Source: Streptomyces sp. SAI-127
GTDB lineage: Bacteria; Actinomycetota; Actinomycetes; Streptomycetales; Streptomycetaceae
DNA: 64,000 nt
Assembly (NCBI RefSeq): GCF_029894425.1
Contig: NZ_JARXYJ010000001.1
Span: 5,890,001-5,954,000 of the forward strand
Direction of reading: 5' to 3'
In this document: one piece after another, positions 1 through 64,000 of the stretch
How the letters are laid out: the number at the start of each line of letters is the position of its first letter
How positions within the stretch are numbered: position 1 is the stretch's first letter
Made by a program: the position numbers and the translations under genes
The notes under the pieces: model-generated
Seen by the model: only the letters and a program-made list of their open reading frames with translations
What the model was told of the DNA's origin: nothing
Database searches by the model: none

Positions 1-164
1 CGTTCCACTTCCACGAAGCGCTGACGGCCGTACTCGTGGAGGGCCCAGAGGATCGGTGTGGTCCAGCGGCTGAAGACGATGTCGACGACGGGGGCGATGG
101 GGCAGGCGTTCTCCGGAGGGACACCGGTCCTGGGCCCGCGGCCGCGCGCTGTGGTCTCCGTCAC
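1..164 (-). CDS. HxlR-family transcriptional regulator, N-terminal part (runs off the window)
   Basis: The visible 54 residues start at a GTG (162-164) preceded by a GGAGAGG ribosome site 5 bases upstream. They contain the N-terminal Cys-Pro-Ile followed by a VVDIVFSRWTTPILWAL stretch. This is the HxlR winged-helix opening, where the conserved Cys can act as a redox or electrophile sensor. The remainder lies before base 1. The gene is divergent from the NmrA-like gene with a short shared spacer, the usual arrangement of an HxlR sensor next to a quinone or redox-related target. Regulation of that neighbour is inferred from layout only. Confidence 0.75.
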   Translation of the reverse strand, partial: MTETTARGRGPRTGVPPENACPIAPVVDIVFSRWTTPILWALHEYGRQRFVEVE

Positions 165-287
165 ATCAACCCTCTCCGTCCATTACTTTCCTCTAGGTAC
201 CTACTGGCTTCCCGATAGTAGCTTCGCCGTGTGTCCACAGGAATCAGTCCAGGACCTCGGACCAGGACCTCGGAAAAGGGGAGCAAC

Positions 288-1112
288 ATGATCGTGGTGA
301 CCGGTGCTACGGGGAACGTCGGGCGGCCCCTCGTGAGGGAACTCCTCGCGGCCGGGGAGCAGGTGACTGCCGTCTCCCGGCGAAGCCCCCGTGACAACCC
401 GGCAGGGCTACGGCATCACCAGGCCGACCTCGCCGCACCCCAGACCCTCAAGCCCGCCCTCGAAGGGGCCGAAGCGCTCTTCCTCCTGACCTCCGGCGAC
501 TTCGTGGCCCAGGGCGGCAACCTCGACGACGTCCTCGAAGTCGTCCGGGCCGGCGGTGTTCGGCGAGTCGTGCTGCTGTCCTCGCAGGGCGTCGCCACCG
601 GCGACCATCCCACCGAACTGGAGGACGCCGTAAGGCGGTCGGGGCTCGAATGGACCATGCTGCGGCCCGGCGGGTTCCACTCCAACGCCCTCCAGTGGGC
701 CGGTGCGGTGCGCGCCGAGCGCACGGTGGCGGCGCCGTTCGGGGACGTCGCACTGCCGACCGTCGATCCGGAGGACATCGCCCAGGTCGCCGCCGTGGCG
801 CTGCGGGACCCCAGCCATGCCGGCCGTATCCACGAACTGACCGGGCCCGCCCCGATATCCCCCCGGCAGCAGACCGCCGCGATCGCGGACGCGGTGGGCG
901 AGCCGGTGCGGTTCGTCGAGCAGACCCGGGGCGAGGCCAGGGCGGAGATGGTGCGGTTCATGCCGGAGCCGATCGCGGACGCCACCCTCGACATCCTCGG
1001 CAACCCGTCACCCGGCCTGCGCCGCGTCAGCCCGGACATCGAGCGGGTACTGGGCCGTCCGCCCCGCGCCTTCGCCGACTGGGCGGCCCGCAACGCCTCC
1101 GTCTTCCGGTGA
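288..1112 (+). CDS. NmrA-like NAD(P)-binding protein / atypical SDR
   Basis: A 274-residue protein beginning MIVVTGATGNVGRPLV: a Rossmann beta-alpha-beta opening with the TGATGNVG glycine motif at residues 4-11. The rest fits the NmrA/HSCARG-like atypical SDR family (QOR2 or azoreductase-like), which has no Tyr-xxx-Lys catalytic pair. The ATG at 288 follows GGGGAGCAAC, a clear ribosome site. Codons in frame from 231 lack one. Family members act as NADPH sensors or quinone reductases; the exact substrate cannot be read. The divergent HxlR regulator supports a role in quinone or redox stress, but this is inference. Confidence 0.8.
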   Translation: MIVVTGATGNVGRPLVRELLAAGEQVTAVSRRSPRDNPAGLRHHQADLAAPQTLKPALEGAEALFLLTSGDFVAQGGNLDDVLEVVRAGGVRRVVLLSSQGVATGDHPTELEDAVRRSGLEWTMLRPGGFHSNALQWAGAVRAERTVAAPFGDVALPTVDPEDIAQVAAVALRDPSHAGRIHELTGPAPISPRQQTAAIADAVGEPVRFVEQTRGEARAEMVRFMPEPIADATLDILGNPSPGLRRVSPDIERVLGRPPRAFADWAARNASVFR

Positions 1113-1255
1113 CCTGCGATTTCCGGGTGATAGCCGTACTTCGAGGACCAACCGGGTCGCACCTCGCATACCCACACGCCCCCTGAACCTCCCACCCCCC
1201 CGTCGATTACAGTGCTGAGCGTCGTACATACGGACGGTCGCCGTGGGAGGTCTTG

Positions 1256-2374
1256 GTGGGTGCGACAGCCGGGGCCGTCGTCTGGGGGCGTGCCGAGCAG
1301 CAGGACTTCCGTAGCCGGGTGCGTGGGACGCTCCTCGGGGTGGCCGTGGGTGACGCGCTGGGCGCGCCGGTCGACGGGCTCGGACTGGACGAGATCCGGG
1401 AGGCGTACGGCGCCGAGGGGCTCGTGGACCTCGGATTCGGGTACGGCCGCCGCGGCGCCGTCACTCATCTCACCCAGCTCAGCCTCTTCACCGTGGACGG
1501 GCTCATACGGGCCCAGGTCCGCCGGGACACCGGCGCCTGGCATCCGCCCACCGACCTGCACCGGGCCTATCTGCGGTGGGCCGCCACCCAGCGGGACTGG
1601 GGACCCGACGAGCGGCGCAAGGACGATGGCTGGCTGGCCCGGGAGGAGTGGCTGTACGCCCGCCGCGACCCGACCCGGTCCCTGCTCCTCGGGTTCGGCG
1701 ACGACACCATGGGGACGCTGGAGTCGCCCAAGAACCCGGACGAACTCGGGCCCGAGGCCACCGCCCGGTCCGCGGCCTTCGGGCTGCTGGTCGGGTGGGA
1801 GCCGCAGCTCGTCGTACAGCTGGCCGTCGAGTGTGCCGCGCAGACCCACGGGCACCCCGTCGCCTATCTGTCGGCGGGCGCGTACGCCGTGATCGTGCAC
1901 GCGCTGGCCCTCGGCGACAGTCTCGACGGGGCGGTGCAGCGGGCGCTCGCGCTGCTGGCCGCGCGGCCCGGGCACGAGCCCGTGTCGGACGCGCTCCAGC
2001 ACGCCCTGGGTGCCGTACGGCAGGGGATGCCCACCCCGGCACGCGTGGAGGAACTCGCCGCCGACGGTTCGGCGGACGGGCTGCTGTCCGCCGCCGTGTA
2101 CTGCGCGCTGGTGGGGGAGGACGTACGGCACGGTCTGTGCCTCGCCGTGAACCACGACGGCCCCTCGGCCGCGGCCGGCGCCCTCACCGGCGGCCTGCTG
2201 GGCGCCCTGCACGGCGAGACGGCCCTCCCGCCGGCCTGGCTGGCCGAGCTGGAGGGCCGTCCCACCCTGCTGGAACTCGCCGACGACTTCGCCATGGAGA
2301 TGACTCAGGGGCCGGCCCTGCACGGGCCGGCCGGGGCGTCGCCGGGGTGGCTGGCCCGCTATCCGAGGGCCTAG
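1256..2374 (+). CDS. ADP-ribosylglycohydrolase-family protein with degenerate metal sites
   Basis: A 372-residue all-helical protein of the ADP-ribosylglycohydrolase (ARH/DraG) fold, with the opening GTLLGVAVGDALGAPVDG at residues 24-41. GTG 1256 is chosen because GGGAGG lies five bases upstream; an in-frame TTG at 1253 is too close to it. Family enzymes bind two Mg ions through a TDDT motif near the N-terminus and an Asp-x-Asp motif near the C-terminus. Here the first reads THLT (residues 70-73) and the second NHDGPSAA (from residue 299), so most metal ligands are missing. Either it binds ADP-ribose without hydrolysing it or it has changed chemistry. No toxin partner is adjacent. Confidence 0.8.
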   Translation: MGATAGAVVWGRAEQQDFRSRVRGTLLGVAVGDALGAPVDGLGLDEIREAYGAEGLVDLGFGYGRRGAVTHLTQLSLFTVDGLIRAQVRRDTGAWHPPTDLHRAYLRWAATQRDWGPDERRKDDGWLAREEWLYARRDPTRSLLLGFGDDTMGTLESPKNPDELGPEATARSAAFGLLVGWEPQLVVQLAVECAAQTHGHPVAYLSAGAYAVIVHALALGDSLDGAVQRALALLAARPGHEPVSDALQHALGAVRQGMPTPARVEELAADGSADGLLSAAVYCALVGEDVRHGLCLAVNHDGPSAAAGALTGGLLGALHGETALPPAWLAELEGRPTLLELADDFAMEMTQGPALHGPAGASPGWLARYPRA

Positions 2375-2393
2375 ACCGGTCCGGTCGAGACTT

Positions 2394-3974
2394 CTAGTCC
2401 TTGACCTTCGTACCGATCACGTCCTCCACACCGCCCACCGGAGTCGGGATCGCCGCGGCCGCGGCCCCGTCCCCGTCCCCGTCCGTGTTGATCTTCTCGA
2501 TGATCGCGAGGCGCTCCGGGGTGTCCTCGGGCTTGATGAAGCCGATGAGGATGTAGAGGACCAGGGAGACGGCCAGGGGGATGGAGACCTGGTACTGGAG
2601 CGGGACCCCGCCCTCGACGTTCCAGCTGATCGGGTAGTTGACCAGCCAGAAGGCGAGCAGACCCATCGACCAGCTGGTGAGCGCGGCCGTGGGACCGGAG
2701 CGGCGGAAGGGGCGGAGCAGGCCGAGCATCATCGGGATCGCCATCGGGCCCATCAGACCGGCGACCCACCTGATGACCACCGTGATGATGTCCTTGAAGG
2801 TGGGCGAGTTGACCTGGGTCGCCGCCGCCATCGACAGGCCGAGGAAGACGACCGTCGTGATGCGCGCGACCCGCAGGCCCTGCCCCTGGCTCCAGCTGCG
2901 CGCCCTGCGCCACACCACCGGTGCGCAGTCCCGGGTGAAGACGGCCGCGATCGCGTTGGCGTCGGAGGAGCACATGGCCATCGTGTGGGAGAAGAAGCCG
3001 ACGATCACCAGGCCCAACAGGCCGTGCGGGAGCAGCTGTTCGGTCATCAGGCCGTAGGAGTCGGAGCCGTCCGTCTTCTGCGACTCGACCAGCAGCGGCG
3101 ACATCCACATGGGGAAGAACAGGACGACCGGCCACACCAGCCACAGGATCGCCGACAGCCGGGCCGAGCGCTCGGCCTCGTGCGCGTTCGCCGTGGCCAT
3201 GTAGCGCTGGGCCTGGTTGAGCATGCCGCCGTTGTACTCGAAGAGCTTGATGAAGAGGAAGGCGAGCAGGAAGACCGTGCCGTACGGGCCCACCAGCGGC
3301 TCTCCGTGACCCTGGAGTTCAGGCTCGTCCCAGGCGCCGAAGAAGCCGATGCCCTTGTCGTTGAGCTTGAGGACCACGGCGATGAACATCGCGATGCCGG
3401 CGAGGAGCTGGATGACGAACTGGCCCAACTCCGTGAGCGCGTCGGCCCACAGGCCGCCGATCGTGCAGTAGACGGCCGTGATGCCGCCGGTGATCAGGAT
3501 GCCCTGGTTGAGCGAGATCCCGGTGAAGACGGACAACAGGGTCGCGATCGCGGCCCACTTCGCGCCCACGTCCACGATCTTCAGCAGCATGCCCGACCAG
3601 GCCAGCGCCTGCTGGGTCTTCAAGTCGTAGCGGTTCTTGAGGTATTCGAGCGGGGAAGCAACATGGAGCCGTGAGCGCAGCCGGTTGATACGCGGCGCGA
3701 ACAGCTTGGAGCCGATGGCGATGCCGAGCGCGATGGGGAAGGACCAGGTGACGAACGACGTGACGCCATACGTGTAGGCGATGCCCGCGTACCCGGTGAA
3801 CATCACCGCGCTGTAGCCCGACATGTGGTGCGAGATGCCCGACAGCCACCACGGCATCTTGCCGCCGGCCGTGAAGAAGTCGCTGACGTCGTCCACCCGT
3901 TTGTGCGACCACACGCCGATCGCGACCATCACGCCGAAATAGCCGATGAGCACGGCCCAGTCGAGACCGTTCAT
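2394..3974 (-). CDS. Sodium:solute symporter (SSS family)
   Basis: A 526-residue polytopic membrane protein with about 13 hydrophobic segments. It begins MNGLDWAVLIGYFGVMVAIG and carries the SSS signature region DFFTAGGKMPWWLSGISHHMSG near the N-terminus. The family imports sugars, amino acids, carboxylates or nucleobases with sodium. The ATG at 3974 follows GGGAGGG with five bases of spacing; an upstream in-frame ATG at 4019 lacks a site. The C-terminal tail is hydrophilic with an Asp-Gly repeat and an Ala run. The substrate cannot be named from sequence. It stands between the ARH-like gene (convergent, 19 bp) and an SDR gene in the same direction, about 125 bp apart, so it probably has its own promoter. 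Confidence 0.88.
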   Translation of the reverse strand: MNGLDWAVLIGYFGVMVAIGVWSHKRVDDVSDFFTAGGKMPWWLSGISHHMSGYSAVMFTGYAGIAYTYGVTSFVTWSFPIALGIAIGSKLFAPRINRLRSRLHVASPLEYLKNRYDLKTQQALAWSGMLLKIVDVGAKWAAIATLLSVFTGISLNQGILITGGITAVYCTIGGLWADALTELGQFVIQLLAGIAMFIAVVLKLNDKGIGFFGAWDEPELQGHGEPLVGPYGTVFLLAFLFIKLFEYNGGMLNQAQRYMATANAHEAERSARLSAILWLVWPVVLFFPMWMSPLLVESQKTDGSDSYGLMTEQLLPHGLLGLVIVGFFSHTMAMCSSDANAIAAVFTRDCAPVVWRRARSWSQGQGLRVARITTVVFLGLSMAAATQVNSPTFKDIITVVIRWVAGLMGPMAIPMMLGLLRPFRRSGPTAALTSWSMGLLAFWLVNYPISWNVEGGVPLQYQVSIPLAVSLVLYILIGFIKPEDTPERLAIIEKINTDGDGDGAAAAAIPTPVGGVEDVIGTKVKD

Positions 3975-4084
3975 ATGCGCCCTCCCAGGGATCAGCCCGG
4001 CGCTCATCGTGGGCGCCACCGCGTGGACACGACAAGCTGGTGTAGGGTCAAAGGGAGGTAAAGATATTCGAGATGATGGCCTAC

Positions 4085-4100
4085 GTTCACCTACGTGAAC
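4085..4100. promoter_or_regulatory. Perfect dyad GTTCAC-N4-GTGAAC upstream of the symporter
   Basis: GTTCAC CTAC GTGAAC is a perfect 6+4+6 inverted repeat lying between the stop of the SDR gene (4101) and the symporter gene. It could be an operator for the symporter or a weak terminator stem for the SDR gene. Neither role is proven. Confidence 0.35.
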
Positions 4101-4889
4101 TCATCGCATCAGCTCCCCGGCGTTGACCAGCAACGACTGTCCGGTGATCGCCCGCGCCCGGTCCGAGGCCAGGAACACGGTCGCGTCCGCGACATCCCCG
4201 TCGGTCGCGAGATCGGGGAGTGCCATCCGGTCGGTGAGCCGCTTGAGCACGTCCGCCTCCGGCACCTTGTCCGTATGAGCGGTGAACCGCACGTACGCCT
4301 GCACCGGCGGCCCCCACATCCAGCCCGGCAACACGGTGTTGACCCGGATCCGGTACGGCCCGAGCTCCCGCGCCATCGAGTACATCGCGCTGGTCAGCGC
4401 CCCCTTCGAGGCGGCGTACGCGGCCTGCCGCACCTGTGAGGGGGCGGCCACGGCCGACTGCGTCCCGACGAACACCACCGAACCGCCGCCCGCCGCCTTC
4501 AACCCCGGCAGACAGGCCCGGGTCATCCGCAGCGACCCCAGCAGGTTCACGTCGATGACCGACTGCCAGGTCGCGAAGTCCGCGTCCTCGAGCCCCCCGA
4601 AGTAGCTGTCCCACGCGGCCACCTGGACGACCGCGTCCAGCCGCCCGAACCGCTCCACCGCCAACTCCGCGAGCCGCACGCACTGTTGCTCGTCGGTGAT
4701 GTCCGTCGACCGGTACGCCGTGTGCGCCCCGTCCGGATCGATCTCGGCGGCGCTCTTCGCGAGGTTCGCCTCGGTCCGCGCACCCAGCACGGCGTTCCCG
4801 CCGTCCCGTACGACGGCCGCGGCGACCTGATGACCGAGCCCGGCGCCGACGCCCGACACGACGACGGTCTTCCCGGAGAGAAGTGACAT
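4101..4889 (-). CDS. Short-chain dehydrogenase/reductase
   Basis: A 262-residue classical SDR. It has the nucleotide-binding GVGAGLG motif at residues 12-18, a central SVIDVNLLGS segment, the catalytic YAASK (Tyr-x-x-x-Lys), and a C-terminal ITGQSLLVNAGELMR like the usual 'tGq.l.vdGG' ending. The ATG at 4889 follows GGGAGG with eight bases of spacing; the in-frame upstream ATG (4916) is not supported. The substrate is unknown; an alcohol or steroid-like ketone is typical. It is divergent from a 279-residue protein of unknown function with a palindrome between them, so the two are probably co-regulated. Confidence 0.87.
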   Translation of the reverse strand: MSLLSGKTVVVSGVGAGLGHQVAAAVVRDGGNAVLGARTEANLAKSAAEIDPDGAHTAYRSTDITDEQQCVRLAELAVERFGRLDAVVQVAAWDSYFGGLEDADFATWQSVIDVNLLGSLRMTRACLPGLKAAGGGSVVFVGTQSAVAAPSQVRQAAYAASKGALTSAMYSMARELGPYRIRVNTVLPGWMWGPPVQAYVRFTAHTDKVPEADVLKRLTDRMALPDLATDGDVADATVFLASDRARAITGQSLLVNAGELMR

Positions 4890-4918
4890 ACCGGCGGCCT
4901 CCCTGCTCTGGCGCATTA

Positions 4919-4935
4919 TCTGACGGGGCGTCAGA
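4919..4935. promoter_or_regulatory. Operator-like palindrome TCTGACG-GGG-CGTCAGA
   Basis: A perfect 7+3+7 inverted repeat lies in the 78-bp gap between the divergent SDR (start 4889) and unknown-function (start 4968) genes. Its size and symmetry fit a TetR-type or similar dimeric repressor site. No regulator gene lies beside it, so a distant regulator would be needed. Confidence 0.5.
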
Positions 4936-4967
4936 GTATGGGCGAGTGCTGGAGGAGGGAAGGTCCC

Positions 4968-5807
4968 ATGTCAGAAGAGACCCACAGCGAGACGTACGCC
5001 GAACTGGCCGCCGTCGGACCCTACGGAGTCCGCCCCGGTCACGCGCTGATCACCATGGTCGAACCGCATCCCGGCCACGAGTACGCCTACAACCGCTGGT
5101 ACGAGGACGATCACTACTACGCCGGCGCGATGGCCATGCCCTGGATGTACGCGGGACGCCGCTGGGTGGCCACCCGGGACCTCCAACTCCTGCGCGTCCC
5201 GGAGAAGTCGGCGGTTGCCCAGCCGGTGACCGCGGGCTGCTATCTCTCCACCTACTGGGTCACCGACGGCCGCTACGACGACCACATGAAGTGGACGGTG
5301 GCCATCAACAAGCGCCTCAACCGCGACGCCCGCGTCTACCGCGACCGCACCCACGTCTTCACGGCCTTCCAGGACCACGAGTCCACGGTCTACCGCGACG
5401 GCGCGGCGGGCCCGAGGGACTTCCACGCCCTGGACCACCCGTACCGGGGCCTGGTGCTGGAGGTGATCGACGCGGAATCCCCGGAGCGGCGAGGGGAGTT
5501 GCTGGAGTGGCTGGTCTCGCGGCACCTCCCGAAGAGCGTGACGGGCTCCCCGGCGGCGATGGTGACCGTCTTCCGCCCGACCCCCCTCCCCGGCGACCGC
5601 ATGACCTACGTGAAGCAGGTGGAGGGCGTCGACACCCGCCTCACGCTGCTGTGGTTCCTGGAGACGGACCCGAGGGAGTGCTGGGACCCGTGGTTCACGG
5701 GCCTGGAGGAGAAGGTCGCGGAGTCAGGTCTCGGACGGGTGGAGCTGCTGGCGCCTTTCGTCCCGACCGTCCCGGGCACGGACACCTACGTGGATCAACT
5801 GCGCTGA
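4968..5807 (+). CDS. Conserved protein of unknown function, possible dimeric alpha-beta barrel
   Basis: A 279-residue soluble protein with no signal peptide. The ATG at 4968 follows a GGAGGAGGGAAGG purine run. An N-terminal segment containing YNRWYEDDHYYAGAM resembles the N-x-W-Y-x-x-x-H motif of EthD-like or related ferredoxin-fold (dimeric alpha-beta barrel) proteins. A second beta-rich half includes MVTVFRPTPLPGDRMTYVKQ. Such folds act in oxidative or ring-modifying steps on polycyclic or steroid substrates, so partnership with the divergent SDR is plausible but inferred. No catalytic residues can be assigned with certainty. The stop codon lies in a 14-bp tandem duplication. Confidence 0.7.
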   Translation: MSEETHSETYAELAAVGPYGVRPGHALITMVEPHPGHEYAYNRWYEDDHYYAGAMAMPWMYAGRRWVATRDLQLLRVPEKSAVAQPVTAGCYLSTYWVTDGRYDDHMKWTVAINKRLNRDARVYRDRTHVFTAFQDHESTVYRDGAAGPRDFHALDHPYRGLVLEVIDAESPERRGELLEWLVSRHLPKSVTGSPAAMVTVFRPTPLPGDRMTYVKQVEGVDTRLTLLWFLETDPRECWDPWFTGLEEKVAESGLGRVELLAPFVPTVPGTDTYVDQLR

Positions 5808-5825
5808 TCACACTGCGCTGATCAC
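5798..5825. repeat. Perfect 14-bp tandem duplication covering two convergent stop codons
   Basis: ACTGCGCTGATCAC is present twice head to tail (5798-5811 and 5812-5825). The first copy contains the TGA of the plus-strand gene and the second contains the TGA of the minus-strand membrane protein gene. It looks like a recent slippage duplication that set the 14-bp gap between the two genes. Confidence 0.85.
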
Positions 5826-7675
5826 TTCAGCTCGTCCGGACAGGGCGTCCCGCGCGGCACCGTATACGGCGCCGCCAACCGATACGTCCCCGCCCGCGGA
5901 GCGATCAGCATCGTCCACTTGTCCCCGTCCGCGTCCTCCGGCGTCTCCATCAGACATCCGTTGACGTTGTCGAAGGTCTTCGGCTCCCCGTCCTCCCGCT
6001 CCTTCGACGCGTCCGTCTCCTGCGGCGGCTTCAGCTTGTTGCCCTCCGCGTCCACGATCGACAGCCAGGGCGAGTAGGGGATCCGGATGAGGATGCGCCC
6101 GGCCTTCTTCACCCGCATGGTCATCTCACCCTGCGCGGCCCGGTCGACGACCGTGTTCGGGGAGGCGAGCGGCGCCGGGTCGGTCACCTGGAACAGCTGC
6201 CAGTTCGCGTCGCCCCAGATCTGCTTCAGATACGGCATCCCGCGCTGGACCAGCTCCCGCTCCCGCTCGCCCCCGTCCCCGTCGGGCTCGTCCTTCGGCA
6301 CGACCACGAAGTGCACGGCCCAGCGCTGGAGCCACTCGTGGTAGTTCGCGGAGTTCAGGGTGTCGTCGTAGAAGAGCGGGTTGCGCTCCATGTCGGCCTG
6401 GCGGTTCCAGCCCCGGGCGAGGTTGACGTACGGCGCGAGCGCGGACGCCTCGCGGTGGGAGGCGGCCGGTACGACCTCGACGCGGCCCTTCTCGGCGCCG
6501 ACCTCCTGGAGCTCGTTGACCAGGGGGGCCAGCTCGCGTGCCCAGGACGCCGTGGGGGTCGTGTGGACGACGTCGTCGACGGACTTGAAGCCGATCCAGG
6601 TGGTGAACCCGGCGAAGGCGATGACGATGGCGTACCACTTGCGGCTGCGCGGCACCGCGAACGGCAGCGCGGCCGCCAGGGCCACCCCCGCGAACAGCAT
6701 CGACAGGCGCGAGATGTTGGAGCCGATCTGGGAGCTCACCAGCCAGACCAGGACGACCGACAGGCTGTAGACCCCGGCAGTGATCCGGACCGTCGTCCAC
6801 TCGCGCGGGACGAGGAGGAGGACCAGGAGGCCGTAGGCCAGCGGCAGGAGCACCGAGGCGATCTTCATCGGCTGGGTGCCGGCGAACGGGAAGAGCCAGG
6901 CGGACAGGGCGACGACGGCCGTGGGCGCGATGCCCAGCGCCCAGGCGCCGGGCCGCCGCTTCTGCAGGAAGAGGGCGACCGCCACGAGGCCCACGAACAG
7001 CCCGGCGACCGGTGAGGCCATGGTCGCGAGCGCGGCGAGCGTGGCAGCGCACAGGGCTTTCGCCCAGCGTTTGTAGCGCCAGCGGTGCGGCCAGCAGAAG
7101 ACGACGGCGACCGCGCCGAGCGCGAACATCGTGCCGAGTCCGAAGGTCACCCGGCCCGAGGCCGCGTTGCACAGGAAGGCGTACACGCCCGCCAGCGAGG
7201 CCCACAGGGGGTTCTTCACCGACCGGCTGCGGATGAGGACCAGCGTCAGCAGCCCGGCCGAGACGGTCCCGGCGAGCATCATCGTCGTACGGACGCCGAG
7301 GACCGACATCAGATACGGCGAGACGATGCTGTACGACACCGGGTGCATGCCGCCGTACCAGGCCAGGTTGTACGCGGAGTCCGGGTGCCGGCCGACGAAC
7401 TCGGCCCACGCGTCCTGTGCCGCGAGGTCGCCGCCGCTGTTCGCGAACGTGAAGAACCAGACGATGTGGAGGACGCCGGAGAGCGCGGTCATGGAGAGGA
7501 CGGGGTGGCGCAGCAGCCGCTCGCGCAGCGCGAGGAGAACGGTCCAGATCCTGGCTCTGAGGCCCGTGGGAGGGCTGCCGTGCTCGGTCTCAGGTTCTGC
7601 GGGCTCGCGTATTCGCGGGCCGGTACCCGGGCCCGGGTCGGTGTCGTCGGCGCGTGTCGGCTCCGCAGTGGCCAC
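5822..7675 (-). CDS. Large polytopic membrane protein, function unknown
   Basis: 617 residues. A Pro/Glu-rich cytoplasmic start is followed by about ten to eleven hydrophobic segments (roughly residues 55-370) and a C-terminal soluble domain of about 240 residues. The pattern resembles GT-C-type or 'YfhO-like' polytopic proteins more than an MFS carrier: a non-repetitive membrane part plus an extracytoplasmic tail with a beta-rich end. GTG 7675 is chosen because GGGGAG lies upstream with a nine-base gap; an in-frame ATG at 7708 lacks usable spacing. The stop is 14 bp from the convergent neighbour. No acceptor or donor motif is clear, so no reaction is assigned. Confidence 0.7.
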   Translation of the reverse strand: MATAEPTRADDTDPGPGTGPRIREPAEPETEHGSPPTGLRARIWTVLLALRERLLRHPVLSMTALSGVLHIVWFFTFANSGGDLAAQDAWAEFVGRHPDSAYNLAWYGGMHPVSYSIVSPYLMSVLGVRTTMMLAGTVSAGLLTLVLIRSRSVKNPLWASLAGVYAFLCNAASGRVTFGLGTMFALGAVAVVFCWPHRWRYKRWAKALCAATLAALATMASPVAGLFVGLVAVALFLQKRRPGAWALGIAPTAVVALSAWLFPFAGTQPMKIASVLLPLAYGLLVLLLVPREWTTVRITAGVYSLSVVLVWLVSSQIGSNISRLSMLFAGVALAAALPFAVPRSRKWYAIVIAFAGFTTWIGFKSVDDVVHTTPTASWARELAPLVNELQEVGAEKGRVEVVPAASHREASALAPYVNLARGWNRQADMERNPLFYDDTLNSANYHEWLQRWAVHFVVVPKDEPDGDGGERERELVQRGMPYLKQIWGDANWQLFQVTDPAPLASPNTVVDRAAQGEMTMRVKKAGRILIRIPYSPWLSIVDAEGNKLKPPQETDASKEREDGEPKTFDNVNGCLMETPEDADGDKWTMLIAPRAGTYRLAAPYTVPRGTPCPDELK

Positions 7676-7828
7676 CTGAAGGCACTCCCCGTGGTGTCCC
7701 GTCTTCATTTCCCGGCCGCGCCCCAGCGTCGACCTGCCCCGGTTCGTGACGCTAGCACGCGGCCCGCCGTCCGGAACCCGGGCGGGGTCCGGCCGGGGGC
7801 CGCGTGAGGTGTCCGTCCCGGTTCCGGA

Positions 7829-10381
7829 TCAGCCGACGCGGGTCAGCTTGTCGGTGAATCCCGGTTCCGTCAGATCCTTCTGCAGGGTGACCGGCACCTT
7901 GACCGCGCCGCCCTCGCCGTCACCGACGGTGAGGCTGCCGACCTTGGTACCGGCCTTCGCGGTGTGCGGTACGTCGTCGGCGGCGAAGGACAGCTTCACC
8001 TTGAAGCCGGCCCAGCCGACGGCGGTGACGTCCTTGGTCAGCACGACGGGGGTGTGGCCGCCAAGGCCGTCGTCCACGTACCCGACGACGTCCCCCTTCT
8101 TCAGGATCTTCGCCGACGTCAGGGCGTCCTCGGCCGCGAGCAGCGCGACCTTGCTGACGTCGTTGACGGTCTTGATGATCGGCGCCTTGTGCTGGCCGAG
8201 GATCGCGCCGACGACGGTGACGCTCTCCCCGCCGACCTCCTTGCGGCCCGCGAAGAGGAGGTTGCCGCCGGCGGCGGTGGTGGTGCCGGTCTTGATGCCG
8301 ATGCCGGTGTAGGGGACCAGATAGTTGTAGTTGTACCACTTCTGTCCGGACGGATCGATCCACTGTCCCATGGACGTGATCTCCATCAGCGCCGGGATCT
8401 TCACCAGCTCGTTGCCGAGCTTCACCTGGTCCTCGGCGCTGGAGACGGTGGTCTCCTTCAGGCCCGAGGCGTCGGTGTACTTCGTGTTCTTCATGCCGAG
8501 TTCCTCGGCGGTGTCGTTCATCTTCTTGATGAACGCCGCCTCGGAACCGGAGTCCCAGCGGGCGAGCAGCCGGGCGATGTTGTTGGCGGACGGGATCATG
8601 ATCGCCGCGATCGCCTGCCGCTCGGTGAGGACGTCGCCCTTCTTGACGGTGTTGAGGGTGGACTCGCCCTGCTTGTTGTAGCCGCCCTCCTTCTCGGCGA
8701 GCGCGTCGACGGTGATCTTCGCGCCCTCCTCGCCGGACTTGAGGGGGTGGTCCTTCAGGACGATGTAGGCGGTCATGGCCTTGGCCACGGAGCCGATCGC
8801 GACGGGGGTCTGCTTGCCGAAGTTCCCCATCGTGCCGACGCCGTTGACGTCCAGCCAGCCCTGGCCCTGGGTGGGCCAGGGGAGCGGCGCCTTGCTGCCG
8901 TCGAAGGTGTAGGAGTCCTCGGCGGTGAGGCTGAGCGTGGGGGTCGGCAGCGGGCGCAGGGACTGCGCGATCGCAAACGCGACGACCAGGAGGATGAGGA
9001 TCGGGGTCCAGATCTTGACCCGGCGGCCGAGGGTGCGCAGAGGGCTGGGCGGGGGCGGCGGAGTGTTGGTGAGCTCCGCCAGCAGGTCGAGGGGCGGCTT
9101 CGGCGGCAGGGGCTGCTGCGTGGTCCGCTCCGGGCCGACCTGGCCGACCTGGGGGACGGCGGCGGTCACGTCCGCCTTCGGCCGCGACTCGCGCGGCTCG
9201 TCGAGGGCCTTCAACGCGACGAACTTGCTCGTCCGCTCGGCGGGGGTCTCGGGCTTGCGGGGTGCCTCGGCATCCTTGGGCTCGGCCGTCTTCGCGTCCG
9301 CCGCGTCCGCCGCCTTGCCGAGCTTCAGCATGGTGGTGGGCTGGTCCACGGGGGGCCGGGGTGCCTTGAACACGGCGGTGGGCTGGTCGACGGGACGCTT
9401 GTCGCTCACGCCCGCGCCATCGGACCCACCGCCTTCGGGGGCCTCGCCGTCGTCGTCCGGCTCGTCGTCGGTCTGCGGGTCGGCGGGGGCCGGTCGCGCA
9501 GTTCCCCGCGCCCCTGGGGAGTCGGACTTGTCGGTGTCCGGGCGGGACTCCTCGTCGGGGTCGTCCGGGGAGTCCGAGTCGGCGGTGTCCGGAACGTGGT
9601 CCTCGTCGTCGGCTACGGCCGTCTCGGCCGCGTCGGTCTCGGTTGCCGCGTCGGTGTCCGCGCGGGTCTTCGACTCGGTGTCCGGGGCGGACTCGTCCTC
9701 GGAGGCATCGTCGGCGGGCTCGGTGCCCTTGCCCTCGGGCCCGGTCTTCTCGTCCCCTGTGCGGACCCACGCCGCCACCGCGTCCCGCAGCCGTGCGTCG
9801 GGCGCGTCGGAGTCGCCGGAACTCTCAGCCGTGGCCGAATCAACCGGTTCGTCGGTCGTGTCCGCGTCGGCCGGGTTTCCCCCCGGTGTGGAGTCGCCGG
9901 GGCTCTCGGCCGTACCGGAATCATCCGGTTCGTCGGTCGCGTCCGTGTCGTCCCGGTCTTTCGCTGCGTCGGAGTCGCCGGCGCTTTCAGCCGTACCGGA
10001 ATCGTCCGTGTCGGCGTCGCCGGAGCTCTCTGCCGTGGCCGAATCGTCCTCCCGGTCCTCCTCCGGACCCTCCGCCCCGCCGGCGCCCTCAGGGCGCGTC
10101 TCCGCGGCCGAGGGGGCGTCGTCGGGCTCCCCGGTGTCGGATCCGCCCGTTCCGGCCTCTGCGGGGCTCTCGTCGGGCTTCTCGGGGGTCTTCGGGAGGT
10201 CACGTACCGAGAAGACCCTCGTGGCCGTGTCGACGCCCCCCAGAGAGATGGACTCCCGTGCCACCGCGAGCCGGGGATCGCGGGCGGAACTCCTCGCCTC
10301 GGGAACCGGACTCGCGCTCCCCGACGTCGGTTCTGCCGACGACTCGCGCTGCTTCGACCTGTCGGGGGACTCGCCCGCCAC
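7829..10381 (-). CDS. D-alanyl-D-alanine carboxypeptidase (S11) with long acidic cytoplasmic tail
   Basis: An 850-residue penicillin-binding protein of the peptidase S11 family, which trims the terminal D-Ala of peptidoglycan peptides. The three active-site motifs are SVAK (Ser531-Lys534), S-A-N in IPSANNIA, and KTG (Lys697). One transmembrane segment (about residues 454-475) anchors the enzyme with the catalytic domain outside. Residues 1 to about 450 are low-complexity, rich in Asp, Glu, Ser, Thr and Pro, and contain imperfect DSGTAES-GDS repeats. The GTG at 10381 is preceded by GGAGGAGG with five bases of spacing, a much better site than upstream starts. The usual family length is about 400, so the tail more than doubles it. 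Confidence 0.9.
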   Translation of the reverse strand: MAGESPDRSKQRESSAEPTSGSASPVPEARSSARDPRLAVARESISLGGVDTATRVFSVRDLPKTPEKPDESPAEAGTGGSDTGEPDDAPSAAETRPEGAGGAEGPEEDREDDSATAESSGDADTDDSGTAESAGDSDAAKDRDDTDATDEPDDSGTAESPGDSTPGGNPADADTTDEPVDSATAESSGDSDAPDARLRDAVAAWVRTGDEKTGPEGKGTEPADDASEDESAPDTESKTRADTDAATETDAAETAVADDEDHVPDTADSDSPDDPDEESRPDTDKSDSPGARGTARPAPADPQTDDEPDDDGEAPEGGGSDGAGVSDKRPVDQPTAVFKAPRPPVDQPTTMLKLGKAADAADAKTAEPKDAEAPRKPETPAERTSKFVALKALDEPRESRPKADVTAAVPQVGQVGPERTTQQPLPPKPPLDLLAELTNTPPPPPSPLRTLGRRVKIWTPILILLVVAFAIAQSLRPLPTPTLSLTAEDSYTFDGSKAPLPWPTQGQGWLDVNGVGTMGNFGKQTPVAIGSVAKAMTAYIVLKDHPLKSGEEGAKITVDALAEKEGGYNKQGESTLNTVKKGDVLTERQAIAAIMIPSANNIARLLARWDSGSEAAFIKKMNDTAEELGMKNTKYTDASGLKETTVSSAEDQVKLGNELVKIPALMEITSMGQWIDPSGQKWYNYNYLVPYTGIGIKTGTTTAAGGNLLFAGRKEVGGESVTVVGAILGQHKAPIIKTVNDVSKVALLAAEDALTSAKILKKGDVVGYVDDGLGGHTPVVLTKDVTAVGWAGFKVKLSFAADDVPHTAKAGTKVGSLTVGDGEGGAVKVPVTLQKDLTEPGFTDKLTRVG
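9492..9519. repeat. Dispersed Streptomyces repeat inside a coding sequence
   Basis: This segment matches the genus-wide repeat core seen elsewhere in the window as CAGGGGCGCGGGGAACTGCGC (compare 13240-13260 and 46662-46682). Here it lies in the carboxypeptidase gene and is translated as SPGARGTARPA within the disordered tail. Confidence 0.75.
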
Positions 10382-10631
10382 CGATGCCTCCTCCATGTGC
10401 CGCGGGTGATCGGTATCCGTCACCCTGCGCCTGCCGAACCGTTGAATCGCCGCCCGGGCAGCCGCCACACCACGCTGTCCGAACCATGTACCAGTGTCCT
10501 GTGTGTGGCCCTGTCCCAAGCGGTAGACGAGAACGACATACCTACCGGTTCCACTACAAAGAGGTCACGCACCCTCGACAGACCAATGTGAGAGGGGTCA
10601 CCCTGTCTTTCATCCACGCGGGGAGGCATGG

Positions 10632-11387
10632 ATGGGCAGGAGCCGCAGAACACTTCCGGAGGAGCTTCTGCTGCTGGCGTTGGACCCGACCACGGGTACC
10701 ACCGCACAGCCGCAGTCGCTCGACCTCGGTCTGGCCGGAGCACAGCTAGTGGAGCTGGCGCTGGCCGGACGGATAGCCCCAGACGGGGATCGTATCGCCG
10801 TGGTAGCCCCACGGCCGACTGGAGATCCGACTTTGGACTGCGCGTTGGAGTTGCTGCGAAGGCGTGGCGCTCCCGTGCGGGCAGTGAACTGGATCGGCGG
10901 GCCGCGATTGGGGCTCCGCCAGACATACCTCTCGCATCTGGAGCGGTGCGGCATGGTTCATGCCGTGGCGGGTCAGATGTGCGGAGTGCTGCCGACGACT
11001 CGCTACCAGGCGACGGACAACGAGATCAGCCGGGAGATCAAGTCCCGACTGGACTCGGCGATCCGCACCGGCGTACCGCCGGACCCGCGGACCGCCGCGC
11101 TCGCCGCCCTGGCACACGCGGTCGGCCTCGGCAAGCACCTGTATCCGGGCAACGAGGGACGGTCCTCGAGGTCCCGGCTGCGGGACCTCATCAGGCACGA
11201 CCCGATGGGCGGTCTCGTCGCGCACGCCGTGATGGACGTCCAGAACGGTGTGGCCGCACAGCCACGTCGTAGCCCGGCACCCGCCGGCCGTCAGGCCGCC
11301 CCGGGGGCCAGGCCCGCACCGGAACCCGCTCGCGGCGTTCCGATGCAACCGCGCCGAGGACCGATGGCGCGCGCCGTGGCTCACTGA
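10632..11387 (+). CDS. GOLPH3/VPS74 (GPP34) family protein
   Basis: A 251-residue protein with the GPP34 fold: the opening TLPEELLLLALDP, an alternating helical core, and ISREIKSRLDSAIRTGVPPDPRTAALAALAHAVGL in the second half, which matches the conserved end of the family. Eukaryotic GOLPH3 binds PI4P at the Golgi; the bacterial homologues, abundant in Streptomyces, have no settled function and may bind phospholipids. A Pro/Arg-rich tail of about 50 residues follows the domain. The ATG at 10632 has GGGGAGG upstream. It is divergent from the DD-carboxypeptidase gene with a 250-bp spacer, and no operon partner is close downstream. Confidence 0.85.
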   Translation: MGRSRRTLPEELLLLALDPTTGTTAQPQSLDLGLAGAQLVELALAGRIAPDGDRIAVVAPRPTGDPTLDCALELLRRRGAPVRAVNWIGGPRLGLRQTYLSHLERCGMVHAVAGQMCGVLPTTRYQATDNEISREIKSRLDSAIRTGVPPDPRTAALAALAHAVGLGKHLYPGNEGRSSRSRLRDLIRHDPMGGLVAHAVMDVQNGVAAQPRRSPAPAGRQAAPGARPAPEPARGVPMQPRRGPMARAVAH

Positions 11388-11714
11388 GCCGCAGTTCCAC
11401 GGCACGCACCGCCGGCAGCACGAACCGCACCACGCACCACTCAGCCGCCGCACCGTCAGTCCCCAAAGACCGGTCCGGGAGCCGCTGGTCCGCGCGGGGC
11501 GACGGAACCGTACGTCCGTACATCGGGCGTCGCCGGGTTCCGCCGCCCCGCGCGGCCGCATGTGCGGGCACAGTCGGCCCGGCCGTCCCTCGACTGACGT
11601 GTACGCAGCGCATATACACCGTTTCCCAGCGGTAATGAGCACCTTGGTGGCAGTCTGCTCAACAGCAGATACGCAAAGTCAAGAACGAGGCACGCAGCCG
11701 GAGGTGCACGTCCC
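11388..11714. other. Intergenic spacer (327 bp)
   Basis: No coding sequence is supported here. The only structure seen is a dyad TCTGCT-CAAC-AGCAGA (11654-11669), 45 bp before the start of the XRE gene, a position suiting an operator or promoter-proximal site. Confidence 0.5.
11654..11669. promoter_or_regulatory. Dyad TCTGCT-N4-AGCAGA upstream of the XRE regulator
   Basis: A perfect 6+4+6 inverted repeat, 45 bp upstream of the GTG of the XRE gene. It could be an autoregulatory operator, though this rests on position alone. Confidence 0.4.
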
Positions 11715-12584
11715 GTGGCGTCCAATGTCAATCCCACCGTCAGGCGGCGCCGGCTGGGCCAGGAGCTGCGCAGGCTCCGCGAGCTCAAGGGCATGACGGC
11801 CGAAGAGGTGGCGGAGCGGCTGCTCGTGTCGCAGTCGAAGATCAGCCGGCTGGAGAACGGCCGGCGCAGCATCAGCCAGCGCGATGTCCGCGACCTGTGC
11901 GGGGTCTACGAGGTCGAGGACCAGCGCATCGTCGACTCCCTGATGCAGATGGCCAAGGACTCGCGGCAGCAGGGCTGGTGGCATGCCTTCGGGGACATCC
12001 CGTACAGCGTCTACATCGGTCTGGAGACCGACGCCGAGTCGCTGCGGGTGTACGAACCCCAGATCATCACCGGCCTGTTGCAGACTCGGCCGTACGCCGA
12101 GGCCATCGTGCGCGGCGGCGCGCCCGAGGCGACGGAGACGGAGAACGACAAGCGGGTCGAGGTGCGGCTGCGGCGGCAGAGCCGGGTCGCGGCCGAGCGG
12201 GATCCGCTGCGGCTGTGGGTGGTTCTGGACGAGGCGTCCCTGCGCCGGGTCGTCGGCAGCCGGCAGGTGATGCGCGAGCAGCTGGAGTACCTCGTCGAGA
12301 TGTCCCAGCAGCCCCATATCACCGTGCAGGTACTGCCGTTCGACGTCGGCGCCCATCCCGGACTCAGCGGCCAGTACTCCATTCTGGAGTTCTCGGACGC
12401 GGCCGATTCCAGCGTCGTCTACATCGAGGGCGTCACCAGCGACCTGTACCTGGAGAAGGCGCACGACGTGCAGAGGTACACCGTGATGTACGAGCACTTG
12501 AGGGCGCAGGCGCTCAACGTCGACCAGTCGCGTCAGCTGATCGAGGACATCGCCAAGGAGTACGCCCGGGAATACGCCCGTTGA
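11715..12584 (+). CDS. XRE-family HTH regulator with DUF5753 (WhiJ-like)
   Basis: 289 residues. A helix-turn-helix occupies residues 14-50 (LRELKGMTAEEVAERLLVSQ, then SKISRLENGRR). It is followed by the DUF5753 sensor-like domain with the recognisable YEPQIITGLLQT segment and an ITVQVLPF strand. The GTG at 11715 follows GGAGG by ten bases. Streptomyces genomes carry many such WhiJ-like regulators, each usually next to a small DUF397 protein. The DUF397 gene follows here after 190 bp. The pair is thought to tune development or resemble a non-classical toxin-antitoxin set; the target cannot be read. Confidence 0.9.
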   Translation: MASNVNPTVRRRRLGQELRRLRELKGMTAEEVAERLLVSQSKISRLENGRRSISQRDVRDLCGVYEVEDQRIVDSLMQMAKDSRQQGWWHAFGDIPYSVYIGLETDAESLRVYEPQIITGLLQTRPYAEAIVRGGAPEATETENDKRVEVRLRRQSRVAAERDPLRLWVVLDEASLRRVVGSRQVMREQLEYLVEMSQQPHITVQVLPFDVGAHPGLSGQYSILEFSDAADSSVVYIEGVTSDLYLEKAHDVQRYTVMYEHLRAQALNVDQSRQLIEDIAKEYAREYAR

Positions 12585-12708
12585 AGCGCTTCCGGACAGG
12601 GCGGGCCGGATAGTACACCCCGGCCCCGTCCGTCTGGAAGAGTCCACTGGAATATGCCGCCAGAAGAGTGAATGACTGCTCCGAAAGAGGAAGTCGGCGA
12701 GTAGCGTC

Positions 12709-12743
12709 GATCACGCCAACGATCAATAAAGGTTGGCGTGATC
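12709..12743. promoter_or_regulatory. Perfect 12-bp dyad just upstream of the DUF397 gene
   Basis: GATCACGCCAAC (12709-12720) and its exact inverse GTTGGCGTGATC (12732-12743) are separated by an AT-rich 11-base loop. The dyad ends 31 bases before the DUF397 ATG. It could be an operator for the adjacent WhiJ-like protein or an attenuating hairpin between the two genes. A-T richness in the loop argues for a protein site or promoter -10 region. Confidence 0.5.
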
Positions 12744-12774
12744 CGAACACTGCACATCTGGCTACGGAGCGAAT

Positions 12775-12966
12775 ATGGCAATCCGTCTGGGCGACCTGGA
12801 CACATGGACGACCTCCACCTACACCAACGCCAACGGGGCGTGCCTGATGGTGAGGTCGACCGAAGAGGAAGCACTCGAACTCGGCGACACGAAGATCCCC
12901 GAGGGTCCCAAGCTGGCCTTCCCCGCCGAGGCGTGGAGCGCCTTCGTGGCCTCGGTCAAGGTGTGA
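12775..12966 (+). CDS. DUF397 small protein
   Basis: 63 residues, DUF397 family. The middle contains the N-G-A-C-L-M-V-R core, the family's conserved stretch with one Cys, and the end reads LAFPAEAWSAFVASVK, the usual 'f....W..Fl..vk' ending. The ATG at 12775 has GGAG eight bases upstream. Partner of the preceding XRE/DUF5753 gene; related to the BldB-like small proteins found beside WhiJ-type regulators. The molecular role is unproven. Confidence 0.88.
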   Translation: MAIRLGDLDTWTTSTYTNANGACLMVRSTEEEALELGDTKIPEGPKLAFPAEAWSAFVASVKV

Positions 12967-13287
12967 GGGGCGGACCGGTCTGATCCCCGTCCCGTTCATC
13001 CACAACTTCACACCACAACTGCTCGCGACAACAGCACAAGCACCACCACAGAGCCCTCTCGACCAGATCGCCGTCCTTGCCGAGGGGGCTCGGCGTGTGC
13101 CTGCGGAGCTTCGGCCGGGGGGTTGTGTGTCGGGTGCGGCTCCGGTGGGGGCTGGTCGCGCCCCGCGGCGGAGCCGCTGATGTCACAGCCCCGCGCCCCT
13201 AAAGGTGGGCACAGCCAGGCAAGCGTGACCGCACCCGCCCAGGGGCGCGGGGAACTGCGCGACCAGCCACGACGGACCCGCAGCCGC
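12967..13287. other. Intergenic spacer (321 bp) with dispersed repeats
   Basis: No gene is supported. The spacer carries an inverted pair of Streptomyces dispersed-repeat units between about 13142 and 13267. Between DUF397 (plus) and glutathione peroxidase (minus) it could serve as a bidirectional terminator. Confidence 0.55.
13142..13267. repeat. Inverted pair of Streptomyces dispersed repeats
   Basis: Left unit 13151-13205 contains GCTGGTCGCGC and a CCGCGCCCCT block. Right unit 13238-13267 contains CAGGGGCGCGGGGAACTGCGC followed by GACCAGC. The outer 11 bases (13151-13161 against 13257-13267) are exact inverses, so transcripts could fold into a large hairpin. Similar units occur at 9492, 46490 and 46662. 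Confidence 0.75.
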
Positions 13288-13791
13288 CTACGCCAGCGCA
13301 CCCTCCACGGCGGTGACGATCTCGTCCGACTCCGGCTCCGTCTGCGGGGAGAACCTCGCCACCACGGACCCGTCCCGGCCGACCAGGAACTTCTCGAAGT
13401 TCCAGCGGATGTCCCCGGTGTGTCCCTCGGCGTCGGCGAAGCCCACCAGACGCTCGTAGAGCGCGTGCCGCCCCTCGCCGTTCACCTCGACCTTCTCGGT
13501 CAGCGGGAAGGTCACCCCGTACGTCGCCGAGCAGAACTCCGCGATCTCCTCGGCGCTGCCGGGCTCCTGTCCCAGGAACTGGTTGCAGGGCACGCCGAGC
13601 ACGGTGAAGCCCCGCTCCGCGTAGCGCTCCTGGAGCTTCTCCAGGCCGTTGTACTGCGGGGTGAGCCCGCACTTGGAAGCCACGTTCACGATGAGGACGG
13701 TCTTGCCGGCGTACTGGCCGAGGTCGGCGGAACCGCCCGTGAGGGCACCGATCTCGACGTCCAGGGGAGAGGAACCATCTGTAGTCGTCAT
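13288..13791 (-). CDS. Glutathione peroxidase family (thiol peroxidase)
   Basis: 167 residues, the full GPx length. The peroxidatic Cys41 sits in VNVASKCGLTPQY where animal enzymes have selenocysteine. The tetrad partners are Gln in GVPCNQFLGQEPG and Trp in RWNFEKFL. The TGG and selenocysteine-specific features are absent, so it is a Cys-GPx. In an organism using mycothiol rather than glutathione it probably works with thioredoxin, the usual partner of non-animal GPx proteins. The ATG at 13791 has only a weak upstream GGAG. It is 19 bp from the stop of the ArsR-type regulator gene, in the same direction, so the two may be cotranscribed. Confidence 0.92.
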   Translation of the reverse strand: MTTTDGSSPLDVEIGALTGGSADLGQYAGKTVLIVNVASKCGLTPQYNGLEKLQERYAERGFTVLGVPCNQFLGQEPGSAEEIAEFCSATYGVTFPLTEKVEVNGEGRHALYERLVGFADAEGHTGDIRWNFEKFLVGRDGSVVARFSPQTEPESDEIVTAVEGALA

Positions 13792-13810
13792 GAGCGGATG
13801 CTAACTCCGC

Positions 13811-14812
13811 TCAGTGAATCCCCGGTTCCGGCCCCCGTTCACCGGTAGCGGCCCCCGACGCCTCCACGAGCACCTCCCCGGCCGCCGTCCGCGCGTACAG
13901 CACCGACCGCCCGGCCCGCCGCCGCTCCACCAGGCCCGCGTCCAGCAGCACCCGCAGATGCCGTCCCACGGAGCCCAGCCCCTGCCCGGTCAGGACGACG
14001 AGCTGGCTGGTGCTCAGGGGGGAGTCGAGGAGGACCAGCACCCTGGCCCGAGCGGTGCCGAGCAGGGTGCCGAGGCTCGCGGGCACGCTCCGGGCACCCG
14101 GGTCGGCGAGGGTGCCCGTGCAGCCGTAGACGATGGCGTACCGCCGCGGCTCCTCCCATGTCGCCCAGCCGCGGCCCGGGGTGACCGGGACGAAGACGAG
14201 CTCGGCGCCGGAGATCTCGCGGGGCGGACGCTCAAGCTGGTTCACCTGGAGCCGGTTGTCGCCGAGCCAGCGGGTCTGGCCCGGGGTCAGGGAGTCGATG
14301 ACGGCCGCCCAGCCGCCCCGGCTCACCTGCGCGGTCCGGGCGACCACGTCCGCCTCCAGGATCCGCCGCCGACGGTCCCAGTACGGCCGTACGGTCCGCG
14401 TCCAGACGTAGGCGAGGAGCGCGGCGGCCCGCTCCGGGAGGTCGTCGCGCTCCAGGGCGGCGGGCAGCGGGCCGCGCAGGGAGACCCGGACGTTCGCGCG
14501 GGCCTCGGCGGGGTCGGTCGCCCGGATCCGCGCGAGCGTCGCCTCCAGGGGCGTGCCGTCGCGCGGCAGCGGCGCGAGGAAGTCGGCGATCCAGGACGTG
14601 CCCATCGCCGAACGCACCAGCAGCGCGGTCACCGGGTCGGCCGCGAGGCGCGCGCGGTAGCCGGGGAGGTGGGTGCGGAGCCAGGCCTCCTCGCCCGGGT
14701 GGGCGGCGGTGCCCGTGTGCAGCAGCCGCAGGGTCGCGAAGGTCTCGGTGAACGGGCAGACCACGAACCGGCTGCGGACGAGGGTGTCCGCGTTGACCTG
14801 CCACCAGCCCAT
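13811..14812 (-). CDS. ArsR-type winged-helix transcriptional regulator (DUF5937-like)
   Basis: 333 residues: a long N-terminal alpha-rich domain of about 230 residues of the DUF5937 kind, then a winged helix with LSTSQLVVLTGQGLGSVGRH and a LDAGLVERRRAGRSVLYARTAAG wing. There is no metal-binding Cys cluster, so metal sensing is unlikely. The ATG at 14812 has an AAGGGGGG site. It is divergent from an MFS exporter, and the 71-bp spacer contains a perfect 8+4+8 palindrome. This strongly suggests it represses itself and the pump. The inducing ligand is unknown. Confidence 0.85.
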   Translation of the reverse strand: MGWWQVNADTLVRSRFVVCPFTETFATLRLLHTGTAAHPGEEAWLRTHLPGYRARLAADPVTALLVRSAMGTSWIADFLAPLPRDGTPLEATLARIRATDPAEARANVRVSLRGPLPAALERDDLPERAAALLAYVWTRTVRPYWDRRRRILEADVVARTAQVSRGGWAAVIDSLTPGQTRWLGDNRLQVNQLERPPREISGAELVFVPVTPGRGWATWEEPRRYAIVYGCTGTLADPGARSVPASLGTLLGTARARVLVLLDSPLSTSQLVVLTGQGLGSVGRHLRVLLDAGLVERRRAGRSVLYARTAAGEVLVEASGAATGERGPEPGIH

Positions 14813-14824
14813 GGACCCCCCTTG

Positions 14825-14844
14825 GTTTCGCGACCGCGCGAAAC
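14825..14844. promoter_or_regulatory. Operator GTTTCGCG-N4-CGCGAAAC
   Basis: The perfect palindrome GTTTCGCGACCGCGCGAAAC lies in the shared spacer, 13 bp from the ArsR-type regulator's start and 40 bp from the MFS start. A symmetric site of this size between a regulator and its divergent exporter is the expected operator. Confidence 0.65.
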
Positions 14845-14883
14845 ACTAACCGTCAGCCGCCGACCGCTCCGAGACTCCCCCGC

Positions 14884-16095
14884 ATGCGCAGCTACCGCAC
14901 CCTTTTCCGCACCCCGGAATACGCCCCCTTCCTCCTGTCCTTCGCCGCCTACGCCGCCGCCCAGACGATCGCCGGCCTGGCCCTGGCCACGCTGGTCTAC
15001 CGGGCCACCGGCTCCCCGCTCCTGTCGGCGGTGAGCATGTTCGGACCGCAGCTGGCGCAGTTACTGGGGGCCGCCTTCCTGCTCTCCGGCGCAGACCGCC
15101 TGCCCCCGCGCGCGATCCTGACCGTGATCTCCCTCGCCTTCGCGGCGGGTACGGCGGTGCTGGCGCTGCCCGGTCTGCCGGTCTGGGCGGTCTTCGTCGT
15201 CCTGCTCCTGCAGGGCCTGGTCGCGTCGCTCGGCGGGGGCGTGCGCGGTGGACTGATGAACGAGATCCTGCCCAAGGACGGCTATGTCCTGGGCCGTTCG
15301 GTGTTCAACATGCTCTGGGGCCTGGTGCAGGTGACCGGTTTCGCGACCGGCGGCGCGCTGCTGGCCCTGCTGTCTCCCCGCGTCTGTCTGCTCCTCGCGG
15401 CGGCGTTCTACGTGGCGTCGGCCCTCGTCAATCACGTCGGCCTCACGCCCCGCCCGCCGCGCTCGGCCGGCCGCCCGTCCTTCTCCGCGACCTGGCGCAC
15501 CAACGCCCTCCTGTGGTCCTCCCACCCCCGCCGCCTGGCGTACCTGGGCCTGTGGGTCCCCAACGGCCTGGTGGTAGGCAGCGATTCGCTCTACGTCTCC
15601 TACGCTCCCGCGGCCGCCGGCACGATGTACGCGTGCGGGGCGCTGGGCATGTTCGTGGGCGACATGGCGGTCGGCCGCCTGGTGACGCCCGCGCTGCGCC
15701 CCCGTCTGGCGACCCCGCTGCGCCTGCTGCTGGCGGCGCCCTACCTGTTCTTCTTCCTACGCCCGTCAGTGGCACTGTCGGTCGTGGCCGCCACCGTCGC
15801 CTCCGTCGGGTTCGCCGCGAGCCTGGTCCTCCAGGAACGCCTGATGTCCCTCACCCCCGACGACCTCGCGGGCCAGGCCCTCGGCCTGCACACCACGGGC
15901 ATGGTCGCCCTCCAGGGCATCAGCGCCGTCCTCGCCGGCACCCTGGCCCAACTGACCTCCCCGGCCACGGCGATGACGCTGATGGCGACCGCGTCGGTCG
16001 CGGTGACCCTGACGCTCTTCGCGCTGGAGAGGCGCGAGGAGCGGCAGCCGGATGCCGGTGTGCCGACCGCCGCGGAGGCGACCGGCACCGGGTGA
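14884..16095 (+). CDS. MFS transporter
   Basis: 403 residues with about 11-12 hydrophobic segments. It starts MRSYRTLFRTPEYAPFLLSFAAYA, and GADRLPPR stands at the loop between helices 2 and 3 that carries the MFS motif. The layout resembles DHA3-type exporters and 'MFS_1' multidrug pumps. A Thr/Ala/Glu-rich C-terminal tail follows. The divergent ArsR-type regulator and operator suggest ligand-induced drug or metabolite export. The substrate is unknown. Confidence 0.85.
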   Translation: MRSYRTLFRTPEYAPFLLSFAAYAAAQTIAGLALATLVYRATGSPLLSAVSMFGPQLAQLLGAAFLLSGADRLPPRAILTVISLAFAAGTAVLALPGLPVWAVFVVLLLQGLVASLGGGVRGGLMNEILPKDGYVLGRSVFNMLWGLVQVTGFATGGALLALLSPRVCLLLAAAFYVASALVNHVGLTPRPPRSAGRPSFSATWRTNALLWSSHPRRLAYLGLWVPNGLVVGSDSLYVSYAPAAAGTMYACGALGMFVGDMAVGRLVTPALRPRLATPLRLLLAAPYLFFFLRPSVALSVVAATVASVGFAASLVLQERLMSLTPDDLAGQALGLHTTGMVALQGISAVLAGTLAQLTSPATAMTLMATASVAVTLTLFALERREERQPDAGVPTAAEATGTG

Positions 16096-16139
16096 ACGGC
16101 GACCGGGAGCGCGAGGCCCCGGGGCGCGGTCGTCGGACC

Positions 16140-16319
16140 CTACGGAGTGGCGACCGCGCCTTCGGCGGCGGTGAGGGGGACCGTCTCGACGTACGTACTG
16201 CTCCCCGGTCTCCTTCAGGTAGCTCTCGAGAGCCGGCGGGCGGTAGTCAGCCAGTACCGCAGGGACCGCGCCGACCCGCAACTCGGAGCCCCGGTGGCGG
16301 GTCGGCGGCGGACCGGTGG
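16140..16319 (-). pseudogene. Possible frameshifted gene remnant
   Basis: Minus-strand reading from 16319 gives a protein-like run ending VLADYRPPALESYLKETGEQY. It then hits ACGTACGT (around 16190-16197), where the frame becomes Arg-rich. Removing one ACGT restores a plausible ending (VETVPLTAAEGAVATP and a TAG stop at 16140-16142). This fits a 4-bp duplication in a decayed C-terminal fragment. No start codon, ribosome site or family is recognised, so it could also be chance. Confidence 0.3.
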
Positions 16320-17237
16320 TCAGGCCACGACCGTGAACAGTCCCGTCTTCTCGCCCAGCTTCGCCAGCGAGGTCTTGCCCGGGATGCCGTTGGCGTCGGC
16401 GCCGCTGTAGCCCAGGTGGCGCTGCCACTTGGCGTAGGCGGCGACGGTGGTGGTGCCGAAGGAGCCGTCGCCCGCGTAACTCCGGGAGAGATAGCCGAGT
16501 TCGACGAGGGCGGCCTCGGTGAGGTTGGTGCCGGACATGTAGCTGACGTGGCCCTGCTTTGCCCCGGGGTCGGTCTTCGCGGCCTTGACCAGCCGGGACA
16601 GGTCCACGCGGGGCTTGCCCGCCGGCTTCGTCGTCTCCGTCTTGCCGGGCCCCGCCGCCAGTTGCTTCTTCACGGCGGCCCGGAAGTCGTCCATGTCGAA
16701 GCTCGGGTCGATCTTCCCCGGCTGGCACTCCTTGTGCCCGGCGACGGACTTCTCGCTCCAGCCGTGGGCCCGGCAGATCGCCGCCGCCCACAGCACGGCC
16801 TGCCGGTACTGCGCGTTCGGGTAGGGGTCCCCGCCCTTGCCGAGGTTCTCGATCTCCAGTCCGTACAGACAGTCGTTGCCGTCGGCCCTGGCCACGTCGT
16901 CGTGGGGGAGCGGCTTCTCCTCGCGGAGCGCGTTCAGGACATCGATGTCGGCGTAACCGGCGTGATTGGTACGACCGTTGCCGATCATCCACAGCCCGGC
17001 GGTCTTGCCGAGCCAGGCGTGGCACAGCGGTCCCGGCAGGTCGGATCTGCCCTTGTAGCAGAGCTCCTTGTCGTTGTGGCCGCCGGTGTGGTGGATCAGC
17101 ACTCCGATGACGGGACCGAAGGACTTCCCGGACGCGGCGTCGCGGTTGTGGGTCTTCCAGCCTGCGTGCTCGTGCACGGTGAGGCCCTCGGCCTTCAGTG
17201 CGGCGAGCATCTTCGCGGCGGACAGGGGTGTGGCCAT
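16320..17237 (-). CDS. N-acetylmuramoyl-L-alanine amidase (PGRP type) with peptidoglycan-binding domain
   Basis: 305 residues. An amidase_2/PGRP domain covers roughly residues 30-185, with the zinc ligands in VLIHHTGG and GHKECQPG, plus TNHAG and GLEIEN, which are usual in T7-lysozyme-like amidases. A peptidoglycan-binding domain follows at about 215-305, with two helical elements ending in a LG-x-x-T segment. No signal peptide is visible, unlike most secreted cell-wall amidases, so it may be released by lysis, export through another route, or be phage derived. The ATG at 17237 follows GAGGGAA with good spacing. No holin or phage gene is adjacent. Confidence 0.87.
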   Translation of the reverse strand: MATPLSAAKMLAALKAEGLTVHEHAGWKTHNRDAASGKSFGPVIGVLIHHTGGHNDKELCYKGRSDLPGPLCHAWLGKTAGLWMIGNGRTNHAGYADIDVLNALREEKPLPHDDVARADGNDCLYGLEIENLGKGGDPYPNAQYRQAVLWAAAICRAHGWSEKSVAGHKECQPGKIDPSFDMDDFRAAVKKQLAAGPGKTETTKPAGKPRVDLSRLVKAAKTDPGAKQGHVSYMSGTNLTEAALVELGYLSRSYAGDGSFGTTTVAAYAKWQRHLGYSGADANGIPGKTSLAKLGEKTGLFTVVA

Positions 17238-17433
17238 GGCTGAGGTTCCCTCCGGGGGTGCGTCGAAAACGCGTCAAGTACGTGGCAGATCTTGTGCGTT
17301 GAGGTTTCGTTGGCATTCAGTGGGACGTGCTCGCCCCGACGTCGCCCATGATTACGTCAACTCCGCGTCCTGCGGGGGGAATCGCAGCATTCACAGCCGA
17401 ACGGGGCCCCGCCCCTCGTCCGCAGGAGTTGCC

Positions 17434-18210
17434 GTGCCGCACACCCCGATCGACACCAGCAAGCCGCACTCCGCCCGCTTCTGGAACTACTTCGTCGGCG
17501 GCAAGGACAACTACGAGGTCGACCGGGAGATCGGCGACCACATCAAGGAGATCTTCCCCGGCCTCGTCGACGTGGCGGTCACCAGCCGGCGGTTCCTGGG
17601 CCGCGCGGTCCGCCATCTCGCGGGGGAGCAGGGCGTACGGCAGTTCCTGGACGTCGGCACCGGACTGCCCACCGCCGAAAACACCCACGAGGTCGCCCAG
17701 CGCGTCGCCCCGGACGCCCGGATCGTCTACGTCGACAACGACCCCATCGTGCTGGCCCACGCGAACGCCCTGCTCACCAGCGCACCCGAGGGCAGGACGG
17801 CCTATCTGGACGCCGACCTGTACGACCCCGAGTCCGTCCTGGAGGCGGCCGCGGACACCCTCGACCTGTCCCGGCCGGTCGCCCTGATGATCCTCAACAC
17901 CCTCGGCCACGTCGCCGACCACGACCGGGCCGTCGGCCTGGTCCGGCGGCTCATGTCGGGCCTGCCGTCCGGCAGTTACCTGGTCATCAGCGACAGCACC
18001 GCTACGAGCGAGGGGATGATCGCGGCGTCGGAGGCGTACAACTCCAGCGGGGCGGTGCCGTACCACGTACGCCCCGTGGCTGAGATCGCCGCGTTCTTCG
18101 ACGGCCTGGAGCTGGTCGAGCCGGGGGTGGTGCGGGTGACGGAGTGGCGGCCGGAGGAGTCCGGCCCGGCCGGGGTGGACGCCTACTGCGGGGTGGGGCG
18201 CAAGCGCTGA
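17434..18210 (+). CDS. DUF574 SAM-dependent methyltransferase-like protein
   Basis: 258 residues of the Streptomyces-expanded DUF574 family: PHSARFWNYFVGGKDNYEVD at the start, FLDVGTGLPT as the SAM-binding motif I, and IVYVDNDPIVLAHA as motif II, all standard. The GTG at 17434 follows AGGAG with six bases. Family members are annotated as SAM-dependent methyltransferases, but no substrate has been settled. No partner gene lies close. It is convergent with the deacetylase gene across a GC-rich terminator hairpin at 18255-18293. Confidence 0.88.
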   Translation: MPHTPIDTSKPHSARFWNYFVGGKDNYEVDREIGDHIKEIFPGLVDVAVTSRRFLGRAVRHLAGEQGVRQFLDVGTGLPTAENTHEVAQRVAPDARIVYVDNDPIVLAHANALLTSAPEGRTAYLDADLYDPESVLEAAADTLDLSRPVALMILNTLGHVADHDRAVGLVRRLMSGLPSGSYLVISDSTATSEGMIAASEAYNSSGAVPYHVRPVAEIAAFFDGLELVEPGVVRVTEWRPEESGPAGVDAYCGVGRKR

Positions 18211-18254
18211 GCGCTGTGGGCGTCGTACGCGCGCGGTGATGCGGTGAGCCGCGT

Positions 18255-18293
18255 TCGGCGCGGCGGCCCGAGGGGGTACGGCCGCCGCGCCGA
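18255..18293. terminator. Bidirectional terminator hairpin
   Basis: A perfect 14-bp stem (18255-18268 with 18280-18293; core GGCGCGGCGGCC) with an 11-base loop lies between the convergent DUF574 and deacetylase genes. No T-run follows, as is usual in Streptomyces. Confidence 0.75.
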
Positions 18294-18315
18294 GGCGGTT
18301 CGCCGTGGCCGTGGA

Positions 18316-18993
18316 TCAGCCCGGCGCCACCGCGCGGCCGGTCTGGGGCGAGATCATGCCGGAGCACAGCCCCTTGGCGGCCAGTGTCTGCGCGATGCGC
18401 GGGATCGCCGCGCGGGTGTTGGCGGGCCAGTCGTGCATCAGGATGACCTGCCCGTTGCCGAGCCGCCCGGCCGCCGCGACGATCGCGTCGGTACTGGCGT
18501 TGTTCCAGTCCTGCGAGTCGACCTGCCAGAGGACCTCGGTCAGCCCGTACTTCGCCTCCACGGCCTTCACCGTCGCGTTGGTCTCGCCGTACGGCGGCCT
18601 GAACAGCCTGGGCGTGCCGCCGCCCGCGTTCGCGATGGCCTGCTGGGTGCGCCAGATCTCGGAGTCGATCGTGGCCTGGCTCTGCTGGGTCAGATGCGGG
18701 TGCGTGTAGCTGTGGTTGCCGACCCACATCCCGGCGCTGACCTGGGCCCTGACGAGCGCCGGGTTGGCGGCGGCGTACTGGCCCTGGTTGAACATGGTGG
18801 CCCTGAGGCCGTACTGCTTCAGGGAGTTGAGCAGGGTGGTGGTGCCGCTGCCCGGGCCGTCGTCGAAGGTGAGTCCGACGTACCCGGTGCAGGCGGCGGC
18901 CTGCGTGGGGGCAGCGGCGGCGGGGACCGCGAGGGTGCCGGCGGCGGCCAGAGAGGCGGCGGCCAGTAACGGGAGGTGCGACCGGGCCCTCAT
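18316..18993 (-). CDS. Secreted CE4 polysaccharide deacetylase (acetylxylan esterase-like)
   Basis: 225 residues. An N-terminal export signal is followed by the NodB domain: TFDDGP (residues 42-47, catalytic Asp and metal Asp), HSYTHPHL (94-101, metal His pair), RPPYG (132-136) and a late HD in LMHDWPANT. The best analogues are CE4 enzymes that remove acetyl groups from xylan. The start ATG overlaps the stop of the upstream xylanase gene (TGATG), so the two are translated as a coupled pair. No carbohydrate-binding module is attached. The joint role is debranching acetylated xylan for the xylanase; chitin or peptidoglycan activity cannot be excluded. Confidence 0.9.
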   Translation of the reverse strand: MRARSHLPLLAAASLAAAGTLAVPAAAAPTQAAACTGYVGLTFDDGPGSGTTTLLNSLKQYGLRATMFNQGQYAAANPALVRAQVSAGMWVGNHSYTHPHLTQQSQATIDSEIWRTQQAIANAGGGTPRLFRPPYGETNATVKAVEAKYGLTEVLWQVDSQDWNNASTDAIVAAAGRLGNGQVILMHDWPANTRAAIPRIAQTLAAKGLCSGMISPQTGRAVAPG

Positions 18994-19661
18994 CAGGACA
19001 CCGTGATGTTCGAGTTGCCGCTGCTCTGGTAACCCTCGGTCGCGAGGATCATGTAGTACTTGAAGCTGCCCATCGGCATGCCGGCGCGGCCCCACGCGTC
19101 GAAGTGGTTGCCGGTGGTGATGGTGCCGCCGGTCCGCCTCGACTGCCGGACGCTCCAGTACTGGTTGAAGGTCTTGGTGCCTTCCACGGACGGGGCGTTG
19201 TACCGGGTGGTCTGGTAGATGTCGTACGTGCCGCCGTCGCTGGTGACGGTGCCCTTGTACGTTCCGGTGGGCCGGTAGGTGCCCCAGTTGTCGACGACGT
19301 AGTACTCCACGAGCGGGTTCGAGGTCCAGCCGTAGAGGGCCAGATAGGCGTTGCCGGACGGGTTGAAGCTGCCCGAGTAGCTCACGGTCCTGCGGGAGCC
19401 GTTGCTCCAGCCCTTACCGGCCACGAAGTTGCCGGTGTTGCGCCAGGAAGTGCTGTAGTTCCCGCCGGAGTTCAGGGTCATGGAGACCGTGCCCTGGGCG
19501 TCCGTCCAGAACGAGTAGTAGTAGCCGTTGTTGGTTCCGGTCTGGTTCGTGGTGATGACCGTGGCCGCCTCGGCGGTGCCGGGCAGGGCCAGGGTGGCCC
19601 CGGTGGCCAGCAGGAGGCCGCAGACGCTGCGGCGCGTGGGGTGTGCGGGTGTGGAATTCAT
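18993..19661 (-). CDS. xlnC: GH11 endo-1,4-beta-xylanase, Tat-exported
   Basis: 222 residues. A twin-arginine signal ([20 protein letters not shown]) is followed by the GH11 jelly roll. The catalytic pair is Glu119 in [13 protein letters not shown] and Glu209 in [25 protein letters not shown] and TTGNHFDAW are hallmarks of the family. There is no cellulose- or xylan-binding module, matching the single-domain XlnC type rather than XlnB. The gene is first of a two-gene operon with the deacetylase. Upstream are two TTCGAA-rich dyads and a TTGACA hexamer (minus strand, 19685-19690). The gene symbol is by similarity. Confidence 0.93.
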
Positions 19662-19715
19662 GCCCCACAGTTTTGGTCTGCCCCTGTCAAGCGTCAACAG
19701 TTTCGGCACATGTTT

Positions 19716-19726
19716 CGAATGATTCG
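19716..19726. promoter_or_regulatory. Dyad CGAATGATTCG upstream of the xylanase gene
   Basis: CGAAT-G-ATTCG lies 55 bp upstream of the xylanase start, within TTTCGAATGATTCGG. Similar GAAA/TTTC-type dyads are known in Streptomyces xylanase promoters, so it is a candidate repressor site. Confidence 0.4.
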
Positions 19727-19792
19727 GCAGCCCGTGAGCTGGAGATACCTGATCATCTTTCCTTTGTGAAGCCTCAAAGAACCGATGTATTC

Positions 19793-19809
19793 CTTCGAAT
19801 GTTTCGAAG
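19793..19809. promoter_or_regulatory. Perfect dyad CTTCGAA-N3-TTCGAAG
   Basis: A 7+3+7 palindrome about 130 bp upstream of the xylanase start, sharing the TTCGAA core with the dyad at 19716. It may form a second site for a xylan-responsive regulator. Confidence 0.4.
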
Positions 19810-19888
19810 ACCTTCCGGATGGCTGAGGCAAAAGAAAAAGGCAGGGAGGTCAGCACCTCCTTGCCATGTTCAACGTATAGCGTACTGG

Positions 19889-19907
19889 GGGGCTTGCGGC
19901 AAGGCCC
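19889..19907 (+). promoter_or_regulatory. Rifamycin-associated element (RAE)
   Basis: GGGGCTTGCGGCAAGGCCC, a 19-bp imperfect palindrome, matches the rifamycin-associated element described upstream of rifamycin-inactivating genes and helR in actinomycetes. It sits just after a -10-like TATAGC and 50 bases before the HelR start. Confidence 0.85.
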
Positions 19908-19956
19908 CGGGGTGGGCGCACACTTACCGGCCGTACCCGAAACCGGAGCTGCTGAC

Positions 19957-22110
19957 TTGAATTCCCTGCCCACGAGCGTGTTCGATCTCCCGGACCGCCT
20001 CGCCGCCAAGGCCGACCCGACGCTGACCGCCGCCGACGAGCGGCACTTCGCGGCCATCGCGGAGTGCCTGGAGCAGACGATCGCCGAACTGTCCGCCACC
20101 CTCGACGCCACCCGCAGGGCACCCGGCGGCATCGGCCAGGAGGCGATGGACCGGGACACGGAGATCCACCGGCTCAGCGCCCGGCTGCGCACCCTGCGCC
20201 GCTTCGGCCTGGACCTGTGCCTCGGGCACATGGTCGCCGCCGACGGCCCCGAGCCGGTGTACGTCGGACGGCTCGGCCTCACCGACAGCACGGGCCGCAG
20301 GCTGCTCGTCGACTGGCGGTCGCCCGCGGCCGAGCCGTTCTTCGGGGCCACCCACGCCAACCCGATGGGGCTGGCCAGCCGCCGCAGGTACCGCTGGAAG
20401 GGCGGCCGGATCGGCGACTACTGGGACGAGGTGTTCGCCCCGGACGGGTTCGCCGGGCACCACGCCTCCCTCGACGACCAGTCCGCCTTCATCGCCAGCC
20501 TGGGCAGCGACCGCTCGGAACGGATGCGGGACGTCCTCGGCACCATCCAGGCCGACCAGGACGCCATCATCCGCGCCGGATCCCGCGGCGCGCTCGTCGT
20601 CGACGGCGGCCCCGGCACCGGCAAGACCGTGGTCGCCCTGCACCGCTCCGCCTACCTCCTGCACGCCGACCCGCGCCTCGGCCACCGCCGCGGCGGCGTG
20701 CTGTTCGTCGGCCCGCACCGGCCTTATCTGGCCTACGTCTCCGACGTCCTGCCCAGCCTGGGCGAGGAGGGCGTACAGACCTGCGTCCTGCGGGATCTCG
20801 TGGCCGAGGGAGCCACGGCAGGGGTCGAGACCGACCCGGAGGTGGCCCGGCTGAAGTCCTCCGCGGACCTGGTGAAGGCGATCGAGAAGGCCGTCAGGTT
20901 CTACGAGGAGCCGCCGACCGAGGGCATGACCGTCACGACCCACTGGTCCGACATCCCACTGACCGCCACCGACTGGGCCGAGGCGTTCGACGCGGCGGAA
21001 GGCGCCCCGCACAACGACGCACGCGACCAGGTCTGGAACGAACTGCTCACGATCCTGGTGGACAGGCACGAGGGCGACGCCCCGGAGAACCTGCTCCGCA
21101 AGTCCCTACGCCAGAACCGGGAGCTGCTCACGGCCTTCAACCGCGCGTGGCCGCTGCTGGAGGCGGCCGACGTGGTCTCGGACCTGTGGACGGTCCCCGC
21201 CTATCTGCGGATGTGCGCGCCCTGGCTCGACCGCGACGACGTGCGCAAGCTCCAGCGCGCGGACGGCCAGGCCTGGACGGTGTCCGACCTGCCGCTCCTG
21301 GACGCGGCCCGGCAGCGGCTCGGCGACCCGCGGAACTCGCTCCGCAGGCGCCGCAACGAGGCCACCCTCGCCGCCCAACGCGAGCACATGGCCACGGTCG
21401 TGGACAACCTGAGCGCGGTCGCCGACGACGAGTACGGCATGGGCCTGGTGAAGATGCTCCGCGGCGAGGACTTTCACCACGCCCTGGTGGACGAGAGCGC
21501 CCTGCACACCGCCGACCCGGACCTGCTCGCCGGCCCCTTCGCACACGTCGTCGTGGACGAGGCGCAGGAACTGACCGACGCGGAGTGGCAGATGCTGCTG
21601 CTGCGCTGCCCGTCCCGGAGCCTCACCATCGTCGGGGACCGCGCCCAGGCCAGGCACGGCTTCACCGAGTCGTGGCAGGAACGCCTCGAACGGATCGGCC
21701 TGGACCGCATCACCCTGTCGTCCCTGAGCGTCAACTACCGCACCCCGGAAGAGATCATGAAGGAGGCCGAGCCGGTCATCCGCGCCGTCCTTCCCGACGC
21801 CAACGTCCCGACCTCCATCCGCAGCACCGGCACCCCCGTCACCCACGGCTCGACCGCCGACCTGACCCCGACCCTGGACACCTGGCTGGCCGCCCACCCC
21901 GACGGCATCGCCTGCGTCATCGGCGACCCCGCCTTCCGGGCGACGCCCCGGGTCCGCTCCCTTCCTCCAGAACTCTCGAAGGGCCTCGAGTTCGACCTGG
22001 TGGTCCTCGTCGACCCGCAGAACTTCGGCGAGGGCATCGAGGGAGCGGTGGACCGCTATGTGGCGATGACCCGGGCGACGCAACAACTCGTCGTTCTCAC
22101 CACTCCCTGA
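19957..22110 (+). CDS. helR: HelR-type RNA polymerase recycling ATPase (rifamycin tolerance helicase)
   Basis: A 717-residue UvrD-like superfamily 1 motor protein. Walker A is GGPGTGKT (217-224), motif II is [13 protein letters not shown], and motif IV is VNYRTPEEI. An N-terminal coiled region (about 25-65) contacts RNA polymerase in the HelD/HelR family. HelR displaces rifamycins from RNA polymerase and recycles stalled enzyme. TTG 19957 is chosen because GGAG lies eight bases upstream; earlier in-frame codons would place the RAE and promoter inside the gene. The RAE box upstream implies induction by rifamycins. No rifamycin-modifying gene is beside it. Confidence 0.9.
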
Positions 22111-22126
22111 CGGCCGTGCCCGGGCC

Positions 22127-22489
22127 TCAGAACGCGGTGGCCAGCCACGCGGCGACGGCGGCGAGGAGGATCAGCACGAGGTTCAGGCCGGTGTCCTTCG
22201 CCTCCCCGCGCGACAGGTGAAGCCCGGCCGCGAGTATCTGCAGCACCACGAAGCCGACCGCGGCCAGGATCGCCAGAACCGGTGCGATCCCGGTCGCCGG
22301 CGGCAGGATCAGCCCGGCCGCGCCGAGCACCTCCACCACGCCGACAGCCCGTACGGCGGGCATCGGGACGGTGTCGACCCACCCCATCATCGGCGCGAGC
22401 CGCTCCCGACTCTGGGCGATCTTCTTCCCGCCGGCGTAGAGGTAGAAGACACCCAGCAGCCCGGCGATGATCCAGTACGCGACGGTCAT
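22127..22489 (-). CDS. DoxX-family membrane protein
   Basis: A 120-residue membrane protein with four predicted helices (AYWIIAGLLGVFYLYAGG, VVEVLGAAGLILPP, VLAILAAVGFVVLQ, LVLILLAAVAAWLATAF), the usual DoxX-like compact bundle. The ATG at 22489 follows GGAGGG with six bases. It is divergent from an HxlR regulator and probably controlled by it. DoxX-like proteins take part in redox or thiol stress in other actinobacteria. The stop is 16 bp from the convergent helR stop. The function here is unproven. Confidence 0.85.
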   Translation of the reverse strand: MTVAYWIIAGLLGVFYLYAGGKKIAQSRERLAPMMGWVDTVPMPAVRAVGVVEVLGAAGLILPPATGIAPVLAILAAVGFVVLQILAAGLHLSRGEAKDTGLNLVLILLAAVAAWLATAF

Positions 22490-22507
22490 GGCGTCACCCT
22501 CCAATGG

Positions 22508-22520
22508 TTACCTCTTGTAA
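22508..22520. promoter_or_regulatory. HxlR-type operator TTAC-N5-GTAA
   Basis: TTAC-CTCTT-GTAA lies between the divergent DoxX and HxlR genes. An inverted copy of its half, CTTACAAAAGG (22551-22561), lies 31 bases downstream. The pair suits the dimeric HxlR regulator encoded next door. Confidence 0.45.
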
Positions 22521-22595
22521 GGAGGGCCATGGTGGGTCACTGTCGGAGGGCTTACAAAAGGCACACCCGTGTGTGTGACCGTCACCAGGAGCGCG

Positions 22596-22973
22596 ATGTC
22601 GGAGTACGAGAAGACCTGCCTGATCCGCGGCGACGGCGGCCGCGCCATCCGAGGCGTCCTCGACCGCATCGGGGACAAGTGGACGCTCCTGGTGGTCGCG
22701 ACCCTCCACGGCGAACGCATGCGCTTCACCGAACTGCTCCACCGCATCCCCGGCATCTCCCAGCGGATGCTCACCCTGACCCTGCGCCACCTGGAACGCG
22801 ACGGCCTGGTGGGGCGTACGGCCTACGCCGAGGTGCCACCCCGGGTCGAGTACGAACTCACCTCTGTGGGCCGCACGCTGATCGAGCCCGCCGTGACCCT
22901 GGCCGAGTGGGCCATCGAGCACAACCCCGACATCGAACGCAGCCACCAGGACTACGACACCCGCGGCGGCTGA
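22596..22973 (+). CDS. HxlR-family transcriptional regulator
   Basis: 125 residues: EKTCLIRG (Cys at the N-terminus), IRGVLDRIGDKWTLLVVATL helix, RFTELLHRIPGISQRMLTLTLRHLERDGLVGRTAY (the recognition helix region) and the EYELTSVGRTL wing. This is a full single-domain HxlR. The ATG at 22596 follows AGGAG with four bases. Divergent from the DoxX gene with an operator-like pair of TTAC/GTAA sites between them. HxlR proteins commonly sense electrophiles through the N-terminal Cys. Confidence 0.9.
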   Translation: MSEYEKTCLIRGDGGRAIRGVLDRIGDKWTLLVVATLHGERMRFTELLHRIPGISQRMLTLTLRHLERDGLVGRTAYAEVPPRVEYELTSVGRTLIEPAVTLAEWAIEHNPDIERSHQDYDTRGG

Positions 22974-23019
22974 CCTCCCCCGGCCACGCCGCCGGGGACG
23001 GTGCATAGAATCCGGTCCC

Positions 23020-23379
23020 ATGCCGAACCCTGACGAGCTGATCGTTGACATCGCCGCCCTTGTGGAGTCCGGGCGGAGCAGTCACATGTCCCTGACCGTG
23101 GTCACCGGTGGTGCCGTCATCACCGGTCGACTGGCTCCCGAAGCCATGTGGAGGCAGCGGGTGTCGGAGGTGCTGACGGACTCCTCCGACCTGGGCGAGT
23201 TCTCCGCCGTCTTCGCCACCCCCGTGAAGAAGGACGGGCCGCCCACGCATCTGCACTTCCACGTCGCCCGGATCCTTCAGGGCACGGTGGGGATCCCGGA
23301 GACGGGCGGGATGTACCGCGTCGCGATCGAGGACGTCAGCGCCTGGACCGTGGGCGACTTCAGCTACTCCGACCACTGA
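23020..23379 (+). CDS. Small conserved protein, possible GvpU-like
   Basis: 119 residues, soluble, no signal peptide. The opening DELIVDIAALVESGRSSHMS is followed by LTVVTGGAVITGRL, a pattern resembling the gas-vesicle accessory protein GvpU. The second half is beta-rich with THLHFHVARIL. The assignment is weak and no gas-vesicle genes are near. The ATG at 23020 has no strong ribosome site; GTG codons upstream are no better. It ends at a perfect-stem terminator (23385-23419). Confidence 0.5.
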   Translation: MPNPDELIVDIAALVESGRSSHMSLTVVTGGAVITGRLAPEAMWRQRVSEVLTDSSDLGEFSAVFATPVKKDGPPTHLHFHVARILQGTVGIPETGGMYRVAIEDVSAWTVGDFSYSDH

Positions 23380-23384
23380 CACGC

Positions 23385-23419
23385 GGAACGGCCCCGGACG
23401 AGGAGTCCGGGGCCGTTCC
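23385..23419 (+). terminator. Strong terminator hairpin
   Basis: A perfect 15-bp stem (23385-23399 with 23405-23419; core GGAACGGCCCCGGAC) with a five-base loop lies six bases after the stop at 23379. It can serve both the plus-strand small gene and the minus-strand MFS gene. Confidence 0.85.
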
Positions 23420-23464
23420 TCGTGAGCCCGGTGGTGCTGGATGGGATGCCTGGCCATCCCGCGG

Positions 23465-25081
23465 CTATGGGCCCGTCGAACGAGGCTGCGTCTTCGGGAT
23501 CCGTGAGGTGAAGAACATCGCGAGGAGCGCGGCGAAGGCCAGGATGGCCAGTGCGGCGCGCAGACCGTCGATCCTGGCCTCGTCGTTCGCGTCGAGTGCC
23601 GCCTCGGTCACCTTGTTGCTCGTGCCCGCGTCGTCGAGCGCGGACTCGAGCTGGGCGTCCGACAGGAACGGTACGCCGCTTTCGAGTTCGACGGTCGCCT
23701 GGCTCTTGACCTCGGAGGGGATCGCCGGATTCTGCTCCACGCTGGTGAGGAAGGACGTCGTCATCGCGGCGATCATGATCGACCCGGCGAGTGCCGTACC
23801 GATCGAGGCGCCGAGGTTGGTGACGGCGTTCTGCACGCCGCCGACCTCTGCGCTCTGTGCTTCCGGCACCGCGGACACGGTGACCGCCCCGAGCTGGGAC
23901 GCCAGTGCGCCCATGCCGAGCCCGATCAACAGCAGGGGGATGGTGACGATTTCCGCGCCGGCGTCCGCGTCGAGTGCGGCCATCAGGGCCACCGCGCCCG
24001 CGAGCAACGCGAGAGTCCCGAGCCGCACCACCCGCCGCGGTGAGACGTCCGGGAGGTAGCGGGGGATCAGGATGGCGGCCGCCAGCAGCGTCACCGAGAG
24101 CGGCAGGATGCGGGCGCCGGTCTTGAGCGCGGACAGGCCAAGGGCGACGGACAGATAGAGCGGTACGACGAAGAAGACGCCCATCTGGACGAGGTACTGG
24201 AAGAAGAACATCGTCAGTCCGCCGGTGAGCTGCTTGTTGTGCAGCATGGCCGGGTCTACGAGTGGCTCCGTGTGCCGCTTCACCATGCGGGCCTCCCAGC
24301 GGAGGAAGAGCCAGACCAGGAGCAGACCGGCCAGCATCAGCCAGACGACCAGCGAGACCCCGAGCCACGAGGGCGCGTCGGGCTTCGGCTGGAACCAGCC
24401 CCATTCGTCCGAGCGCAGTACGCCGTAGACGAAGATCCCGAGCCCGAGCGCGGACAGCACGGTGCCGACGAGGTCGATGCGAGGGCGTTCGCCGATCGGT
24501 GCGTCAGTGATGCGGCCGGCGAGCACCAGGATGCCGAGCACCATCACGACCTCCCCGGCGAAGACCCACCGCCAGGAGAAGTACGTCGTCGCAACACCCC
24601 CGACGAGCGGCCCGACCGCGATGGCCACGGCCCCTGCGGCCGCGACGAGACCGTAGGCGGCAGGACGGCGTTCAGTGGCGAAGTTGCTCGCCACGAGCGC
24701 CACGATCGCGGGCAGGATGAGTGCCGCACCGATCCCCTCGAGGAACGACCAGCCGAGCAGCAGCACCGGCAGGTTCGGCGCGAGCGCCGTGGTGAGTGAA
24801 CCGCAGCCGTAGATGACGCAGCCGATCATGAACGCGCGTCTGCGGCCGATCAGCGCCCCTGCTTTGCCGCCTGGGATCATGAACATCGCCATGACCAGGG
24901 TGTAGGCCGTGATGGCGCCTTGCACACCCGTCACCGTCGTGCCCACGTCTTCGGCCACCGTGGCGATCGAGACGTTCATGACCGAACTGTCGAGTGCCAT
25001 GAGGAACTGACCGGCGGCGAGTGCCGACAGGACGATGCGTGCCGTTGCCGAACTCTCACTCGTGCCTGCCCTGGGTGCCAT
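23465..25081 (-). CDS. DHA2-family MFS drug exporter (14 segments)
   Basis: 538 residues with about 14 hydrophobic segments, an opening FLMALDSSVMNVSIATVAEDVG (the DHA2 N-terminal motif) and GGKAGALIGRRRAF at the motif-A loop, as in EmrB/QacA-type drug exporters. The C-terminal part has a hydrophilic extracellular loop of about 80 residues before the last helix. The ATG at 25081 is chosen by alignment of its N-terminus with relatives; the ribosome site is weak (GGGA). No regulator is directly adjacent. The substrate is unknown. Confidence 0.88.
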   Translation of the reverse strand: MAPRAGTSESSATARIVLSALAAGQFLMALDSSVMNVSIATVAEDVGTTVTGVQGAITAYTLVMAMFMIPGGKAGALIGRRRAFMIGCVIYGCGSLTTALAPNLPVLLLGWSFLEGIGAALILPAIVALVASNFATERRPAAYGLVAAAGAVAIAVGPLVGGVATTYFSWRWVFAGEVVMVLGILVLAGRITDAPIGERPRIDLVGTVLSALGLGIFVYGVLRSDEWGWFQPKPDAPSWLGVSLVVWLMLAGLLLVWLFLRWEARMVKRHTEPLVDPAMLHNKQLTGGLTMFFFQYLVQMGVFFVVPLYLSVALGLSALKTGARILPLSVTLLAAAILIPRYLPDVSPRRVVRLGTLALLAGAVALMAALDADAGAEIVTIPLLLIGLGMGALASQLGAVTVSAVPEAQSAEVGGVQNAVTNLGASIGTALAGSIMIAAMTTSFLTSVEQNPAIPSEVKSQATVELESGVPFLSDAQLESALDDAGTSNKVTEAALDANDEARIDGLRAALAILAFAALLAMFFTSRIPKTQPRSTGP

Positions 25082-25330
25082 GCGCGCATCGTCCCAGCCG
25101 CCCCGAAGGGCGATCCGCGACCCGCCCCGGGGGTCGACCGGTTGGCGGACCGAGGTCAGCTCAGTCACCTTGGGTGGGAGTCGTCGCGGTGCGAGAAGGG
25201 CGAGAGGGACAGCGTCCACGAATGCGCGGTCGAGCGGTTGCCGGACCGGCCTGCGCGCCAGGGTGACCCCGCACGGTTCGCCGTGTCCGACCTCGGCCGT
25301 GCGGATATTGATGCCGGTGGGCGTCCGGTC

Positions 25331-25657
25331 TCAGCCCTGGGCCTCGATCTGGGCATCGGCGACGGCGATGGCGATGCCGAGTGCCGTGGCGATGTTGCCT
25401 GCTGCCGTCATGACGCGGGCGGTGCCCACGATGGGTGCGACGGCTACCAGAACGTCCTGCAGCTTTTCGGCGGTCAGTCCGGCCTTGAGGGCGGGGTCGA
25501 TATGGGCCGCGTAGGAGATCGGCGGGGCGTCCGAGGCGGCGAGTGCCGCGATGCGCGTGAGTATGAGCATGTCCGGGGCCAGCCCGCATCGTTCGATCGA
25601 GTCGACCGTCATGGCGGCGAGGGTGTCCAGGACAGGGGTGTCGGATGTAGTGGACAT
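25331..25657 (-). CDS. Carboxymuconolactone decarboxylase-like (AhpD-fold) protein
   Basis: A 108-residue all-helical protein with the CMD/AhpD fold. It lacks the CxxC redox pair of AhpD, so it is likely non-peroxidase. The ATG at 25657 follows AGGAGG with nine bases. Family proteins act in protocatechuate catabolism or antioxidant defence; without its redox motif no reaction is assigned. It lies 249 bp upstream of the MFS gene on the same strand, and no promoter pair was identified in that gap. Confidence 0.8.
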   Translation of the reverse strand: MSTTSDTPVLDTLAAMTVDSIERCGLAPDMLILTRIAALAASDAPPISYAAHIDPALKAGLTAEKLQDVLVAVAPIVGTARVMTAAGNIATALGIAIAVADAQIEAQG

Positions 25658-25863
25658 GTCGCATGCCCTCCTGGTGAGTTTCGAGCCCGAGGGAGATATG
25701 AGGCGGAAGGAAAGGAGTTCCGCGGTAGGTGTGGGCCTTCCTTCAACCGTAGAACCCATCGGGGCCTCGCGCATGGCGCGGTCATGGTTCGTGCCATGGC
25801 CGCAGGCGTGCCGATCCCGCGGATCCTGGCCGGGGAGCAGCCGCATGTGTGAGCTAGTACGAA

Positions 25864-25891
25864 AGCCCTCCCGTCCGACGGACGGAAGGGC
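25864..25891 (-). terminator. Terminator of tRNA-Arg
   Basis: Stem GCCCTcCCGTCC with GGACGGaAGGGC and a three-base loop, 22 bases past the tRNA 3' end. On the minus strand it is followed by CTTTC. Confidence 0.7.
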
Positions 25892-25912
25892 CTCTGACCA
25901 GATGCTTCTCTG

Positions 25913-25985
25913 TGCCCCCGGCAGGATTCGAACCTGCGACACCGGCTTTAGGAGAGCCGTGCTCTATCCCCTGAGCTACGAAGGC
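25913..25985 (-). tRNA. tRNA-Arg (anticodon CCU)
   Basis: The 73-nt minus-strand cloverleaf starts GCCTTCG, ends CGGGGGC plus discriminator A, and has the T-loop GTTCGAATC. The anticodon loop is CTCCTAA between CGGCT and AGCCG, giving CCU, which reads AGG. The acceptor stem has two G-U pairs. No CCA is encoded. tRNA genes are common integration sites, but no integrase or duplicated 3' end is seen here. Confidence 0.95.
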
Positions 25986-26293
25986 GGGGCTTGTGCGAAA
26001 CCTTGGGCGGAACTCGGTGTACGGGTCGCGGCAGGTTCCTCGGTCAAGCCCTGAGCGACCGGGAGCAGACCGCTGAGGCGAAGAGGCGAGCAGAGCCCGC
26101 GTCGCACGCCGCAGCGCCCGCCAGGGCGCTCGATCCACACGATACCGGATCGGCGCTCGCACGGATGGTGCCGAGGGTGCCCTCGGCACTGGGCAGGCAC
26201 CTGCAGTCGCGGTCGGCGCGCATGATGAGTGAGTAAGCACTGGGCGTCTACGGCAGAGCAATGACTGTCCGGGCAACGGGTATCACCCCTGAC
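25986..26293. other. Spacer between tRNA-Arg and an SDR gene
   Basis: No gene is supported. The sequence contains one dyad AGCGCCC-GCCA-GGGCGCT near 26110-26130 and presumably the tRNA promoter on the minus strand. Confidence 0.4.
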
Positions 26294-27007
26294 ATGGCAC
26301 TCATCCTGGTGACCGGCGCAGCCGGTGGGCTCGGGCGCGACACGGCGGACGCCTTGGCCGACGACGGGCACGACGTCGTCGTCCACGTCCGGAGCCCGGC
26401 CCGGCTCGGCGGCGCGGAGGACACCGGCCGGTGGAAGGGCGTCATCACGGGGGACCTCTCCGATCTCGACGAGATCCGCGACGTCGCCCGGCAGGCGGGC
26501 GCGTTCGGCCGCTTCGACACCGTCATCCACAACGCCGGCACCATGAACACCCGTGACGCGGGCACGGTCAACACGGTCGCGCCCTATGTGCTGACGGCCC
26601 TGATGGCCAAGCCGGCCAGGCTCGTCCACCTCAGCAGCTCCATGCACCGCACCGGCTCCACCGATCTGCGACGGCTGGCCGCAGGTTCCGCGTCCTACGA
26701 CGACAGCAAGCTGTGGGTCACCACCCTCGCGCTCGCCGTCGCGTCCCGGTGGGAAGGGACCACGAGCCACGCGGTCGACCCCGGGTGGGTGCCCACACGG
26801 ATGGGCGGCGCCGGCGCACCGGACGATCTGACCGAAGGGCACCGGACACAGGTCTGGCTCGCCACGCACGACGACGTGACGCCGAGCACCGGCGGCTACT
26901 GGTTCCACCGGCAGACGCAGACACCGCACCCGGCGGCCCGGGACGAAGAGTTCCAGGCGCGCCTCATCCGGTTCCTGGAGAGGCACACAGGCGTTCCGCT
27001 CGACTGA
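26294..27007 (+). CDS. Short-chain dehydrogenase/reductase
   Basis: 237 residues starting MALILVTGAAGGLGRDTADAL, with the TGAAGGLG cofactor motif and catalytic YDDSK (Tyr-x-x-x-Lys). SSSMH precedes it with the catalytic Ser. The start ATG 26294 is chosen by domain alignment; neither it nor the in-frame ATG at 26261 has a convincing ribosome site. A TetR regulator gene follows on the same strand after 66 bp, so TetR control is possible. The substrate is unknown. Confidence 0.87.
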   Translation: MALILVTGAAGGLGRDTADALADDGHDVVVHVRSPARLGGAEDTGRWKGVITGDLSDLDEIRDVARQAGAFGRFDTVIHNAGTMNTRDAGTVNTVAPYVLTALMAKPARLVHLSSSMHRTGSTDLRRLAAGSASYDDSKLWVTTLALAVASRWEGTTSHAVDPGWVPTRMGGAGAPDDLTEGHRTQVWLATHDDVTPSTGGYWFHRQTQTPHPAARDEEFQARLIRFLERHTGVPLD

Positions 27008-27073
27008 CGCGAGCCGGCAGCGGTGTGCACAGCACAAAATGGATAGGGCAGTCCGATTGCTAGGGTGGCCGAC

Positions 27074-27769
27074 ATGACCCCTGGCGCACAGCATCCCGAC
27101 GGCCCCGCCGCTCAGCCGCTGCGCAGTGACGCCGAGCGCAACCGGGAGCGGATCATCGCCGCCGCCCGCACGGTGTTCGCGCGCGACGGCCTGAACGCCT
27201 CCATGGCCTCCGTGGCCCGCGAGGCGGGCGTGGGGATCGCGACGATGTTCCGCCGCTTCCCCACGAAGGAGGAACTGGTCGACGCCGTCTTCTCCGACCG
27301 CATGGGTGCCTATGTCGACGTGGTCACCGCCGCCCTGGACGACCCCGACCCGTGGAACGGGTTCGTGGGGTACATCGAGACCGCCTGCGCGATGCAGGCC
27401 GCCGACAACGGCTTCGCCGACGTCCTGACCATGACCTTCCCGACCGCCAAGGTCCTGGAGGAGCGCCGCAACCGGGCGTACGAGGGCATGCTGGTCCTCA
27501 TCGACCGCGCCAAGGCCACCGGCCGCCTGCGCGAGGACTTCGACCCCTCGGACCTGGTGCTGATCCACATGGCCAACGCCGGCGTCGTCAACGCCACCGG
27601 CGACGCCGCCCCGGACGCCTGGCGACGCGTCGTCGCCCTGATCATCCAGTCCCTCGAGGCCCCGGCGCGCGGCCCCCTGCCCGCCTCACCCGGGCACGAA
27701 CCCCTCTACAAGGCCATGCTCCGCGCCGGCCAGGGCACCTCCGCACCGCCCTCGGGCAAGAGCGGCTGA
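27074..27769 (+). CDS. TetR-family transcriptional regulator
   Basis: 231 residues. The HTH lies at about residues 30-65: RIIAAARTVFARDGLNASMASVAREAG, then VGIATMFRRFPTKEELVDAVF, the TetR signature. The C-terminal ligand domain is typical of the family and unassigned. The ATG at 27074 follows AGGGTGG, although TTGCTAGGGT may also be a -10 region giving a nearly leaderless transcript. A partial dyad around AATGGATAG/CAGTCCGATT lies upstream and may be an operator. Confidence 0.9.
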   Translation: MTPGAQHPDGPAAQPLRSDAERNRERIIAAARTVFARDGLNASMASVAREAGVGIATMFRRFPTKEELVDAVFSDRMGAYVDVVTAALDDPDPWNGFVGYIETACAMQAADNGFADVLTMTFPTAKVLEERRNRAYEGMLVLIDRAKATGRLREDFDPSDLVLIHMANAGVVNATGDAAPDAWRRVVALIIQSLEAPARGPLPASPGHEPLYKAMLRAGQGTSAPPSGKSG

Positions 27770-27780
27770 CCTCGGGGGCG

Positions 27781-29406
27781 TCAGAGGAGGGGGACCCGGG
27801 TGAAGTGGCTCGCCGCGCGGAGTTCGGTCTCCACGCGGGTCGCCGTGAGACGCAGTTCCGGGAGGATCTCCGCCACGCACTCCTCGGCCGTGCGGCCCGC
27901 CGCGTGCAGGGCCACGTTCACGGCGGCGACCACCCGGCCCGTACGGTCGCGGACAGGGACCGCGATGGTACGAAGGCCGTCCTCCCAGTTCTCGTCGAGC
28001 AGGGCGTAGCCCTGGGTGCGGACGCGGTCGAGGTCGGCGGGGCCCTCCCTGTCGGCCAGCAGGACCCGGCCCAGGGAGGTCGCCGAGGCCGGCAGGCGGG
28101 TGCCGGTCCTGATGTCCACGCCCATGATCCGGGGGGACACGGCCCTCGCCGTGTACTGGATCTCCGCCCCCTCGCCCGATCCCGGCGGCACCAGGACCGC
28201 CAGTGCCGTCGACTCCCGCACCCGTGCCGAGAGGTCGGCCAGGTGCGGGGCCGCGATGCGCGGGAGGGTCGTACGGGAGAGGGGCGGGAAGCCCAGGGAC
28301 AGGACCCGGGGGGTCAGGCCGAAGGTCCGGGACTCCGGCTGCTGGCGGACCAGCCCCAGGTGTTCGTAGGTGATCAGGGCCCGGCGGGCCGTCGCCCTGG
28401 CCAGGCCGGTCGCCCGTGCCACGTCCGTCAGGGTCAGCGCGGCCCTGCCCTCGCCGAACGCCGTCAGGACCGTCAGGCCGCGGGCGAGGGACTCGATGAA
28501 CTCCCGGCCCAGTTCGTTCTTGGCCGCGCCGATCCAGGAGGCCGATCCCGAGGGGGGCGGGCCGGGGTCCGGGTCCGGGGCGGACGCCAGTTCGCGTTCC
28601 ATCTCCGCCACCGTCGCCCGCAGCCGCGGCAAGAGGGTCTCGCGCAGGTCCGTCGCGGTGTGGCGGCTGGTGTGGCTCACGACGTTCGCCACGCAGGCGA
28701 TCCGGGCCGTGCGCGGGTCCCGTACGGGGACGGAGACCGCCACCAGCCCCGGCTCGATCAGCTGGTCGTCCAGCGCCCAGCCGTCCCTTCCCGCCTGCGC
28801 CGCCTTCGCCTCGAACTCCCCCTGCCCGGCGGGGAGTTCCCGAGGCGGTACGGCGGGAAAGCCCCGGTCCTCCGGGTCCGCGGCCCGGCGTTCGCGCCAG
28901 GCCCGCCAGTCGGCGTCGGTCCACTCGGATGCGAACAGGGGCCCAGGGGCGGTGCGTTCGGCGGGGAGCAGGTCACCGATGCGGAAGCTCAGGGACATCG
29001 CGCGGCGGCGGGTGGCCTGGTGGATGAAGCGGATGCCGTCGCGGTCGGCGACGGCCAGCGACACCGACTCGTCCAGTTCGTCGGCGAGGGCGTCGGCCCG
29101 CCCGGACAGCAGAGCGGGCAGGCGCAGGGCGGCGAGATAGGCGTTGCCGAGTTCCATCAGCCGGGGGGTGATCACCGCGTCCCGGCCGTCCAGGCGGACG
29201 TATCCCATGCGGGCCAGCGTGGAGGTGATGCGGTCGACCGTGGAACGCGCGAGGCCCGTCGCCCGCTCCAGACCGCTCGGGCTCAGCGTCCCGCCCGCCT
29301 CGGTCAGCTCCCGCAGCACCCCGACCCCCCGGATCAGCGGCGCGACCGCCTCGGCCGGCACTGCGGACTCCGGCACCGGCAGGGATGTGGTCGTGTCAGC
29401 GGGCAT
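27781..29406 (-). CDS. Fused tandem IclR-family regulator (two IclR units)
   Basis: 541 residues made of two complete IclR modules. The first has the HTH GGTLSPSGLERATGLARSTVDRITSTL (about residues 38-64) followed by an effector domain. The second repeats the plan with RAALTLTDVARATGLARATARRALITYEHLGL and another effector domain with DIRTGTRLPASATSLGRVLLA. Joined IclR proteins are known in Streptomyces, usually for protocatechuate or other aromatic catabolism, but no such genes are near here. The ATG at 29406 follows GGAG. It is convergent with the TetR gene 11 bp away. Confidence 0.9.
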   Translation of the reverse strand: MPADTTTSLPVPESAVPAEAVAPLIRGVGVLRELTEAGGTLSPSGLERATGLARSTVDRITSTLARMGYVRLDGRDAVITPRLMELGNAYLAALRLPALLSGRADALADELDESVSLAVADRDGIRFIHQATRRRAMSLSFRIGDLLPAERTAPGPLFASEWTDADWRAWRERRAADPEDRGFPAVPPRELPAGQGEFEAKAAQAGRDGWALDDQLIEPGLVAVSVPVRDPRTARIACVANVVSHTSRHTATDLRETLLPRLRATVAEMERELASAPDPDPGPPPSGSASWIGAAKNELGREFIESLARGLTVLTAFGEGRAALTLTDVARATGLARATARRALITYEHLGLVRQQPESRTFGLTPRVLSLGFPPLSRTTLPRIAAPHLADLSARVRESTALAVLVPPGSGEGAEIQYTARAVSPRIMGVDIRTGTRLPASATSLGRVLLADREGPADLDRVRTQGYALLDENWEDGLRTIAVPVRDRTGRVVAAVNVALHAAGRTAEECVAEILPELRLTATRVETELRAASHFTRVPLL

Positions 29407-29503
29407 CGGTTCTCCGGTACGGCGGTCGCGGGACGCCTACGGTAATCCGAACGCCGGTCACGGCACGCCCACGGCCACCCGGCTCGGCACCTTCGCCCCG
29501 CGC

Positions 29504-30781
29504 CTACTCCCGCGTGACCCGCACCCGGTAGTCGCCGTCCCCGTCCTCCCCCACCACCCGCACCCGGACCCCCTGGCCCGGATCCCGGAACTCCTCGCCG
29601 ACCGCGAACGACGCGTCCGAGAGTTCCGCGTGGACGTTGGGGCTCCGCGTGCACCCCCCGCTGTTGCGCCGCGAGTCGTACACCCGCACCGGGCCCCGCC
29701 CGGTGTCCACGTCCGCGTCGACCTTGTAGACGAGGACCCCCGGCCGGCACACCGTCTCGTCGTTGCCCTCGCGGGTGCGGAGTTCGACCGCGTAGCCGGT
29801 GCGGCTGCCCAGGGGAAGGAAGAGGAGTTTGGTGCCGAGTCCGGGCCGGGCCAGCGGGGTCAGGGTGTACTCCGAAGTGCCGTGCGCGGTCACGCAGTTG
29901 ACCTGCGTCGCGGCCAGCCAGCCCAGCTTCCACTTGTGCCAGCCGAGGAGGTCGTTGTTGGCGCCCCAGTCCTCGCTCATGATGTCCCAGTGGCCGACCG
30001 CGCCCCCGCCCGCCTGGGTGTAGAGGTCGGGCAGGCCGAATACATGGCCGTTCTCGTGGGGCAGGACCCGGTAGCCGGTCCGCGCGTAGGAGCCGGAGCC
30101 GTCGTCCTGGCGGGAGTAGACGAAGGAGGCGTTGGCGACCGGGACACCGTCGGCGACCGGGGCGTCGATGTTGCCCGCGAAGCTCACCGACAGGACCGTG
30201 TCGAGGGCGGAGGGACCGGCGTTGGGGGTCACCAGCACGTTCAGGAAGTCGTAGGAGCGGAAGTCCACCTGGGGATCGGCGGCGGCCACGAGGTCCTGGA
30301 CCAGTCGGCGGTAGCCCGGGTCGAAGGGGGCGCCGCGCTCTATGCCGTAGGCCTGGAACGACTTCGGCATGCGCAGCCAGTCGGTGATCGGGGCCTCGGG
30401 ACGGTAGTCGAGACGGCCGTAGGAACTGGTGCGGAACCAGTCCTGGGTCTGCGGGAAGAACTCCCGGAACCGGTCGAGCGCGGCCCCGGAGCCGGGTGCG
30501 TCGGAGAAGTCGATCATCAGGGTGAGGGCGTGGACGGTGCCGGTGGAGCGGGAGTAGCCGCCGGGTGTGGGCAGGCCCTCGGACATCTGGACGGCCGGGC
30601 CGCCGCTGATCAGACAGGCGCCGTGGGCGTCGGAGCGGGTCACGGCGATCGGACCGGCGGTCGTGGTATCCGGAGCGAGGCGCTCGGTGCCGGCCGAGGT
30701 GCTGACCGCGAGGGTCAGCGCGGTCACGAACACGAGGGCGGCGGCACGGCGCGGGCGTATGCGACGACTGGTCCACGGCAT
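29504..30781 (-). CDS. Secreted M6-family metalloprotease (immune inhibitor A-like)
   Basis: 425 residues. A signal peptide is followed by a domain with HENGHVFGLPD, the HExxH-xx-G-xx-D zinc site of M6 peptidases, in RVLPHENGHVFGLPDL, and WDIMSEDWG, the downstream Met-turn-like segment. M6 enzymes include immune inhibitor A; actinomycete homologues are extracellular proteases of unknown target. The ATG at 30781 follows GAAGGG. There are two N-terminal Arg runs (RRIRPRRAA) before the hydrophobic core. It stands alone with no regulator of obvious link. Confidence 0.88.
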   Translation of the reverse strand: MPWTSRRIRPRRAAALVFVTALTLAVSTSAGTERLAPDTTTAGPIAVTRSDAHGACLISGGPAVQMSEGLPTPGGYSRSTGTVHALTLMIDFSDAPGSGAALDRFREFFPQTQDWFRTSSYGRLDYRPEAPITDWLRMPKSFQAYGIERGAPFDPGYRRLVQDLVAAADPQVDFRSYDFLNVLVTPNAGPSALDTVLSVSFAGNIDAPVADGVPVANASFVYSRQDDGSGSYARTGYRVLPHENGHVFGLPDLYTQAGGGAVGHWDIMSEDWGANNDLLGWHKWKLGWLAATQVNCVTAHGTSEYTLTPLARPGLGTKLLFLPLGSRTGYAVELRTREGNDETVCRPGVLVYKVDADVDTGRGPVRVYDSRRNSGGCTRSPNVHAELSDASFAVGEEFRDPGQGVRVRVVGEDGDGDYRVRVTRE

Positions 30782-30944
30782 GCGGGCACCCTTCGGAGCG
30801 CGGCAGCCGCTGGTCACAAGGCTGCACCTTTTCGATCACCCTCTGCCGGGGGAGGGGCCGACGCGCGCTGGAGGAGACCGAACGTGGGTACCGCCAGACC
30901 TGTGACTCAGGTCACAACATGTTTTCTCCTCAACCCGAAATAAC

Positions 30945-30961
30945 CGGGGAGCGTCTCCCCG
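30945..30961. promoter_or_regulatory. TetR operator copy 1
   Basis: CGGGGAGCGTCTCCCCG, a perfect 7+3+7 palindrome with extra TAA/TTA flanking symmetry, lies 74 bp upstream of the TetR gene start. It shares its CGGGGA-N5-TCCCCG pattern with the site at 30985. Confidence 0.65.
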
Positions 30962-30984
30962 TTTAGACGTGTGTCCGAGCGAAA

Positions 30985-31001
30985 CGGGGACCGAATCCCC
31001 G
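30985..31001. promoter_or_regulatory. TetR operator copy 2
   Basis: CGGGGACCGAATCCCCG, with flanking GCGA/TCGC symmetry. Its centre is 40 bp from that of copy 1, so two dimers could bind the same or nearly the same face of the helix across the promoter. Confidence 0.65.
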
Positions 31002-31034
31002 GATCGCAAAACCAGACCCCGAGGGGAGAGCACC

Positions 31035-31679
31035 GTGACCGCCACGACGACCGCGCAGCGCAAGGCGCCCCGGCCCCGCGCCGACGCCCTGCGCAACCGC
31101 GAGCGGATCGTCACCGCCGCCAGCGAGATGTTCACCGAGTTCGGCCCCGACGTGCCGCTCGACGAGATCGCCCGCCGGGCCGGCGTGGGCAACGCCACGG
31201 TGTACCGCAACTTCCCCGACCGCGACGCGCTCGTCCGTGAGGTCGTCTGCTCCGTCCTGGACCGGACGGCGGAGGCGGCCGAGCTCGCGCTCGCGGCGAC
31301 CGGGGACGCCTTCGGCGCGCTGGAGCGCTTCGTGCACACCGCCGCCGACGAGCGGATCACCGCACTGTGCCCGATGGTCCAGGGCACCTTCGACCAGTAC
31401 CACCCCGACCTGGTGGCCGCACGGGTACGCATCGAGCAGCTCGTCGAGCAGCTCATGGACCGGGCCAGGGCGGCCGGTCAGCTGCGCGGCGACGTGAGCG
31501 TCGGTGACCTGATGGTCGCCGTGGCCCAGCTGTCCCGGCCCCCGGCCGGCACCGGCTGCCTCACCCTCGACGGGTTCGTGCACCGCACTCTTCAGCTGTT
31601 CCTGGACGGACTGCGGGCCCCGGCCCGGTCCCATCTGCCGGGTGCGGCGCTGACCATGGAGGACCTCCGCCAGGCCTGA
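31035..31679 (+). CDS. TetR-family regulator of the adjacent exporter
   Basis: 214 residues. The HTH is NRERIVTAASEMFTEFGPDVPLDEIARRAG, then VGNATVYRNFPDRDALVREVV. The rest is the usual alpha-helical ligand-binding domain. The GTG at 31035 follows GGGGAGAG. Two identical-arm operators lie upstream, and the DHA2 exporter gene follows on the same strand after 132 bp. The simplest reading is an autoregulated drug-responsive repressor and pump. Confidence 0.92.
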   Translation: MTATTTAQRKAPRPRADALRNRERIVTAASEMFTEFGPDVPLDEIARRAGVGNATVYRNFPDRDALVREVVCSVLDRTAEAAELALAATGDAFGALERFVHTAADERITALCPMVQGTFDQYHPDLVAARVRIEQLVEQLMDRARAAGQLRGDVSVGDLMVAVAQLSRPPAGTGCLTLDGFVHRTLQLFLDGLRAPARSHLPGAALTMEDLRQA

Positions 31680-31811
31680 TCCGACGAGAACCGATTAGTT
31701 CAGAGCGCGAGAACAGTCACTTACCACGACTTTCGACCGGCCGTCACCGAAGACGGACCGTCCCCTCAAGACATCTTTTTTCCGTCCCGAAGTACCGGAG
31801 TGGGTACCCCC

Positions 31812-33353
31812 ATGTCTGAAACAGCCGCAAAGGCTCCCGGCGCACCGGCCACGTCCGGTGACGCCAACCGCTGGAAAGCGCTCGTCTTCATCGCGCTCGC
31901 CCAGCTGATGGTCGTCCTCGACGCGACCATCGTGAACATCGCCCTGCCGTCCGCCCAGACCGACCTGGGCATCTCCGACGGCAACCGTCAGTGGGTCGTC
32001 ACGGCCTACGCCCTCGCCTTCGGCGGTCTCCTGCTCTTCGGTGGCCGCATAGCCGACCTGTGGGGCCGCAAGAACGCCTTCGTGGTCGGCCTGATCGGCT
32101 TCGCGCTGGCCTCCGCACTGGGCGGCGCGGCCACCAGCGGCGCCATGATGTTCGGCGCCCGTGCCCTCCAGGGCGTCTTCGGCGCGCTGCTCGCGCCCGC
32201 CGCGCTCTCCCTGCTCGCCGTGATGTTCACGGACGCCAAGGAGCGCGCCAAGGCCTTCGGCATCTACGGCGCGATCGCCGGTGGTGGCGGTGCCGTGGGC
32301 TTCATCCTCGGCGGTGTGCTGACCGAGTACCTGGACTGGCGCTGGACCTTCTTCGTGAACATCCCGTTCGCGATCGTGGCCGCGCTCGGCGCGTACTTCG
32401 TCATCCGTGAGCCCGAGGGCAGCCGCAACCGCAACCCGCTCGACATCCCGGGCGTCCTGCTGTCCACCCTGGGCCTGGTCGCGCTGGTCTACGGCTTCAC
32501 CCGCGCCGAGTCCAACGGCTGGGGCGACTCCCTGACCGTGGGCATGTTCGTCGCCTCCGCGGTCCTGCTGATCGCGTTCGTCGTCACCGAGGCCCGTACC
32601 AAGGCCCCGCTGCTGCCGCTGCGCGTCATCACCGACCGCAACCGCGGCGGGATCTACCTCTCGCTCGGTATCGCGATCATCGCGATGTTCGGCACCTTCC
32701 TGTTCCTCACCTACTACCTCCAGATCGTGAAGGGCTTCACGCCGATCAAGACCGGCTTCGCCTTCATGCCGATGATCGTCGGCATGATGGTCGGCTCGAC
32801 CCAGATCGGCGCCCGTCTGATGACCCGCGTCCCGGCGCGGCTGCTGATGGGCCCCGGCTTCCTGGTCGCCGCGGTCGGCATGCTCCTCATGACCCAGCTG
32901 GAGATCGGTTCGTCGTACGCCTCGATCATCCTGCCGGCGATGCTGCTGCTCGGTCTCGGCATGGGTACGGCGTTCATGCCGGCCATGTCCCTGGCCACCC
33001 TGGGCGTCGAGCCCCGGGACGCCGGTGTCGCCTCCGCGATGGTCAACACCTCGCAGCAGGTGGGCGGTGCGATCGGTACGGCCCTGCTGAACACGATCGC
33101 CGCGTCGGCCACGACCTCCTACATCGCCGACCACATCGGCTCCGCGACCTCCAGGTCGCAGCAGCAGCTGGTGACGCTGGAGGGCCAGGTGCACGGCTAC
33201 ACCAACGCGATCTGGTTCGCCGTCGGCATGCTGGTGCTCGCCGCGGTGATCGTCGTGACCCTCGTCAACGCCGGCCGCACGGACACGGCCACCGTGGCCG
33301 GGTCCGGAGAGGGCGCCGAGGAGGAGCTGGCGATCCCGGTCGTCGCCCACTGA
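31812..33353 (+). CDS. DHA2-family MFS drug exporter
   Basis: 513 residues, 14 predicted helices. The N-terminal motif is MVVLDATIVNIALPSAQTDLG, and GGRIADLWGRKNAF is motif A. It resembles EmrB/QacA-like exporters of Streptomyces that carry antibiotics or dyes. The ATG at 31812 is used because relatives start MSETAAK; an in-frame GTG at 31800 is less likely. The C-terminal Glu-rich tail is short. It follows its TetR regulator and ends in a perfect 13-bp hairpin. Confidence 0.9.
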   Translation: MSETAAKAPGAPATSGDANRWKALVFIALAQLMVVLDATIVNIALPSAQTDLGISDGNRQWVVTAYALAFGGLLLFGGRIADLWGRKNAFVVGLIGFALASALGGAATSGAMMFGARALQGVFGALLAPAALSLLAVMFTDAKERAKAFGIYGAIAGGGGAVGFILGGVLTEYLDWRWTFFVNIPFAIVAALGAYFVIREPEGSRNRNPLDIPGVLLSTLGLVALVYGFTRAESNGWGDSLTVGMFVASAVLLIAFVVTEARTKAPLLPLRVITDRNRGGIYLSLGIAIIAMFGTFLFLTYYLQIVKGFTPIKTGFAFMPMIVGMMVGSTQIGARLMTRVPARLLMGPGFLVAAVGMLLMTQLEIGSSYASIILPAMLLLGLGMGTAFMPAMSLATLGVEPRDAGVASAMVNTSQQVGGAIGTALLNTIAASATTSYIADHIGSATSRSQQQLVTLEGQVHGYTNAIWFAVGMLVLAAVIVVTLVNAGRTDTATVAGSGEGAEEELAIPVVAH

Positions 33354-33387
33354 CGGCGGCCGGCCGGTCGTACCCCTTCGAGAACCA

Positions 33388-33422
33388 CGTACGTACGGGG
33401 AAGGGGACGCCCCGTACGTACG
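33388..33422. terminator. Terminator hairpin
   Basis: A perfect 13-bp stem (33388-33400 with 33410-33422; CGTACGTACGGGG) with a nine-base loop lies between the convergent exporter and MarR genes. Probably bidirectional. Confidence 0.8.
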
Positions 33423-33459
33423 ACCCCAGGAACTGCCCTGGTCCTGCTGAGTGAGCGGC

Positions 33460-33969
33460 TCAGCGGAGCCAGGGCAGATCCGCGCCCGCCTCGTTCGGCT
33501 GGAGTCCCTCGGCGACGATCTGCATGATCTCGCCGAGGGACTTCTGCTGTTCCGGGGTGAGCCGGTCGAAGACGGCGTTGCGTACGGCCCGCACATGGCC
33601 GGGAGCGGCGCCCTGCAGCATCTTCAGGCCCGGGTCCGTGAGCACCGCGAACTGGCCGCGCTTGTCGTCCGGGCAGTCCTCCCGGCGCACCCAGCCGTTG
33701 CGCTCCAGACGGGCGATCGCGTGGGAGAGGCGGGACCGGGTGATCTTCGCCTTCATGGCCAGCTCGGTCATCCGCAGCCGCCGGTGCGGGGCCTCGGCCA
33801 GCCCCACGAGCAGCCCGTAGTAGATGTGCGGCATGCCGGCGTCCCGCTGGAGCTGGCGGTCGAGGTGATCCTCGAGGAGGGTCGTGGCGTGCACATAGGA
33901 ACGCCAGATGCGCTGCTCTTCGTCGTCGAGCCACTGGGGCTCCTCGTCGGGGACGGATGCCGTGTTCAT
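33460..33969 (-). CDS. MarR-family transcriptional regulator
   Basis: 169 residues with the MarR winged helix RRLRMTELAMKAKITRSRLSHAIARLERNGWVRRE (about 63-97), wing CPDDKRGQFAVLTDPG and dimer helices at both ends. The ATG at 33969 has only a weak GGGA. It is divergent from the LigB-like dioxygenase with a 117-bp spacer holding two dyads of AAGCTT-centred type. This predicts autoregulation plus repression of the dioxygenase. The ligand is unknown and probably an aromatic compound. Confidence 0.9.
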   Translation of the reverse strand: MNTASVPDEEPQWLDDEEQRIWRSYVHATTLLEDHLDRQLQRDAGMPHIYYGLLVGLAEAPHRRLRMTELAMKAKITRSRLSHAIARLERNGWVRREDCPDDKRGQFAVLTDPGLKMLQGAAPGHVRAVRNAVFDRLTPEQQKSLGEIMQIVAEGLQPNEAGADLPWLR

Positions 33970-33994
33970 GTATCCCACTCTACGAGCTCTCTCC

Positions 33995-34006
33995 TTGAAG
34001 CTTAAA
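33995..34006. promoter_or_regulatory. MarR-like half/dyad site 1
   Basis: TTGAAGCTTAAA lies 26 bp upstream of the MarR start. It is a near-palindrome centred on AAGCTT and resembles the site at 34036. Confidence 0.45.
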
Positions 34007-34035
34007 CAAATGAGGCGTACAGTCATATCAAGAAG

Positions 34036-34049
34036 CTTTAAATTTGAAG
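34036..34049. promoter_or_regulatory. MarR-like dyad site 2
   Basis: CTTTAAATTTGAAG is a 7+7 palindrome with one mismatch, 38 bp before the dioxygenase start. The AT-richness is striking in a 70% GC context and suggests overlap with the promoter. Confidence 0.45.
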
Positions 34050-34086
34050 CACCACCCGCAACGGAAGTACCGGAGGAGTCCCCGCC

Positions 34087-34878
34087 ATGTCCGCCGACAC
34101 GCTGGAGCGCATGCCCGCCCTCTATCTGAGTCACGGCGCGCCGCCGCTCGCCGACGACCCGATCTGGCCCGGCGAGCTCGCCGCGTGGTCCGCGGACCTG
34201 CCCCGCCCCAAGGCGATCCTCATGGTCTCCGCCCACTGGGAGGAGGCCCCCCTCGCCCTCGGCGCGGTACGGACCGTCCCGCTCGTCTACGACTTCTGGG
34301 GCTTCCCCGAGCACTACTACCAGGTGACGTACGGCGCCCCCGGCGCCCCCGAACTCGCCGAGTCCGTACGCAAGTTGCTGCGCGCCCCCGGCATCCCCGT
34401 GCAGGACATCCCGGACCGCGGACTGGACCACGGCGCGTACGTCCCCCTCGTCGAGATGTTCCCCGAGGCCGACATCCCCGTCCTGCAGATCTCCATGCCG
34501 ACCCTCGACCCGGTCAGGCTCATGGAGATCGGCCGCAAGCTCGCCCCGCTGCGCGACGAGGGCGTCCTGATCGTCGGTTCCGGCTTCTTCACCCACAACC
34601 TCGCCGCCCTGCGTCACGTCGGCTCCGGAGTGCCCACCTGGTCCTCGGAGTTCGACGACTGGGGCAGGCGGGCGCTGGAGACGCGGGACGTGGACTCCCT
34701 GCTGGACTTCCTCAACAAGGCTCCGGCCGGGCGCTACGCCCATCCGCGCACCGAGCACTTCGCGCCGCTGTTCGTGACGATGGGCGCGGCGGACGTGAGC
34801 GGCGAGCTGGACGCGCAGAAGTCCGTCATCGACGGGTTCTGGTTCGGGATGGCGAAGCGGTCGGTGCAGTTCGGCTGA
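34087..34878 (+). CDS. LigB-family extradiol dioxygenase (4,5-DOPA dioxygenase/YgiD-like)
   Basis: 263 residues of the class III extradiol ring-cleavage family. The metal ligands are in LYLSHGAPPL (His) and VSAHWEEAPL (His), and DHGAYVPL adds the second-shell His and LL. The best match is the DODA/YgiD group, which opens catechols. The ATG at 34087 has GGAGGAG upstream. It is divergent from a MarR regulator. The last 53 bases overlap the end of the convergent acetyltransferase gene. The native substrate is not established. Confidence 0.88.
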   Translation: MSADTLERMPALYLSHGAPPLADDPIWPGELAAWSADLPRPKAILMVSAHWEEAPLALGAVRTVPLVYDFWGFPEHYYQVTYGAPGAPELAESVRKLLRAPGIPVQDIPDRGLDHGAYVPLVEMFPEADIPVLQISMPTLDPVRLMEIGRKLAPLRDEGVLIVGSGFFTHNLAALRHVGSGVPTWSSEFDDWGRRALETRDVDSLLDFLNKAPAGRYAHPRTEHFAPLFVTMGAADVSGELDAQKSVIDGFWFGMAKRSVQFG

Positions 34879-35425
34879 CGTCCTCTCGCGGGGTCTGGAG
34901 GGCCTTTTCGTACCAGGCCACGTCCCAGTAGCGGCCGAATTTCCTGCCCACTTCCCGGTAGGTGCCGACGTGCCGGAAGCCGAAGCGTTCATGCAGCCGC
35001 GTGGACGCTTCGTTGGGTTGTGCGATGCCCGCGTAGGCGCGATGCAGGTCCTCGTCGGCCAGGGCCTCGAAGAGGGCCTTGTAGAGGAGGGTGCCGATGC
35101 CCCGGCCGCCCGCGTCCGGGGCGAGGTAGACGGTGACCTCCACGGAGGTCGCGTACGCGGGCTTGGCACGGAAGGGGCTGGATGTGGCGTACCCGAGGAT
35201 CCGCTGTGAGGTTCCTGTCGGGTCCGTGTCGGTGGCAACCTTCAGGCGGTACGGGCCGTCTTCAGGGTGGGAGAGCAGCCAAGGGCGGCGCTCTTCCGGA
35301 GCGAAGACGACGGTGTCGAATGTGATGGGCGTCTCACGAACGTAGTGGTTGTAGATGTCGGTGAGGGCCTTGAGGTCGCTTTCGGCTCCCGGCCTGACCT
35401 GCACCTCTGTAGGTTGCGACGACAT
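34826..35425 (-). CDS. GNAT acetyltransferase, phosphinothricin acetyltransferase-like
   Basis: 199 residues. The N-terminus VQVRPGAESDLKALTDIYNHYVRETPITFDT and the acetyl-CoA loop APDAGGRGIGTLLYKAL are those of PAT/Bar-like GNATs, with the ending FGFRHVGTYREVGRKFGRYWDVAWYEK. It probably acetylates a small amine such as a phosphinothricin analogue or methionine sulfone. The ATG at 35425 follows GAGGAGG with four bases. The C-terminal tail of about 18 residues (PREDVSRTAPTASPSR...) reads through the end of the LigB gene. This is a 53-bp tail-to-tail overlap. Confidence 0.88.
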   Translation of the reverse strand: MSSQPTEVQVRPGAESDLKALTDIYNHYVRETPITFDTVVFAPEERRPWLLSHPEDGPYRLKVATDTDPTGTSQRILGYATSSPFRAKPAYATSVEVTVYLAPDAGGRGIGTLLYKALFEALADEDLHRAYAGIAQPNEASTRLHERFGFRHVGTYREVGRKFGRYWDVAWYEKALQTPREDVSRTAPTASPSRTRTRR

Positions 35426-35486
35426 CACGCCTCCTCGTGTGGCCGGACAGGGTACTGCAAGATCAGAAAAATAGCGGCACGCCTTG

Positions 35487-35512
35487 GGAATTCTGTCCGG
35501 TTTCCAGTCGTT
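35487..35512 (+). promoter_or_regulatory. SigR-type promoter of hrdD
   Basis: GGAAT at 35487-35491 and GTT at 35510-35512 are separated by exactly 18 bases. GGAAT-N18-GTT is the consensus for promoters read by the thiol-oxidative stress sigma factor SigR. hrdD is described in the literature as a SigR target in S. coelicolor, which supports the call. Confidence 0.75.
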
Positions 35513-35618
35513 GTTTCCATCGGATGCAGGGCACCCGAGGAGAGTCCGGAAGCAACCGGAGCCGGGACCCAGCGTCCGAAGGACCACCCGCTGACCCAAA
35601 CATCGCAAGGGAGCACGC

Positions 35619-36617
35619 ATGGCAACCCGTGCCGTCGCCCGTCGTAAGTCCGCCACCGGCGGGTCGACCGACGCGGCGCGCAGTGTTCGCGTCCATGGCG
35701 GCGAGATCGCCGACCGCGACCTGGTCGGCATGTACCTCGACGAGATCGCGCGTACGCCGCTGCTCGACGCCGCCAAGGAAGTCGAGCTGTCCCAGATCAT
35801 CGAGGCGGGTGTGTTCGCCCGACAGGTCCTCGACGGGTACGAGGAAGCCAAGGCGGACGCCACCCGCGAGGAGCTGGAGGCCCTGGTGGAGGAGGGTGAG
35901 CGCGCCAAGGACGTGTTCATCCGTTCCAACCTCCGCCTGGTCGTGGCCGTGGCCCGCCGCTACCCCCGCAGCGGTCTGCCCCTGCTCGACCTGATCCAGG
36001 AGGGCAACGCCGGCCTGGTGCGCGCGGTCGAGAAGTTCGACTACCGCAAGGGCTTCAAGTTCTCGACGTACGCGACCTGGTGGATCCGTCAGGCCATCAC
36101 CCGCTCCATCGCCGACCAGTCCCGCACCATCCGGCTGCCCGTCCACCTCGTGGAGGAACTGGGCCGCATCCGCCGTGTGCAGCGCGAGTTCAACCGCGAG
36201 CACGGCCGCGACCCGGAGCCCGCGGAGATCGCCGCGGAGCTCGGTTCCAACGCGGAGCGCGTGATCGACGTCCTGGACTGGGCCCGCGACCCGGTCTCGC
36301 TGAACATGTCGGTGGACGACGACGGCGACACCCAGTTCGGTGACCTGCTGGAGGACACCTCGGCGGTCTCGCCGGAGCAGTCGGTGCTGACGTTGCTGCG
36401 CAGCGAGGAACTGGACGACCTCATCGGCCGCCTCGACCAGCGCACCGCTTCCATCATCAAGATGCGGTACGGCATCGATGACGGGCGCGAGCGCACGCTG
36501 ACCGAGGTCGGCAAGGAGCACGGGCTCACCCGCGAGCGGATCCGGCAGATCGAGAAGCACGCCCTGCTGGAGCTGAAGAAGCTGGCGCGGGACACCGGGT
36601 TCGACGCGGCGGCGTAG
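35619..36617 (+). CDS. hrdD: RNA polymerase sigma factor HrdD
   Basis: 332 residues, a group 2 sigma-70 factor. Region 1.2 is at about 33-45. Regions 2.1-2.4 are at 99-165, including RRYPRSGLPLLDLIQEGNAGLVRAVEKFDYRKGFKFSTYATWWIRQAITRSI. Region 3 holds LVEELGRIRRVQREFNREHGRDP, and region 4 has TLTEVGKEHGLTRERIRQIEKHALLELK. It lacks the long acidic N-terminal region of HrdB. Length and sequence fit HrdD of S. coelicolor, which directs vegetative-like promoters and responds to stress. The ATG at 35619 follows AAGGGAG. Downstream are a structured spacer and a strong terminator. Confidence 0.95.
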   Translation: MATRAVARRKSATGGSTDAARSVRVHGGEIADRDLVGMYLDEIARTPLLDAAKEVELSQIIEAGVFARQVLDGYEEAKADATREELEALVEEGERAKDVFIRSNLRLVVAVARRYPRSGLPLLDLIQEGNAGLVRAVEKFDYRKGFKFSTYATWWIRQAITRSIADQSRTIRLPVHLVEELGRIRRVQREFNREHGRDPEPAEIAAELGSNAERVIDVLDWARDPVSLNMSVDDDGDTQFGDLLEDTSAVSPEQSVLTLLRSEELDDLIGRLDQRTASIIKMRYGIDDGRERTLTEVGKEHGLTRERIRQIEKHALLELKKLARDTGFDAAA

Positions 36618-36690
36618 GCGGGTCTGCCCGCGTACGCCGGGTGGCGAAAGACCGCGTAAACATGGCTGTACTAGGCCGCTTCAACCTGGC

Positions 36691-36864
36691 GGACCCTGGG
36701 AACAAGACTTCAGGGTCCAGGTGTTCGGGTCCCGGAGGTCACCCCTCCGGAGCCTTCGGACCCTCCTGAACCAAGTCCCGACGCAATCCCCCCCCGGCGC
36801 CGGGACTCTCCCCGAGCCGGACTTCGGCGCCCCTCCCCCCGGGCGCCGGGGTCCGGCTCTTTTT
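36691..36864 (+). ncRNA. Candidate structured RNA or hrdD 3'UTR
   Basis: Three consecutive stem-loops end in a classical terminator with TTTTT. The arms are exact or near exact: GGACCCTG/CAGGGTCC, CGGAGG/CCTCCG, GAGCCGGAC/GTCCGGCTC. It could be the hrdD mRNA 3' end processed into a small RNA, or an independent transcript beginning after a -10-like TACTAGG near 36669-36675. No known RNA family was recognised. Confidence 0.4.
36814..36864 (+). terminator. Rho-independent terminator of hrdD
   Basis: GAGCCGGAC (36814-36822) and GTCCGGCTC (36851-36859), with an inner CGGCGCCC/GGGCGCCG stem, are followed by TTTTT (36860-36864). The long stem plus T-tract makes a strong intrinsic terminator, about 200 bases after the hrdD stop. 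Confidence 0.85.
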
Positions 36865-36883
36865 GCGCCCCCGCAAAACCGAA

Positions 36884-36924
36884 CGGTGGGTCACCCCGTA
36901 CCTGAACCACGGGGTGACCCACCG
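36884..36924. repeat. Perfect 16-bp inverted repeat with nine-base loop
   Basis: CGGTGGGTCACCCCGT (36884-36899) and its exact inverse (36909-36924), just after the hrdD terminator and before the minus-strand WYL gene stop. It may terminate that gene from the other side. Confidence 0.7.
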
Positions 36925-37044
36925 GACGGCAGATTCTGTCACATCGGCATGGTGCGCCGGTTGTGAGCAGGTCCGTCGTGGTGCGAGAGGGTGAGGATCG
37001 GTCCGTTCGTGGTGCGGGTGACTGCAGCACCCTAGGCGCCCGGC

Positions 37045-38019
37045 TCAAGCCCCGCGCACGCGACCCGCCCGGACCAACCGTTCACCCAACTCCCGTACCG
37101 CAGAGACCAGTTCCGCCGGTTCCTCCACACGGAACTCCACCCCCGTCATCGCCAACCGCACCGCCATCCACTCCACCGCGTCCCCCACAGTCGCCCGCAA
37201 CCGGCACCGCCCCTCCCCGAGAGGCTCCGGCACCCCCATCCACGCCGGCAGCCGGGCCCCCACCACCGTCACATCCGCCTCGAACGTCACGGCGATCTCG
37301 TACGTCTCCTGACGGCGGTACATCGACTGCCGCAGGTACTCCGCCGCACTCCCCGTCGGCAACTCCCGCGGTGCGAACCGCGCCCCCGTGGCGAAGGGAT
37401 CGTTCACCCGGTCGACCCGGAAGGTCCGCCAGTCGCCGCGGTCGAGGTCGTAGGCGACGAGGTACCACCGTCGCCCGGTGGAGACCAGACGGTACGGCTC
37501 CACGACGCGTCGGGACTCCGCCCCGTCCTTCGCCCGGTAGGCGAACCGCAGCCGCTCGTGCCCGGCCACCGTGGACGCCATCACCGTCAGGGTCTCGGTC
37601 GCGATGCTCGCCCCGTCCCCGCTGGTCAGCGGAGTCGTCGCGGCCTGGAGGGTGGACACGCGGTGCCGCAGGCGGGACGGCAGGACCTGTTCCAGTTTCG
37701 CCAGCGCCCGTACGGACGCCTCGTCCATCCCCTCGACCGCGTGCCCCGCCCCCGCCCGCAGCCCGACCGCGATGGCCACCGCCTCCTCGTCGTCGAGGAC
37801 GAGCGGGGGCATGGCCTTGCCCGCGACGAGCCGGTAGCCGCCGTCGGAGCCCTTCGTCGCCTGGACGGGATAGCCCAGCTCGCGGAGGCGGTCGATGTCC
37901 CGTCGGACCGTGCGGCGGGAGACCCCGAGGCGGTCGGCGAGCTCACCGCCGGGCCATTCACGGGGCGTCTGGAGGAGGGAGAGGAGCGTCAGGAGCCGTG
38001 CCGGGGTGTCCGTCGTCAT
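37045..38019 (-). CDS. WYL-domain transcriptional regulator
   Basis: 324 residues: an N-terminal DeoR/HTH-11 helix-turn-helix (ELADRLGVSRRTVRRDIDRLRELGYPVQA, about 26-55), a WYL domain with GRRWYLVAYDLDRGDWRTFRVDRV and a C-terminal WCX-like part. WYL proteins sense nucleic-acid or other ligands. The ATG at 38019 lies 62 bp from the start of a divergent DHA2 exporter gene, and the spacer holds a 9-bp dyad. Control of that exporter is likely but inferred. Confidence 0.9.
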   Translation of the reverse strand: MTTDTPARLLTLLSLLQTPREWPGGELADRLGVSRRTVRRDIDRLRELGYPVQATKGSDGGYRLVAGKAMPPLVLDDEEAVAIAVGLRAGAGHAVEGMDEASVRALAKLEQVLPSRLRHRVSTLQAATTPLTSGDGASIATETLTVMASTVAGHERLRFAYRAKDGAESRRVVEPYRLVSTGRRWYLVAYDLDRGDWRTFRVDRVNDPFATGARFAPRELPTGSAAEYLRQSMYRRQETYEIAVTFEADVTVVGARLPAWMGVPEPLGEGRCRLRATVGDAVEWMAVRLAMTGVEFRVEEPAELVSAVRELGERLVRAGRVRGA

Positions 38020-38038
38020 GAGTTCGAGGATGCCGTAG

Positions 38039-38074
38039 AACTAGGACATGATCTGACCTAATGGGGTCGTAGTT
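38039..38074. promoter_or_regulatory. Operator-like dyad between WYL and exporter genes
   Basis: AACTAGGAC (38039-38047) and GTCGTAGTT (38066-38074) are inverted with one mismatch in 9. They are separated by 18 bases and lie between two divergent starts. Confidence 0.4.
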
Positions 38075-38081
38075 TCAAGGC

Positions 38082-39614
38082 ATGACCTCCACCGGGACCA
38101 CCCTTTCGGGCACCCTCGACGCGCCTCCCGCCACGGGCGACCGGCGTCGCTGGTTCGCCCTCGCCATCGTGATGACCGCGGCCTTCATGGACCTCGTCGA
38201 CGTCACCATCGTCAACATCGCCATCCCGTCCATCCGGCAGGACGCCGGTGCCTCCGTCAGCCAGATCCAGTGGATCACCGCCGGCTATGCCCTCGCCTTC
38301 GCCGCGGGACTGATCACGGGCGGGCGGCTCGGTGACATCCACGGGCGCAAGCGGCTGTTCCTCGTCGGCATCGGCGGGTTCACGCTCGCGTCGGCGCTGT
38401 GCGGGTTCGCCGCGAACCCGGAGATGCTGGTCGCGGCCCGGATCCTGCAGGGCGGCATGGCGGCGATGATGGTGCCGCAGGTCCTGTCGATCGTGCACGC
38501 GACCTTTCCGGCGCACGAGCGGGGGAAGGTGTTCGGACTCTTCGGCGCGATCGTGGGGCTCGGGGCCGTCTCCGGTCCACTGCTCGGCGCGCTGCTGACC
38601 GAATGGAACCTGTTCGGGCTCGAGTGGCGGCCGATCTTCCTCATCAACCTGCCGGTCGGGATCGTCGGGCTCGTGCTCGGCAGCCGTTTCATCACCGAGT
38701 CCAAGGCTCCGCGGGCACTGAAGCTGGACCTGGTGGGCGTCGGACTCGTGGTGGTGGGGTTGTTGCTGCTGCTCTACCCGCTGACCCGCGGCGAGGAACT
38801 GGGCTGGCCGCTGTGGGGGTACGTGTCGATGGCCGCCGCGCCCCTCGTCTTCGCCGCGCTGGTGGCGTACGAGAAGCGGAAGGGCGCCCGGGACGGGTCG
38901 CCGCTGGTCGAGCTGTCGCTGTTCAAGGTGAAGAGCTTCGCGGCCGGCATCGCGGTGCAGACCGTGTTCGGGGTCGGGCTCGGCATCTTCTTCCTGGTGT
39001 GGACGCTGTACATGCAGACCGGGCTGGGCTGGAGCCCGCTGCGTGCGGGGCTGACGGGGGTGCCGTTCTCGATCGCCGTCTCCGTGGCGGCGGGTCTGTC
39101 GGTGCAGAAGCTCGTCCCGCGCTTCGGGCGCAACGTGCTCCAGGCCGGTGCGCTGCTGATGGCGGTGGGTGTGCTGCTCTACCTCTGGGAGGCCGAGCGG
39201 TACGGCATGGCGATCAGCTCATGGCAGATGGCGTTGCCGCTGGTCGTGATGGGTGTCGGCATGGGTCTGATCGTCGCGCCGCTGACGGACGCGGTGCTCT
39301 CGGAGGTGCCGCGCGAGCACGCCGGTTCGGCGTCGGGGCTCATCAACACCGTGCAGCAGATGGGCAACGCGCTCGGACTCGGGCTGGTGTCCGTGGTGTT
39401 CTTCGGCGTCATCGGCGACGACCTGCGACCCGTTCAGGTGGGCCCGGCCTTCGTGGACGCCTTCCAGCACGCGCTCGGATGGGTCGCGGCGGTGATGGGC
39501 GTGATCTTCCTGCTGATGTTCGCGCTGCCGAAGCGGCCCGCGCAGCACGTGGAGGGGGCCGACGCCGGGGCGGAGCTTGACGTGGTGGAGGAGAAGGCGC
39601 CCGAGCTCGTGTAG
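38082..39614 (+). CDS. DHA2-family MFS exporter
   Basis: 510 residues with 14 predicted helices, the DHA2 motif FMDLVDVTIVNIAIPSIRQD near the N-terminus and GGRLGDIHGRKRLF as motif A. It resembles EmrB-type multidrug pumps. The ATG at 38082 has only AAGG just before it, so a leaderless or nearly leaderless transcript is possible. It is controlled, by position, by the divergent WYL regulator and ends in a 14-bp terminator stem. The substrate is unknown. Confidence 0.88.
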   Translation: MTSTGTTLSGTLDAPPATGDRRRWFALAIVMTAAFMDLVDVTIVNIAIPSIRQDAGASVSQIQWITAGYALAFAAGLITGGRLGDIHGRKRLFLVGIGGFTLASALCGFAANPEMLVAARILQGGMAAMMVPQVLSIVHATFPAHERGKVFGLFGAIVGLGAVSGPLLGALLTEWNLFGLEWRPIFLINLPVGIVGLVLGSRFITESKAPRALKLDLVGVGLVVVGLLLLLYPLTRGEELGWPLWGYVSMAAAPLVFAALVAYEKRKGARDGSPLVELSLFKVKSFAAGIAVQTVFGVGLGIFFLVWTLYMQTGLGWSPLRAGLTGVPFSIAVSVAAGLSVQKLVPRFGRNVLQAGALLMAVGVLLYLWEAERYGMAISSWQMALPLVVMGVGMGLIVAPLTDAVLSEVPREHAGSASGLINTVQQMGNALGLGLVSVVFFGVIGDDLRPVQVGPAFVDAFQHALGWVAAVMGVIFLLMFALPKRPAQHVEGADAGAELDVVEEKAPELV

Positions 39615-39629
39615 GGGTCGCTCGGTGTG

Positions 39630-39661
39630 GGGCCCGGTACCTGTCGTCAGGTGCCGGGCCC
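39630..39661 (+). terminator. Terminator hairpin
   Basis: Stem GGGCCCGGTACCTG/CAGGTGCCGGGCCC with one G-U wobble and loop TCGT, 16 bases after the exporter stop, followed by TTCTG. Confidence 0.8.
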
Positions 39662-39720
39662 TTCTGACGTCGTCTTCCGTCCCGCGCGGACAGAACCGGA
39701 AGTCCGTTCATGCCCGGATC

Positions 39721-39787
39721 GTGCCCGAACCTGTTTACTTTCCAGAAATGTAGGCGTAGCCTCCGTCTGAAACCACACGTTCGGGCA
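39721..39787. promoter_or_regulatory. Candidate FruR operator pair
   Basis: GTGCCCGAAC (39721-39730) and GTTCGGGCA (39779-39787) are inverted half-sites 48 bp apart. A third related half TGCCCGGA starts at 39711. They flank the region where the fruR promoter should lie. Confidence 0.45.
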
Positions 39788-39807
39788 TGGATCGGAGGCG
39801 AACGGAC

Positions 39808-40569
39808 ATGTACGCACCGGAGCGTCAGCAGGAGATCCTCCGGCTCGCTCGTGACGGCGGGCGGGTCGACGTCGTCTCACTGGCCGAGGAGTTCCAGGTC
39901 ACGGCCGAGACGATCCGCCGGGACCTGAAGGCCCTCGACCGTGCGGGGCTGCTGCGCCGGGTGCACGGCGGGGCCATTCCGGCAGGGCGCCTCGACTTCG
40001 AGCCGGACCTCGCCGAGCGCGAGACCACCGCGGCCGACGAGAAGGACCACATCGCCAAGGCGGCCCTCGCGGAACTGCCGACCGAGGGCACCCTGATCCT
40101 CGACGCCGGTACGACCGTCGCCCGCCTGGCCGCCGCCGTCCCGCTGGAGGCCTCGCTCACCGTCGTCACCCACAGCCTGCCGATCGCGGCCCGCCTCGCG
40201 GACCACCCCGGCATCCAGCTCCACCTCGTCGGGGGGCGCGTACGGCACCGTACGCGCGCCGCGGTCGACGCGTGGGCGCTGCGGGCGTACGGCGAGATCC
40301 GGGCCGATGTCCTCTTCGTGGCGGCCAACGGCTTCTCCGCCGATCACGGTCTCACCACCCCCGACCTCGCCGAGGCCGCGGTCAAGCGCGCGGCGATCGC
40401 CGCCGCCCGCCGGGTGGTCCTGCTCGCCGACTCGGCCAAGCACGGCCAGGAGCACTTCGCCCGCTTCGGCGACCTGAGCGATGTGGACCTGCTGATCACC
40501 GACAGCGGGCTGAGCCCCGAGGACGCCGCCGTGATCGAGCGCGGCGGCACGGAAGTAGTGCGCGCATGA
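39808..40569 (+). CDS. fruR: DeoR-family regulator of fructose uptake
   Basis: 253 residues. The HTH QEILRLARDGGRVDVVSLAEEFQVTAETIRRDLKALDRAGLLRRVHGGA (about 9-57) has the DeoR signature RRDL-x-x-L. The ligand domain contains ILDAGTTV and the LLADSAKHGQ segment typical of sugar-phosphate-binding DeoR proteins. The ATG at 39808 follows GGAGG; an in-frame ATG at 39787 lies inside a half-operator. Its stop overlaps the fruK start (ATGA), fixing it as the first gene of fruR-fruK-fruA. It presumably releases DNA on fructose-1-phosphate. Confidence 0.92.
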   Translation: MYAPERQQEILRLARDGGRVDVVSLAEEFQVTAETIRRDLKALDRAGLLRRVHGGAIPAGRLDFEPDLAERETTAADEKDHIAKAALAELPTEGTLILDAGTTVARLAAAVPLEASLTVVTHSLPIAARLADHPGIQLHLVGGRVRHRTRAAVDAWALRAYGEIRADVLFVAANGFSADHGLTTPDLAEAAVKRAAIAAARRVVLLADSAKHGQEHFARFGDLSDVDLLITDSGLSPEDAAVIERGGTEVVRA

Positions 40570-41513
40570 TCCTCACCGTCACCCCGAACCCGTCCCTGGA
40601 CCGTACGTACGAGGTCCCGTCCCTGGAGCGCGGCGAGGTCATCCGCGCCACCGGTGAACGCATGGACCCCGGCGGCAAGGGCGTCAACGTCTCACGCGCC
40701 GTCACGGCCGCCGGGCAGCGCACGGTCGCCGTCCTGCCCCTGGGTGGAGCGCCGGGGGCGCTCGTCGCCGACCTGCTCGACGCGCAGGGCATCGAGGTCG
40801 CGCCGGTGCCGGTCGCGGGCGCCACCCGCTCGAACATCGCGCTCGCCGAGTCGGACGGGGTGCTCACGAAGATCAACGCGCCGGGTCCGGAGTTGTCCGC
40901 CGCCGAGCAGGAGCTCTTGCTGGAGACCGTGCGCGAGCAGTCGCGCGACGCCTCGTGGATCGCGTGCTGTGGAAGCCTGCCCCGGGGGCTCGCGCCGTCG
41001 TGGTACGCCGAGGTGGTCGCACGGGCGCACGCCGGTGGTGCGCGGATCGCGCTGGACACCTCGGGACGCGCGCTCCTTGAGGCGCTGCGCGAACGGCCCG
41101 ACGTCGTGAAGCCGAACGCCGAGGAGCTCGCGGAGGCCGTCGGGCGCCCCCTCGCCACGGTGGGCGACGCCGTGAAGGCGGCCGAGGAACTGCGGGAGAT
41201 GGGCGCGCGCGCCGTGCTCGCCAGCCTGGGCGCCGACGGGCAGCTGCTCGTGGACGGCTCGGGCGCCTGGTTCGGCAGCGCGCACGTGGAGGTCGTACGC
41301 AGCAATGTCGGCGCCGGCGACTCGTCGCTGGCCGGCTTCCTGATCGCAGGCGGCAGCGGCCCCGAGGCCCTCGCCTCCGCGGTCGCGCACGGGGCGGCGG
41401 CCGTCCAGCTGCCCGGCAGCGAGATGCCGACGCCGGACGACCTGGACCCGGCCGCGGTGACGGTCACGGCCGAGGTGCCGATGGACCGCGTGCTGAAGGA
41501 GCCGGTGTCGTGA
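40566..41513 (+). CDS. fruK: 1-phosphofructokinase
   Basis: 315 residues of the PfkB family. It opens ILTVTPNPSLDRTYEV, which is diagnostic of FruK/LacC. It has DPGGKGVNVSRAV as the substrate motif and SNVGAGDSSLAGFL as the PfkB signature with the catalytic Asp. It phosphorylates fructose-1-phosphate, the product of FruA, to fructose-1,6-bisphosphate. The ATG overlaps the fruR stop by four bases, so translation is coupled. It is followed by a 127-bp gap, containing CACCACGGTGGTG near 41530-41542, before fruA. Confidence 0.95.
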   Translation: MILTVTPNPSLDRTYEVPSLERGEVIRATGERMDPGGKGVNVSRAVTAAGQRTVAVLPLGGAPGALVADLLDAQGIEVAPVPVAGATRSNIALAESDGVLTKINAPGPELSAAEQELLLETVREQSRDASWIACCGSLPRGLAPSWYAEVVARAHAGGARIALDTSGRALLEALRERPDVVKPNAEELAEAVGRPLATVGDAVKAAEELREMGARAVLASLGADGQLLVDGSGAWFGSAHVEVVRSNVGAGDSSLAGFLIAGGSGPEALASAVAHGAAAVQLPGSEMPTPDDLDPAAVTVTAEVPMDRVLKEPVS

Positions 41514-41640
41514 CCCGCCCGATGCTTTCCACCACGGTGGTGTTTCTCACCACCCCCGAACCCCCACACCGCTGCACCCCCGTCCCCCTCCCCACCGCCC
41601 ACCCCACTCCCCGGGCGATACGCGTGCGAAGGAGCCCGCG

Positions 41641-43710
41641 ATGAGCGACATGATCACCGCGGACCTGGTCGATCTCGACCTGTCCGCCGACACCAAGGAA
41701 GCCGCGGCGCGTGCCCTCGCCGAGCGCATGGTCGCCCTGGGCCGGGTGACCGACCTGGAGGGCTTCCTCGCCGACGTGGCCGCCCGCGAGGCACAGATGC
41801 CCACCGGCCTCGACGGCGGCATCGGCATCCCGCACTGCCGCAGCGAACACGTCACCGAGCCGACGCTCGCCTTCGGGCGCAGCTCGGCCGGCATCGACTT
41901 CGGCGCGGCGGACGGTCCCGCCGACCTGATCTTCCTGATCGCCGCACCGGCCGGCGCGGACGACGCCCACCTGACCATCCTGTCCTCGCTCGCGCGCCAG
42001 CTCATGAACGCCGAGTTCACGGACGCCCTGCGGTCGGCGGGGAACGCGGAGAGCGCCGCGGCGCTGATCCGCGGGGACGAGGCACCGGCGGAGGCGGCCA
42101 CCGAGGCCCCCGCGGGTGCCGGTGAAGACTCCGTTGCGGCATCGGCGGCGGCCTCCGCCGATGCCGCAACGGCCACTACGGCAGCCGAGCCGGCGCGGGA
42201 CACGCGCCCCTTCCGGATCGTCGCCGTCACGTCCTGCCCGACCGGCATCGCCCACACCTACATGGCGGCCGAGTCGCTGGAGAACGCCGGCCGCGAGGCG
42301 GGCGTCGAACTCGTCGTCGAGACGCAGGGCTCGGCCGGCTTCACCCGGCTCGACCCGGCGGTCATCGCGGACGCGGACGGCGTGATCTTCGCGCACGACG
42401 TCCCCGTACGCGACAAGGACCGCTTCGCCGGCAAGCCCACCGTCGACGTCGGTGTGAAAGCGGGCATCAACCGCCCGGCCGAACTCATCACCGAGGTCCG
42501 CGGGAAGGCCGAGCGCGGCGAGGTCAGCGCGGCGGGCCGACCCGGCTCCACGCCGGTCGAGCGGGCCGGCGAGTCCGGCGACAGCTACGGCACCAAGCTC
42601 CGCAAGTGGCTGATGACCGGCGTCAGTTACATGGTCCCCTTCGTCGCCGCGGGCGGTCTGCTGATCGCTCTCGGCTTCGCGATCGGCGGCTGGAAGATCG
42701 CCGACGCGCCCTCGGTCATGAAGCACTTCTCCTGGACCGAGATCGACAGCTGGGGCGCCCTGCTGTTCCAGATCGGCGGGGTCGCCTTCGGCTTCCTCAT
42801 CCCGGTCCTCGCCGGATACATCGCGTACGGCATGGCGGACCGCCCCGGTCTCGTCCCCGGCTTCGTCGGCGGAATGATCTCCTCGCAGATCGCCGCCGGC
42901 TTCCTGGGCGGCCTGGTCGCCGGTCTGCTGGCGGGTGGTGTGGTCCTCGCGATCCAGCGGATCAAGATCCCACCGGTGCTGCGCGGCATCATGCCGGTGG
43001 TGGTGATCCCGCTGATCTCCTCGCTGATCGTCGGCTTCCTGATGTTCGTGGTGGTCGGCAAGCCCATCGCCGAGGCCCAGAAGGGCATGACGGACTGGCT
43101 CAACGGCCTCTCCGGCTCCAACGCCATCCTGCTCGGCGTGCTCCTCGGCCTGATGATGTGCTTCGACCTCGGCGGCCCGGTCAACAAGGTCGCGTACGCC
43201 TTCGCCACCGCCGGCATCGCCGTGCAGGACCCGAGCGACTCCGCGATGAAGGTCATGGCCGCCGTGATGGCCGCGGGCATGGTCCCGCCGCTGGGCATGG
43301 CGCTGGCAACGAACGTCCGCAAGAAGCTCTTCACCCAGACCGAGCGCGAGAACGGCAAGGCGGCCTGGGTCCTGGGCGCCTCCTTCATCTCCGAGGGCGC
43401 GATCCCGTTCGCCGCGGCCGACCCGCTGCGCGTCATCCCCGCCTCCATGGCGGGCGGAGCGGTCACCGGCGCCCTGTCGATGGCTTTCGGAGCCACCCTG
43501 CGCGCCCCGCACGGCGGCATCTTCGTGGTCCCGCTGATCGGCAGCCCGTTCCTCTACCTGATCGCCATCGCGGCGGGCGTGTGCGTCACGACCGGTCTGG
43601 TGGTCGTCCTGAAGAGCATGCGCAAGCCGGCCGCGGGGACAGCGGCCACCGCGGCGACGGAGGCCGCCGGCGCCCCGACGGCCGAGCAGAAGCAGCCGGT
43701 CGCCGCGTAA
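41641..43710 (+). CDS. fruA: Fructose-specific PTS permease EIIABC
   Basis: 689 residues. EIIA comes first (His65 in GIGIPHC, phosphoryl site), then an Ala-rich linker (about 145-185), EIIB (Cys199 in AVTSCPTGIAHTYMAAE) and EIIC with eight or more membrane helices (about 320-660). It imports fructose and phosphorylates it to fructose-1-phosphate, using HPr and EI encoded elsewhere. The ATG at 41641 follows GAAGGAG. The gene is last in fruRKA. An 18-bp perfect inverted repeat lies in the linker coding region (42131-42172). A terminator follows at 43764. Confidence 0.95.
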   Translation: MSDMITADLVDLDLSADTKEAAARALAERMVALGRVTDLEGFLADVAAREAQMPTGLDGGIGIPHCRSEHVTEPTLAFGRSSAGIDFGAADGPADLIFLIAAPAGADDAHLTILSSLARQLMNAEFTDALRSAGNAESAAALIRGDEAPAEAATEAPAGAGEDSVAASAAASADAATATTAAEPARDTRPFRIVAVTSCPTGIAHTYMAAESLENAGREAGVELVVETQGSAGFTRLDPAVIADADGVIFAHDVPVRDKDRFAGKPTVDVGVKAGINRPAELITEVRGKAERGEVSAAGRPGSTPVERAGESGDSYGTKLRKWLMTGVSYMVPFVAAGGLLIALGFAIGGWKIADAPSVMKHFSWTEIDSWGALLFQIGGVAFGFLIPVLAGYIAYGMADRPGLVPGFVGGMISSQIAAGFLGGLVAGLLAGGVVLAIQRIKIPPVLRGIMPVVVIPLISSLIVGFLMFVVVGKPIAEAQKGMTDWLNGLSGSNAILLGVLLGLMMCFDLGGPVNKVAYAFATAGIAVQDPSDSAMKVMAAVMAAGMVPPLGMALATNVRKKLFTQTERENGKAAWVLGASFISEGAIPFAAADPLRVIPASMAGGAVTGALSMAFGATLRAPHGGIFVVPLIGSPFLYLIAIAAGVCVTTGLVVVLKSMRKPAAGTAATAATEAAGAPTAEQKQPVAA
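42131..42172. repeat. Perfect 18-bp inverted repeat inside fruA
   Basis: CCGTTGCGGCATCGGCGG (42131-42148) and its exact inverse (42155-42172) flank a six-base loop. Both lie in codons for residues 164-177 of FruA, the Ala/Ser linker between EIIA and EIIB. Confidence 0.9.
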
Positions 43711-43763
43711 CCCCTGCCCCTTTGGGGCGGCTGTGAGTTGTTCACGGCACCTGCGAGATACGT

Positions 43764-43793
43764 CACGGTCCGGGACCATCGTCCCGGGCCGTG
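43764..43793 (+). terminator. Terminator of the fru operon
   Basis: Stem CACGGTCCGGGAC with GTCCCGGGCCGTG (one G-U wobble), loop CATC, 53 bases after the fruA stop and 17 before the next gene. Confidence 0.75.
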
Positions 43794-43809
43794 GTGTCTA
43801 CTGGAACGC

Positions 43810-44064
43810 ATGCCTGAGCATGTGTCCGTCTACCAGTTGCTTGGTATGACCCTTCTCGTCCTGGTGGCCGTCGCCTGGGTGATCGGGCTGGCCGTCATGC
43901 TGCGCCGCGGCCGCCGAGAGGCCGCGCTGTGGCGCTCCGGCCATGGCCTGCCCGCCCTGCCCCACCAGCGACAGACCGGCCCCGGCCGCGAGTCCGTCGA
44001 GCTGACCCCGGCGGAGGAGGACGCGTTCGCGGGTCTGGTACGACAGCTCAGCGGCGGCCGCTGA
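43810..44064 (+). CDS. Small single-pass membrane protein
   Basis: 84 residues. One strong helix (residues 12-30, LGMTLLVLVAVAWVIGLAVML) is followed by a basic stop-transfer RRGRRE and an acidic tail with LTPAEEDAFAGLVRQL. Such short membrane proteins are common in Streptomyces; the family is not recognised. The ATG at 43810 has a weak purine site (TGGAA). It lies after the fruA terminator, so it probably has its own promoter. Confidence 0.6.
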   Translation: MPEHVSVYQLLGMTLLVLVAVAWVIGLAVMLRRGRREAALWRSGHGLPALPHQRQTGPGRESVELTPAEEDAFAGLVRQLSGGR

Positions 44065-44129
44065 CCCGGGCGCCGGAGCGGGGCCTACGGGGATTTGTAC
44101 GTGGGCGCTCGTGCGGGGGCGTGAGCCCT

Positions 44130-44876
44130 TCAGGAGACCTGAGCCGCGCGCCGCTCCATGGCGTCGCGGGCCGCGTCCTCGGTGACGTACACCTCGCACA
44201 TGTGCCGCCCGTCGGGCGTCGCCGTGTGCTCGACCTCCCACAGGGAGATCTCCGCGCCGTCGCGCAGCAGGAACGCGTGCTCGTACAGCGAGAAGCCCAG
44301 TCCGGCGCGCCCCGCCCGGCTCGGGCGCCCGAACGCCTGCGTGATCTGGTGCGCGAACGCCTCGGTCAGCAGCGCGGCCGTCTCCGGCCCCGGCCGGTCC
44401 GCGTTCTCCGCGCGGCGCAGCAGCCGGCGCGCGTGGTCCGCCGAGTCGTCCGGGGCGTATGCGTGCCGCGGTGTCTGCACGGCTGCGAGCTGCACCGTCA
44501 CCGGCAGCTCGAAGTCCGGGGTGTCCGGCGGTAACGGCAGCCGCGCGGTCGCCGCACGCACCTCCTCCTCGTCGACGTACACCTCGTGCTGCGGAACGCT
44601 GTCCCGCGCGGTGTTGTGGACGAGCTCCCACAGAGTGAGCGCCGAACCGTCGGCGAGCAGCCACGTGTGCCGGTACGTCTCACGGTGCAGCCCCGCGCTG
44701 TGGTGCGCGGAGTGCAGCGAACTGTCGTGCGCCAGCGCGCAGTCCAGTCGCCGAATCGTCTCGTCGGGCAGCTCGAAGGAGTTCAGGGCACGACCCAGGA
44801 GCCGCGCGAGGTGCTCCTCCGGAGACTCGGGCGACTCGGGTTGTTCGTACGCTGCCGTCTCGTACGGAACGCTCAA
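44130..44876 (-). CDS. DUF6227-like protein with internal duplication
   Basis: 248 residues, soluble. Two related halves are seen: RHTWLLADGSALTLWELVHN at about 69-88 and EHAFLLRDGAEISLWEVEHT at about 204-223. Each is followed by a short gap and EVYV-x-E. TTG 44876 follows GGGAGA with four bases. The protein is widespread in Streptomyces with no assigned activity. It is convergent with the small membrane protein gene. A fold assignment would need structure prediction. Confidence 0.7.
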   Translation of the reverse strand: MSVPYETAAYEQPESPESPEEHLARLLGRALNSFELPDETIRRLDCALAHDSSLHSAHHSAGLHRETYRHTWLLADGSALTLWELVHNTARDSVPQHEVYVDEEEVRAATARLPLPPDTPDFELPVTVQLAAVQTPRHAYAPDDSADHARRLLRRAENADRPGPETAALLTEAFAHQITQAFGRPSRAGRAGLGFSLYEHAFLLRDGAEISLWEVEHTATPDGRHMCEVYVTEDAARDAMERRAAQVS

Positions 44877-44980
44877 GGTTTCTCCCGGCGTTGCTGCATG
44901 TCACCTTGTGGGTGCATACCGTAGCCCCTCGGTCGGACATCATGTCCGGGAACCGAGAAAACGTACGCCCGGAAAACGCC

Positions 44981-45011
44981 CGGGCCGCGCGGGAAGTTCC
45001 CACGCGGCCCG
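44981..45011. terminator. Long imperfect hairpin
   Basis: CGGGCCGCG-C-GGGAA and TTCCC-A-CGCGGCCCG pair with one central base and one mismatch, 31 bases in all. It sits downstream of the L,D-transpeptidase gene and upstream of DUF6227, both on the minus strand, and is probably the second of two terminators. Confidence 0.65.
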
Positions 45012-45021
45012 AAGATCCGTC

Positions 45022-45046
45022 AAAAAGCCCCGGTCAGAAGGGCTTT
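45022..45046 (-). terminator. Terminator of the L,D-transpeptidase gene
   Basis: On the minus strand AAAGCCC/GGGCTTT with a nine-base loop, ending in TTTTTGACGG. It lies eight bases past the stop. Confidence 0.75.
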
Positions 45047-45053
45047 GCCATGA

Positions 45054-46280
45054 TCAGGAGGTGCTGACGGCGCTCCCCGCGACCCACTCGTTCCACGACA
45101 GGTTCCAGCCGTTCAGCCCGTTGTCGGGCGCCACCGTCTTGTCGGGGGAGTTCTTCACGATCACCACGTCCCCGATCAGTGAGCTGTCGAAGAACCACTT
45201 CGCCGGAGTGTCCCCCTGGCCGCCCTTCACGTCCTGCAGCCCGACGCAGCCATGACTGGTGCCCTGGCGCCCGAACGGCGGATTGCCCTTGTTGTACCAG
45301 TAGTTGCCGTGGATGAAGGTCCCGGACTGCGTCAGCCGCATCGCGTCCGGGACATCGGGGATGTCGTACGCGTTGGCCAGGGCGACCGTCCGGCTGTCCA
45401 TGCGGATCTTCTTGTACTTCTCGGAGATCACCATCTGCCCGTTGTACGTGGTGAACTCCGGGCTGCCCGTCGAGATCGGCACCGACTTGATGGTCTGCCC
45501 GTCCCGTACGACCTTCATGGTCTGCGTGTCGGCGTCCACCGTGGAAACCTGGGAGCGCCCGATCGTGAAGCTGACGGTCTTCTCCTGCACACCGGTGACG
45601 CCGTTGGCGCCCTTGACCCCGTCCAGGTCGATCTTCATCGTGACCTTGGAGCCGGCCTTCCAGTACTCCTCGGGCCGGAAGTCGAGGCGCTGCGTCCCGA
45701 ACCAGTGCCCGACCACCTGCTGCCCGCTGCTGGACGTCACCGTGATGTGCGACTGCACGGCCTTCTTGTCGCTGATCGCCTTGTCGAAGCTGAACGACAC
45801 CGGCATCCCCACGCCGACCGTCGTCCCGTTGTCCGGCGTGTACGTCCCGATGAAGCTGTTCGCCTTGGAGACGGTCGTGAAGACGGACTTCTCGGTCACG
45901 GACTTGCCGTCCGAGTCCTTCGCCGTGGCGGCGATCTGGTACTTCGTCCCGCGCTCCAACTGCTCCGTGGGCTTCCAGCTCTTTCCGCCCGCGGCCAACG
46001 ACCCCGGCACGTCCTGCCCCGTGCCCGCCACCGTCATCTTCACGCCGGTCAGCGTGCCGTCACTGACCTTCACGCCGGTCGAGTTGATCGACGCGCCCGT
46101 CGAACCGTTCTTGGCGGAGATGGCGATATCCGCCGCGGAGGTCTTCGCGGGGTCCTTGCCGCCCTTGCCTTCGCTCTTGGCGTCGGAGCCGCCTCCGCAC
46201 GCTGTAAGGGTGAGGGCGCCGACCATCAGGACGGCACAGGCCCCCAGTGCGCGCCGCGCTGCTATGTCCGGCGTTGTCAC
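45054..46280 (-). CDS. L,D-transpeptidase lipoprotein (YkuD)
   Basis: 408 residues. A lipoprotein signal ends in the lipobox LTAC (Cys28). Immunoglobulin-like domains follow (about 50-240, with DISAKNGSTG-type linkers), then a YkuD catalytic domain at about 250-385. Its motif HGNYWYNKGNPPF is followed by TSHGCVGL, with Cys the nucleophile. It forms 3-3 cross-links or attaches proteins to peptidoglycan, as in the mycobacterial Ldt type. GTG 46280 has GGAGC eight bases upstream. Two hairpins terminate it. The 520-bp spacer upstream holds repeats only. Confidence 0.92.
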   Translation of the reverse strand: MTTPDIAARRALGACAVLMVGALTLTACGGGSDAKSEGKGGKDPAKTSAADIAISAKNGSTGASINSTGVKVSDGTLTGVKMTVAGTGQDVPGSLAAGGKSWKPTEQLERGTKYQIAATAKDSDGKSVTEKSVFTTVSKANSFIGTYTPDNGTTVGVGMPVSFSFDKAISDKKAVQSHITVTSSSGQQVVGHWFGTQRLDFRPEEYWKAGSKVTMKIDLDGVKGANGVTGVQEKTVSFTIGRSQVSTVDADTQTMKVVRDGQTIKSVPISTGSPEFTTYNGQMVISEKYKKIRMDSRTVALANAYDIPDVPDAMRLTQSGTFIHGNYWYNKGNPPFGRQGTSHGCVGLQDVKGGQGDTPAKWFFDSSLIGDVVIVKNSPDKTVAPDNGLNGWNLSWNEWVAGSAVSTS

Positions 46281-46489
46281 GAGATGCTCCAGATTCTTGT
46301 GATGTGCGCTGTCCGCTCCACTCCGTGAAGAAAGAGGGACCCGGTCCCCGCCCGGGTTCCCTGACAACGCGACGAATGCCATGCCGTGACAGAACCCGGA
46401 CGGAATGCTGGGGTGCGCTTGAGGTTGGCCTGGGCGCCTATGGGGGTGCCGGGTAGGGGTCGTCGGGCGTGTGCAGGCCGGTGGGGGCC

Positions 46490-46517
46490 GGTCGCGCCGT
46501 TCCCCGCGCCCCTGGGG
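46490..46517. repeat. Dispersed Streptomyces repeat unit
   Basis: GGTCGCGCCGTTCCCCGCG then CCCCTGGGG, the same core as at 9492 and the inverse of that at 13238. Confidence 0.7.
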
Positions 46518-46661
46518 AGTGCAGTCACCCCTCGCCGCGACGGACCGTTGGCCGCACCGCGCGCTACGACGGGCCGTTGGCCGCGTACGGCCCCGACCCC
46601 CAACACACCCGCACGCGCTACACCAGCCCCCACCGAACCGGCACGGGCCGCCGCAGGCACT

Positions 46662-46682
46662 CAGGGGCGCGGGGAACTGCGC
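46662..46682. repeat. Dispersed Streptomyces repeat unit (inverted)
   Basis: CAGGGGCGCGGGGAACTGCG and one more C, inverted with respect to 46490. It directly abuts the 29-bp tandem array. Confidence 0.7.
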
Positions 46683-46767
46683 AGAACGCCCGCCCCCACC
46701 CAGCCGCACGCAGAACGCCCGCCCCCACCCAGCCGCACGCAGAACGCCCGCCCCCACCCAGCCGCAC
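46681..46767. repeat. Three perfect 29-bp tandem repeats
   Basis: Copies 46681-46709, 46710-46738 and 46739-46767 are identical; each begins GCAGAACGCC and ends CCCAGCCGCAC. The spacing equals the 29-base offset of the partial repeat near 46538. Nothing encodes protein, and there are no spacers, so it is not CRISPR. Confidence 0.9.
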
Positions 46768-46804
46768 AGGCGCCGCAGGCACCCCCGCCCAACCGCCGGA
46801 GGCA

Positions 46805-47830
46805 TCACGCCTCGTACAGCTCCCGGTAGGCCGGCCACACTCCACCCACCCCCTCCACCGACTCCGCCGCCCGCACGGCCCGCACGATCGCCCGTGTCAC
46901 CACATCCGCCCCCGCGGCGAGCACGGGGTTGAGCGCGAGCGGATCCCCGGGGTCGAGGGGGCGCATCCCCGTGGCGAGGGCGAACACCGTGTCGCCGTCA
47001 TGCAGCAGGTGCACCGGCCGCACGGCTCGCGCGATGCCGTCGTGCGCGGTCCCGGCCACCTTCTGGGCCTGCGCCTTCGACAGGTCCGCGTCGGTGGCCA
47101 CCACCGCGAGCGTGGTGTTCAGCGGCGGCGGCGCACTCCTCGCCGCGGTCTCGGCGAGCCGCCGGCGCGCGGCGTCATGCACCCCCTCCTCCGGATACCG
47201 CACCCGCCCGTCGAACAACTCCCCGTACAGCACTCCCGTCTCCGGATCGGACACCGCCCCCACCGCGTTGGCCACCACCAACGCCGCCACGGTGATCCCC
47301 GAGGGGAGGACGACGCTCGCCGTCCCCACCCCGCCCTTCATCGCCCCGACCGCGGCCCCCGTCCCCGCCCCCACACATCCCTCCGGCACCTGCGCACCGA
47401 ACGCACTCGCCGCGGCGGCCTCGACGGCGGCCCGCCCGGTCGCCGCGTCCGGCCGGGCCCGGAAGTCACCGCCCCGCCCCAGGTCGAAGACGCACGCGGC
47501 AGGCACGACCGGCACCACATGCGAGGGATCCGGCCCCACCCGCACCCCCCGCCCCCGCTCCTCCAGCCAGGCCATCACCCCGGAGGCCGCGTCGAGCCCG
47601 TACGCGCTGCCCCCGGTCAGCACGATCGCCTCGACCTTCTGCACCAGGTTGCGCGGATCGAGCGCGTCGGTCTCCTTGGTGCCGGGACCTCCACCGCGTA
47701 CGTCCACCGCGGCGACGGCTCCGCCCTCCGGGGCGAGCACGACGGTGGTGCCGGTGAGCCAACCGTCGCCGGTGCGCGTCGCGTGCCCCACGCGCACCCC
47801 GGCGACATCCGTCAGAGCGTCAACTGTCAT
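46805..47830 (-). CDS. P1-family (DmpA-type) aminopeptidase / Ntn hydrolase
   Basis: 341 residues. The S58/P1 fold begins with DALTDVAGVRVGHATR. Glycine-rich VRGGGPGTKETDAL and VLTGGSAYGLDAASGVM are typical. The probable self-cleavage site is at PPPLNTTLAVVATDADL, giving an N-terminal nucleophile Thr. DmpA enzymes release N-terminal residues from small or D-containing peptides. The ATG at 47830 has weak upstream purines. The gene stands alone. The catalytic role is inferred from the fold. Confidence 0.87.
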   Translation of the reverse strand: MTVDALTDVAGVRVGHATRTGDGWLTGTTVVLAPEGGAVAAVDVRGGGPGTKETDALDPRNLVQKVEAIVLTGGSAYGLDAASGVMAWLEERGRGVRVGPDPSHVVPVVPAACVFDLGRGGDFRARPDAATGRAAVEAAAASAFGAQVPEGCVGAGTGAAVGAMKGGVGTASVVLPSGITVAALVVANAVGAVSDPETGVLYGELFDGRVRYPEEGVHDAARRRLAETAARSAPPPLNTTLAVVATDADLSKAQAQKVAGTAHDGIARAVRPVHLLHDGDTVFALATGMRPLDPGDPLALNPVLAAGADVVTRAIVRAVRAAESVEGVGGVWPAYRELYEA

Positions 47831-47925
47831 GGAACCAGTCTCGTCCAGCCCCGCCGCACTCCTCAGAACCGGCGGTCCGAACCCCTCGCGGCCCAGCCGA
47901 CCGAGGTGGCCCGGGCCGGACCAGG

Positions 47926-49125
47926 TCACGCAGCCCCAACCGGCTCCCCGCGCTCCCTGGCCGCCATACGTGCGGTCAACGTCGTCCCGGTCACCACCGC
48001 CAGCGTCGCCACGATGCCCGCAGCAAGCACCGCCCAGTCGCCCAGGAAGGTGCAGCAGATCACCAGCAACGCCGTGACCGGCAACACCAGTTGCTGCGCG
48101 ATGCCCACCTTGAAATACCGCGAGTGCAGGGCCCAGACGGTCAGCAGATAGAGGGCGGTCGGCAGGGTCACCGCGGCCGACGCGGCCAGTGTCGAGATGT
48201 GTGCCTTGCCGACGGTCTGTTCCACCGCCACCTCCAGGCCCGCCCCGATCGCGGCGGCCGAGGCGAACACCAGGTAGTGGCCGTATCCCCACAGGAACGC
48301 CTGCTTGTTGGAGCGCAGATGGCCGTGGATGGGCACCACGAAGTAGATCCACCAGGCGGCGAAGATGATCAGCAGTCCGCCCATGGCGATCGGCAGCAGC
48401 TCGTCCAGCGCGTCGTTCTCGTCGATGCCTGACTTCACGGCGACCGTGGCGGCGGCGATCGTCTCGCCGAGCACGATGATCGTGAACAGCCCGTACCGTT
48501 CCGCGATGTGGTGCGGATGCCACGACGTCGGATGGTCCCTCTCGGCGAAGGGCGGCACACACATCTCCAGCACCGCCATCACCAGGAAGACCCAGGCCCG
48601 GCCGCCCTCTGGCAGCACCACCAGCCCCAGCCAGCCGACCTGGCACAGCAGCACGCCGAACGCGTACCGCAGGGCCATGGTCCGCTCCGGGCCCTCGCTC
48701 GAACGCGCCACCCGCAGCCACTGCGTGATCAGCGCCAGCCGCATGATCACATAGCCCAGCAACACGGCCAGGAACTCGTGGTCCTCGAACGCCCGGGACA
48801 CCCCGGCCGCCAGCACCAGGACACCGGCGATCTGTACCAGGGTGACGACCCGGTAGAGCGCGTCGTCGTTGTCGTACGCCGAGGCGAACCACGTGAAGTT
48901 CATCCACGCCCACCAGATGGCGAAGAAGACCATCGCGTAGTTGAGGATCCCCTCGCCGGCGTGGCCCTCGGCGATGGCGTGCACGAGGCCCACGCCCGCC
49001 TGGGCGATGGCCACGACGAAGCACAGGTCGAAGAAGAGCTCCAGGGGCGAGGCGACCCTGTGGGCCTCGTCCCGGCCGCGGGCGGTGAGTCTGCGCAGTG
49101 GACTGCGCGTCGGACTGGACGTCAT
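47926..49125 (-). CDS. Low-temperature-requirement A (LtrA) family membrane protein
   Basis: 399 residues with about ten to eleven hydrophobic segments, opening with the diagnostic VASPLELFFDLCFVVAIAQA and carrying WWAWMNFTWFASAYDNDD and HIAERYGLFTIIVLGETI. LtrA proteins have no firmly known activity; the name comes from Listeria cold growth. The ATG at 49125 has poor upstream purines. It is divergent from the 58-residue gene with about 113 bp between. No function is asserted. Confidence 0.88.
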   Translation of the reverse strand: MTSSPTRSPLRRLTARGRDEAHRVASPLELFFDLCFVVAIAQAGVGLVHAIAEGHAGEGILNYAMVFFAIWWAWMNFTWFASAYDNDDALYRVVTLVQIAGVLVLAAGVSRAFEDHEFLAVLLGYVIMRLALITQWLRVARSSEGPERTMALRYAFGVLLCQVGWLGLVVLPEGGRAWVFLVMAVLEMCVPPFAERDHPTSWHPHHIAERYGLFTIIVLGETIAAATVAVKSGIDENDALDELLPIAMGGLLIIFAAWWIYFVVPIHGHLRSNKQAFLWGYGHYLVFASAAAIGAGLEVAVEQTVGKAHISTLAASAAVTLPTALYLLTVWALHSRYFKVGIAQQLVLPVTALLVICCTFLGDWAVLAAGIVATLAVVTGTTLTARMAARERGEPVGAA

Positions 49126-49238
49126 GGCCCAAGCACAGCAGATACCGGCCGGAAATTCCCTTGCACCCGTTCACAAGCCGCCCGGGAGCGGGATCCGCGT
49201 CATACGAGCGGTCGGGACCGCTGCCGTACCCTGGACCT

Positions 49239-49415
49239 GTGAGTACCGCCCCCGACCCCGCGCCCTCCGCGCCGAAGCCCGCGCTGGTCTTCGACGATCC
49301 GCTGGACCAGCAGTCCCCGGACGACACCGACCGGGGCTGGGGCGACCGGCCGCGCACCGACAGCGCGGCCGACCTGAAGCGCTTCCTCGACGAGAAGCCG
49401 CCCCACCACCTCTGA
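49239..49415 (+). CDS. Small acidic protein, conserved in Streptomyces
   Basis: 58 residues beginning VSTAPDPAPSAPKPALVFDD, ending FLDEKPPHHL. No signal, no membrane helix and no known domain; it is likely disordered at the start. GTG 49239 follows TACCCT, which may be a -10 element giving a leaderless mRNA. Codon usage is Streptomyces-like in this frame. It is 22 bp from the convergent mscL stop. Confidence 0.55.
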   Translation: MSTAPDPAPSAPKPALVFDDPLDQQSPDDTDRGWGDRPRTDSAADLKRFLDEKPPHHL

Positions 49416-49437
49416 GTGAGGCGTCCGGCCCACCTCG

Positions 49438-49911
49438 CTAGCGCCCGTCGTGGCCCGAGCCCCGCTGCGCGACCAGGGCGTCGCGGATCTCCTTGAGGAC
49501 CTCCAGTTCGGTCACCTCGATGACCTCGTGCGTGCCCTCCTTCGCCTTGCGGCGGGCCTCCATCCGAGCCAGGTACTTCGACATCGGCAGGACCATCAGG
49601 AAGTAGACGACGGCCGCGGTGATCACGAAGCTGAGCGTGGCGCCGAGCACGGAGCCCCACCTGATCGGGATGCCGCTCAGCACGCTGCCGTCCGCCGCGA
49701 CCTTGCACGGGGCCTCGAGACACGAGCTGTAACTGTCGAGGTTCTTGGTGCCGATCGCTCCGACCAGCGGGTTGATGATCCCCTTCACCACCGAGTTGAC
49801 GATGTTGGTGAAGGCTGCGCCGATGACCACCGCGACAGCCAGATCGACGACGTTCCCGCGCATCAGAAAGGCCTTGAAGCCCTCCAGGACGCTCGGCTTC
49901 TTCTCGCTCAC
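49438..49911 (-). CDS. mscL: Large-conductance mechanosensitive channel
   Basis: 157 residues, full length for actinobacterial MscL. The pore helix is FLMRGNVVDLAVAVVIGAAFTNIVNSVVKGIINPL, then an extracellular loop, a second helix LSFVITAAVVYFLMVLPMSK, and a charged C-terminal helix. It opens under hypo-osmotic shock. The loop carries Cys64 and Cys69, unusual for the family. GTG 49911 follows AGAGG with six bases. It is not in an operon with the neighbouring genes. Confidence 0.95.
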   Translation of the reverse strand: MSEKKPSVLEGFKAFLMRGNVVDLAVAVVIGAAFTNIVNSVVKGIINPLVGAIGTKNLDSYSSCLEAPCKVAADGSVLSGIPIRWGSVLGATLSFVITAAVVYFLMVLPMSKYLARMEARRKAKEGTHEVIEVTELEVLKEIRDALVAQRGSGHDGR

Positions 49912-50049
49912 CTAGATGCCTCTTCTCGCACGCACAGGTTGTGGAACAAACAGCTCCGCAACCTACGTCAACGCGAGGTGACCCTGTCCAATTGGGTAGC
50001 TCGAAAGCGGCCCTTGACCGAGACTCCCGCAACGGACGGGTCGCACAGC

Positions 50050-50586
50050 TCAACACAGCGTCACCGCCAGCCGTGCCGTCGCACTCGCGCCCGCGAGGCG
50101 TGCCGCCGTCGACCGCGGCACCGAGAGCACGACCAGTGCCCCGCCCTCGGTCACACCGTCCAGCGGCTCCGGCACCTTCGTCACCCGCGCCCCGCGCGCG
50201 ACCACCCGGGCATCCCCGCCCAGCGCCGACTCCTCGGCGGCGATGACGTCGACCCGGTCCCCGGGGCGCAGCAGCCGGACCGTCGCACCGTCGGCGATCC
50301 GCACCGGCGCCGACACCGTCTCCACGGCACGGCGCTCGCGTACCTGGTCGGTTGCCGGATGCCCCCGCGCCCCGTCGTCGCCCCGCGGGCCCGCCGCCAC
50401 CAGCGCGGCCGCGGTGACGGCCAGACCGAGGGCCAGGGCCCGCCCGCGGTGCCGTACGAACCGTCGTAGCTGCCGGCGCCCGCCGCGCACCCGCACCGGC
50501 GCGAAATGCGGGACCTCGCAGGTCGGGGGAGCGTCGGTACCCAGCGGGAGGGGAACGAGGGGAGAGGGGGACGGAGCGAAGGACAT
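50050..50586 (-). CDS. SAF-domain protein (CpaB/RcpC-like)
   Basis: 178 residues: a Pro/Arg-rich start, one hydrophobic segment (about 50-64, ALALGLAVTAAALVAAG), then an SAF-type beta domain with ETVSAPVRIADGATVRLLRPGDRVDVIAA, as found in CpaB/RcpC pilus-assembly proteins and antifreeze-like domains. No other tad or flp pilus genes lie in the window. The ATG at 50586 has a weak purine site. Function in pilus assembly is not supported by context. Confidence 0.72.
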   Translation of the reverse strand: MSFAPSPSPLVPLPLGTDAPPTCEVPHFAPVRVRGGRRQLRRFVRHRGRALALGLAVTAAALVAAGPRGDDGARGHPATDQVRERRAVETVSAPVRIADGATVRLLRPGDRVDVIAAEESALGGDARVVARGARVTKVPEPLDGVTEGGALVVLSVPRSTAARLAGASATARLAVTLC

Positions 50587-50722
50587 GAGGACCACCACCA
50601 GCGACGAGACATCGGCTTGCGCTGCCACGATGAGGCTTCGCGCCGGATCCCGCCGAGGCCGGTGGACTACCGACCGGTTGTGGAAAACTCCCTCACCCGA
50701 ACGAGAACTTCCGTCCCCGCGA

Positions 50723-50765
50723 GGGAAGTTCGAGATCAGGGAAGTCCGAGATCAGGGAAGTTCGA
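50723..50765. repeat. 16-bp tandem repeats over the end of the MTA phosphorylase gene
   Basis: GGGAAGTTCGAGATCA (50723-50738), GGGAAGTCCGAGATCA (50739-50754) and GGGAAGTTCGA (50755-50765) give 2.7 copies. The second copy covers the stop codon (50752-50754). Confidence 0.75.
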
Positions 50766-51585
50766 ACCCCGGATTCATCCCGCCCAGCGCGTTCACGCAC
50801 AGGCAGTCCCGTTCCCCGTTCGAAGGCAGCGCCGCCACCGCGTCGAACAGCACGCCCCGCAGCCGGTCCACGTTCGCCGCGAACACTCGCAGCACCTCGT
50901 CGTGCGAGACGCCCTCGCCGGTCTCGGCGCCCGCGTCGAGATCGGTGACCAGGGTCAACGACGTGTAGCAGAGCTCCAGTTCACGGGCGAGCGCCGCCTC
51001 GGGGTGGCCGGTCATGCCCACCACCGACCAGCCCTGGGCCTGGTGCCACACCGACTCGGCGCGGGTCGAGAACCGCGGCCCCTCGATCACGACGAGCGTG
51101 CCGCCGTCCACCGCCTCCCAGTCCTGGCCGCGAGCCGCCTTCAGTGCGGCCGCCCGCCCGACGGGGCAGTACGGGTCGGCCAGCGACACGTGCACCACGT
51201 TCGGCACACCGCCGTCCGGCAGCGGCAGCCCGTCGAAGTACGTTCCCGCCCGGGACTTCGTACGGTCGACCAACTGGTCCGGCACGAGCAGCGTGCCCGG
51301 GCCGTACTCGGGGCGCAGCCCGCCCACGGCGCACGGGCCGAGGACCTGCCGTGCCCCCACCGACCTGAGCGCCCACAGATTGGCCCGGTAGTTGATCCGG
51401 TGCGGCGGCAGATGGTGGCCGCGTCCGTGCCGGGGCAGGAACGCGACCCGTCGGCCGGCGACCTCGCCGAGGAAGAGGGAATCGCTGGGCGGACCGTAGG
51501 GGGTGTCCACCTGGACCTCGGTCACGTCCTCGAGGAACGAGTAGAAGCCGGAGCCGCCGATTACACCGATCTCTGCGTTCGCCAT
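50752..51585 (-). CDS. mtnP: S-methyl-5'-thioadenosine phosphorylase
   Basis: 277 residues of the purine nucleoside phosphorylase type I family. It has EIGVIGGSGFY (phosphate loop), PRHGRGHHLPPHRINYRANLWALR (typical of MTAP), and VIEGPRFSTRAES for substrate. It phosphorolyses 5'-methylthioadenosine, or methylthioinosine in some bacteria, feeding methionine salvage. The ATG at 51585 lacks a strong purine site. It could be part of an operon with the upstream fmdB on the same strand (99-bp gap with hairpin), though the hairpin argues against this. Confidence 0.93.
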   Translation of the reverse strand: MANAEIGVIGGSGFYSFLEDVTEVQVDTPYGPPSDSLFLGEVAGRRVAFLPRHGRGHHLPPHRINYRANLWALRSVGARQVLGPCAVGGLRPEYGPGTLLVPDQLVDRTKSRAGTYFDGLPLPDGGVPNVVHVSLADPYCPVGRAAALKAARGQDWEAVDGGTLVVIEGPRFSTRAESVWHQAQGWSVVGMTGHPEAALARELELCYTSLTLVTDLDAGAETGEGVSHDEVLRVFAANVDRLRGVLFDAVAALPSNGERDCLCVNALGGMNPGFELP

Positions 51586-51643
51586 GACCAGCACAGTATC
51601 CGGCCCCGGAAACCCCCGGCGGCCGGGCCCGGGAAACGCCGAA

Positions 51644-51671
51644 GACCCCGCCGTCGTACGACGGCAGGGTC
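51644..51671 (-). terminator. Terminator of fmdB
   Basis: GACCC-C-GCCGTCGTACGACGGC-A-GGGTC, a palindrome with one mismatch, starts 13 bases past the fmdB stop and lies before the mtnP start. Confidence 0.7.
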
Positions 51672-51684
51672 CCGGAAGTGAGAC

Positions 51685-52014
51685 CTACGCGGCGGAGCTG
51701 CTGCTGGACGAGGAGCCCGAGCTCGACGACTTCGAGTCCGAGGAGGACGAGGAAGAAGACGAGGACGACTCGGACGACGACGAGGTGGACGTCGACGGCT
51801 TCGAGGACGACGACGCCGGGGAGCTGCTCGTCGAGGAGCCGCGGCTGTCGTTGCGGTAGAAGCCGGAGCCCTTGAAGACGATGCCGACCGCGGAGAACAC
51901 CTTCTTGAGGCGCCCCTGGCAGTTGGGGCACTCGGTCAGAGCGTCGTCGGTGAACTTCTGCACCGCCTCGAGGCCCTCGCCGCACTCGGTGCACTGGTAC
52001 TGGTAGGTGGGCAC
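51685..52014 (-). CDS. FmdB-type zinc-ribbon protein with poly-Ser tail
   Basis: 109 residues. The zinc-ribbon opens PTYQYQCTECGEGLEAVQKF with paired Cys (CTEC, then CPNC), the FmdB/CxxC-CxxC regulatory-protein pattern. A tail of about 50 residues is more than 70% Ser. GTG 52014 follows AGGAGG with six bases. A CIRCE-like element overlaps the leader (52025-52051). FmdB-type proteins are small regulators or scaffolds of unknown action. The heat-shock link is inferred. Confidence 0.87.
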   Translation of the reverse strand: MPTYQYQCTECGEGLEAVQKFTDDALTECPNCQGRLKKVFSAVGIVFKGSGFYRNDSRGSSTSSSPASSSSKPSTSTSSSSESSSSSSSSSSDSKSSSSGSSSSSSSAA

Positions 52015-52024
52015 TGTCTTCCTC

Positions 52025-52051
52025 CTGGCACTCTCACTCAATGAGTGCTAA
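52025..52051 (-). promoter_or_regulatory. CIRCE-like element (HrcA operator)
   Basis: On the minus strand TTAGCACTC-N9-GAGTGCCAG. The CIRCE consensus is TTAGCACTC-N9-GAGTGCTAA, so the left half is perfect and the right half matches seven of nine. It lies directly before the AGGAGG of fmdB. Confidence 0.8.
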
Positions 52052-52081
52052 CGATGGTCCATAGTGACGTATTCCCGGGGA

Positions 52082-53350
52082 TCAGTCCACTGCCACCGGC
52101 ACTCGGTGACCGACGCCACGTGCGACGGTCCGGCCGCGGGGCCGCGCCACGAGGTGTGAACGCAACGCCAGCAGAGTCGCCAGGGCGAGCAGAGTGCCCC
52201 CCATCGGCACCAGGAACCCGGCGCCGCCCCAGAAGCGGTCCTCCAGCTGCCCGGCGATCGTGACGGCGGCCGCCTGGCCGAGCGCCACCGCGCCGGTCAG
52301 CCAGGTGAAGGCCTCGGTGCGGGCGCCGGCCGGGACCAGGCTCTCGACCAGGGTGTAGCCGGTGATCAGGGCGGGCGCGATGCACATGCCGACCAGGAGG
52401 CCGAGGCCCGCCAGGACGAGCACCGAGTGCGCGGCCCACAGGCCGGAGGCCGTCAGCGCGAGGGCGCCGTATCCGATGATCAGGCGCCGCTGGGGGGCCA
52501 CCTTCCAGGCGAGGGCGCCGCAGACCAGGCCGGAGAGCATGTTGCCCGCGGCGAAGACGCCGTACAGGACACCGTTCAGGCCGGGTTCGCCGATCGACTC
52601 GCTGAACGCGGCCAGCGAGACCTGCATGCCGCCGAAGACGGAACCGATGCCCAGGAACGTCACGATCAGGACCCGCACCCCGGGGATGCGCAGCGCCGAG
52701 GCGTGCTCCACGCGTGCGTGCCCGTCGACGGCCGTGACCGACGGCTGCGTGCTCTTCTGTGCGGCGAACAGCAGGCCGCCGAGGAGTGTCAGGGACGCCT
52801 CGGTCAGCAGGCCCGCGGCCGGGTGCACGGCGGTGCACAGGGCGGTGGCGAGCAGCGGGCCGAAGACGAAGGTCAGCTCGTCCGTGACGGACTCGAAGGC
52901 CGCCGCCGTGGTCATCAGGGGCGAGCCCTGCAGCTTCACGCCCCAGCGGGCGCGCACCATGGGCCCGATCTGCGGCACCGAGGCACCCGTGGGCACGGCC
53001 GCCGCGAACAACGCCCACAGGGGCGCGTGCGCGAGGGCGAGGGCGGTCAGGGACAAGCCCGAAAGGGTGTGCACCAGCACGCCGGGGATCAGCACGGCGC
53101 GCTGGCCCCAGCGGTCCGCGAGACGGCCGCTGTAGGGCGCGAACAGCGCCATGGCGACACCGGTGACGGCCGCGACGGCGCCCGCCGCGCCGTACGAGCC
53201 GGTGGTGTGCTGCACGAGCAGCACGAGGGAAAGGGTGAGCATCGCGAACGGCTGGCGCGCGGCGAAGCCGGGGAGAAGGAACGTCCAGGCGCCGCGGGTA
53301 CGCAGCAGCTGCCCGTATCCGGGGCGGGAGGAGGTGACCGTGGATGCCAC
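52082..53350 (-). CDS. MFS transporter
   Basis: 422 residues with about 12 hydrophobic segments. SGRLADRWGQRAVLIPG stands at motif A. The GTG at 53350 is chosen because GAAAGG lies eight bases upstream. It is probably a small-molecule exporter (MFS_1). It follows the CIRCE/fmdB leader on the same strand with about 70 bp to fmdB's start, so coupling of expression is unlikely because they are separated by the fmdB promoter. The substrate is unknown. Confidence 0.83.
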   Translation of the reverse strand: MASTVTSSRPGYGQLLRTRGAWTFLLPGFAARQPFAMLTLSLVLLVQHTTGSYGAAGAVAAVTGVAMALFAPYSGRLADRWGQRAVLIPGVLVHTLSGLSLTALALAHAPLWALFAAAVPTGASVPQIGPMVRARWGVKLQGSPLMTTAAAFESVTDELTFVFGPLLATALCTAVHPAAGLLTEASLTLLGGLLFAAQKSTQPSVTAVDGHARVEHASALRIPGVRVLIVTFLGIGSVFGGMQVSLAAFSESIGEPGLNGVLYGVFAAGNMLSGLVCGALAWKVAPQRRLIIGYGALALTASGLWAAHSVLVLAGLGLLVGMCIAPALITGYTLVESLVPAGARTEAFTWLTGAVALGQAAAVTIAGQLEDRFWGGAGFLVPMGGTLLALATLLALRSHLVARPRGRTVARGVGHRVPVAVD

Positions 53351-53558
53351 GGCCCGTGCCTTTCTGCCGCCTGGTAGCGCGTCTCCCCTTCCGAAGGGGC
53401 GGCGCCGAGAGCTGTCCTCTTGCGCGGACTGCGGTAGATGCCGAATCCGACTGCTCAGGGACGTCTCGGCCGCCATACGGTCGCGCCAGCTCTGCGTCAG
53501 GCAGAGTTGGTTCGATCAGGGGTGCGAGCACATCGTACAGGGAGCGCGTAACACGCTC

Positions 53559-55097
53559 TTAACGTGCGCCGTCGGCGCCGTCCGTACCCAGCCAGTCGGC
53601 CAGCTTGCCGCCGTGGCCCACCGCGCGCAGCCGCCGTTCCGCGGCGTCGCGGACCGGGTCGGTGGCGACGACGAGCAGTTCGTCCCCGCGCCGCAGCACC
53701 GTGGTGGGCAGCGGAACGAACGATTTCCCCTCACGGACGACGAGGGTGACCGCGGACCCGGCCGGCAGTCGCAGCTCGTTCACCTCGACGCCGTGCATCC
53801 GGGACCCCTCGGGGATAGCGACGGACAGCAGGTGCCCGCGCAGCCGCTCCAGGGGCGCCGACTCGATGCCGAGGTCGGCGGCTGCCTCTGCGTCCCCGCC
53901 CAGGCGCAGCTTGCGCGCCAGCCAGGGCAGCGTCGGACCCTGCACGAGGGTGTAGACGACGACCAGGACGAAGACGATGTTGAAGATGCGACGGCTGCTC
54001 TCGACACCGCTCACCATGGGGATCGTCGCCAGGATGATGGGCACGGCGCCGCGCAGGCCGGCCCAGGACATGAGCGTCTGCTCCTGCCAGGGCACCCGGA
54101 ACGGCGTCAGGCACAGCACGACGCTCAGGGGCCGCGCCACCATGGTCAGCACCAGCCCGATGACCAGCCCGGGCAGTACGTCGTCGCCCAGCTCGTGCGG
54201 GGTGACCAGCAGGCCCAGCAGCACGAACATGCCGATCTGGGCGATCCAGCCGAGCCCGTCGGCGAAGCCGCGGGTGGCGGGCCAGTGCGGCAGCTTGGCG
54301 TTGCCCATCGCCATGGAGGCGAGATAGACGGCGAGGAAGCCGCTGCCGTGTGCCAGCGCGCCCGCCGCGTACGCGGTGACGGCGATCGCCATGACCGCGA
54401 TCGGATAGAGGCCGGAGGCGGGCAGGGCAACGTGCCGGAGGCCCCAGGAGCCCAGCCAGCCCACCGCGATGCCGATGGCCGCGCCGATGGCCAGTTCCAG
54501 GGTTATCTCGCCGATCAGCACGTACCAGTGCTCGACCGGGCCCGCCTGGGAGAAGGCGACCACCAGGATGACCACCGGGGCGTCGTTGAAGCCGGACTCG
54601 GCCTCCAGCGTGCCCGTCACGCGCGTGGGGAGCGGGATCTTGCGCAGCACCGAGAAGACCGCCGCCGCGTCCGTCGAGGAGACGACCGCCCCGATGATGA
54701 GCGCCTGACGCCACTCGAGGCCGATCAGGTAGTGCGCGGCCGTCGCCGTGACCCCGACGCTCACCGCGACCCCGCCCAGCGCCAGCACGGTGGCGGCCGG
54801 CAGGGCCGGCTTGATCTCCTTCCACTTCGTGCCGAGGCCGCCCTCGGCCAGGATCACGACCAGGGCCGCGTACCCGATGACCTGGGTCAGTTCGGCGTTG
54901 TCGAAGTGGATGTCGCCGATGCCGTCCTGGCCCATGGCGATGCCGATCCCCAGGTAAACGAGCAGGCTGGGGAGCCCGCTGCGCGAGGAGATCCGGACCG
55001 CTGCCACGGCGACGAGCAGGACGAGCGAGCAGACGAGCAGGAGCTGGTTGAGGTGGTGGACAGTCAGCGGCCGTTCCCTTCCCTGGCTCACCCGCAT
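53559..55097 (-). CDS. CPA1 monovalent cation/proton antiporter with TrkA-C domain
   Basis: 512 residues. About 12 to 13 helices form the Na+/K+:H+ antiporter core, containing AVVSSTDAAAVFSVLR and ESGFNDAPVVILVV, the conserved Asp-bearing motifs of the CPA1/NhaP2 group. A cytoplasmic TrkA-C (RCK_C) domain ends the protein (about 430-500, IPEGSRMHGVEVNELRLP). Such domains bind nucleotides, including c-di-AMP in other bacteria. It presumably exports K+ or Na+. The ATG at 55097 is one of several near starts; a GTG at 55100 is equally possible. Confidence 0.88.
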   Translation of the reverse strand: MRVSQGRERPLTVHHLNQLLLVCSLVLLVAVAAVRISSRSGLPSLLVYLGIGIAMGQDGIGDIHFDNAELTQVIGYAALVVILAEGGLGTKWKEIKPALPAATVLALGGVAVSVGVTATAAHYLIGLEWRQALIIGAVVSSTDAAAVFSVLRKIPLPTRVTGTLEAESGFNDAPVVILVVAFSQAGPVEHWYVLIGEITLELAIGAAIGIAVGWLGSWGLRHVALPASGLYPIAVMAIAVTAYAAGALAHGSGFLAVYLASMAMGNAKLPHWPATRGFADGLGWIAQIGMFVLLGLLVTPHELGDDVLPGLVIGLVLTMVARPLSVVLCLTPFRVPWQEQTLMSWAGLRGAVPIILATIPMVSGVESSRRIFNIVFVLVVVYTLVQGPTLPWLARKLRLGGDAEAAADLGIESAPLERLRGHLLSVAIPEGSRMHGVEVNELRLPAGSAVTLVVREGKSFVPLPTTVLRRGDELLVVATDPVRDAAERRLRAVGHGGKLADWLGTDGADGAR

Positions 55098-55409
55098 CAC
55101 GCGCGCGTGAGCTCACGTACATAGGACACGAAGTGGTGGGACTACGCATCCAAGTACTTCGTTACCTTACCTAACTCTTGACGATTTCTTGACGCTTCGC
55201 GAGGCAGGATCGAACGCTCGTCCGCGCTGGTTCCCCAGTCCGCGTCAAGTCCGCCTGGGCCCTGCGCCTATGGTTGCTCCAGCGCGCAGAGCCTGCGTCA
55301 CATCCCCGGCCGGGCGCGCGGCGCGCTGCTCCGGCCGGGGATGTGACGCAGGCTCCCCGTGAAAAGCACAGCCCGCCCTGCCGCTCGCGTTAGGACAGCA
55401 AGGACAGCG
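55098..55409. other. Divergent control region with long hairpin (312 bp)
   Basis: It separates the antiporter and acylase genes. It is dominated by the perfect 25-bp-stem hairpin at 55289-55355. No open frame with coding character was found. Confidence 0.55.
55289..55355. repeat. Perfect 25-bp-stem hairpin
   Basis: Arms 55289-55313 and 55331-55355 are exact inverses (outer GAGCCTGCGTCACATCCCCG), with a 17-base GC loop. The element ends 54 bp before the acylase start. Confidence 0.85.
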
Positions 55410-58226
55410 ATGCCCCCCACCACCACCGCCTCATCGGGTCAGCAGCCCGGCAAGTCCGGCAGGAAGAAGGGGCGAAGAGCCCGTCTGATCGTTCTCGTCC
55501 TCGTCATGGCCGTCATCGCCGGCTTCGCCTACGGCGGCTACTGGTCGGTGAGCACCGTCCGTGCCTCCTTCCCGCAGACCAAGGGCTCGATCGAGCTCGA
55601 AGGCCTGTCGGGCCCCGTGGACGTCAAGCGCGACAGCTACGGCATCCCGCAGATCTACGCCTCCTCGGACGCGGACCTGTTCATGGCGCAGGGCTACGTC
55701 CAGGCGCAGGACCGCTTCTACGAGATGGACGTACGCCGTCACATGACCTCCGGGCGCCTGTCGGAGATGTTCGGCAAGGGCCAGGTCGACGACGACGAGT
55801 TCCTGCGCACACTGGGCTGGGACCGGGTCGCGAAGAAGGAGTACGACACCAAGCTGTCGGCCTCCACCAAGAAGTACCTCCAGGCCTACGCCAAGGGAGT
55901 CAACGCCTACCTCCAGGGCAAGAGCGGCAAGGACATCTCCCTGGAGTACGCGGCGCTCGGCTTCAAGAACGACTACAAGCCCGAGAAGTGGACCCCCGTC
56001 GACTCGGTCGCGTGGCTGAAGGCCATGGCCTGGGACCTGCGCGGCAACATGCAGGACGAGATAGACCGGGCCTTGATGACGAGCCGCCTCGGCCCGAAGC
56101 AGATCGCCGACCTGTACCCCGGGTACCCGTACAGCCGGAACCAGACGATCGTCCAGGAGGGCCAGTACAACGAACTGACCCGGACCTTCGAGCAGAACGG
56201 CAGCACGGAGAACAGCGGGACGACCGGCACCGGCACTTCCTCGAGCGGCTCCGGAACGTCCACGACCGGCACCTCGGGCACCTCGGGCTCCACCGCGTCG
56301 TCGGCCTCCTCCTCGACCGCCTCGGCGCTCCAGAGCCAGCTCTCGGGCCTCTACAACGTCCTGGACGACGTCCCCACGGCCGTCGGCGTCAACGGCCAGG
56401 GCATCGGCTCCAACTCCTGGGTCGTGGCGGGCTCGCACACCATCACCGGCAAGCCGCTGCTGGCCAACGACCCGCACCTGTCGGCCTCCCTGCCGTCCGT
56501 CTGGTACCAGATGGGCCTGCACTGCCGGACCGTCTCCAGCAAGTGCCAGTACGACGTCTCCGGCTACACCTTCGCGGGCATGCCCGGCGTGGTCATCGGC
56601 CACAACGCGAAGATCGCCTGGGGCATGACGAACTCCGGCGTCGACGTCACCGACCTCTACCTGGAGAAGCTCTCCGGCGACGGCTACCTCTACGACGGCA
56701 AGACCAAGCCCTTCACCACGCGCGAGGAGACCATCAAGGTCGCCGGCGGCGAGTCCAAGAAGATCGTCGTGCGTGAGACGAACAACGGCCCCCTGCTCTC
56801 CGACCGCTACGACGAACTCGTGAAGGTCGGCAAGAAGGCCACCGTCGACAACGCCGCCCCTGACCGCGGCGACGGCTACGGCGTCGCCCTGCGCTGGACC
56901 GCGCTCGACCCCGGCACCTCCATGGACGCCGTGTTCGCGATGGACAAGGCGTCGAACTGGAGCGAGTTCCGCGCGGCGGCGGCCCTGTTCGACGTGCCCT
57001 CGCAGAACCTCGTCTACGCCGACTCCGAGAACATCGGCTACACGCTGCCCGGCCGCATCCCGATCCGCGCGAAGGGCGACACCGGCGCCATCCCGGCCCC
57101 GGGCTGGGACCCCAAGTACGCCTGGACCGGCAAGTACATCCAGCAGGACGAGCTGCCCTACGAGTACAACCCGTCGCGCGGCTACATCGTCACCGCCAAC
57201 CAGGCCGTGATCGACAAGGACAAGTACCCCTACACGCTCACCACGGACTGGGGCTACGGCACCCGCAGCCAGCGCATCACCGACCTGATCGAGCAGAAGA
57301 TCAAGGGCGGCGGCAAGGTCTCCACCGACGACATGCGCCAGATGCAGCTCGACAACAGCAGCGAGATCGCCAAGCTGCTCGTGCCCAAGCTGCTGAAGAT
57401 CGACATCAAGGACAAGGACGTCCGTCAGGCGCAGGAGCTGCTGGAGGGCTGGGACTACACCCAGGACGCCGACTCGGCGGCGGCCGCCTACTTCAACGCC
57501 GTCTGGCGCAACATCCTCAAGCTCGCCTTCGGCAACAAGCTGCCCAAGGAGCTGCGGGTCAAGGGCCAGTGCCTGTGGGTCGACCCCATCAACACCACCG
57601 GGCCCGCGGACGAGGCGGACAAGGTCCGCGAGTGCGGCCAGCGTGACGCCGACCAGGCGCAGCCCGACGGCGGCGACCGCTGGTTCGAGGTCGTGCGCAA
57701 GCTCATGGACGACGAGAACAGCGACTGGTGGAAGACCCCGAAGGGCGTCGGCGACCGTCCCGAGGCCAACAACCGGGACGAGCTGTTCGAGCGCGCCATG
57801 ATCGACGCCCGCTGGGAGCTGACCGCCAAGCTCGGCAAGGACATCGACACATGGAGCTGGGGCCGGCTGCACCGCCTCTTCCTGAAGAACCAGACCCTGG
57901 GCACCGAAGGCCCCGACATCGTGAAGTACATGCTCAACCGCGGCCCCTGGAAGCTCAGCGGCGGCGAGGCGACGGTCAACGCGACCGGCTGGAACGCCGC
58001 GGGCGGTTACGGAGTCGTCTGGGTGCCGTCGATGCGCATGGTGGTCAACCTCGGCGACCTCGACAAGTCGAAGTGGATCAACCTCACCGGCGCCTCCGGG
58101 CACGCCTACAGCGCGCACTACACCGACCAGACCGGCAAGTGGACCAAGGGCGAGCTGCTGGACTGGTCGTTCTCGGACGACGCCGTCGACAAGAGCACGA
58201 CCGACACACTGGTGCTGAAGCCGTGA
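55410..58226 (+). CDS. Penicillin-acylase family Ntn hydrolase, membrane-anchored
   Basis: 938 residues. A basic cytoplasmic start and one transmembrane helix (about 25-45) are followed by a large extracellular Ntn-hydrolase domain. The nucleophile Ser334 stands after Gly in GIGSNSWVV, the autocatalytic cut between alpha and beta chains. A Ser/Thr/Gly linker (about 265-310) precedes it and is the spacer region in this family. NDPHLSASLPSVWY is the oxyanion region. The natural substrate is unknown; amides or acyl-homoserine lactones are typical for homologues. ATG 55410 follows AAGGA. Confidence 0.9.
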   Translation: MPPTTTASSGQQPGKSGRKKGRRARLIVLVLVMAVIAGFAYGGYWSVSTVRASFPQTKGSIELEGLSGPVDVKRDSYGIPQIYASSDADLFMAQGYVQAQDRFYEMDVRRHMTSGRLSEMFGKGQVDDDEFLRTLGWDRVAKKEYDTKLSASTKKYLQAYAKGVNAYLQGKSGKDISLEYAALGFKNDYKPEKWTPVDSVAWLKAMAWDLRGNMQDEIDRALMTSRLGPKQIADLYPGYPYSRNQTIVQEGQYNELTRTFEQNGSTENSGTTGTGTSSSGSGTSTTGTSGTSGSTASSASSSTASALQSQLSGLYNVLDDVPTAVGVNGQGIGSNSWVVAGSHTITGKPLLANDPHLSASLPSVWYQMGLHCRTVSSKCQYDVSGYTFAGMPGVVIGHNAKIAWGMTNSGVDVTDLYLEKLSGDGYLYDGKTKPFTTREETIKVAGGESKKIVVRETNNGPLLSDRYDELVKVGKKATVDNAAPDRGDGYGVALRWTALDPGTSMDAVFAMDKASNWSEFRAAAALFDVPSQNLVYADSENIGYTLPGRIPIRAKGDTGAIPAPGWDPKYAWTGKYIQQDELPYEYNPSRGYIVTANQAVIDKDKYPYTLTTDWGYGTRSQRITDLIEQKIKGGGKVSTDDMRQMQLDNSSEIAKLLVPKLLKIDIKDKDVRQAQELLEGWDYTQDADSAAAAYFNAVWRNILKLAFGNKLPKELRVKGQCLWVDPINTTGPADEADKVRECGQRDADQAQPDGGDRWFEVVRKLMDDENSDWWKTPKGVGDRPEANNRDELFERAMIDARWELTAKLGKDIDTWSWGRLHRLFLKNQTLGTEGPDIVKYMLNRGPWKLSGGEATVNATGWNAAGGYGVVWVPSMRMVVNLGDLDKSKWINLTGASGHAYSAHYTDQTGKWTKGELLDWSFSDDAVDKSTTDTLVLKP

Positions 58227-58247
58227 GCCTCCGGCGTTAGAGCGAAC

Positions 58248-58283
58248 AAGGGGCCCGCCACACGCGCGTGTGGCGGGCCCCTT
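58248..58283. terminator. Perfect 36-base palindromic terminator
   Basis: AAGGGGCCCGCCACACGC then its exact inverse, with no loop bases beyond the turn, 21 bases after the acylase stop and 23 before the cyclo-ligase stop. It serves both convergent genes. Confidence 0.9.
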
Positions 58284-58306
58284 CGTACGCGAGGAGGAGC
58301 GGATGT

Positions 58307-58936
58307 TCATGCGCTACGGAAGCGGCGCACACCCGACGGCGTCACCACCGCGTGCACCGGCCGGTCGTGCGCCTCCTCCGGGACGTGCGCGACGACCTCG
58401 GAGTCGTACAGGAGCACGACCAGCGCCGGTCGTGCGCCCGCGCGCTCCAGGCGCGCGAGCACCCGGTCGTACGACCCTCCGCCGCGCCCCAGGCGCATCC
58501 CGCGCCCGTCCACCGCCAGGCCCGGCAGCAGCACGACGTCGGCGCCGGTCACGGCGTCCGGGCCCAGCCGCTCACCGGAGGGCTCGAAGAGGGCCATCTT
58601 CCCGCCGTGCTGGACGCGCGCGACAGACCCCTCGCCGGTGTAGGCGCCCCAGTCCAGATCGTTGTCCGGAAGAAGCGCCGGGAGCAGAACACGCACGCCC
58701 CGCTCGCGCAGCGCGTCAAGGAGCGTGAGCGTGCCGGGTTCGGTCCCCACCGAGACGTACGCCGCCACCGTGCGCGCACGTGCCAGTTCGGGCAGCTCAA
58801 GGGCCCGGTCGGCCAGCGCGGCCGCGGCTTCTCGCACGTCATCGGCCGTCAACCTGCTCCTCACTGCCAGGTATTCTTGCCGCAATGTTCGCTTGTCAGG
58901 CTTGGTGGGACGTCCAATGTGACTCAAAGTCTGCAC
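58307..58936 (-). CDS. 5-formyltetrahydrofolate cyclo-ligase
   Basis: 209 residues. RGMRLGRGGGSYDRVLARLE is the ATP/folate-binding motif of the family, with GADVVLLPGLAVD before it. The start PTKPDKRTLRQEYLAVRSRL is standard. The enzyme makes 5,10-methenyl-THF from 5-formyl-THF using ATP. GTG 58936 follows AAGGG; TTG 58927 is an alternative. It is divergent from galU with an AT-rich spacer containing ATAAG-AG-CTTAT. Confidence 0.92.
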   Translation of the reverse strand: MQTLSHIGRPTKPDKRTLRQEYLAVRSRLTADDVREAAAALADRALELPELARARTVAAYVSVGTEPGTLTLLDALRERGVRVLLPALLPDNDLDWGAYTGEGSVARVQHGGKMALFEPSGERLGPDAVTGADVVLLPGLAVDGRGMRLGRGGGSYDRVLARLERAGARPALVVLLYDSEVVAHVPEEAHDRPVHAVVTPSGVRRFRSA

Positions 58937-59020
58937 CCATACCCTTCTAATACGCTCATATAAGAGCTTATTAACCGGAGCCCCAGATTCCAGGCAAAGG
59001 CACCGGATAGGGTGGCGAAC

Positions 59021-59923
59021 ATGACTCAGTCGCACCCTCGGATCAGCAAGGCTGTCATTCCGGCAGCAGGGCTCGGCACCCGCTTCCTGCCGGCCACCAA
59101 GGCCACTCCCAAGGAGATGCTGCCGGTGGTCGACAAGCCGGCGATCCAGTACGTGGTCGAGGAGGCCGTCTCGGCGGGCCTCGATGACGTCCTCATGATC
59201 ACGGGACGCAACAAGCGCCCCCTGGAGGACCATTTCGACCGCAACTACGAGCTCGAGTCCGCCCTCCAGAAGAAGGGCGACGCCGGCCGGCTCGCCAAGG
59301 TCCAGGAGTCCAGCGACCTCGCCACCATGCACTACGTGCGCCAGGGCGACCCCCGAGGGCTCGGCCACGCCGTCCTGTGCGCGGCCCCCCACGTGGGCCA
59401 CGAGCCCTTCGCCGTCCTCCTCGGCGACGACCTGATCGACGCCCGCGACCCCCTGCTCAAGCGGATGATCGAGGTGCAGGAGCAGTACGGCGGCAGCGTC
59501 ATCGCGCTCATGGAGGTCGCGCCCGAGCAGATCCACCTCTACGGCTGTGCCGTCGTGGAGGAGACCGAGGACAGCGACGTCGTCAGGGTGGGCGGCCTCG
59601 TCGAGAAGCCGGAGGCGTCCGACGCCCCGTCGAACTACGCGGTCATCGGCCGCTACGTCCTCGACCCGCACATCTTCGACATACTCCGCAAGACCGAGCC
59701 GGGCCGGGGCAACGAGATCCAGCTCACCGACGCCCTCCAGCAGCTCGCACAGGACGAGAAGATCGGCGGCCCGGTGCACGGCGTCGTCTTCAAGGGCCGC
59801 CGCTATGACACCGGGGACCGCGGCGACTATCTGCGTGCCATTGTCAGACTCGCGTGCGAACGTGAAGACCTGGGCCCGGACTTCCGGACCTGGCTTCGCA
59901 GTTTCGTAGCCGAGGAGATGTAG
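59021..59923 (+). CDS. galU: UTP-glucose-1-phosphate uridylyltransferase
   Basis: 300 residues. AVIPAAGLGTRFLPATKATPKE is the nucleotidyl-transferase signature, with VVDKPAIQYVVEEA next. It makes UDP-glucose for cell-wall and storage polysaccharides. ATG 59021 follows GGATAGGGTGG, which may be a -10 region, so the transcript may be short-leadered. It is the first gene of a co-directional galU-glp-moaC-mogA-GNAT-sepX run; the stop is four bases before the next start. Confidence 0.95.
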   Translation: MTQSHPRISKAVIPAAGLGTRFLPATKATPKEMLPVVDKPAIQYVVEEAVSAGLDDVLMITGRNKRPLEDHFDRNYELESALQKKGDAGRLAKVQESSDLATMHYVRQGDPRGLGHAVLCAAPHVGHEPFAVLLGDDLIDARDPLLKRMIEVQEQYGGSVIALMEVAPEQIHLYGCAVVEETEDSDVVRVGGLVEKPEASDAPSNYAVIGRYVLDPHIFDILRKTEPGRGNEIQLTDALQQLAQDEKIGGPVHGVVFKGRRYDTGDRGDYLRAIVRLACEREDLGPDFRTWLRSFVAEEM

Positions 59924-59927
59924 CGAG

Positions 59928-61250
59928 TTGAGCAGCGCCGCGACCCGCCCCACCGACCAGGACCACCTCTGGTCGGTGGACGAACACCTGGAGGACATCC
60001 TCGCGACCGTCCGCCCCCTCGAACCCATCGAGCTGCAGCTGCTCGACGCCCAGGGCTGCGTCCTGGTCGAGGACGTCACGGTCCCGGTGTCCCTGCCGCC
60101 GTTCGACAACAGCTCCATGGACGGCTACGCGGTGCGGGTCGCGGACGTGGCGGGCGCGAGCGAGGAGTTCCCGGCGGTCCTGGACGTCGTCGGGGACGTC
60201 GCGGCGGGCCAGGCGGGGCCGCTGCAGGTCGGTCCCGGGCAGGCCGCCCGCATCATGACCGGCGCCCCGCTGCCGCCCGGCGCCGAGACCGTCGTCCCCG
60301 TCGAGTGGACCGACGGAGGCCTGGGCGAGGGCCCGGTGACCGGGATGCGCGCCCGCAGTCTCGCCCCCGAGGGCGCCGAAGGACATGTGCACGTGTACCG
60401 GCCCGCCGAGGCACGCGCGCACGTGCGCGCCGAGGGCAGCGACGTGCGGGCAGGCGACCGCGCCCTGGACGCCGGCACCGTCCTCGGCCCCCCGCAGATC
60501 GCCCTGCTCGCCGCGATCGGCCGCGGCACCGTCCGGGTGCGCCCGCGCCCGCGCGTGGTCGTCATGTCCACCGGCAGCGAACTCGTCCAGCCCGACGAGA
60601 GCCTCGGCGCCGGCCAGATCTACGACTCCAACAGCTTCGCCCTCACCGCGGCCGCCCGCGACGCCGGCGCCATCGCCTACCGCGTGGGCGCCGTCGCCGA
60701 CGACGCCGAGACCCTGCGCTCCACCATCGAGGACCAGCTCGTCCGCGCCGACCTCGTGGTCACCACGGGCGGTGTGAGCGTCGGGGCCTACGACGTCGTC
60801 AAGGAGGCGCTGTCCTCCGTGGGCGACGAGGACGAGCCGGGCAGCGGTGTCGACTTCCGCAAGCTCGCCATGCAGCCCGGCAAACCGCAGGGCTTCGGCT
60901 CCATCGGCCCCGACCACACCCCGCTGCTGGCCCTGCCGGGCAACCCGGTGTCGTCGTACGTCTCCTTCGAACTGTTCGTCCGCCCGGCGATCCGCACGCT
61001 CATGGGCCTCGACGACGTCCACCGGCCGCGGACCAGGGCGACCCTGACCGCCGACAAGGCGCTGACCTCGCCCAAGGGACGCCGGCAGTTCCTGCGCGGT
61101 GCCTACGCGGACGGCTCGGTCGCCCCCGTCGGTGGCGCCGGCTCCCATCTGGTGGCCGCCCTCGCGCAGGCCAACGCGCTGATCGTCGTACCGGAGGACG
61201 TGGAGTCCGTCGAGCCCGGGACCGAGGTCGAAGTGGTCCAGCTCGGCTGA
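59928..61250 (+). CDS. glp: MoeA/gephyrin-like protein (Glp)
   Basis: 440 residues of the MoeA fold. It has PPFDNSSMDGYAVRV at the start, VVMSTGSELV and TTGGVSVGAYD in the MPT-binding domain, and LLALPGNPVSSYVSF near the end. In Streptomyces and Corynebacterium, a gephyrin-like Glp encoded beside galU and sepX or glpR takes part in cell division with FtsZ and a membrane receptor. Locus order supports that identity here, although moaC and mogA follow, so it may also serve molybdopterin. TTG 59928 follows GAGGAG by eleven bases. Confidence 0.87.
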   Translation: MSSAATRPTDQDHLWSVDEHLEDILATVRPLEPIELQLLDAQGCVLVEDVTVPVSLPPFDNSSMDGYAVRVADVAGASEEFPAVLDVVGDVAAGQAGPLQVGPGQAARIMTGAPLPPGAETVVPVEWTDGGLGEGPVTGMRARSLAPEGAEGHVHVYRPAEARAHVRAEGSDVRAGDRALDAGTVLGPPQIALLAAIGRGTVRVRPRPRVVVMSTGSELVQPDESLGAGQIYDSNSFALTAAARDAGAIAYRVGAVADDAETLRSTIEDQLVRADLVVTTGGVSVGAYDVVKEALSSVGDEDEPGSGVDFRKLAMQPGKPQGFGSIGPDHTPLLALPGNPVSSYVSFELFVRPAIRTLMGLDDVHRPRTRATLTADKALTSPKGRRQFLRGAYADGSVAPVGGAGSHLVAALAQANALIVVPEDVESVEPGTEVEVVQLG

Positions 61251-61312
61251 GTACCCCTGGTTGGCGGTACCGTGTCGCGCACAACAGGCCGGACCGGGAG
61301 CGCCGCACAACC

Positions 61313-61792
61313 ATGAGTACGCAGGACCGACTGACGCACATCGACGAAGCGGGAGCCGCCCGCATGGTCGATGTCTCCGGCAAGGACGTCACCGCACGCA
61401 CCGCGCGTGCCAGTGGACGTGTTCTCGTTTCACCCCGAGTGATCGAGCTGCTGCGCGGCGGGGGCGTCCCCAAGGGCGACGCGCTGGCCACCGCGCGGAT
61501 CGCGGGCATCATGGGCGCCAAACGCACGCCGGACCTGATCCCGCTGTGCCACCCGTTGTCGGTGTCCGGTGTGAAACTGGACCTGTCGGTAGCGGACGAC
61601 GCCGTGGAGATCCGGGCCACTGTGAAGACGACGGACCGCACGGGCGTCGAGATGGAGGCCCTCACCGCGGTCTCCGTCGCCGCGCTCACCGTGATCGACA
61701 TGGTCAAGGCGGTCGACAAGGGAGCGGTCATCACGGACGTGCGGGTGGAGGAGAAGACGGGCGGCAAGTCGGGCGACTGGAGCCGGGCATGA
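61313..61792 (+). CDS. moaC: Cyclic pyranopterin monophosphate synthase accessory protein
   Basis: 159 residues. LIPLCHPLSVSGVKLDL and GVEMEALTAVSVAALTVIDMVKAVDKG are the MoaC signatures, with KTGGKSGDW at the end. It converts the MoaA product to cPMP in molybdenum cofactor synthesis. The ATG at 61313 has a distant GGGAG. Its stop overlaps the start of mogA (ATGA), so the two are translationally coupled. Confidence 0.94.
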   Translation: MSTQDRLTHIDEAGAARMVDVSGKDVTARTARASGRVLVSPRVIELLRGGGVPKGDALATARIAGIMGAKRTPDLIPLCHPLSVSGVKLDLSVADDAVEIRATVKTTDRTGVEMEALTAVSVAALTVIDMVKAVDKGAVITDVRVEEKTGGKSGDWSRA

Positions 61793-62295
61793 CGTATCGC
61801 GCTCTTGTGGTCACCGCCTCCAACCGGGCCGCCGCCGGGGTCTACGAGGACAAGGGCGGCCCGCTGATCGCCGACGGTCTGAAGCGCTTCGGTTTCACCG
61901 TCGAGGGGCCGCGGGTCGTGGCCGACGGGCGCCCCGTGGAGGCGGCCCTGCAGGCCGCTGTCGATTCCGGATACGACGTCGTCGTCACCACCGGCGGCAC
62001 CGGCATCTCACCCACCGACCGCACCCCCGAGGCGACCCGCGCGGTGATCGAATACGAGGTACCGGGCATCGCGGAGGCCATCCGGGCGTTCGGCCGGGAG
62101 AAGGTACCGACCGCCGCGCTCTCCCGGGGCCTGGCCGGGGTGGCCGGACGCACACTGATCGTCAACCTGCCGGGTTCCAGTGGCGGGGTGAAGGACGGAC
62201 TGGCCGTTCTGGAGCCCCTGTTGATGCACGCCGTCGACCAGGTCCGCGGCGGCGACCACCCGAGACCCGGCCCCGGCAGTGGGGGTGCGAGCTGA
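61789..62295 (+). CDS. mogA: Molybdopterin adenylyltransferase (MogA/MoaB)
   Basis: 168 residues. TTGGTGISPTDRTPEAT is the diagnostic MPT-binding motif, followed by ALSRGLAGVAGRTLIVNLPGS. It activates molybdopterin with ATP before metal insertion. The start overlaps the moaC stop by four bases and the stop overlaps the following GNAT gene start. Confidence 0.93.
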   Translation: MTYRALVVTASNRAAAGVYEDKGGPLIADGLKRFGFTVEGPRVVADGRPVEAALQAAVDSGYDVVVTTGGTGISPTDRTPEATRAVIEYEVPGIAEAIRAFGREKVPTAALSRGLAGVAGRTLIVNLPGSSGGVKDGLAVLEPLLMHAVDQVRGGDHPRPGPGSGGAS

Positions 62296-62930
62296 ACAGC
62301 CCATCCTGGCCCGTCGTACTGGCGGACGGCGATGTCGTCCTGAGGCCGATAAAGATGCGTGACCAGCGGCTGTGGCGTGAGGTCAACCGGCGCAACCGGG
62401 ACTGGCTGCGCCCCTGGGAGGCGACCATTCCGCCGCCCACCCCGAGCGGGCCGATCGCGCACCGGCCGACCTACCGTCAGATGGTCCGCCACCTCAGGGC
62501 CGAGGCGAACGCGGGGCGGATGCTGCCGTTCGTCATCGAGTACCGGGGGCAACTGGTCGGGCAGTTGACGGTCGCCGGAATCACCTGGGGCTCGATGTGC
62601 TCGGGGCACGTCGGCTACTGGGTGGACCAGTCGGTGGCCGGGCGCGGGGTGATGCCGACCGCTGTGGCGCTTGTCGTGGACCACTGTTTCCGCACGGTCG
62701 GCCTGCACCGCATCGAGGTCTGCATTCGCCCCGAGAACGGGCCGAGCCGCCGGGTCGTCGAGAAACTCGGATTCCGCGAGGAGGGACTGCGGCCGCGTTA
62801 TCTCCACATCGACGGCGCCTGGCGCGACCATCTCGTGTTCGCGCTCACCGCGGAAGAGGTGCCCGACGGGTTGCTCCGACGCTGGCAGCGGGCACGCTCC
62901 AGGAGCACACCGCACGACAATCCCGCATAG
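62292..62930 (+). CDS. RimJ/RimL-type GNAT acetyltransferase, probable CTG start
   Basis: 212 residues from CTG 62292. The segment before the first ATG (62355) is coding: WPVVLADGDVVLRPIKMRDQ matches the RimJ/RimL N-terminal. No ATG, GTG or TTG exists in that frame back to the mogA stop, and the CTG overlaps that stop (CTGA) as a coupled GTGA would. GGGGGT lies five bases upstream. Acetyl-CoA signature: GYWVDQSVAGRGVMPTAV. It likely acetylates a protein N-terminus. If ATG 62355 is used instead, the N-terminal 21 residues are lost. Confidence 0.8.
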   Translation: MNSPSWPVVLADGDVVLRPIKMRDQRLWREVNRRNRDWLRPWEATIPPPTPSGPIAHRPTYRQMVRHLRAEANAGRMLPFVIEYRGQLVGQLTVAGITWGSMCSGHVGYWVDQSVAGRGVMPTAVALVVDHCFRTVGLHRIEVCIRPENGPSRRVVEKLGFREEGLRPRYLHIDGAWRDHLVFALTAEEVPDGLLRRWQRARSRSTPHDNPA

Positions 62931-63140
62931 CCGGGAAGCCCGGCCGGCACCTTGGCACCGGAAATGGAATATCTGTTCGAAAATGATCGGTGCATGACCG
63001 TCTCGGGCCATTGAATTCACGACTCATGCGGCCTGCTGATCGGATCGGTCACAAAAAAAGCTCGAAATATCAGCCAGATCGTGCGACACACCGGCGCAAT
63101 TGGCAGATGGCCTCACGCAAACCCCTCTACCGTGTGAGGC
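62931..63140. other. Spacer before sepX (210 bp)
   Basis: No gene. It contains GCCTCAC/GTGAGGC inverted arms around 63111-63140, which end at the sepX start, and is otherwise unremarkable. Confidence 0.4.
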
Positions 63141-64000
63141 GTGAGCAGCAGCGGCCTCATCTACGCAGTCATTGTCGGGGCCTGGGCCGCCTACTTGGTG
63201 CCGATGTGGCTCCGTAGGCAGGACGAGCTGAACGAGGCCCGTCCGACGGAACGCTTCAGCACGGCCATCCGGTTGCTGTCCGGACGGGCGGGCATGGAGC
63301 GTCGGTACGCCAAGGACCTGCGCGCGCGCTCCACCGACGAGGGGGAGCACGGCGCCGACGAACCGGATGCCGTCACCGAGTCGGTGGACGTCCGGGCCTT
63401 CGCCATGCCTCCGACACGTCCGCAGGCCCAGGCGGCGGTCCAGCCGTCGGCTTCGGAGCGCCGGGAGGCGACGCGCGAGCCCGCGCCCGAACACGGTGGC
63501 GCGCCGACGCGCAAGCAGGCGCCCGCACCCGCCGCTTCGGCGCAGTCCCAGGCTCAGACGCATGCCCCCGCACCCCGGCGCACGGCCGCCGCGGAAGCGG
63601 CCGCGGCGCGCGCCCGGCGTGTGAAGGTACTCGCGCGCCGACGGCGTACGACCGTGATGCTCTTCCTGGCCTTCACGCTCGGCACGATCGTCGCCGCCGT
63701 CGGGGGACTCGCCTTCCTGTGGGCGCCCGGTGTGCCCGCCGTGATGCTCAGCGCGTACATCGCTTACCTGCGCTCCCAGGAACGCCGCCGCTTCGCCTAC
63801 CAGATGGACCGGCGCCGGGCCGAGGCCGCCGCACAGCGACTGCGGGAACGCGCGCGCCAGCCGCGCCGCCGCGCGTCCGTGAGCACCGGCGTGGACGCCG
63901 ACGAACCGGAAGAGGGACCAGGGACGGAGACCGATCCCGGGCTCTCGGCGCTCGCCGCCGACCGGCGTGCCCTCGTCGAGCAGACCGATCACGCCGAGTG
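63141..64000 (+). CDS. sepX: SepX, septum-associated membrane protein (3' part outside the window)
   Basis: 286 or more residues. The GTG at 63141 starts VSSSGLIYAVIVGAWAAYLVPMWL with an N-terminal membrane helix. A long Ala/Pro/Gln-rich charged stretch (about 65-165) follows, then a second hydrophobic segment (about 172-211) and a basic region with RRRRA clusters. This architecture and its place after galU, glp and the GNAT gene match SepX/GlpR, an actinobacterial cell-division receptor that partners with Glp. The C-terminus lies past 64000. The GAGG site is only one base from the GTG, so leaderless expression is possible. Confidence 0.75.
   Translation, partial: MSSSGLIYAVIVGAWAAYLVPMWLRRQDELNEARPTERFSTAIRLLSGRAGMERRYAKDLRARSTDEGEHGADEPDAVTESVDVRAFAMPPTRPQAQAAVQPSASERREATREPAPEHGGAPTRKQAPAPAASAQSQAQTHAPAPRRTAAAEAAAARARRVKVLARRRRTTVMLFLAFTLGTIVAAVGGLAFLWAPGVPAVMLSAYIAYLRSQERRRFAYQMDRRRAEAAAQRLRERARQPRRRASVSTGVDADEPEEGPGTETDPGLSALAADRRALVEQTDHAE

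Follow-up and report, generated by a model that had tools for sequence, protein, structure and literature searches.

The CIRCE operator of the repressor HrcA is an inverted repeat with the consensus TTAGCACTC-N9-GAGTGCTAA, in which the two arms are set apart by a 9-base gap. In Mycobacterium tuberculosis, HrcA is reported to repress directly Rv0991c (Ruc) together with three genes of the Hsp60/Hsp10 family, SigH induces Rv0991c in heat, and the HrcA and SigH sites overlap upstream of its start codon (PMC7448276). The consensus given for M. tuberculosis SigH is GGAAYR-N17-18-GTT, and Rv0991c appears in a table of SigH-dependent genes with an entry of 40.3 ± 12.2 (PMC4803200). Ruc is described as a redox-activated chaperone, which in its oxidised form keeps proteins from aggregating and cooperates with DnaK (PMC7448276). 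According to the same paper, Hsp33 is missing from actinobacteria and Ruc is thought by its authors to stand in for it: both are expected to work alike, by a zinc-cysteine redox switch on a holdase, and they share no sequence similarity beyond the four zinc-binding cysteines. The word "Streptomyces" is absent from the main text of that paper, and the only HrcA targets named in the consulted sections of the Streptomyces coelicolor heat-shock/HspR paper were groES/EL1 and groEL2 (PMC2687793).

The locus described here belongs to a 64,000-nucleotide stretch of the Streptomyces sp. SAI-127 genome (contig NZ_JARXYJ010000001.1, positions 5,890,001 to 5,954,000), referred to below as the window, where a CIRCE-type site precedes a gene of the FmdB family. 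In our judgement the site is very probably a genuine operator of HrcA, and the gene behind it most likely the Streptomyces equivalent of ruc, predicted from the sequence and from the mycobacterial example to be under double control of HrcA and SigR. The features are the following, all on the minus strand:

51620..51684, minus strand: GC hairpin stretch 3' of the stop codon (MFE -33.2 kcal/mol, z -2.08)
51685..52014, minus strand: fmdB (ruc-like) gene of 109 aa with a GTG start, assigned by family matches, zinc ribbon and Ser-rich tail
52021..52026, minus strand: Shine-Dalgarno AGGAGG, invariant in 58/58 Streptomyces leaders and sharing two bases with the end of the operator
52025..52051, minus strand: CIRCE-type putative HrcA operator TTAGCACTC-N9-GAGTGCCAG, assigned by motif match and conservation
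52050..52052, minus strand: -10 element GTT of a putative SigR/SigH-type promoter, its last two bases being the first two of the operator
52061..52090, minus strand: possible second, housekeeping-type promoter GTGGAC-N18-CACTAT, a pattern chosen post hoc
52071..52075, minus strand: -35 element GGAAT of the putative SigR/SigH-type promoter, assigned by sequence match and conservation

Read from 52051 to 52025 on the minus strand, the operator is TTAGCACTC-ATTGAGTGA-GAGTGCCAG, and the leader runs as ...GTGGACTGATCCCCGGGAATACGTCACTATGGACCATCGTTAGCACTCATTGAGTGAGAGTGCCAGGAGGAAGACA-GTG. Two of the 18 arm positions deviate from the consensus, both in the terminal TAA of the downstream arm, which here reads CAG, the 9-base gap is exact, and the site ends 10 nt upstream of the GTG start. 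The sequence-only reading had quoted a CIRCE-like inverted repeat with exact spacing, and its letters were confirmed; the interval 52014-52051 that it had assigned to the operator holds for 52051-52025, the remainder being the leader down to the GTG at 52014. The TTG at 52041, which an open reading frame list gave as the start and which lies inside the operator, was rejected in favor of this GTG because of the AGGAGG before the latter and the MPTYxY beginning common to all ten aligned FmdB sequences, the window's included (the nine relatives being aligned by their first 20 residues only).

The protein matched the models Zn_ribbon_8 and CxxC_CxxC_SSSS (FmdB family) above their cut-offs and a third one, RPWMISH_prot, below its cut-off. 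Serine makes up 38 of the last 53 residues, so that the two family matches and the tail bear out the earlier call of a poly-Ser zinc-ribbon FmdB gene. The zinc-ribbon cysteines are Cys 8, 11, 29 and 32, the same four as in Ruc according to the mutagenesis primer names of the Ruc paper, from one of whose primers the MPTY beginning of Ruc, common with the Streptomyces protein, can also be read (PMC7448276). Overlapping sites for HrcA and for SigH/SigR are a further common trait, reported from experiments for Ruc (PMC7448276) and recognized by sequence alone in Streptomyces. The gene is present as a single copy in the genome (G000), and it is the domain, the cysteine positions, the control architecture and the single copy, taken together, on which the proposed orthology with Ruc is based. 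Membership in the FmdB family is in itself no proof of a chaperone function. A search of solved structures returned no chain matching the protein at E 0.1. Hsp33 had no match in the genome.

Downstream, the hairpin stretch at 51620..51684 was equalled in folding by 6 of 200 shuffles, and no T-run terminator was found after fmdB. The hairpin after the stop codon suggests a putative single-gene transcript, and the gene that follows belongs to a phosphorylase family (PNP_UDP_1); in M. tuberculosis, in contrast, rv0991c and rv0990c are reported to form an operon (PMC8557902).

The whole-genome search for further CIRCE sites (10,720,516 bases, 10.7 Mb), which the sequence-only reading had proposed as a check, gave five places at up to three mismatches: four at groE genes and the fifth at fmdB. 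The groES-groEL operon (L001) is preceded by two sites with 1 and 3 mismatches and the second groEL (L002) by two sites with 2 mismatches each, whose starts are 36 bases apart; family search verified the Cpn10 and Cpn60 identity of these genes. The groE sites thus have the motif and the 9-base gap in common with the fmdB site, at 1 to 3 mismatches, but occur in pairs, whereas fmdB has one; furthermore, unlike the groE sites, the one at fmdB is part of a SigR-type composite, found once in the genome at up to one mismatch. HrcA itself is encoded in the genome: a single hrcA match (201.5 bits) is followed by a dnaJ gene, both identified by family search, and no CIRCE site at up to three mismatches was present near hrcA in the genome scan.

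Within Streptomyces, fmdB was found in 58 of 61 genomes; of the three in which it was missed, two have a completeness of only 79 and 82%. Every one of the 58 leaders carries the operator with two mismatches and with identical arms, TTAGCACTC and GAGTGCCAG, which makes the two-mismatch form the usual one in this genus. The imperfection of the downstream arm, likewise present in all 58, may be explained by the overlap of its last two bases with the AGGAGG. The Streptomyces spacer also contains a second conserved GAGTG (GAGT at 0.95–0.97, the final G at 0.84), so that the CACTC of the upstream arm could pair with either copy; in other families, in contrast, the spacers are near random.

The class sample had an fmdB match in 186 of 197 genomes (170 after subtraction of 16 Streptomyces), and from the matches listed, which leave out the lowest-scoring ones, 94 non-Streptomyces leaders (14 loci and 80 stretches) were picked by hand to cover families and searched over a span of 220 nt. 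The operator was present at up to four mismatches in 84 of them (7 sites with one mismatch, 37 with two, 36 with three and 4 with four), spread over 27 of the 31 families examined besides that of Streptomyces, and in a control set of 3040 dinucleotide shuffles, made from all 152 leaders, no sequence reached this level. Four further class leaders had a site at up to three mismatches in each case. The arm positions of the 84 operators hold 0.8–2.0 bits and the spacer positions 0.1–0.8, and the distance from operator to start varies from -37 to -100 in 83 leaders, with -174 in one. This arm/spacer contrast and the variable distance agree better with an operator bound by a protein than with a constraint imposed by ribosome binding or by coding. 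In the leader with the longest distance (L110 of genome G190, family f18) the gap of 174 nt is filled, as judged by eye, with near-identical repeats of approximately 25 bases.

No site was found within 220 nt in the remaining 10 of the 94 class leaders (two from family f5, three from f26 and one each from f25, f32, f33, f38 and f39). All ten genomes have an hrcA match, partial in G233, and each contains at least one CIRCE site at up to two mismatches somewhere in the genome, although one site is also obtained with the reversed pattern in two of them (G064 and G185). The absence of the operator despite the hrcA match indicates that the link between HrcA and fmdB can be lost. Outside the class, where 40 leaders were read among 97 genomes with a match, the site occurred in four, all of them from family f48 (4/7; L262, L263, L264 and L267), and in none of the 33 leaders from other families. 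HrcA was found in 16 of the 18 out-of-class genomes without an fmdB site that were searched for it, so the lack of the operator is not simply a lack of the repressor. Among the named loci (the best 80 of 425, mostly Streptomyces), 77 had a site at up to three mismatches and L246, L251 and L254 had none at this threshold; those with a site included Kitasatospora, Micromonospora, Nonomuraea, Jiangella and one Acidimicrobiaceae assembly (L255). The latter operator and those of f48 hint that the trait either predates the class or was acquired on two occasions.

The placement of the operator in the fmdB leader, as originally proposed, was upheld; what that proposal left unmentioned is a promoter element of the oxidative-stress type, GGAAT-N18-GTT, which overlaps the operator by two bases and forms a composite with it. 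Set against the M. tuberculosis SigH consensus, the stretch 52075-52050 reads GGAATA-N17-GTT. With at most one mismatch allowed, the pattern GGAAT-N18-GTTAGCACTC was found in 56 of the 61 Streptomyces genomes, including the present one, with one extra one-mismatch match elsewhere in three genomes and no match to the reversed pattern in any of the 61. With the pattern relaxed to G[GT]AAT and an 18- or 19-base spacer, the promoter was fused to the full operator and the ribosome-binding site in 57 of 58 Streptomyces leaders. A sigma gene of the SigR/SigH type is present in the genome with 360.7 bits at a cut-off of 251.55. A second such gene over the cut-off (261.4 bits) is located on contig 3 (G000:C3:6098-6628).

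Beyond Streptomyces, an overlapping promoter of this type was seen in families f4 (4 of 7 leaders), f18 (4 of 7) and f17 (1 of 11), and in none of the 59 other leaders; GGAAT-N17-19-GTT was carried by 59 of the best 80 of 425 named loci. The four composite leaders of f4 all belong to genus g4, and in them the first base of the operator lies 3 positions downstream of the G of GTT, compared to 1 position in Streptomyces. The four g4 genomes contain 4, 83, 106 and 72 genes of the PE family and the other f4 genera 0 to 2, as counted by a search whose control list also matched in Escherichia coli. PE-family genes being a mark of mycobacteria, we take g4 to be apparently mycobacterial.

Three other explanations of the locus were weighed. 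A chance resemblance to CIRCE is hardly credible: the fmdB operator is the sole match in the window at up to three mismatches, and such matches do arise at random, in 1 of 100 shuffled windows (0.01 on average) and at one genomic place, counted once per strand, for the reversed pattern, but the presence of the site in 58/58 and 84/94 leaders speaks against coincidence. Conservation likewise makes it very unlikely that the palindrome is a feature of the leader RNA or of the ribosome-binding site, a hairpin or translational element with no part for HrcA. Such a role might be read from the downstream arm, which runs into the invariant AGGAGG, from the Streptomyces spacer GAGTG, which could pair with CACTC in RNA, and from the folding energies of -9.1 to -11.7 kcal/mol, raw values with no shuffle baseline, for the leader extended by 30 coding nt. 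However, in other families the same arms and 9-base gap recur at differing distances from the start and with near-random spacers, and elsewhere in the present genome the motif at up to three mismatches is confined to groE.

The remaining alternative, which we regard as improbable but as the most serious of the three, accepts the HrcA operator and denies that GGAAT-N18-GTT is a working SigR promoter, transcription being left to a housekeeping-type promoter, as may hold in other families. A match to TGGAC-N16-20-YANNAT abuts the operator in 29 of the 84 non-Streptomyces leaders and in 56 of the 58 from Streptomyces, compared to 3 of 7100 mononucleotide shuffles, a significance which is overstated because the pattern was chosen after viewing the sequences and because of the kind of shuffle used as control; moreover, one of the 58 Streptomyces leaders (G022) keeps the operator with no GGAAT. 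Against it, each base of GGAAT is 0.97–1.0 conserved in the 58 leaders, the spacing in the 57 composites is 18 apart from a single case of 19, and the SigH dependence of Rv0991c is reported in M. tuberculosis (PMC7448276, PMC4803200). The conservation of GTGGAC in Streptomyces is ambiguous as a promoter signal, since these bases also close the coding sequence of the MFS gene that lies upstream (GTG GAC TGA), and a standard sigma-70 scan gave nothing at 52061..52090. The reading as an HrcA operator is supported by its specificity in the genome, the presence of hrcA, the 58/58 and 84/94 leaders, the near-random spacers and the varying start distance.

If HrcA and SigR bind here as in M. tuberculosis, the promoter would work as a gate with two inputs. 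In unstressed cells, HrcA on 52051-52025 would keep fmdB low, since the bound repressor would mask two -10 bases, the presumed transcription start and the edge of the ribosome-binding site. HrcA is inactivated by GroEL overload, and SigR is released from its anti-sigma factor by thiol oxidation or heat; heat (or GroEL overload) would thus lift the repression, and oxidation or heat would supply the SigR that reads GGAAT-N18-GTT, with the strongest expression predicted when protein unfolding and oxidation coincide. By the same analogy the product would act as a chaperone, its zinc ribbon losing the zinc on oxidation and turning the protein into a holdase that passes clients to DnaK; a Ruc-type chaperone would be expected to have a hydrophilic C-terminal tail without fixed structure, and the Ser-rich tail is probably disordered. 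The HrcA regulon of Streptomyces would then extend beyond groE to a chaperone switched on by oxidation, in a genome where Hsp33 had no match, and the FmdB gene would become directly testable.

The idea of an HrcA operator on this gene gains from the present comparison, but the link as such is not new to biology, Rv0991c/Ruc being already a reported direct target of HrcA (PMC7448276). The newer part is the conservation across the class and the lineage-specific promoters. No paper joining HrcA, CIRCE and FmdB was found among openly licensed main texts (supplements excluded), and in the same kind of texts no description was found of the near-universality in the class, the fused SigR/HrcA element of Streptomyces or the half-site variant described below. 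Under SCO3187, the presumed locus tag of fmdB, openly licensed main texts gave no match. Binding, expression, heat or SigR data for the Streptomyces gene were not found in the literature consulted, including the sections consulted of PMC9205884, PMC3902916, PMC4921905 (searched by term) and PMC9739823.

The half-site variant concerns the upstream arm: 46 of the 84 non-Streptomyces fmdB operators (for example those of L065, L068, L069 and L100) have CAGTC in place of CACTC. An exact search for TTRGCAGTC-N9-GAGTGCYA gave 83 sites in 80 of 197 genomes, at least 66 of them no more than 250 nt away from the start of a listed fmdB. One more, in G062, is located 96–121 nt upstream of fmdB, where it is the downstream arm that has the variant, and among the remaining 16 at least one, in Streptomyces G115, is away from fmdB. 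CAGTC is thus an asymmetric operator variant that occurs mostly at fmdB.

Tentatively, and with less confidence than we place in the operator itself, a broader picture can be proposed, in which the HrcA control of ruc is ancestral and almost universal in the class and a fixed operator has been paired with differing promoters: housekeeping-type ones abutting it in many families and SigR/SigH-type ones fused to it in Streptomyces, the mycobacteria-like g4 and f18, giving a two-input gate for heat and oxidation. The CAGTC half-site, presumed to be weaker and specific for ruc, would tune ruc apart from groE. If true, this suggests that ATP-driven chaperonins and an oxidation-activated holdase have been coupled in the class since long ago, and that such coupling is no mycobacterial speciality.

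In one genome the variant also occurs in duplicate: the stretch G205:C145:10340-10399 contains two CAGTC-type sites with starts 34 bases apart, much like the pair at the second groEL (36 apart), on a different contig from the listed fmdB of G205.
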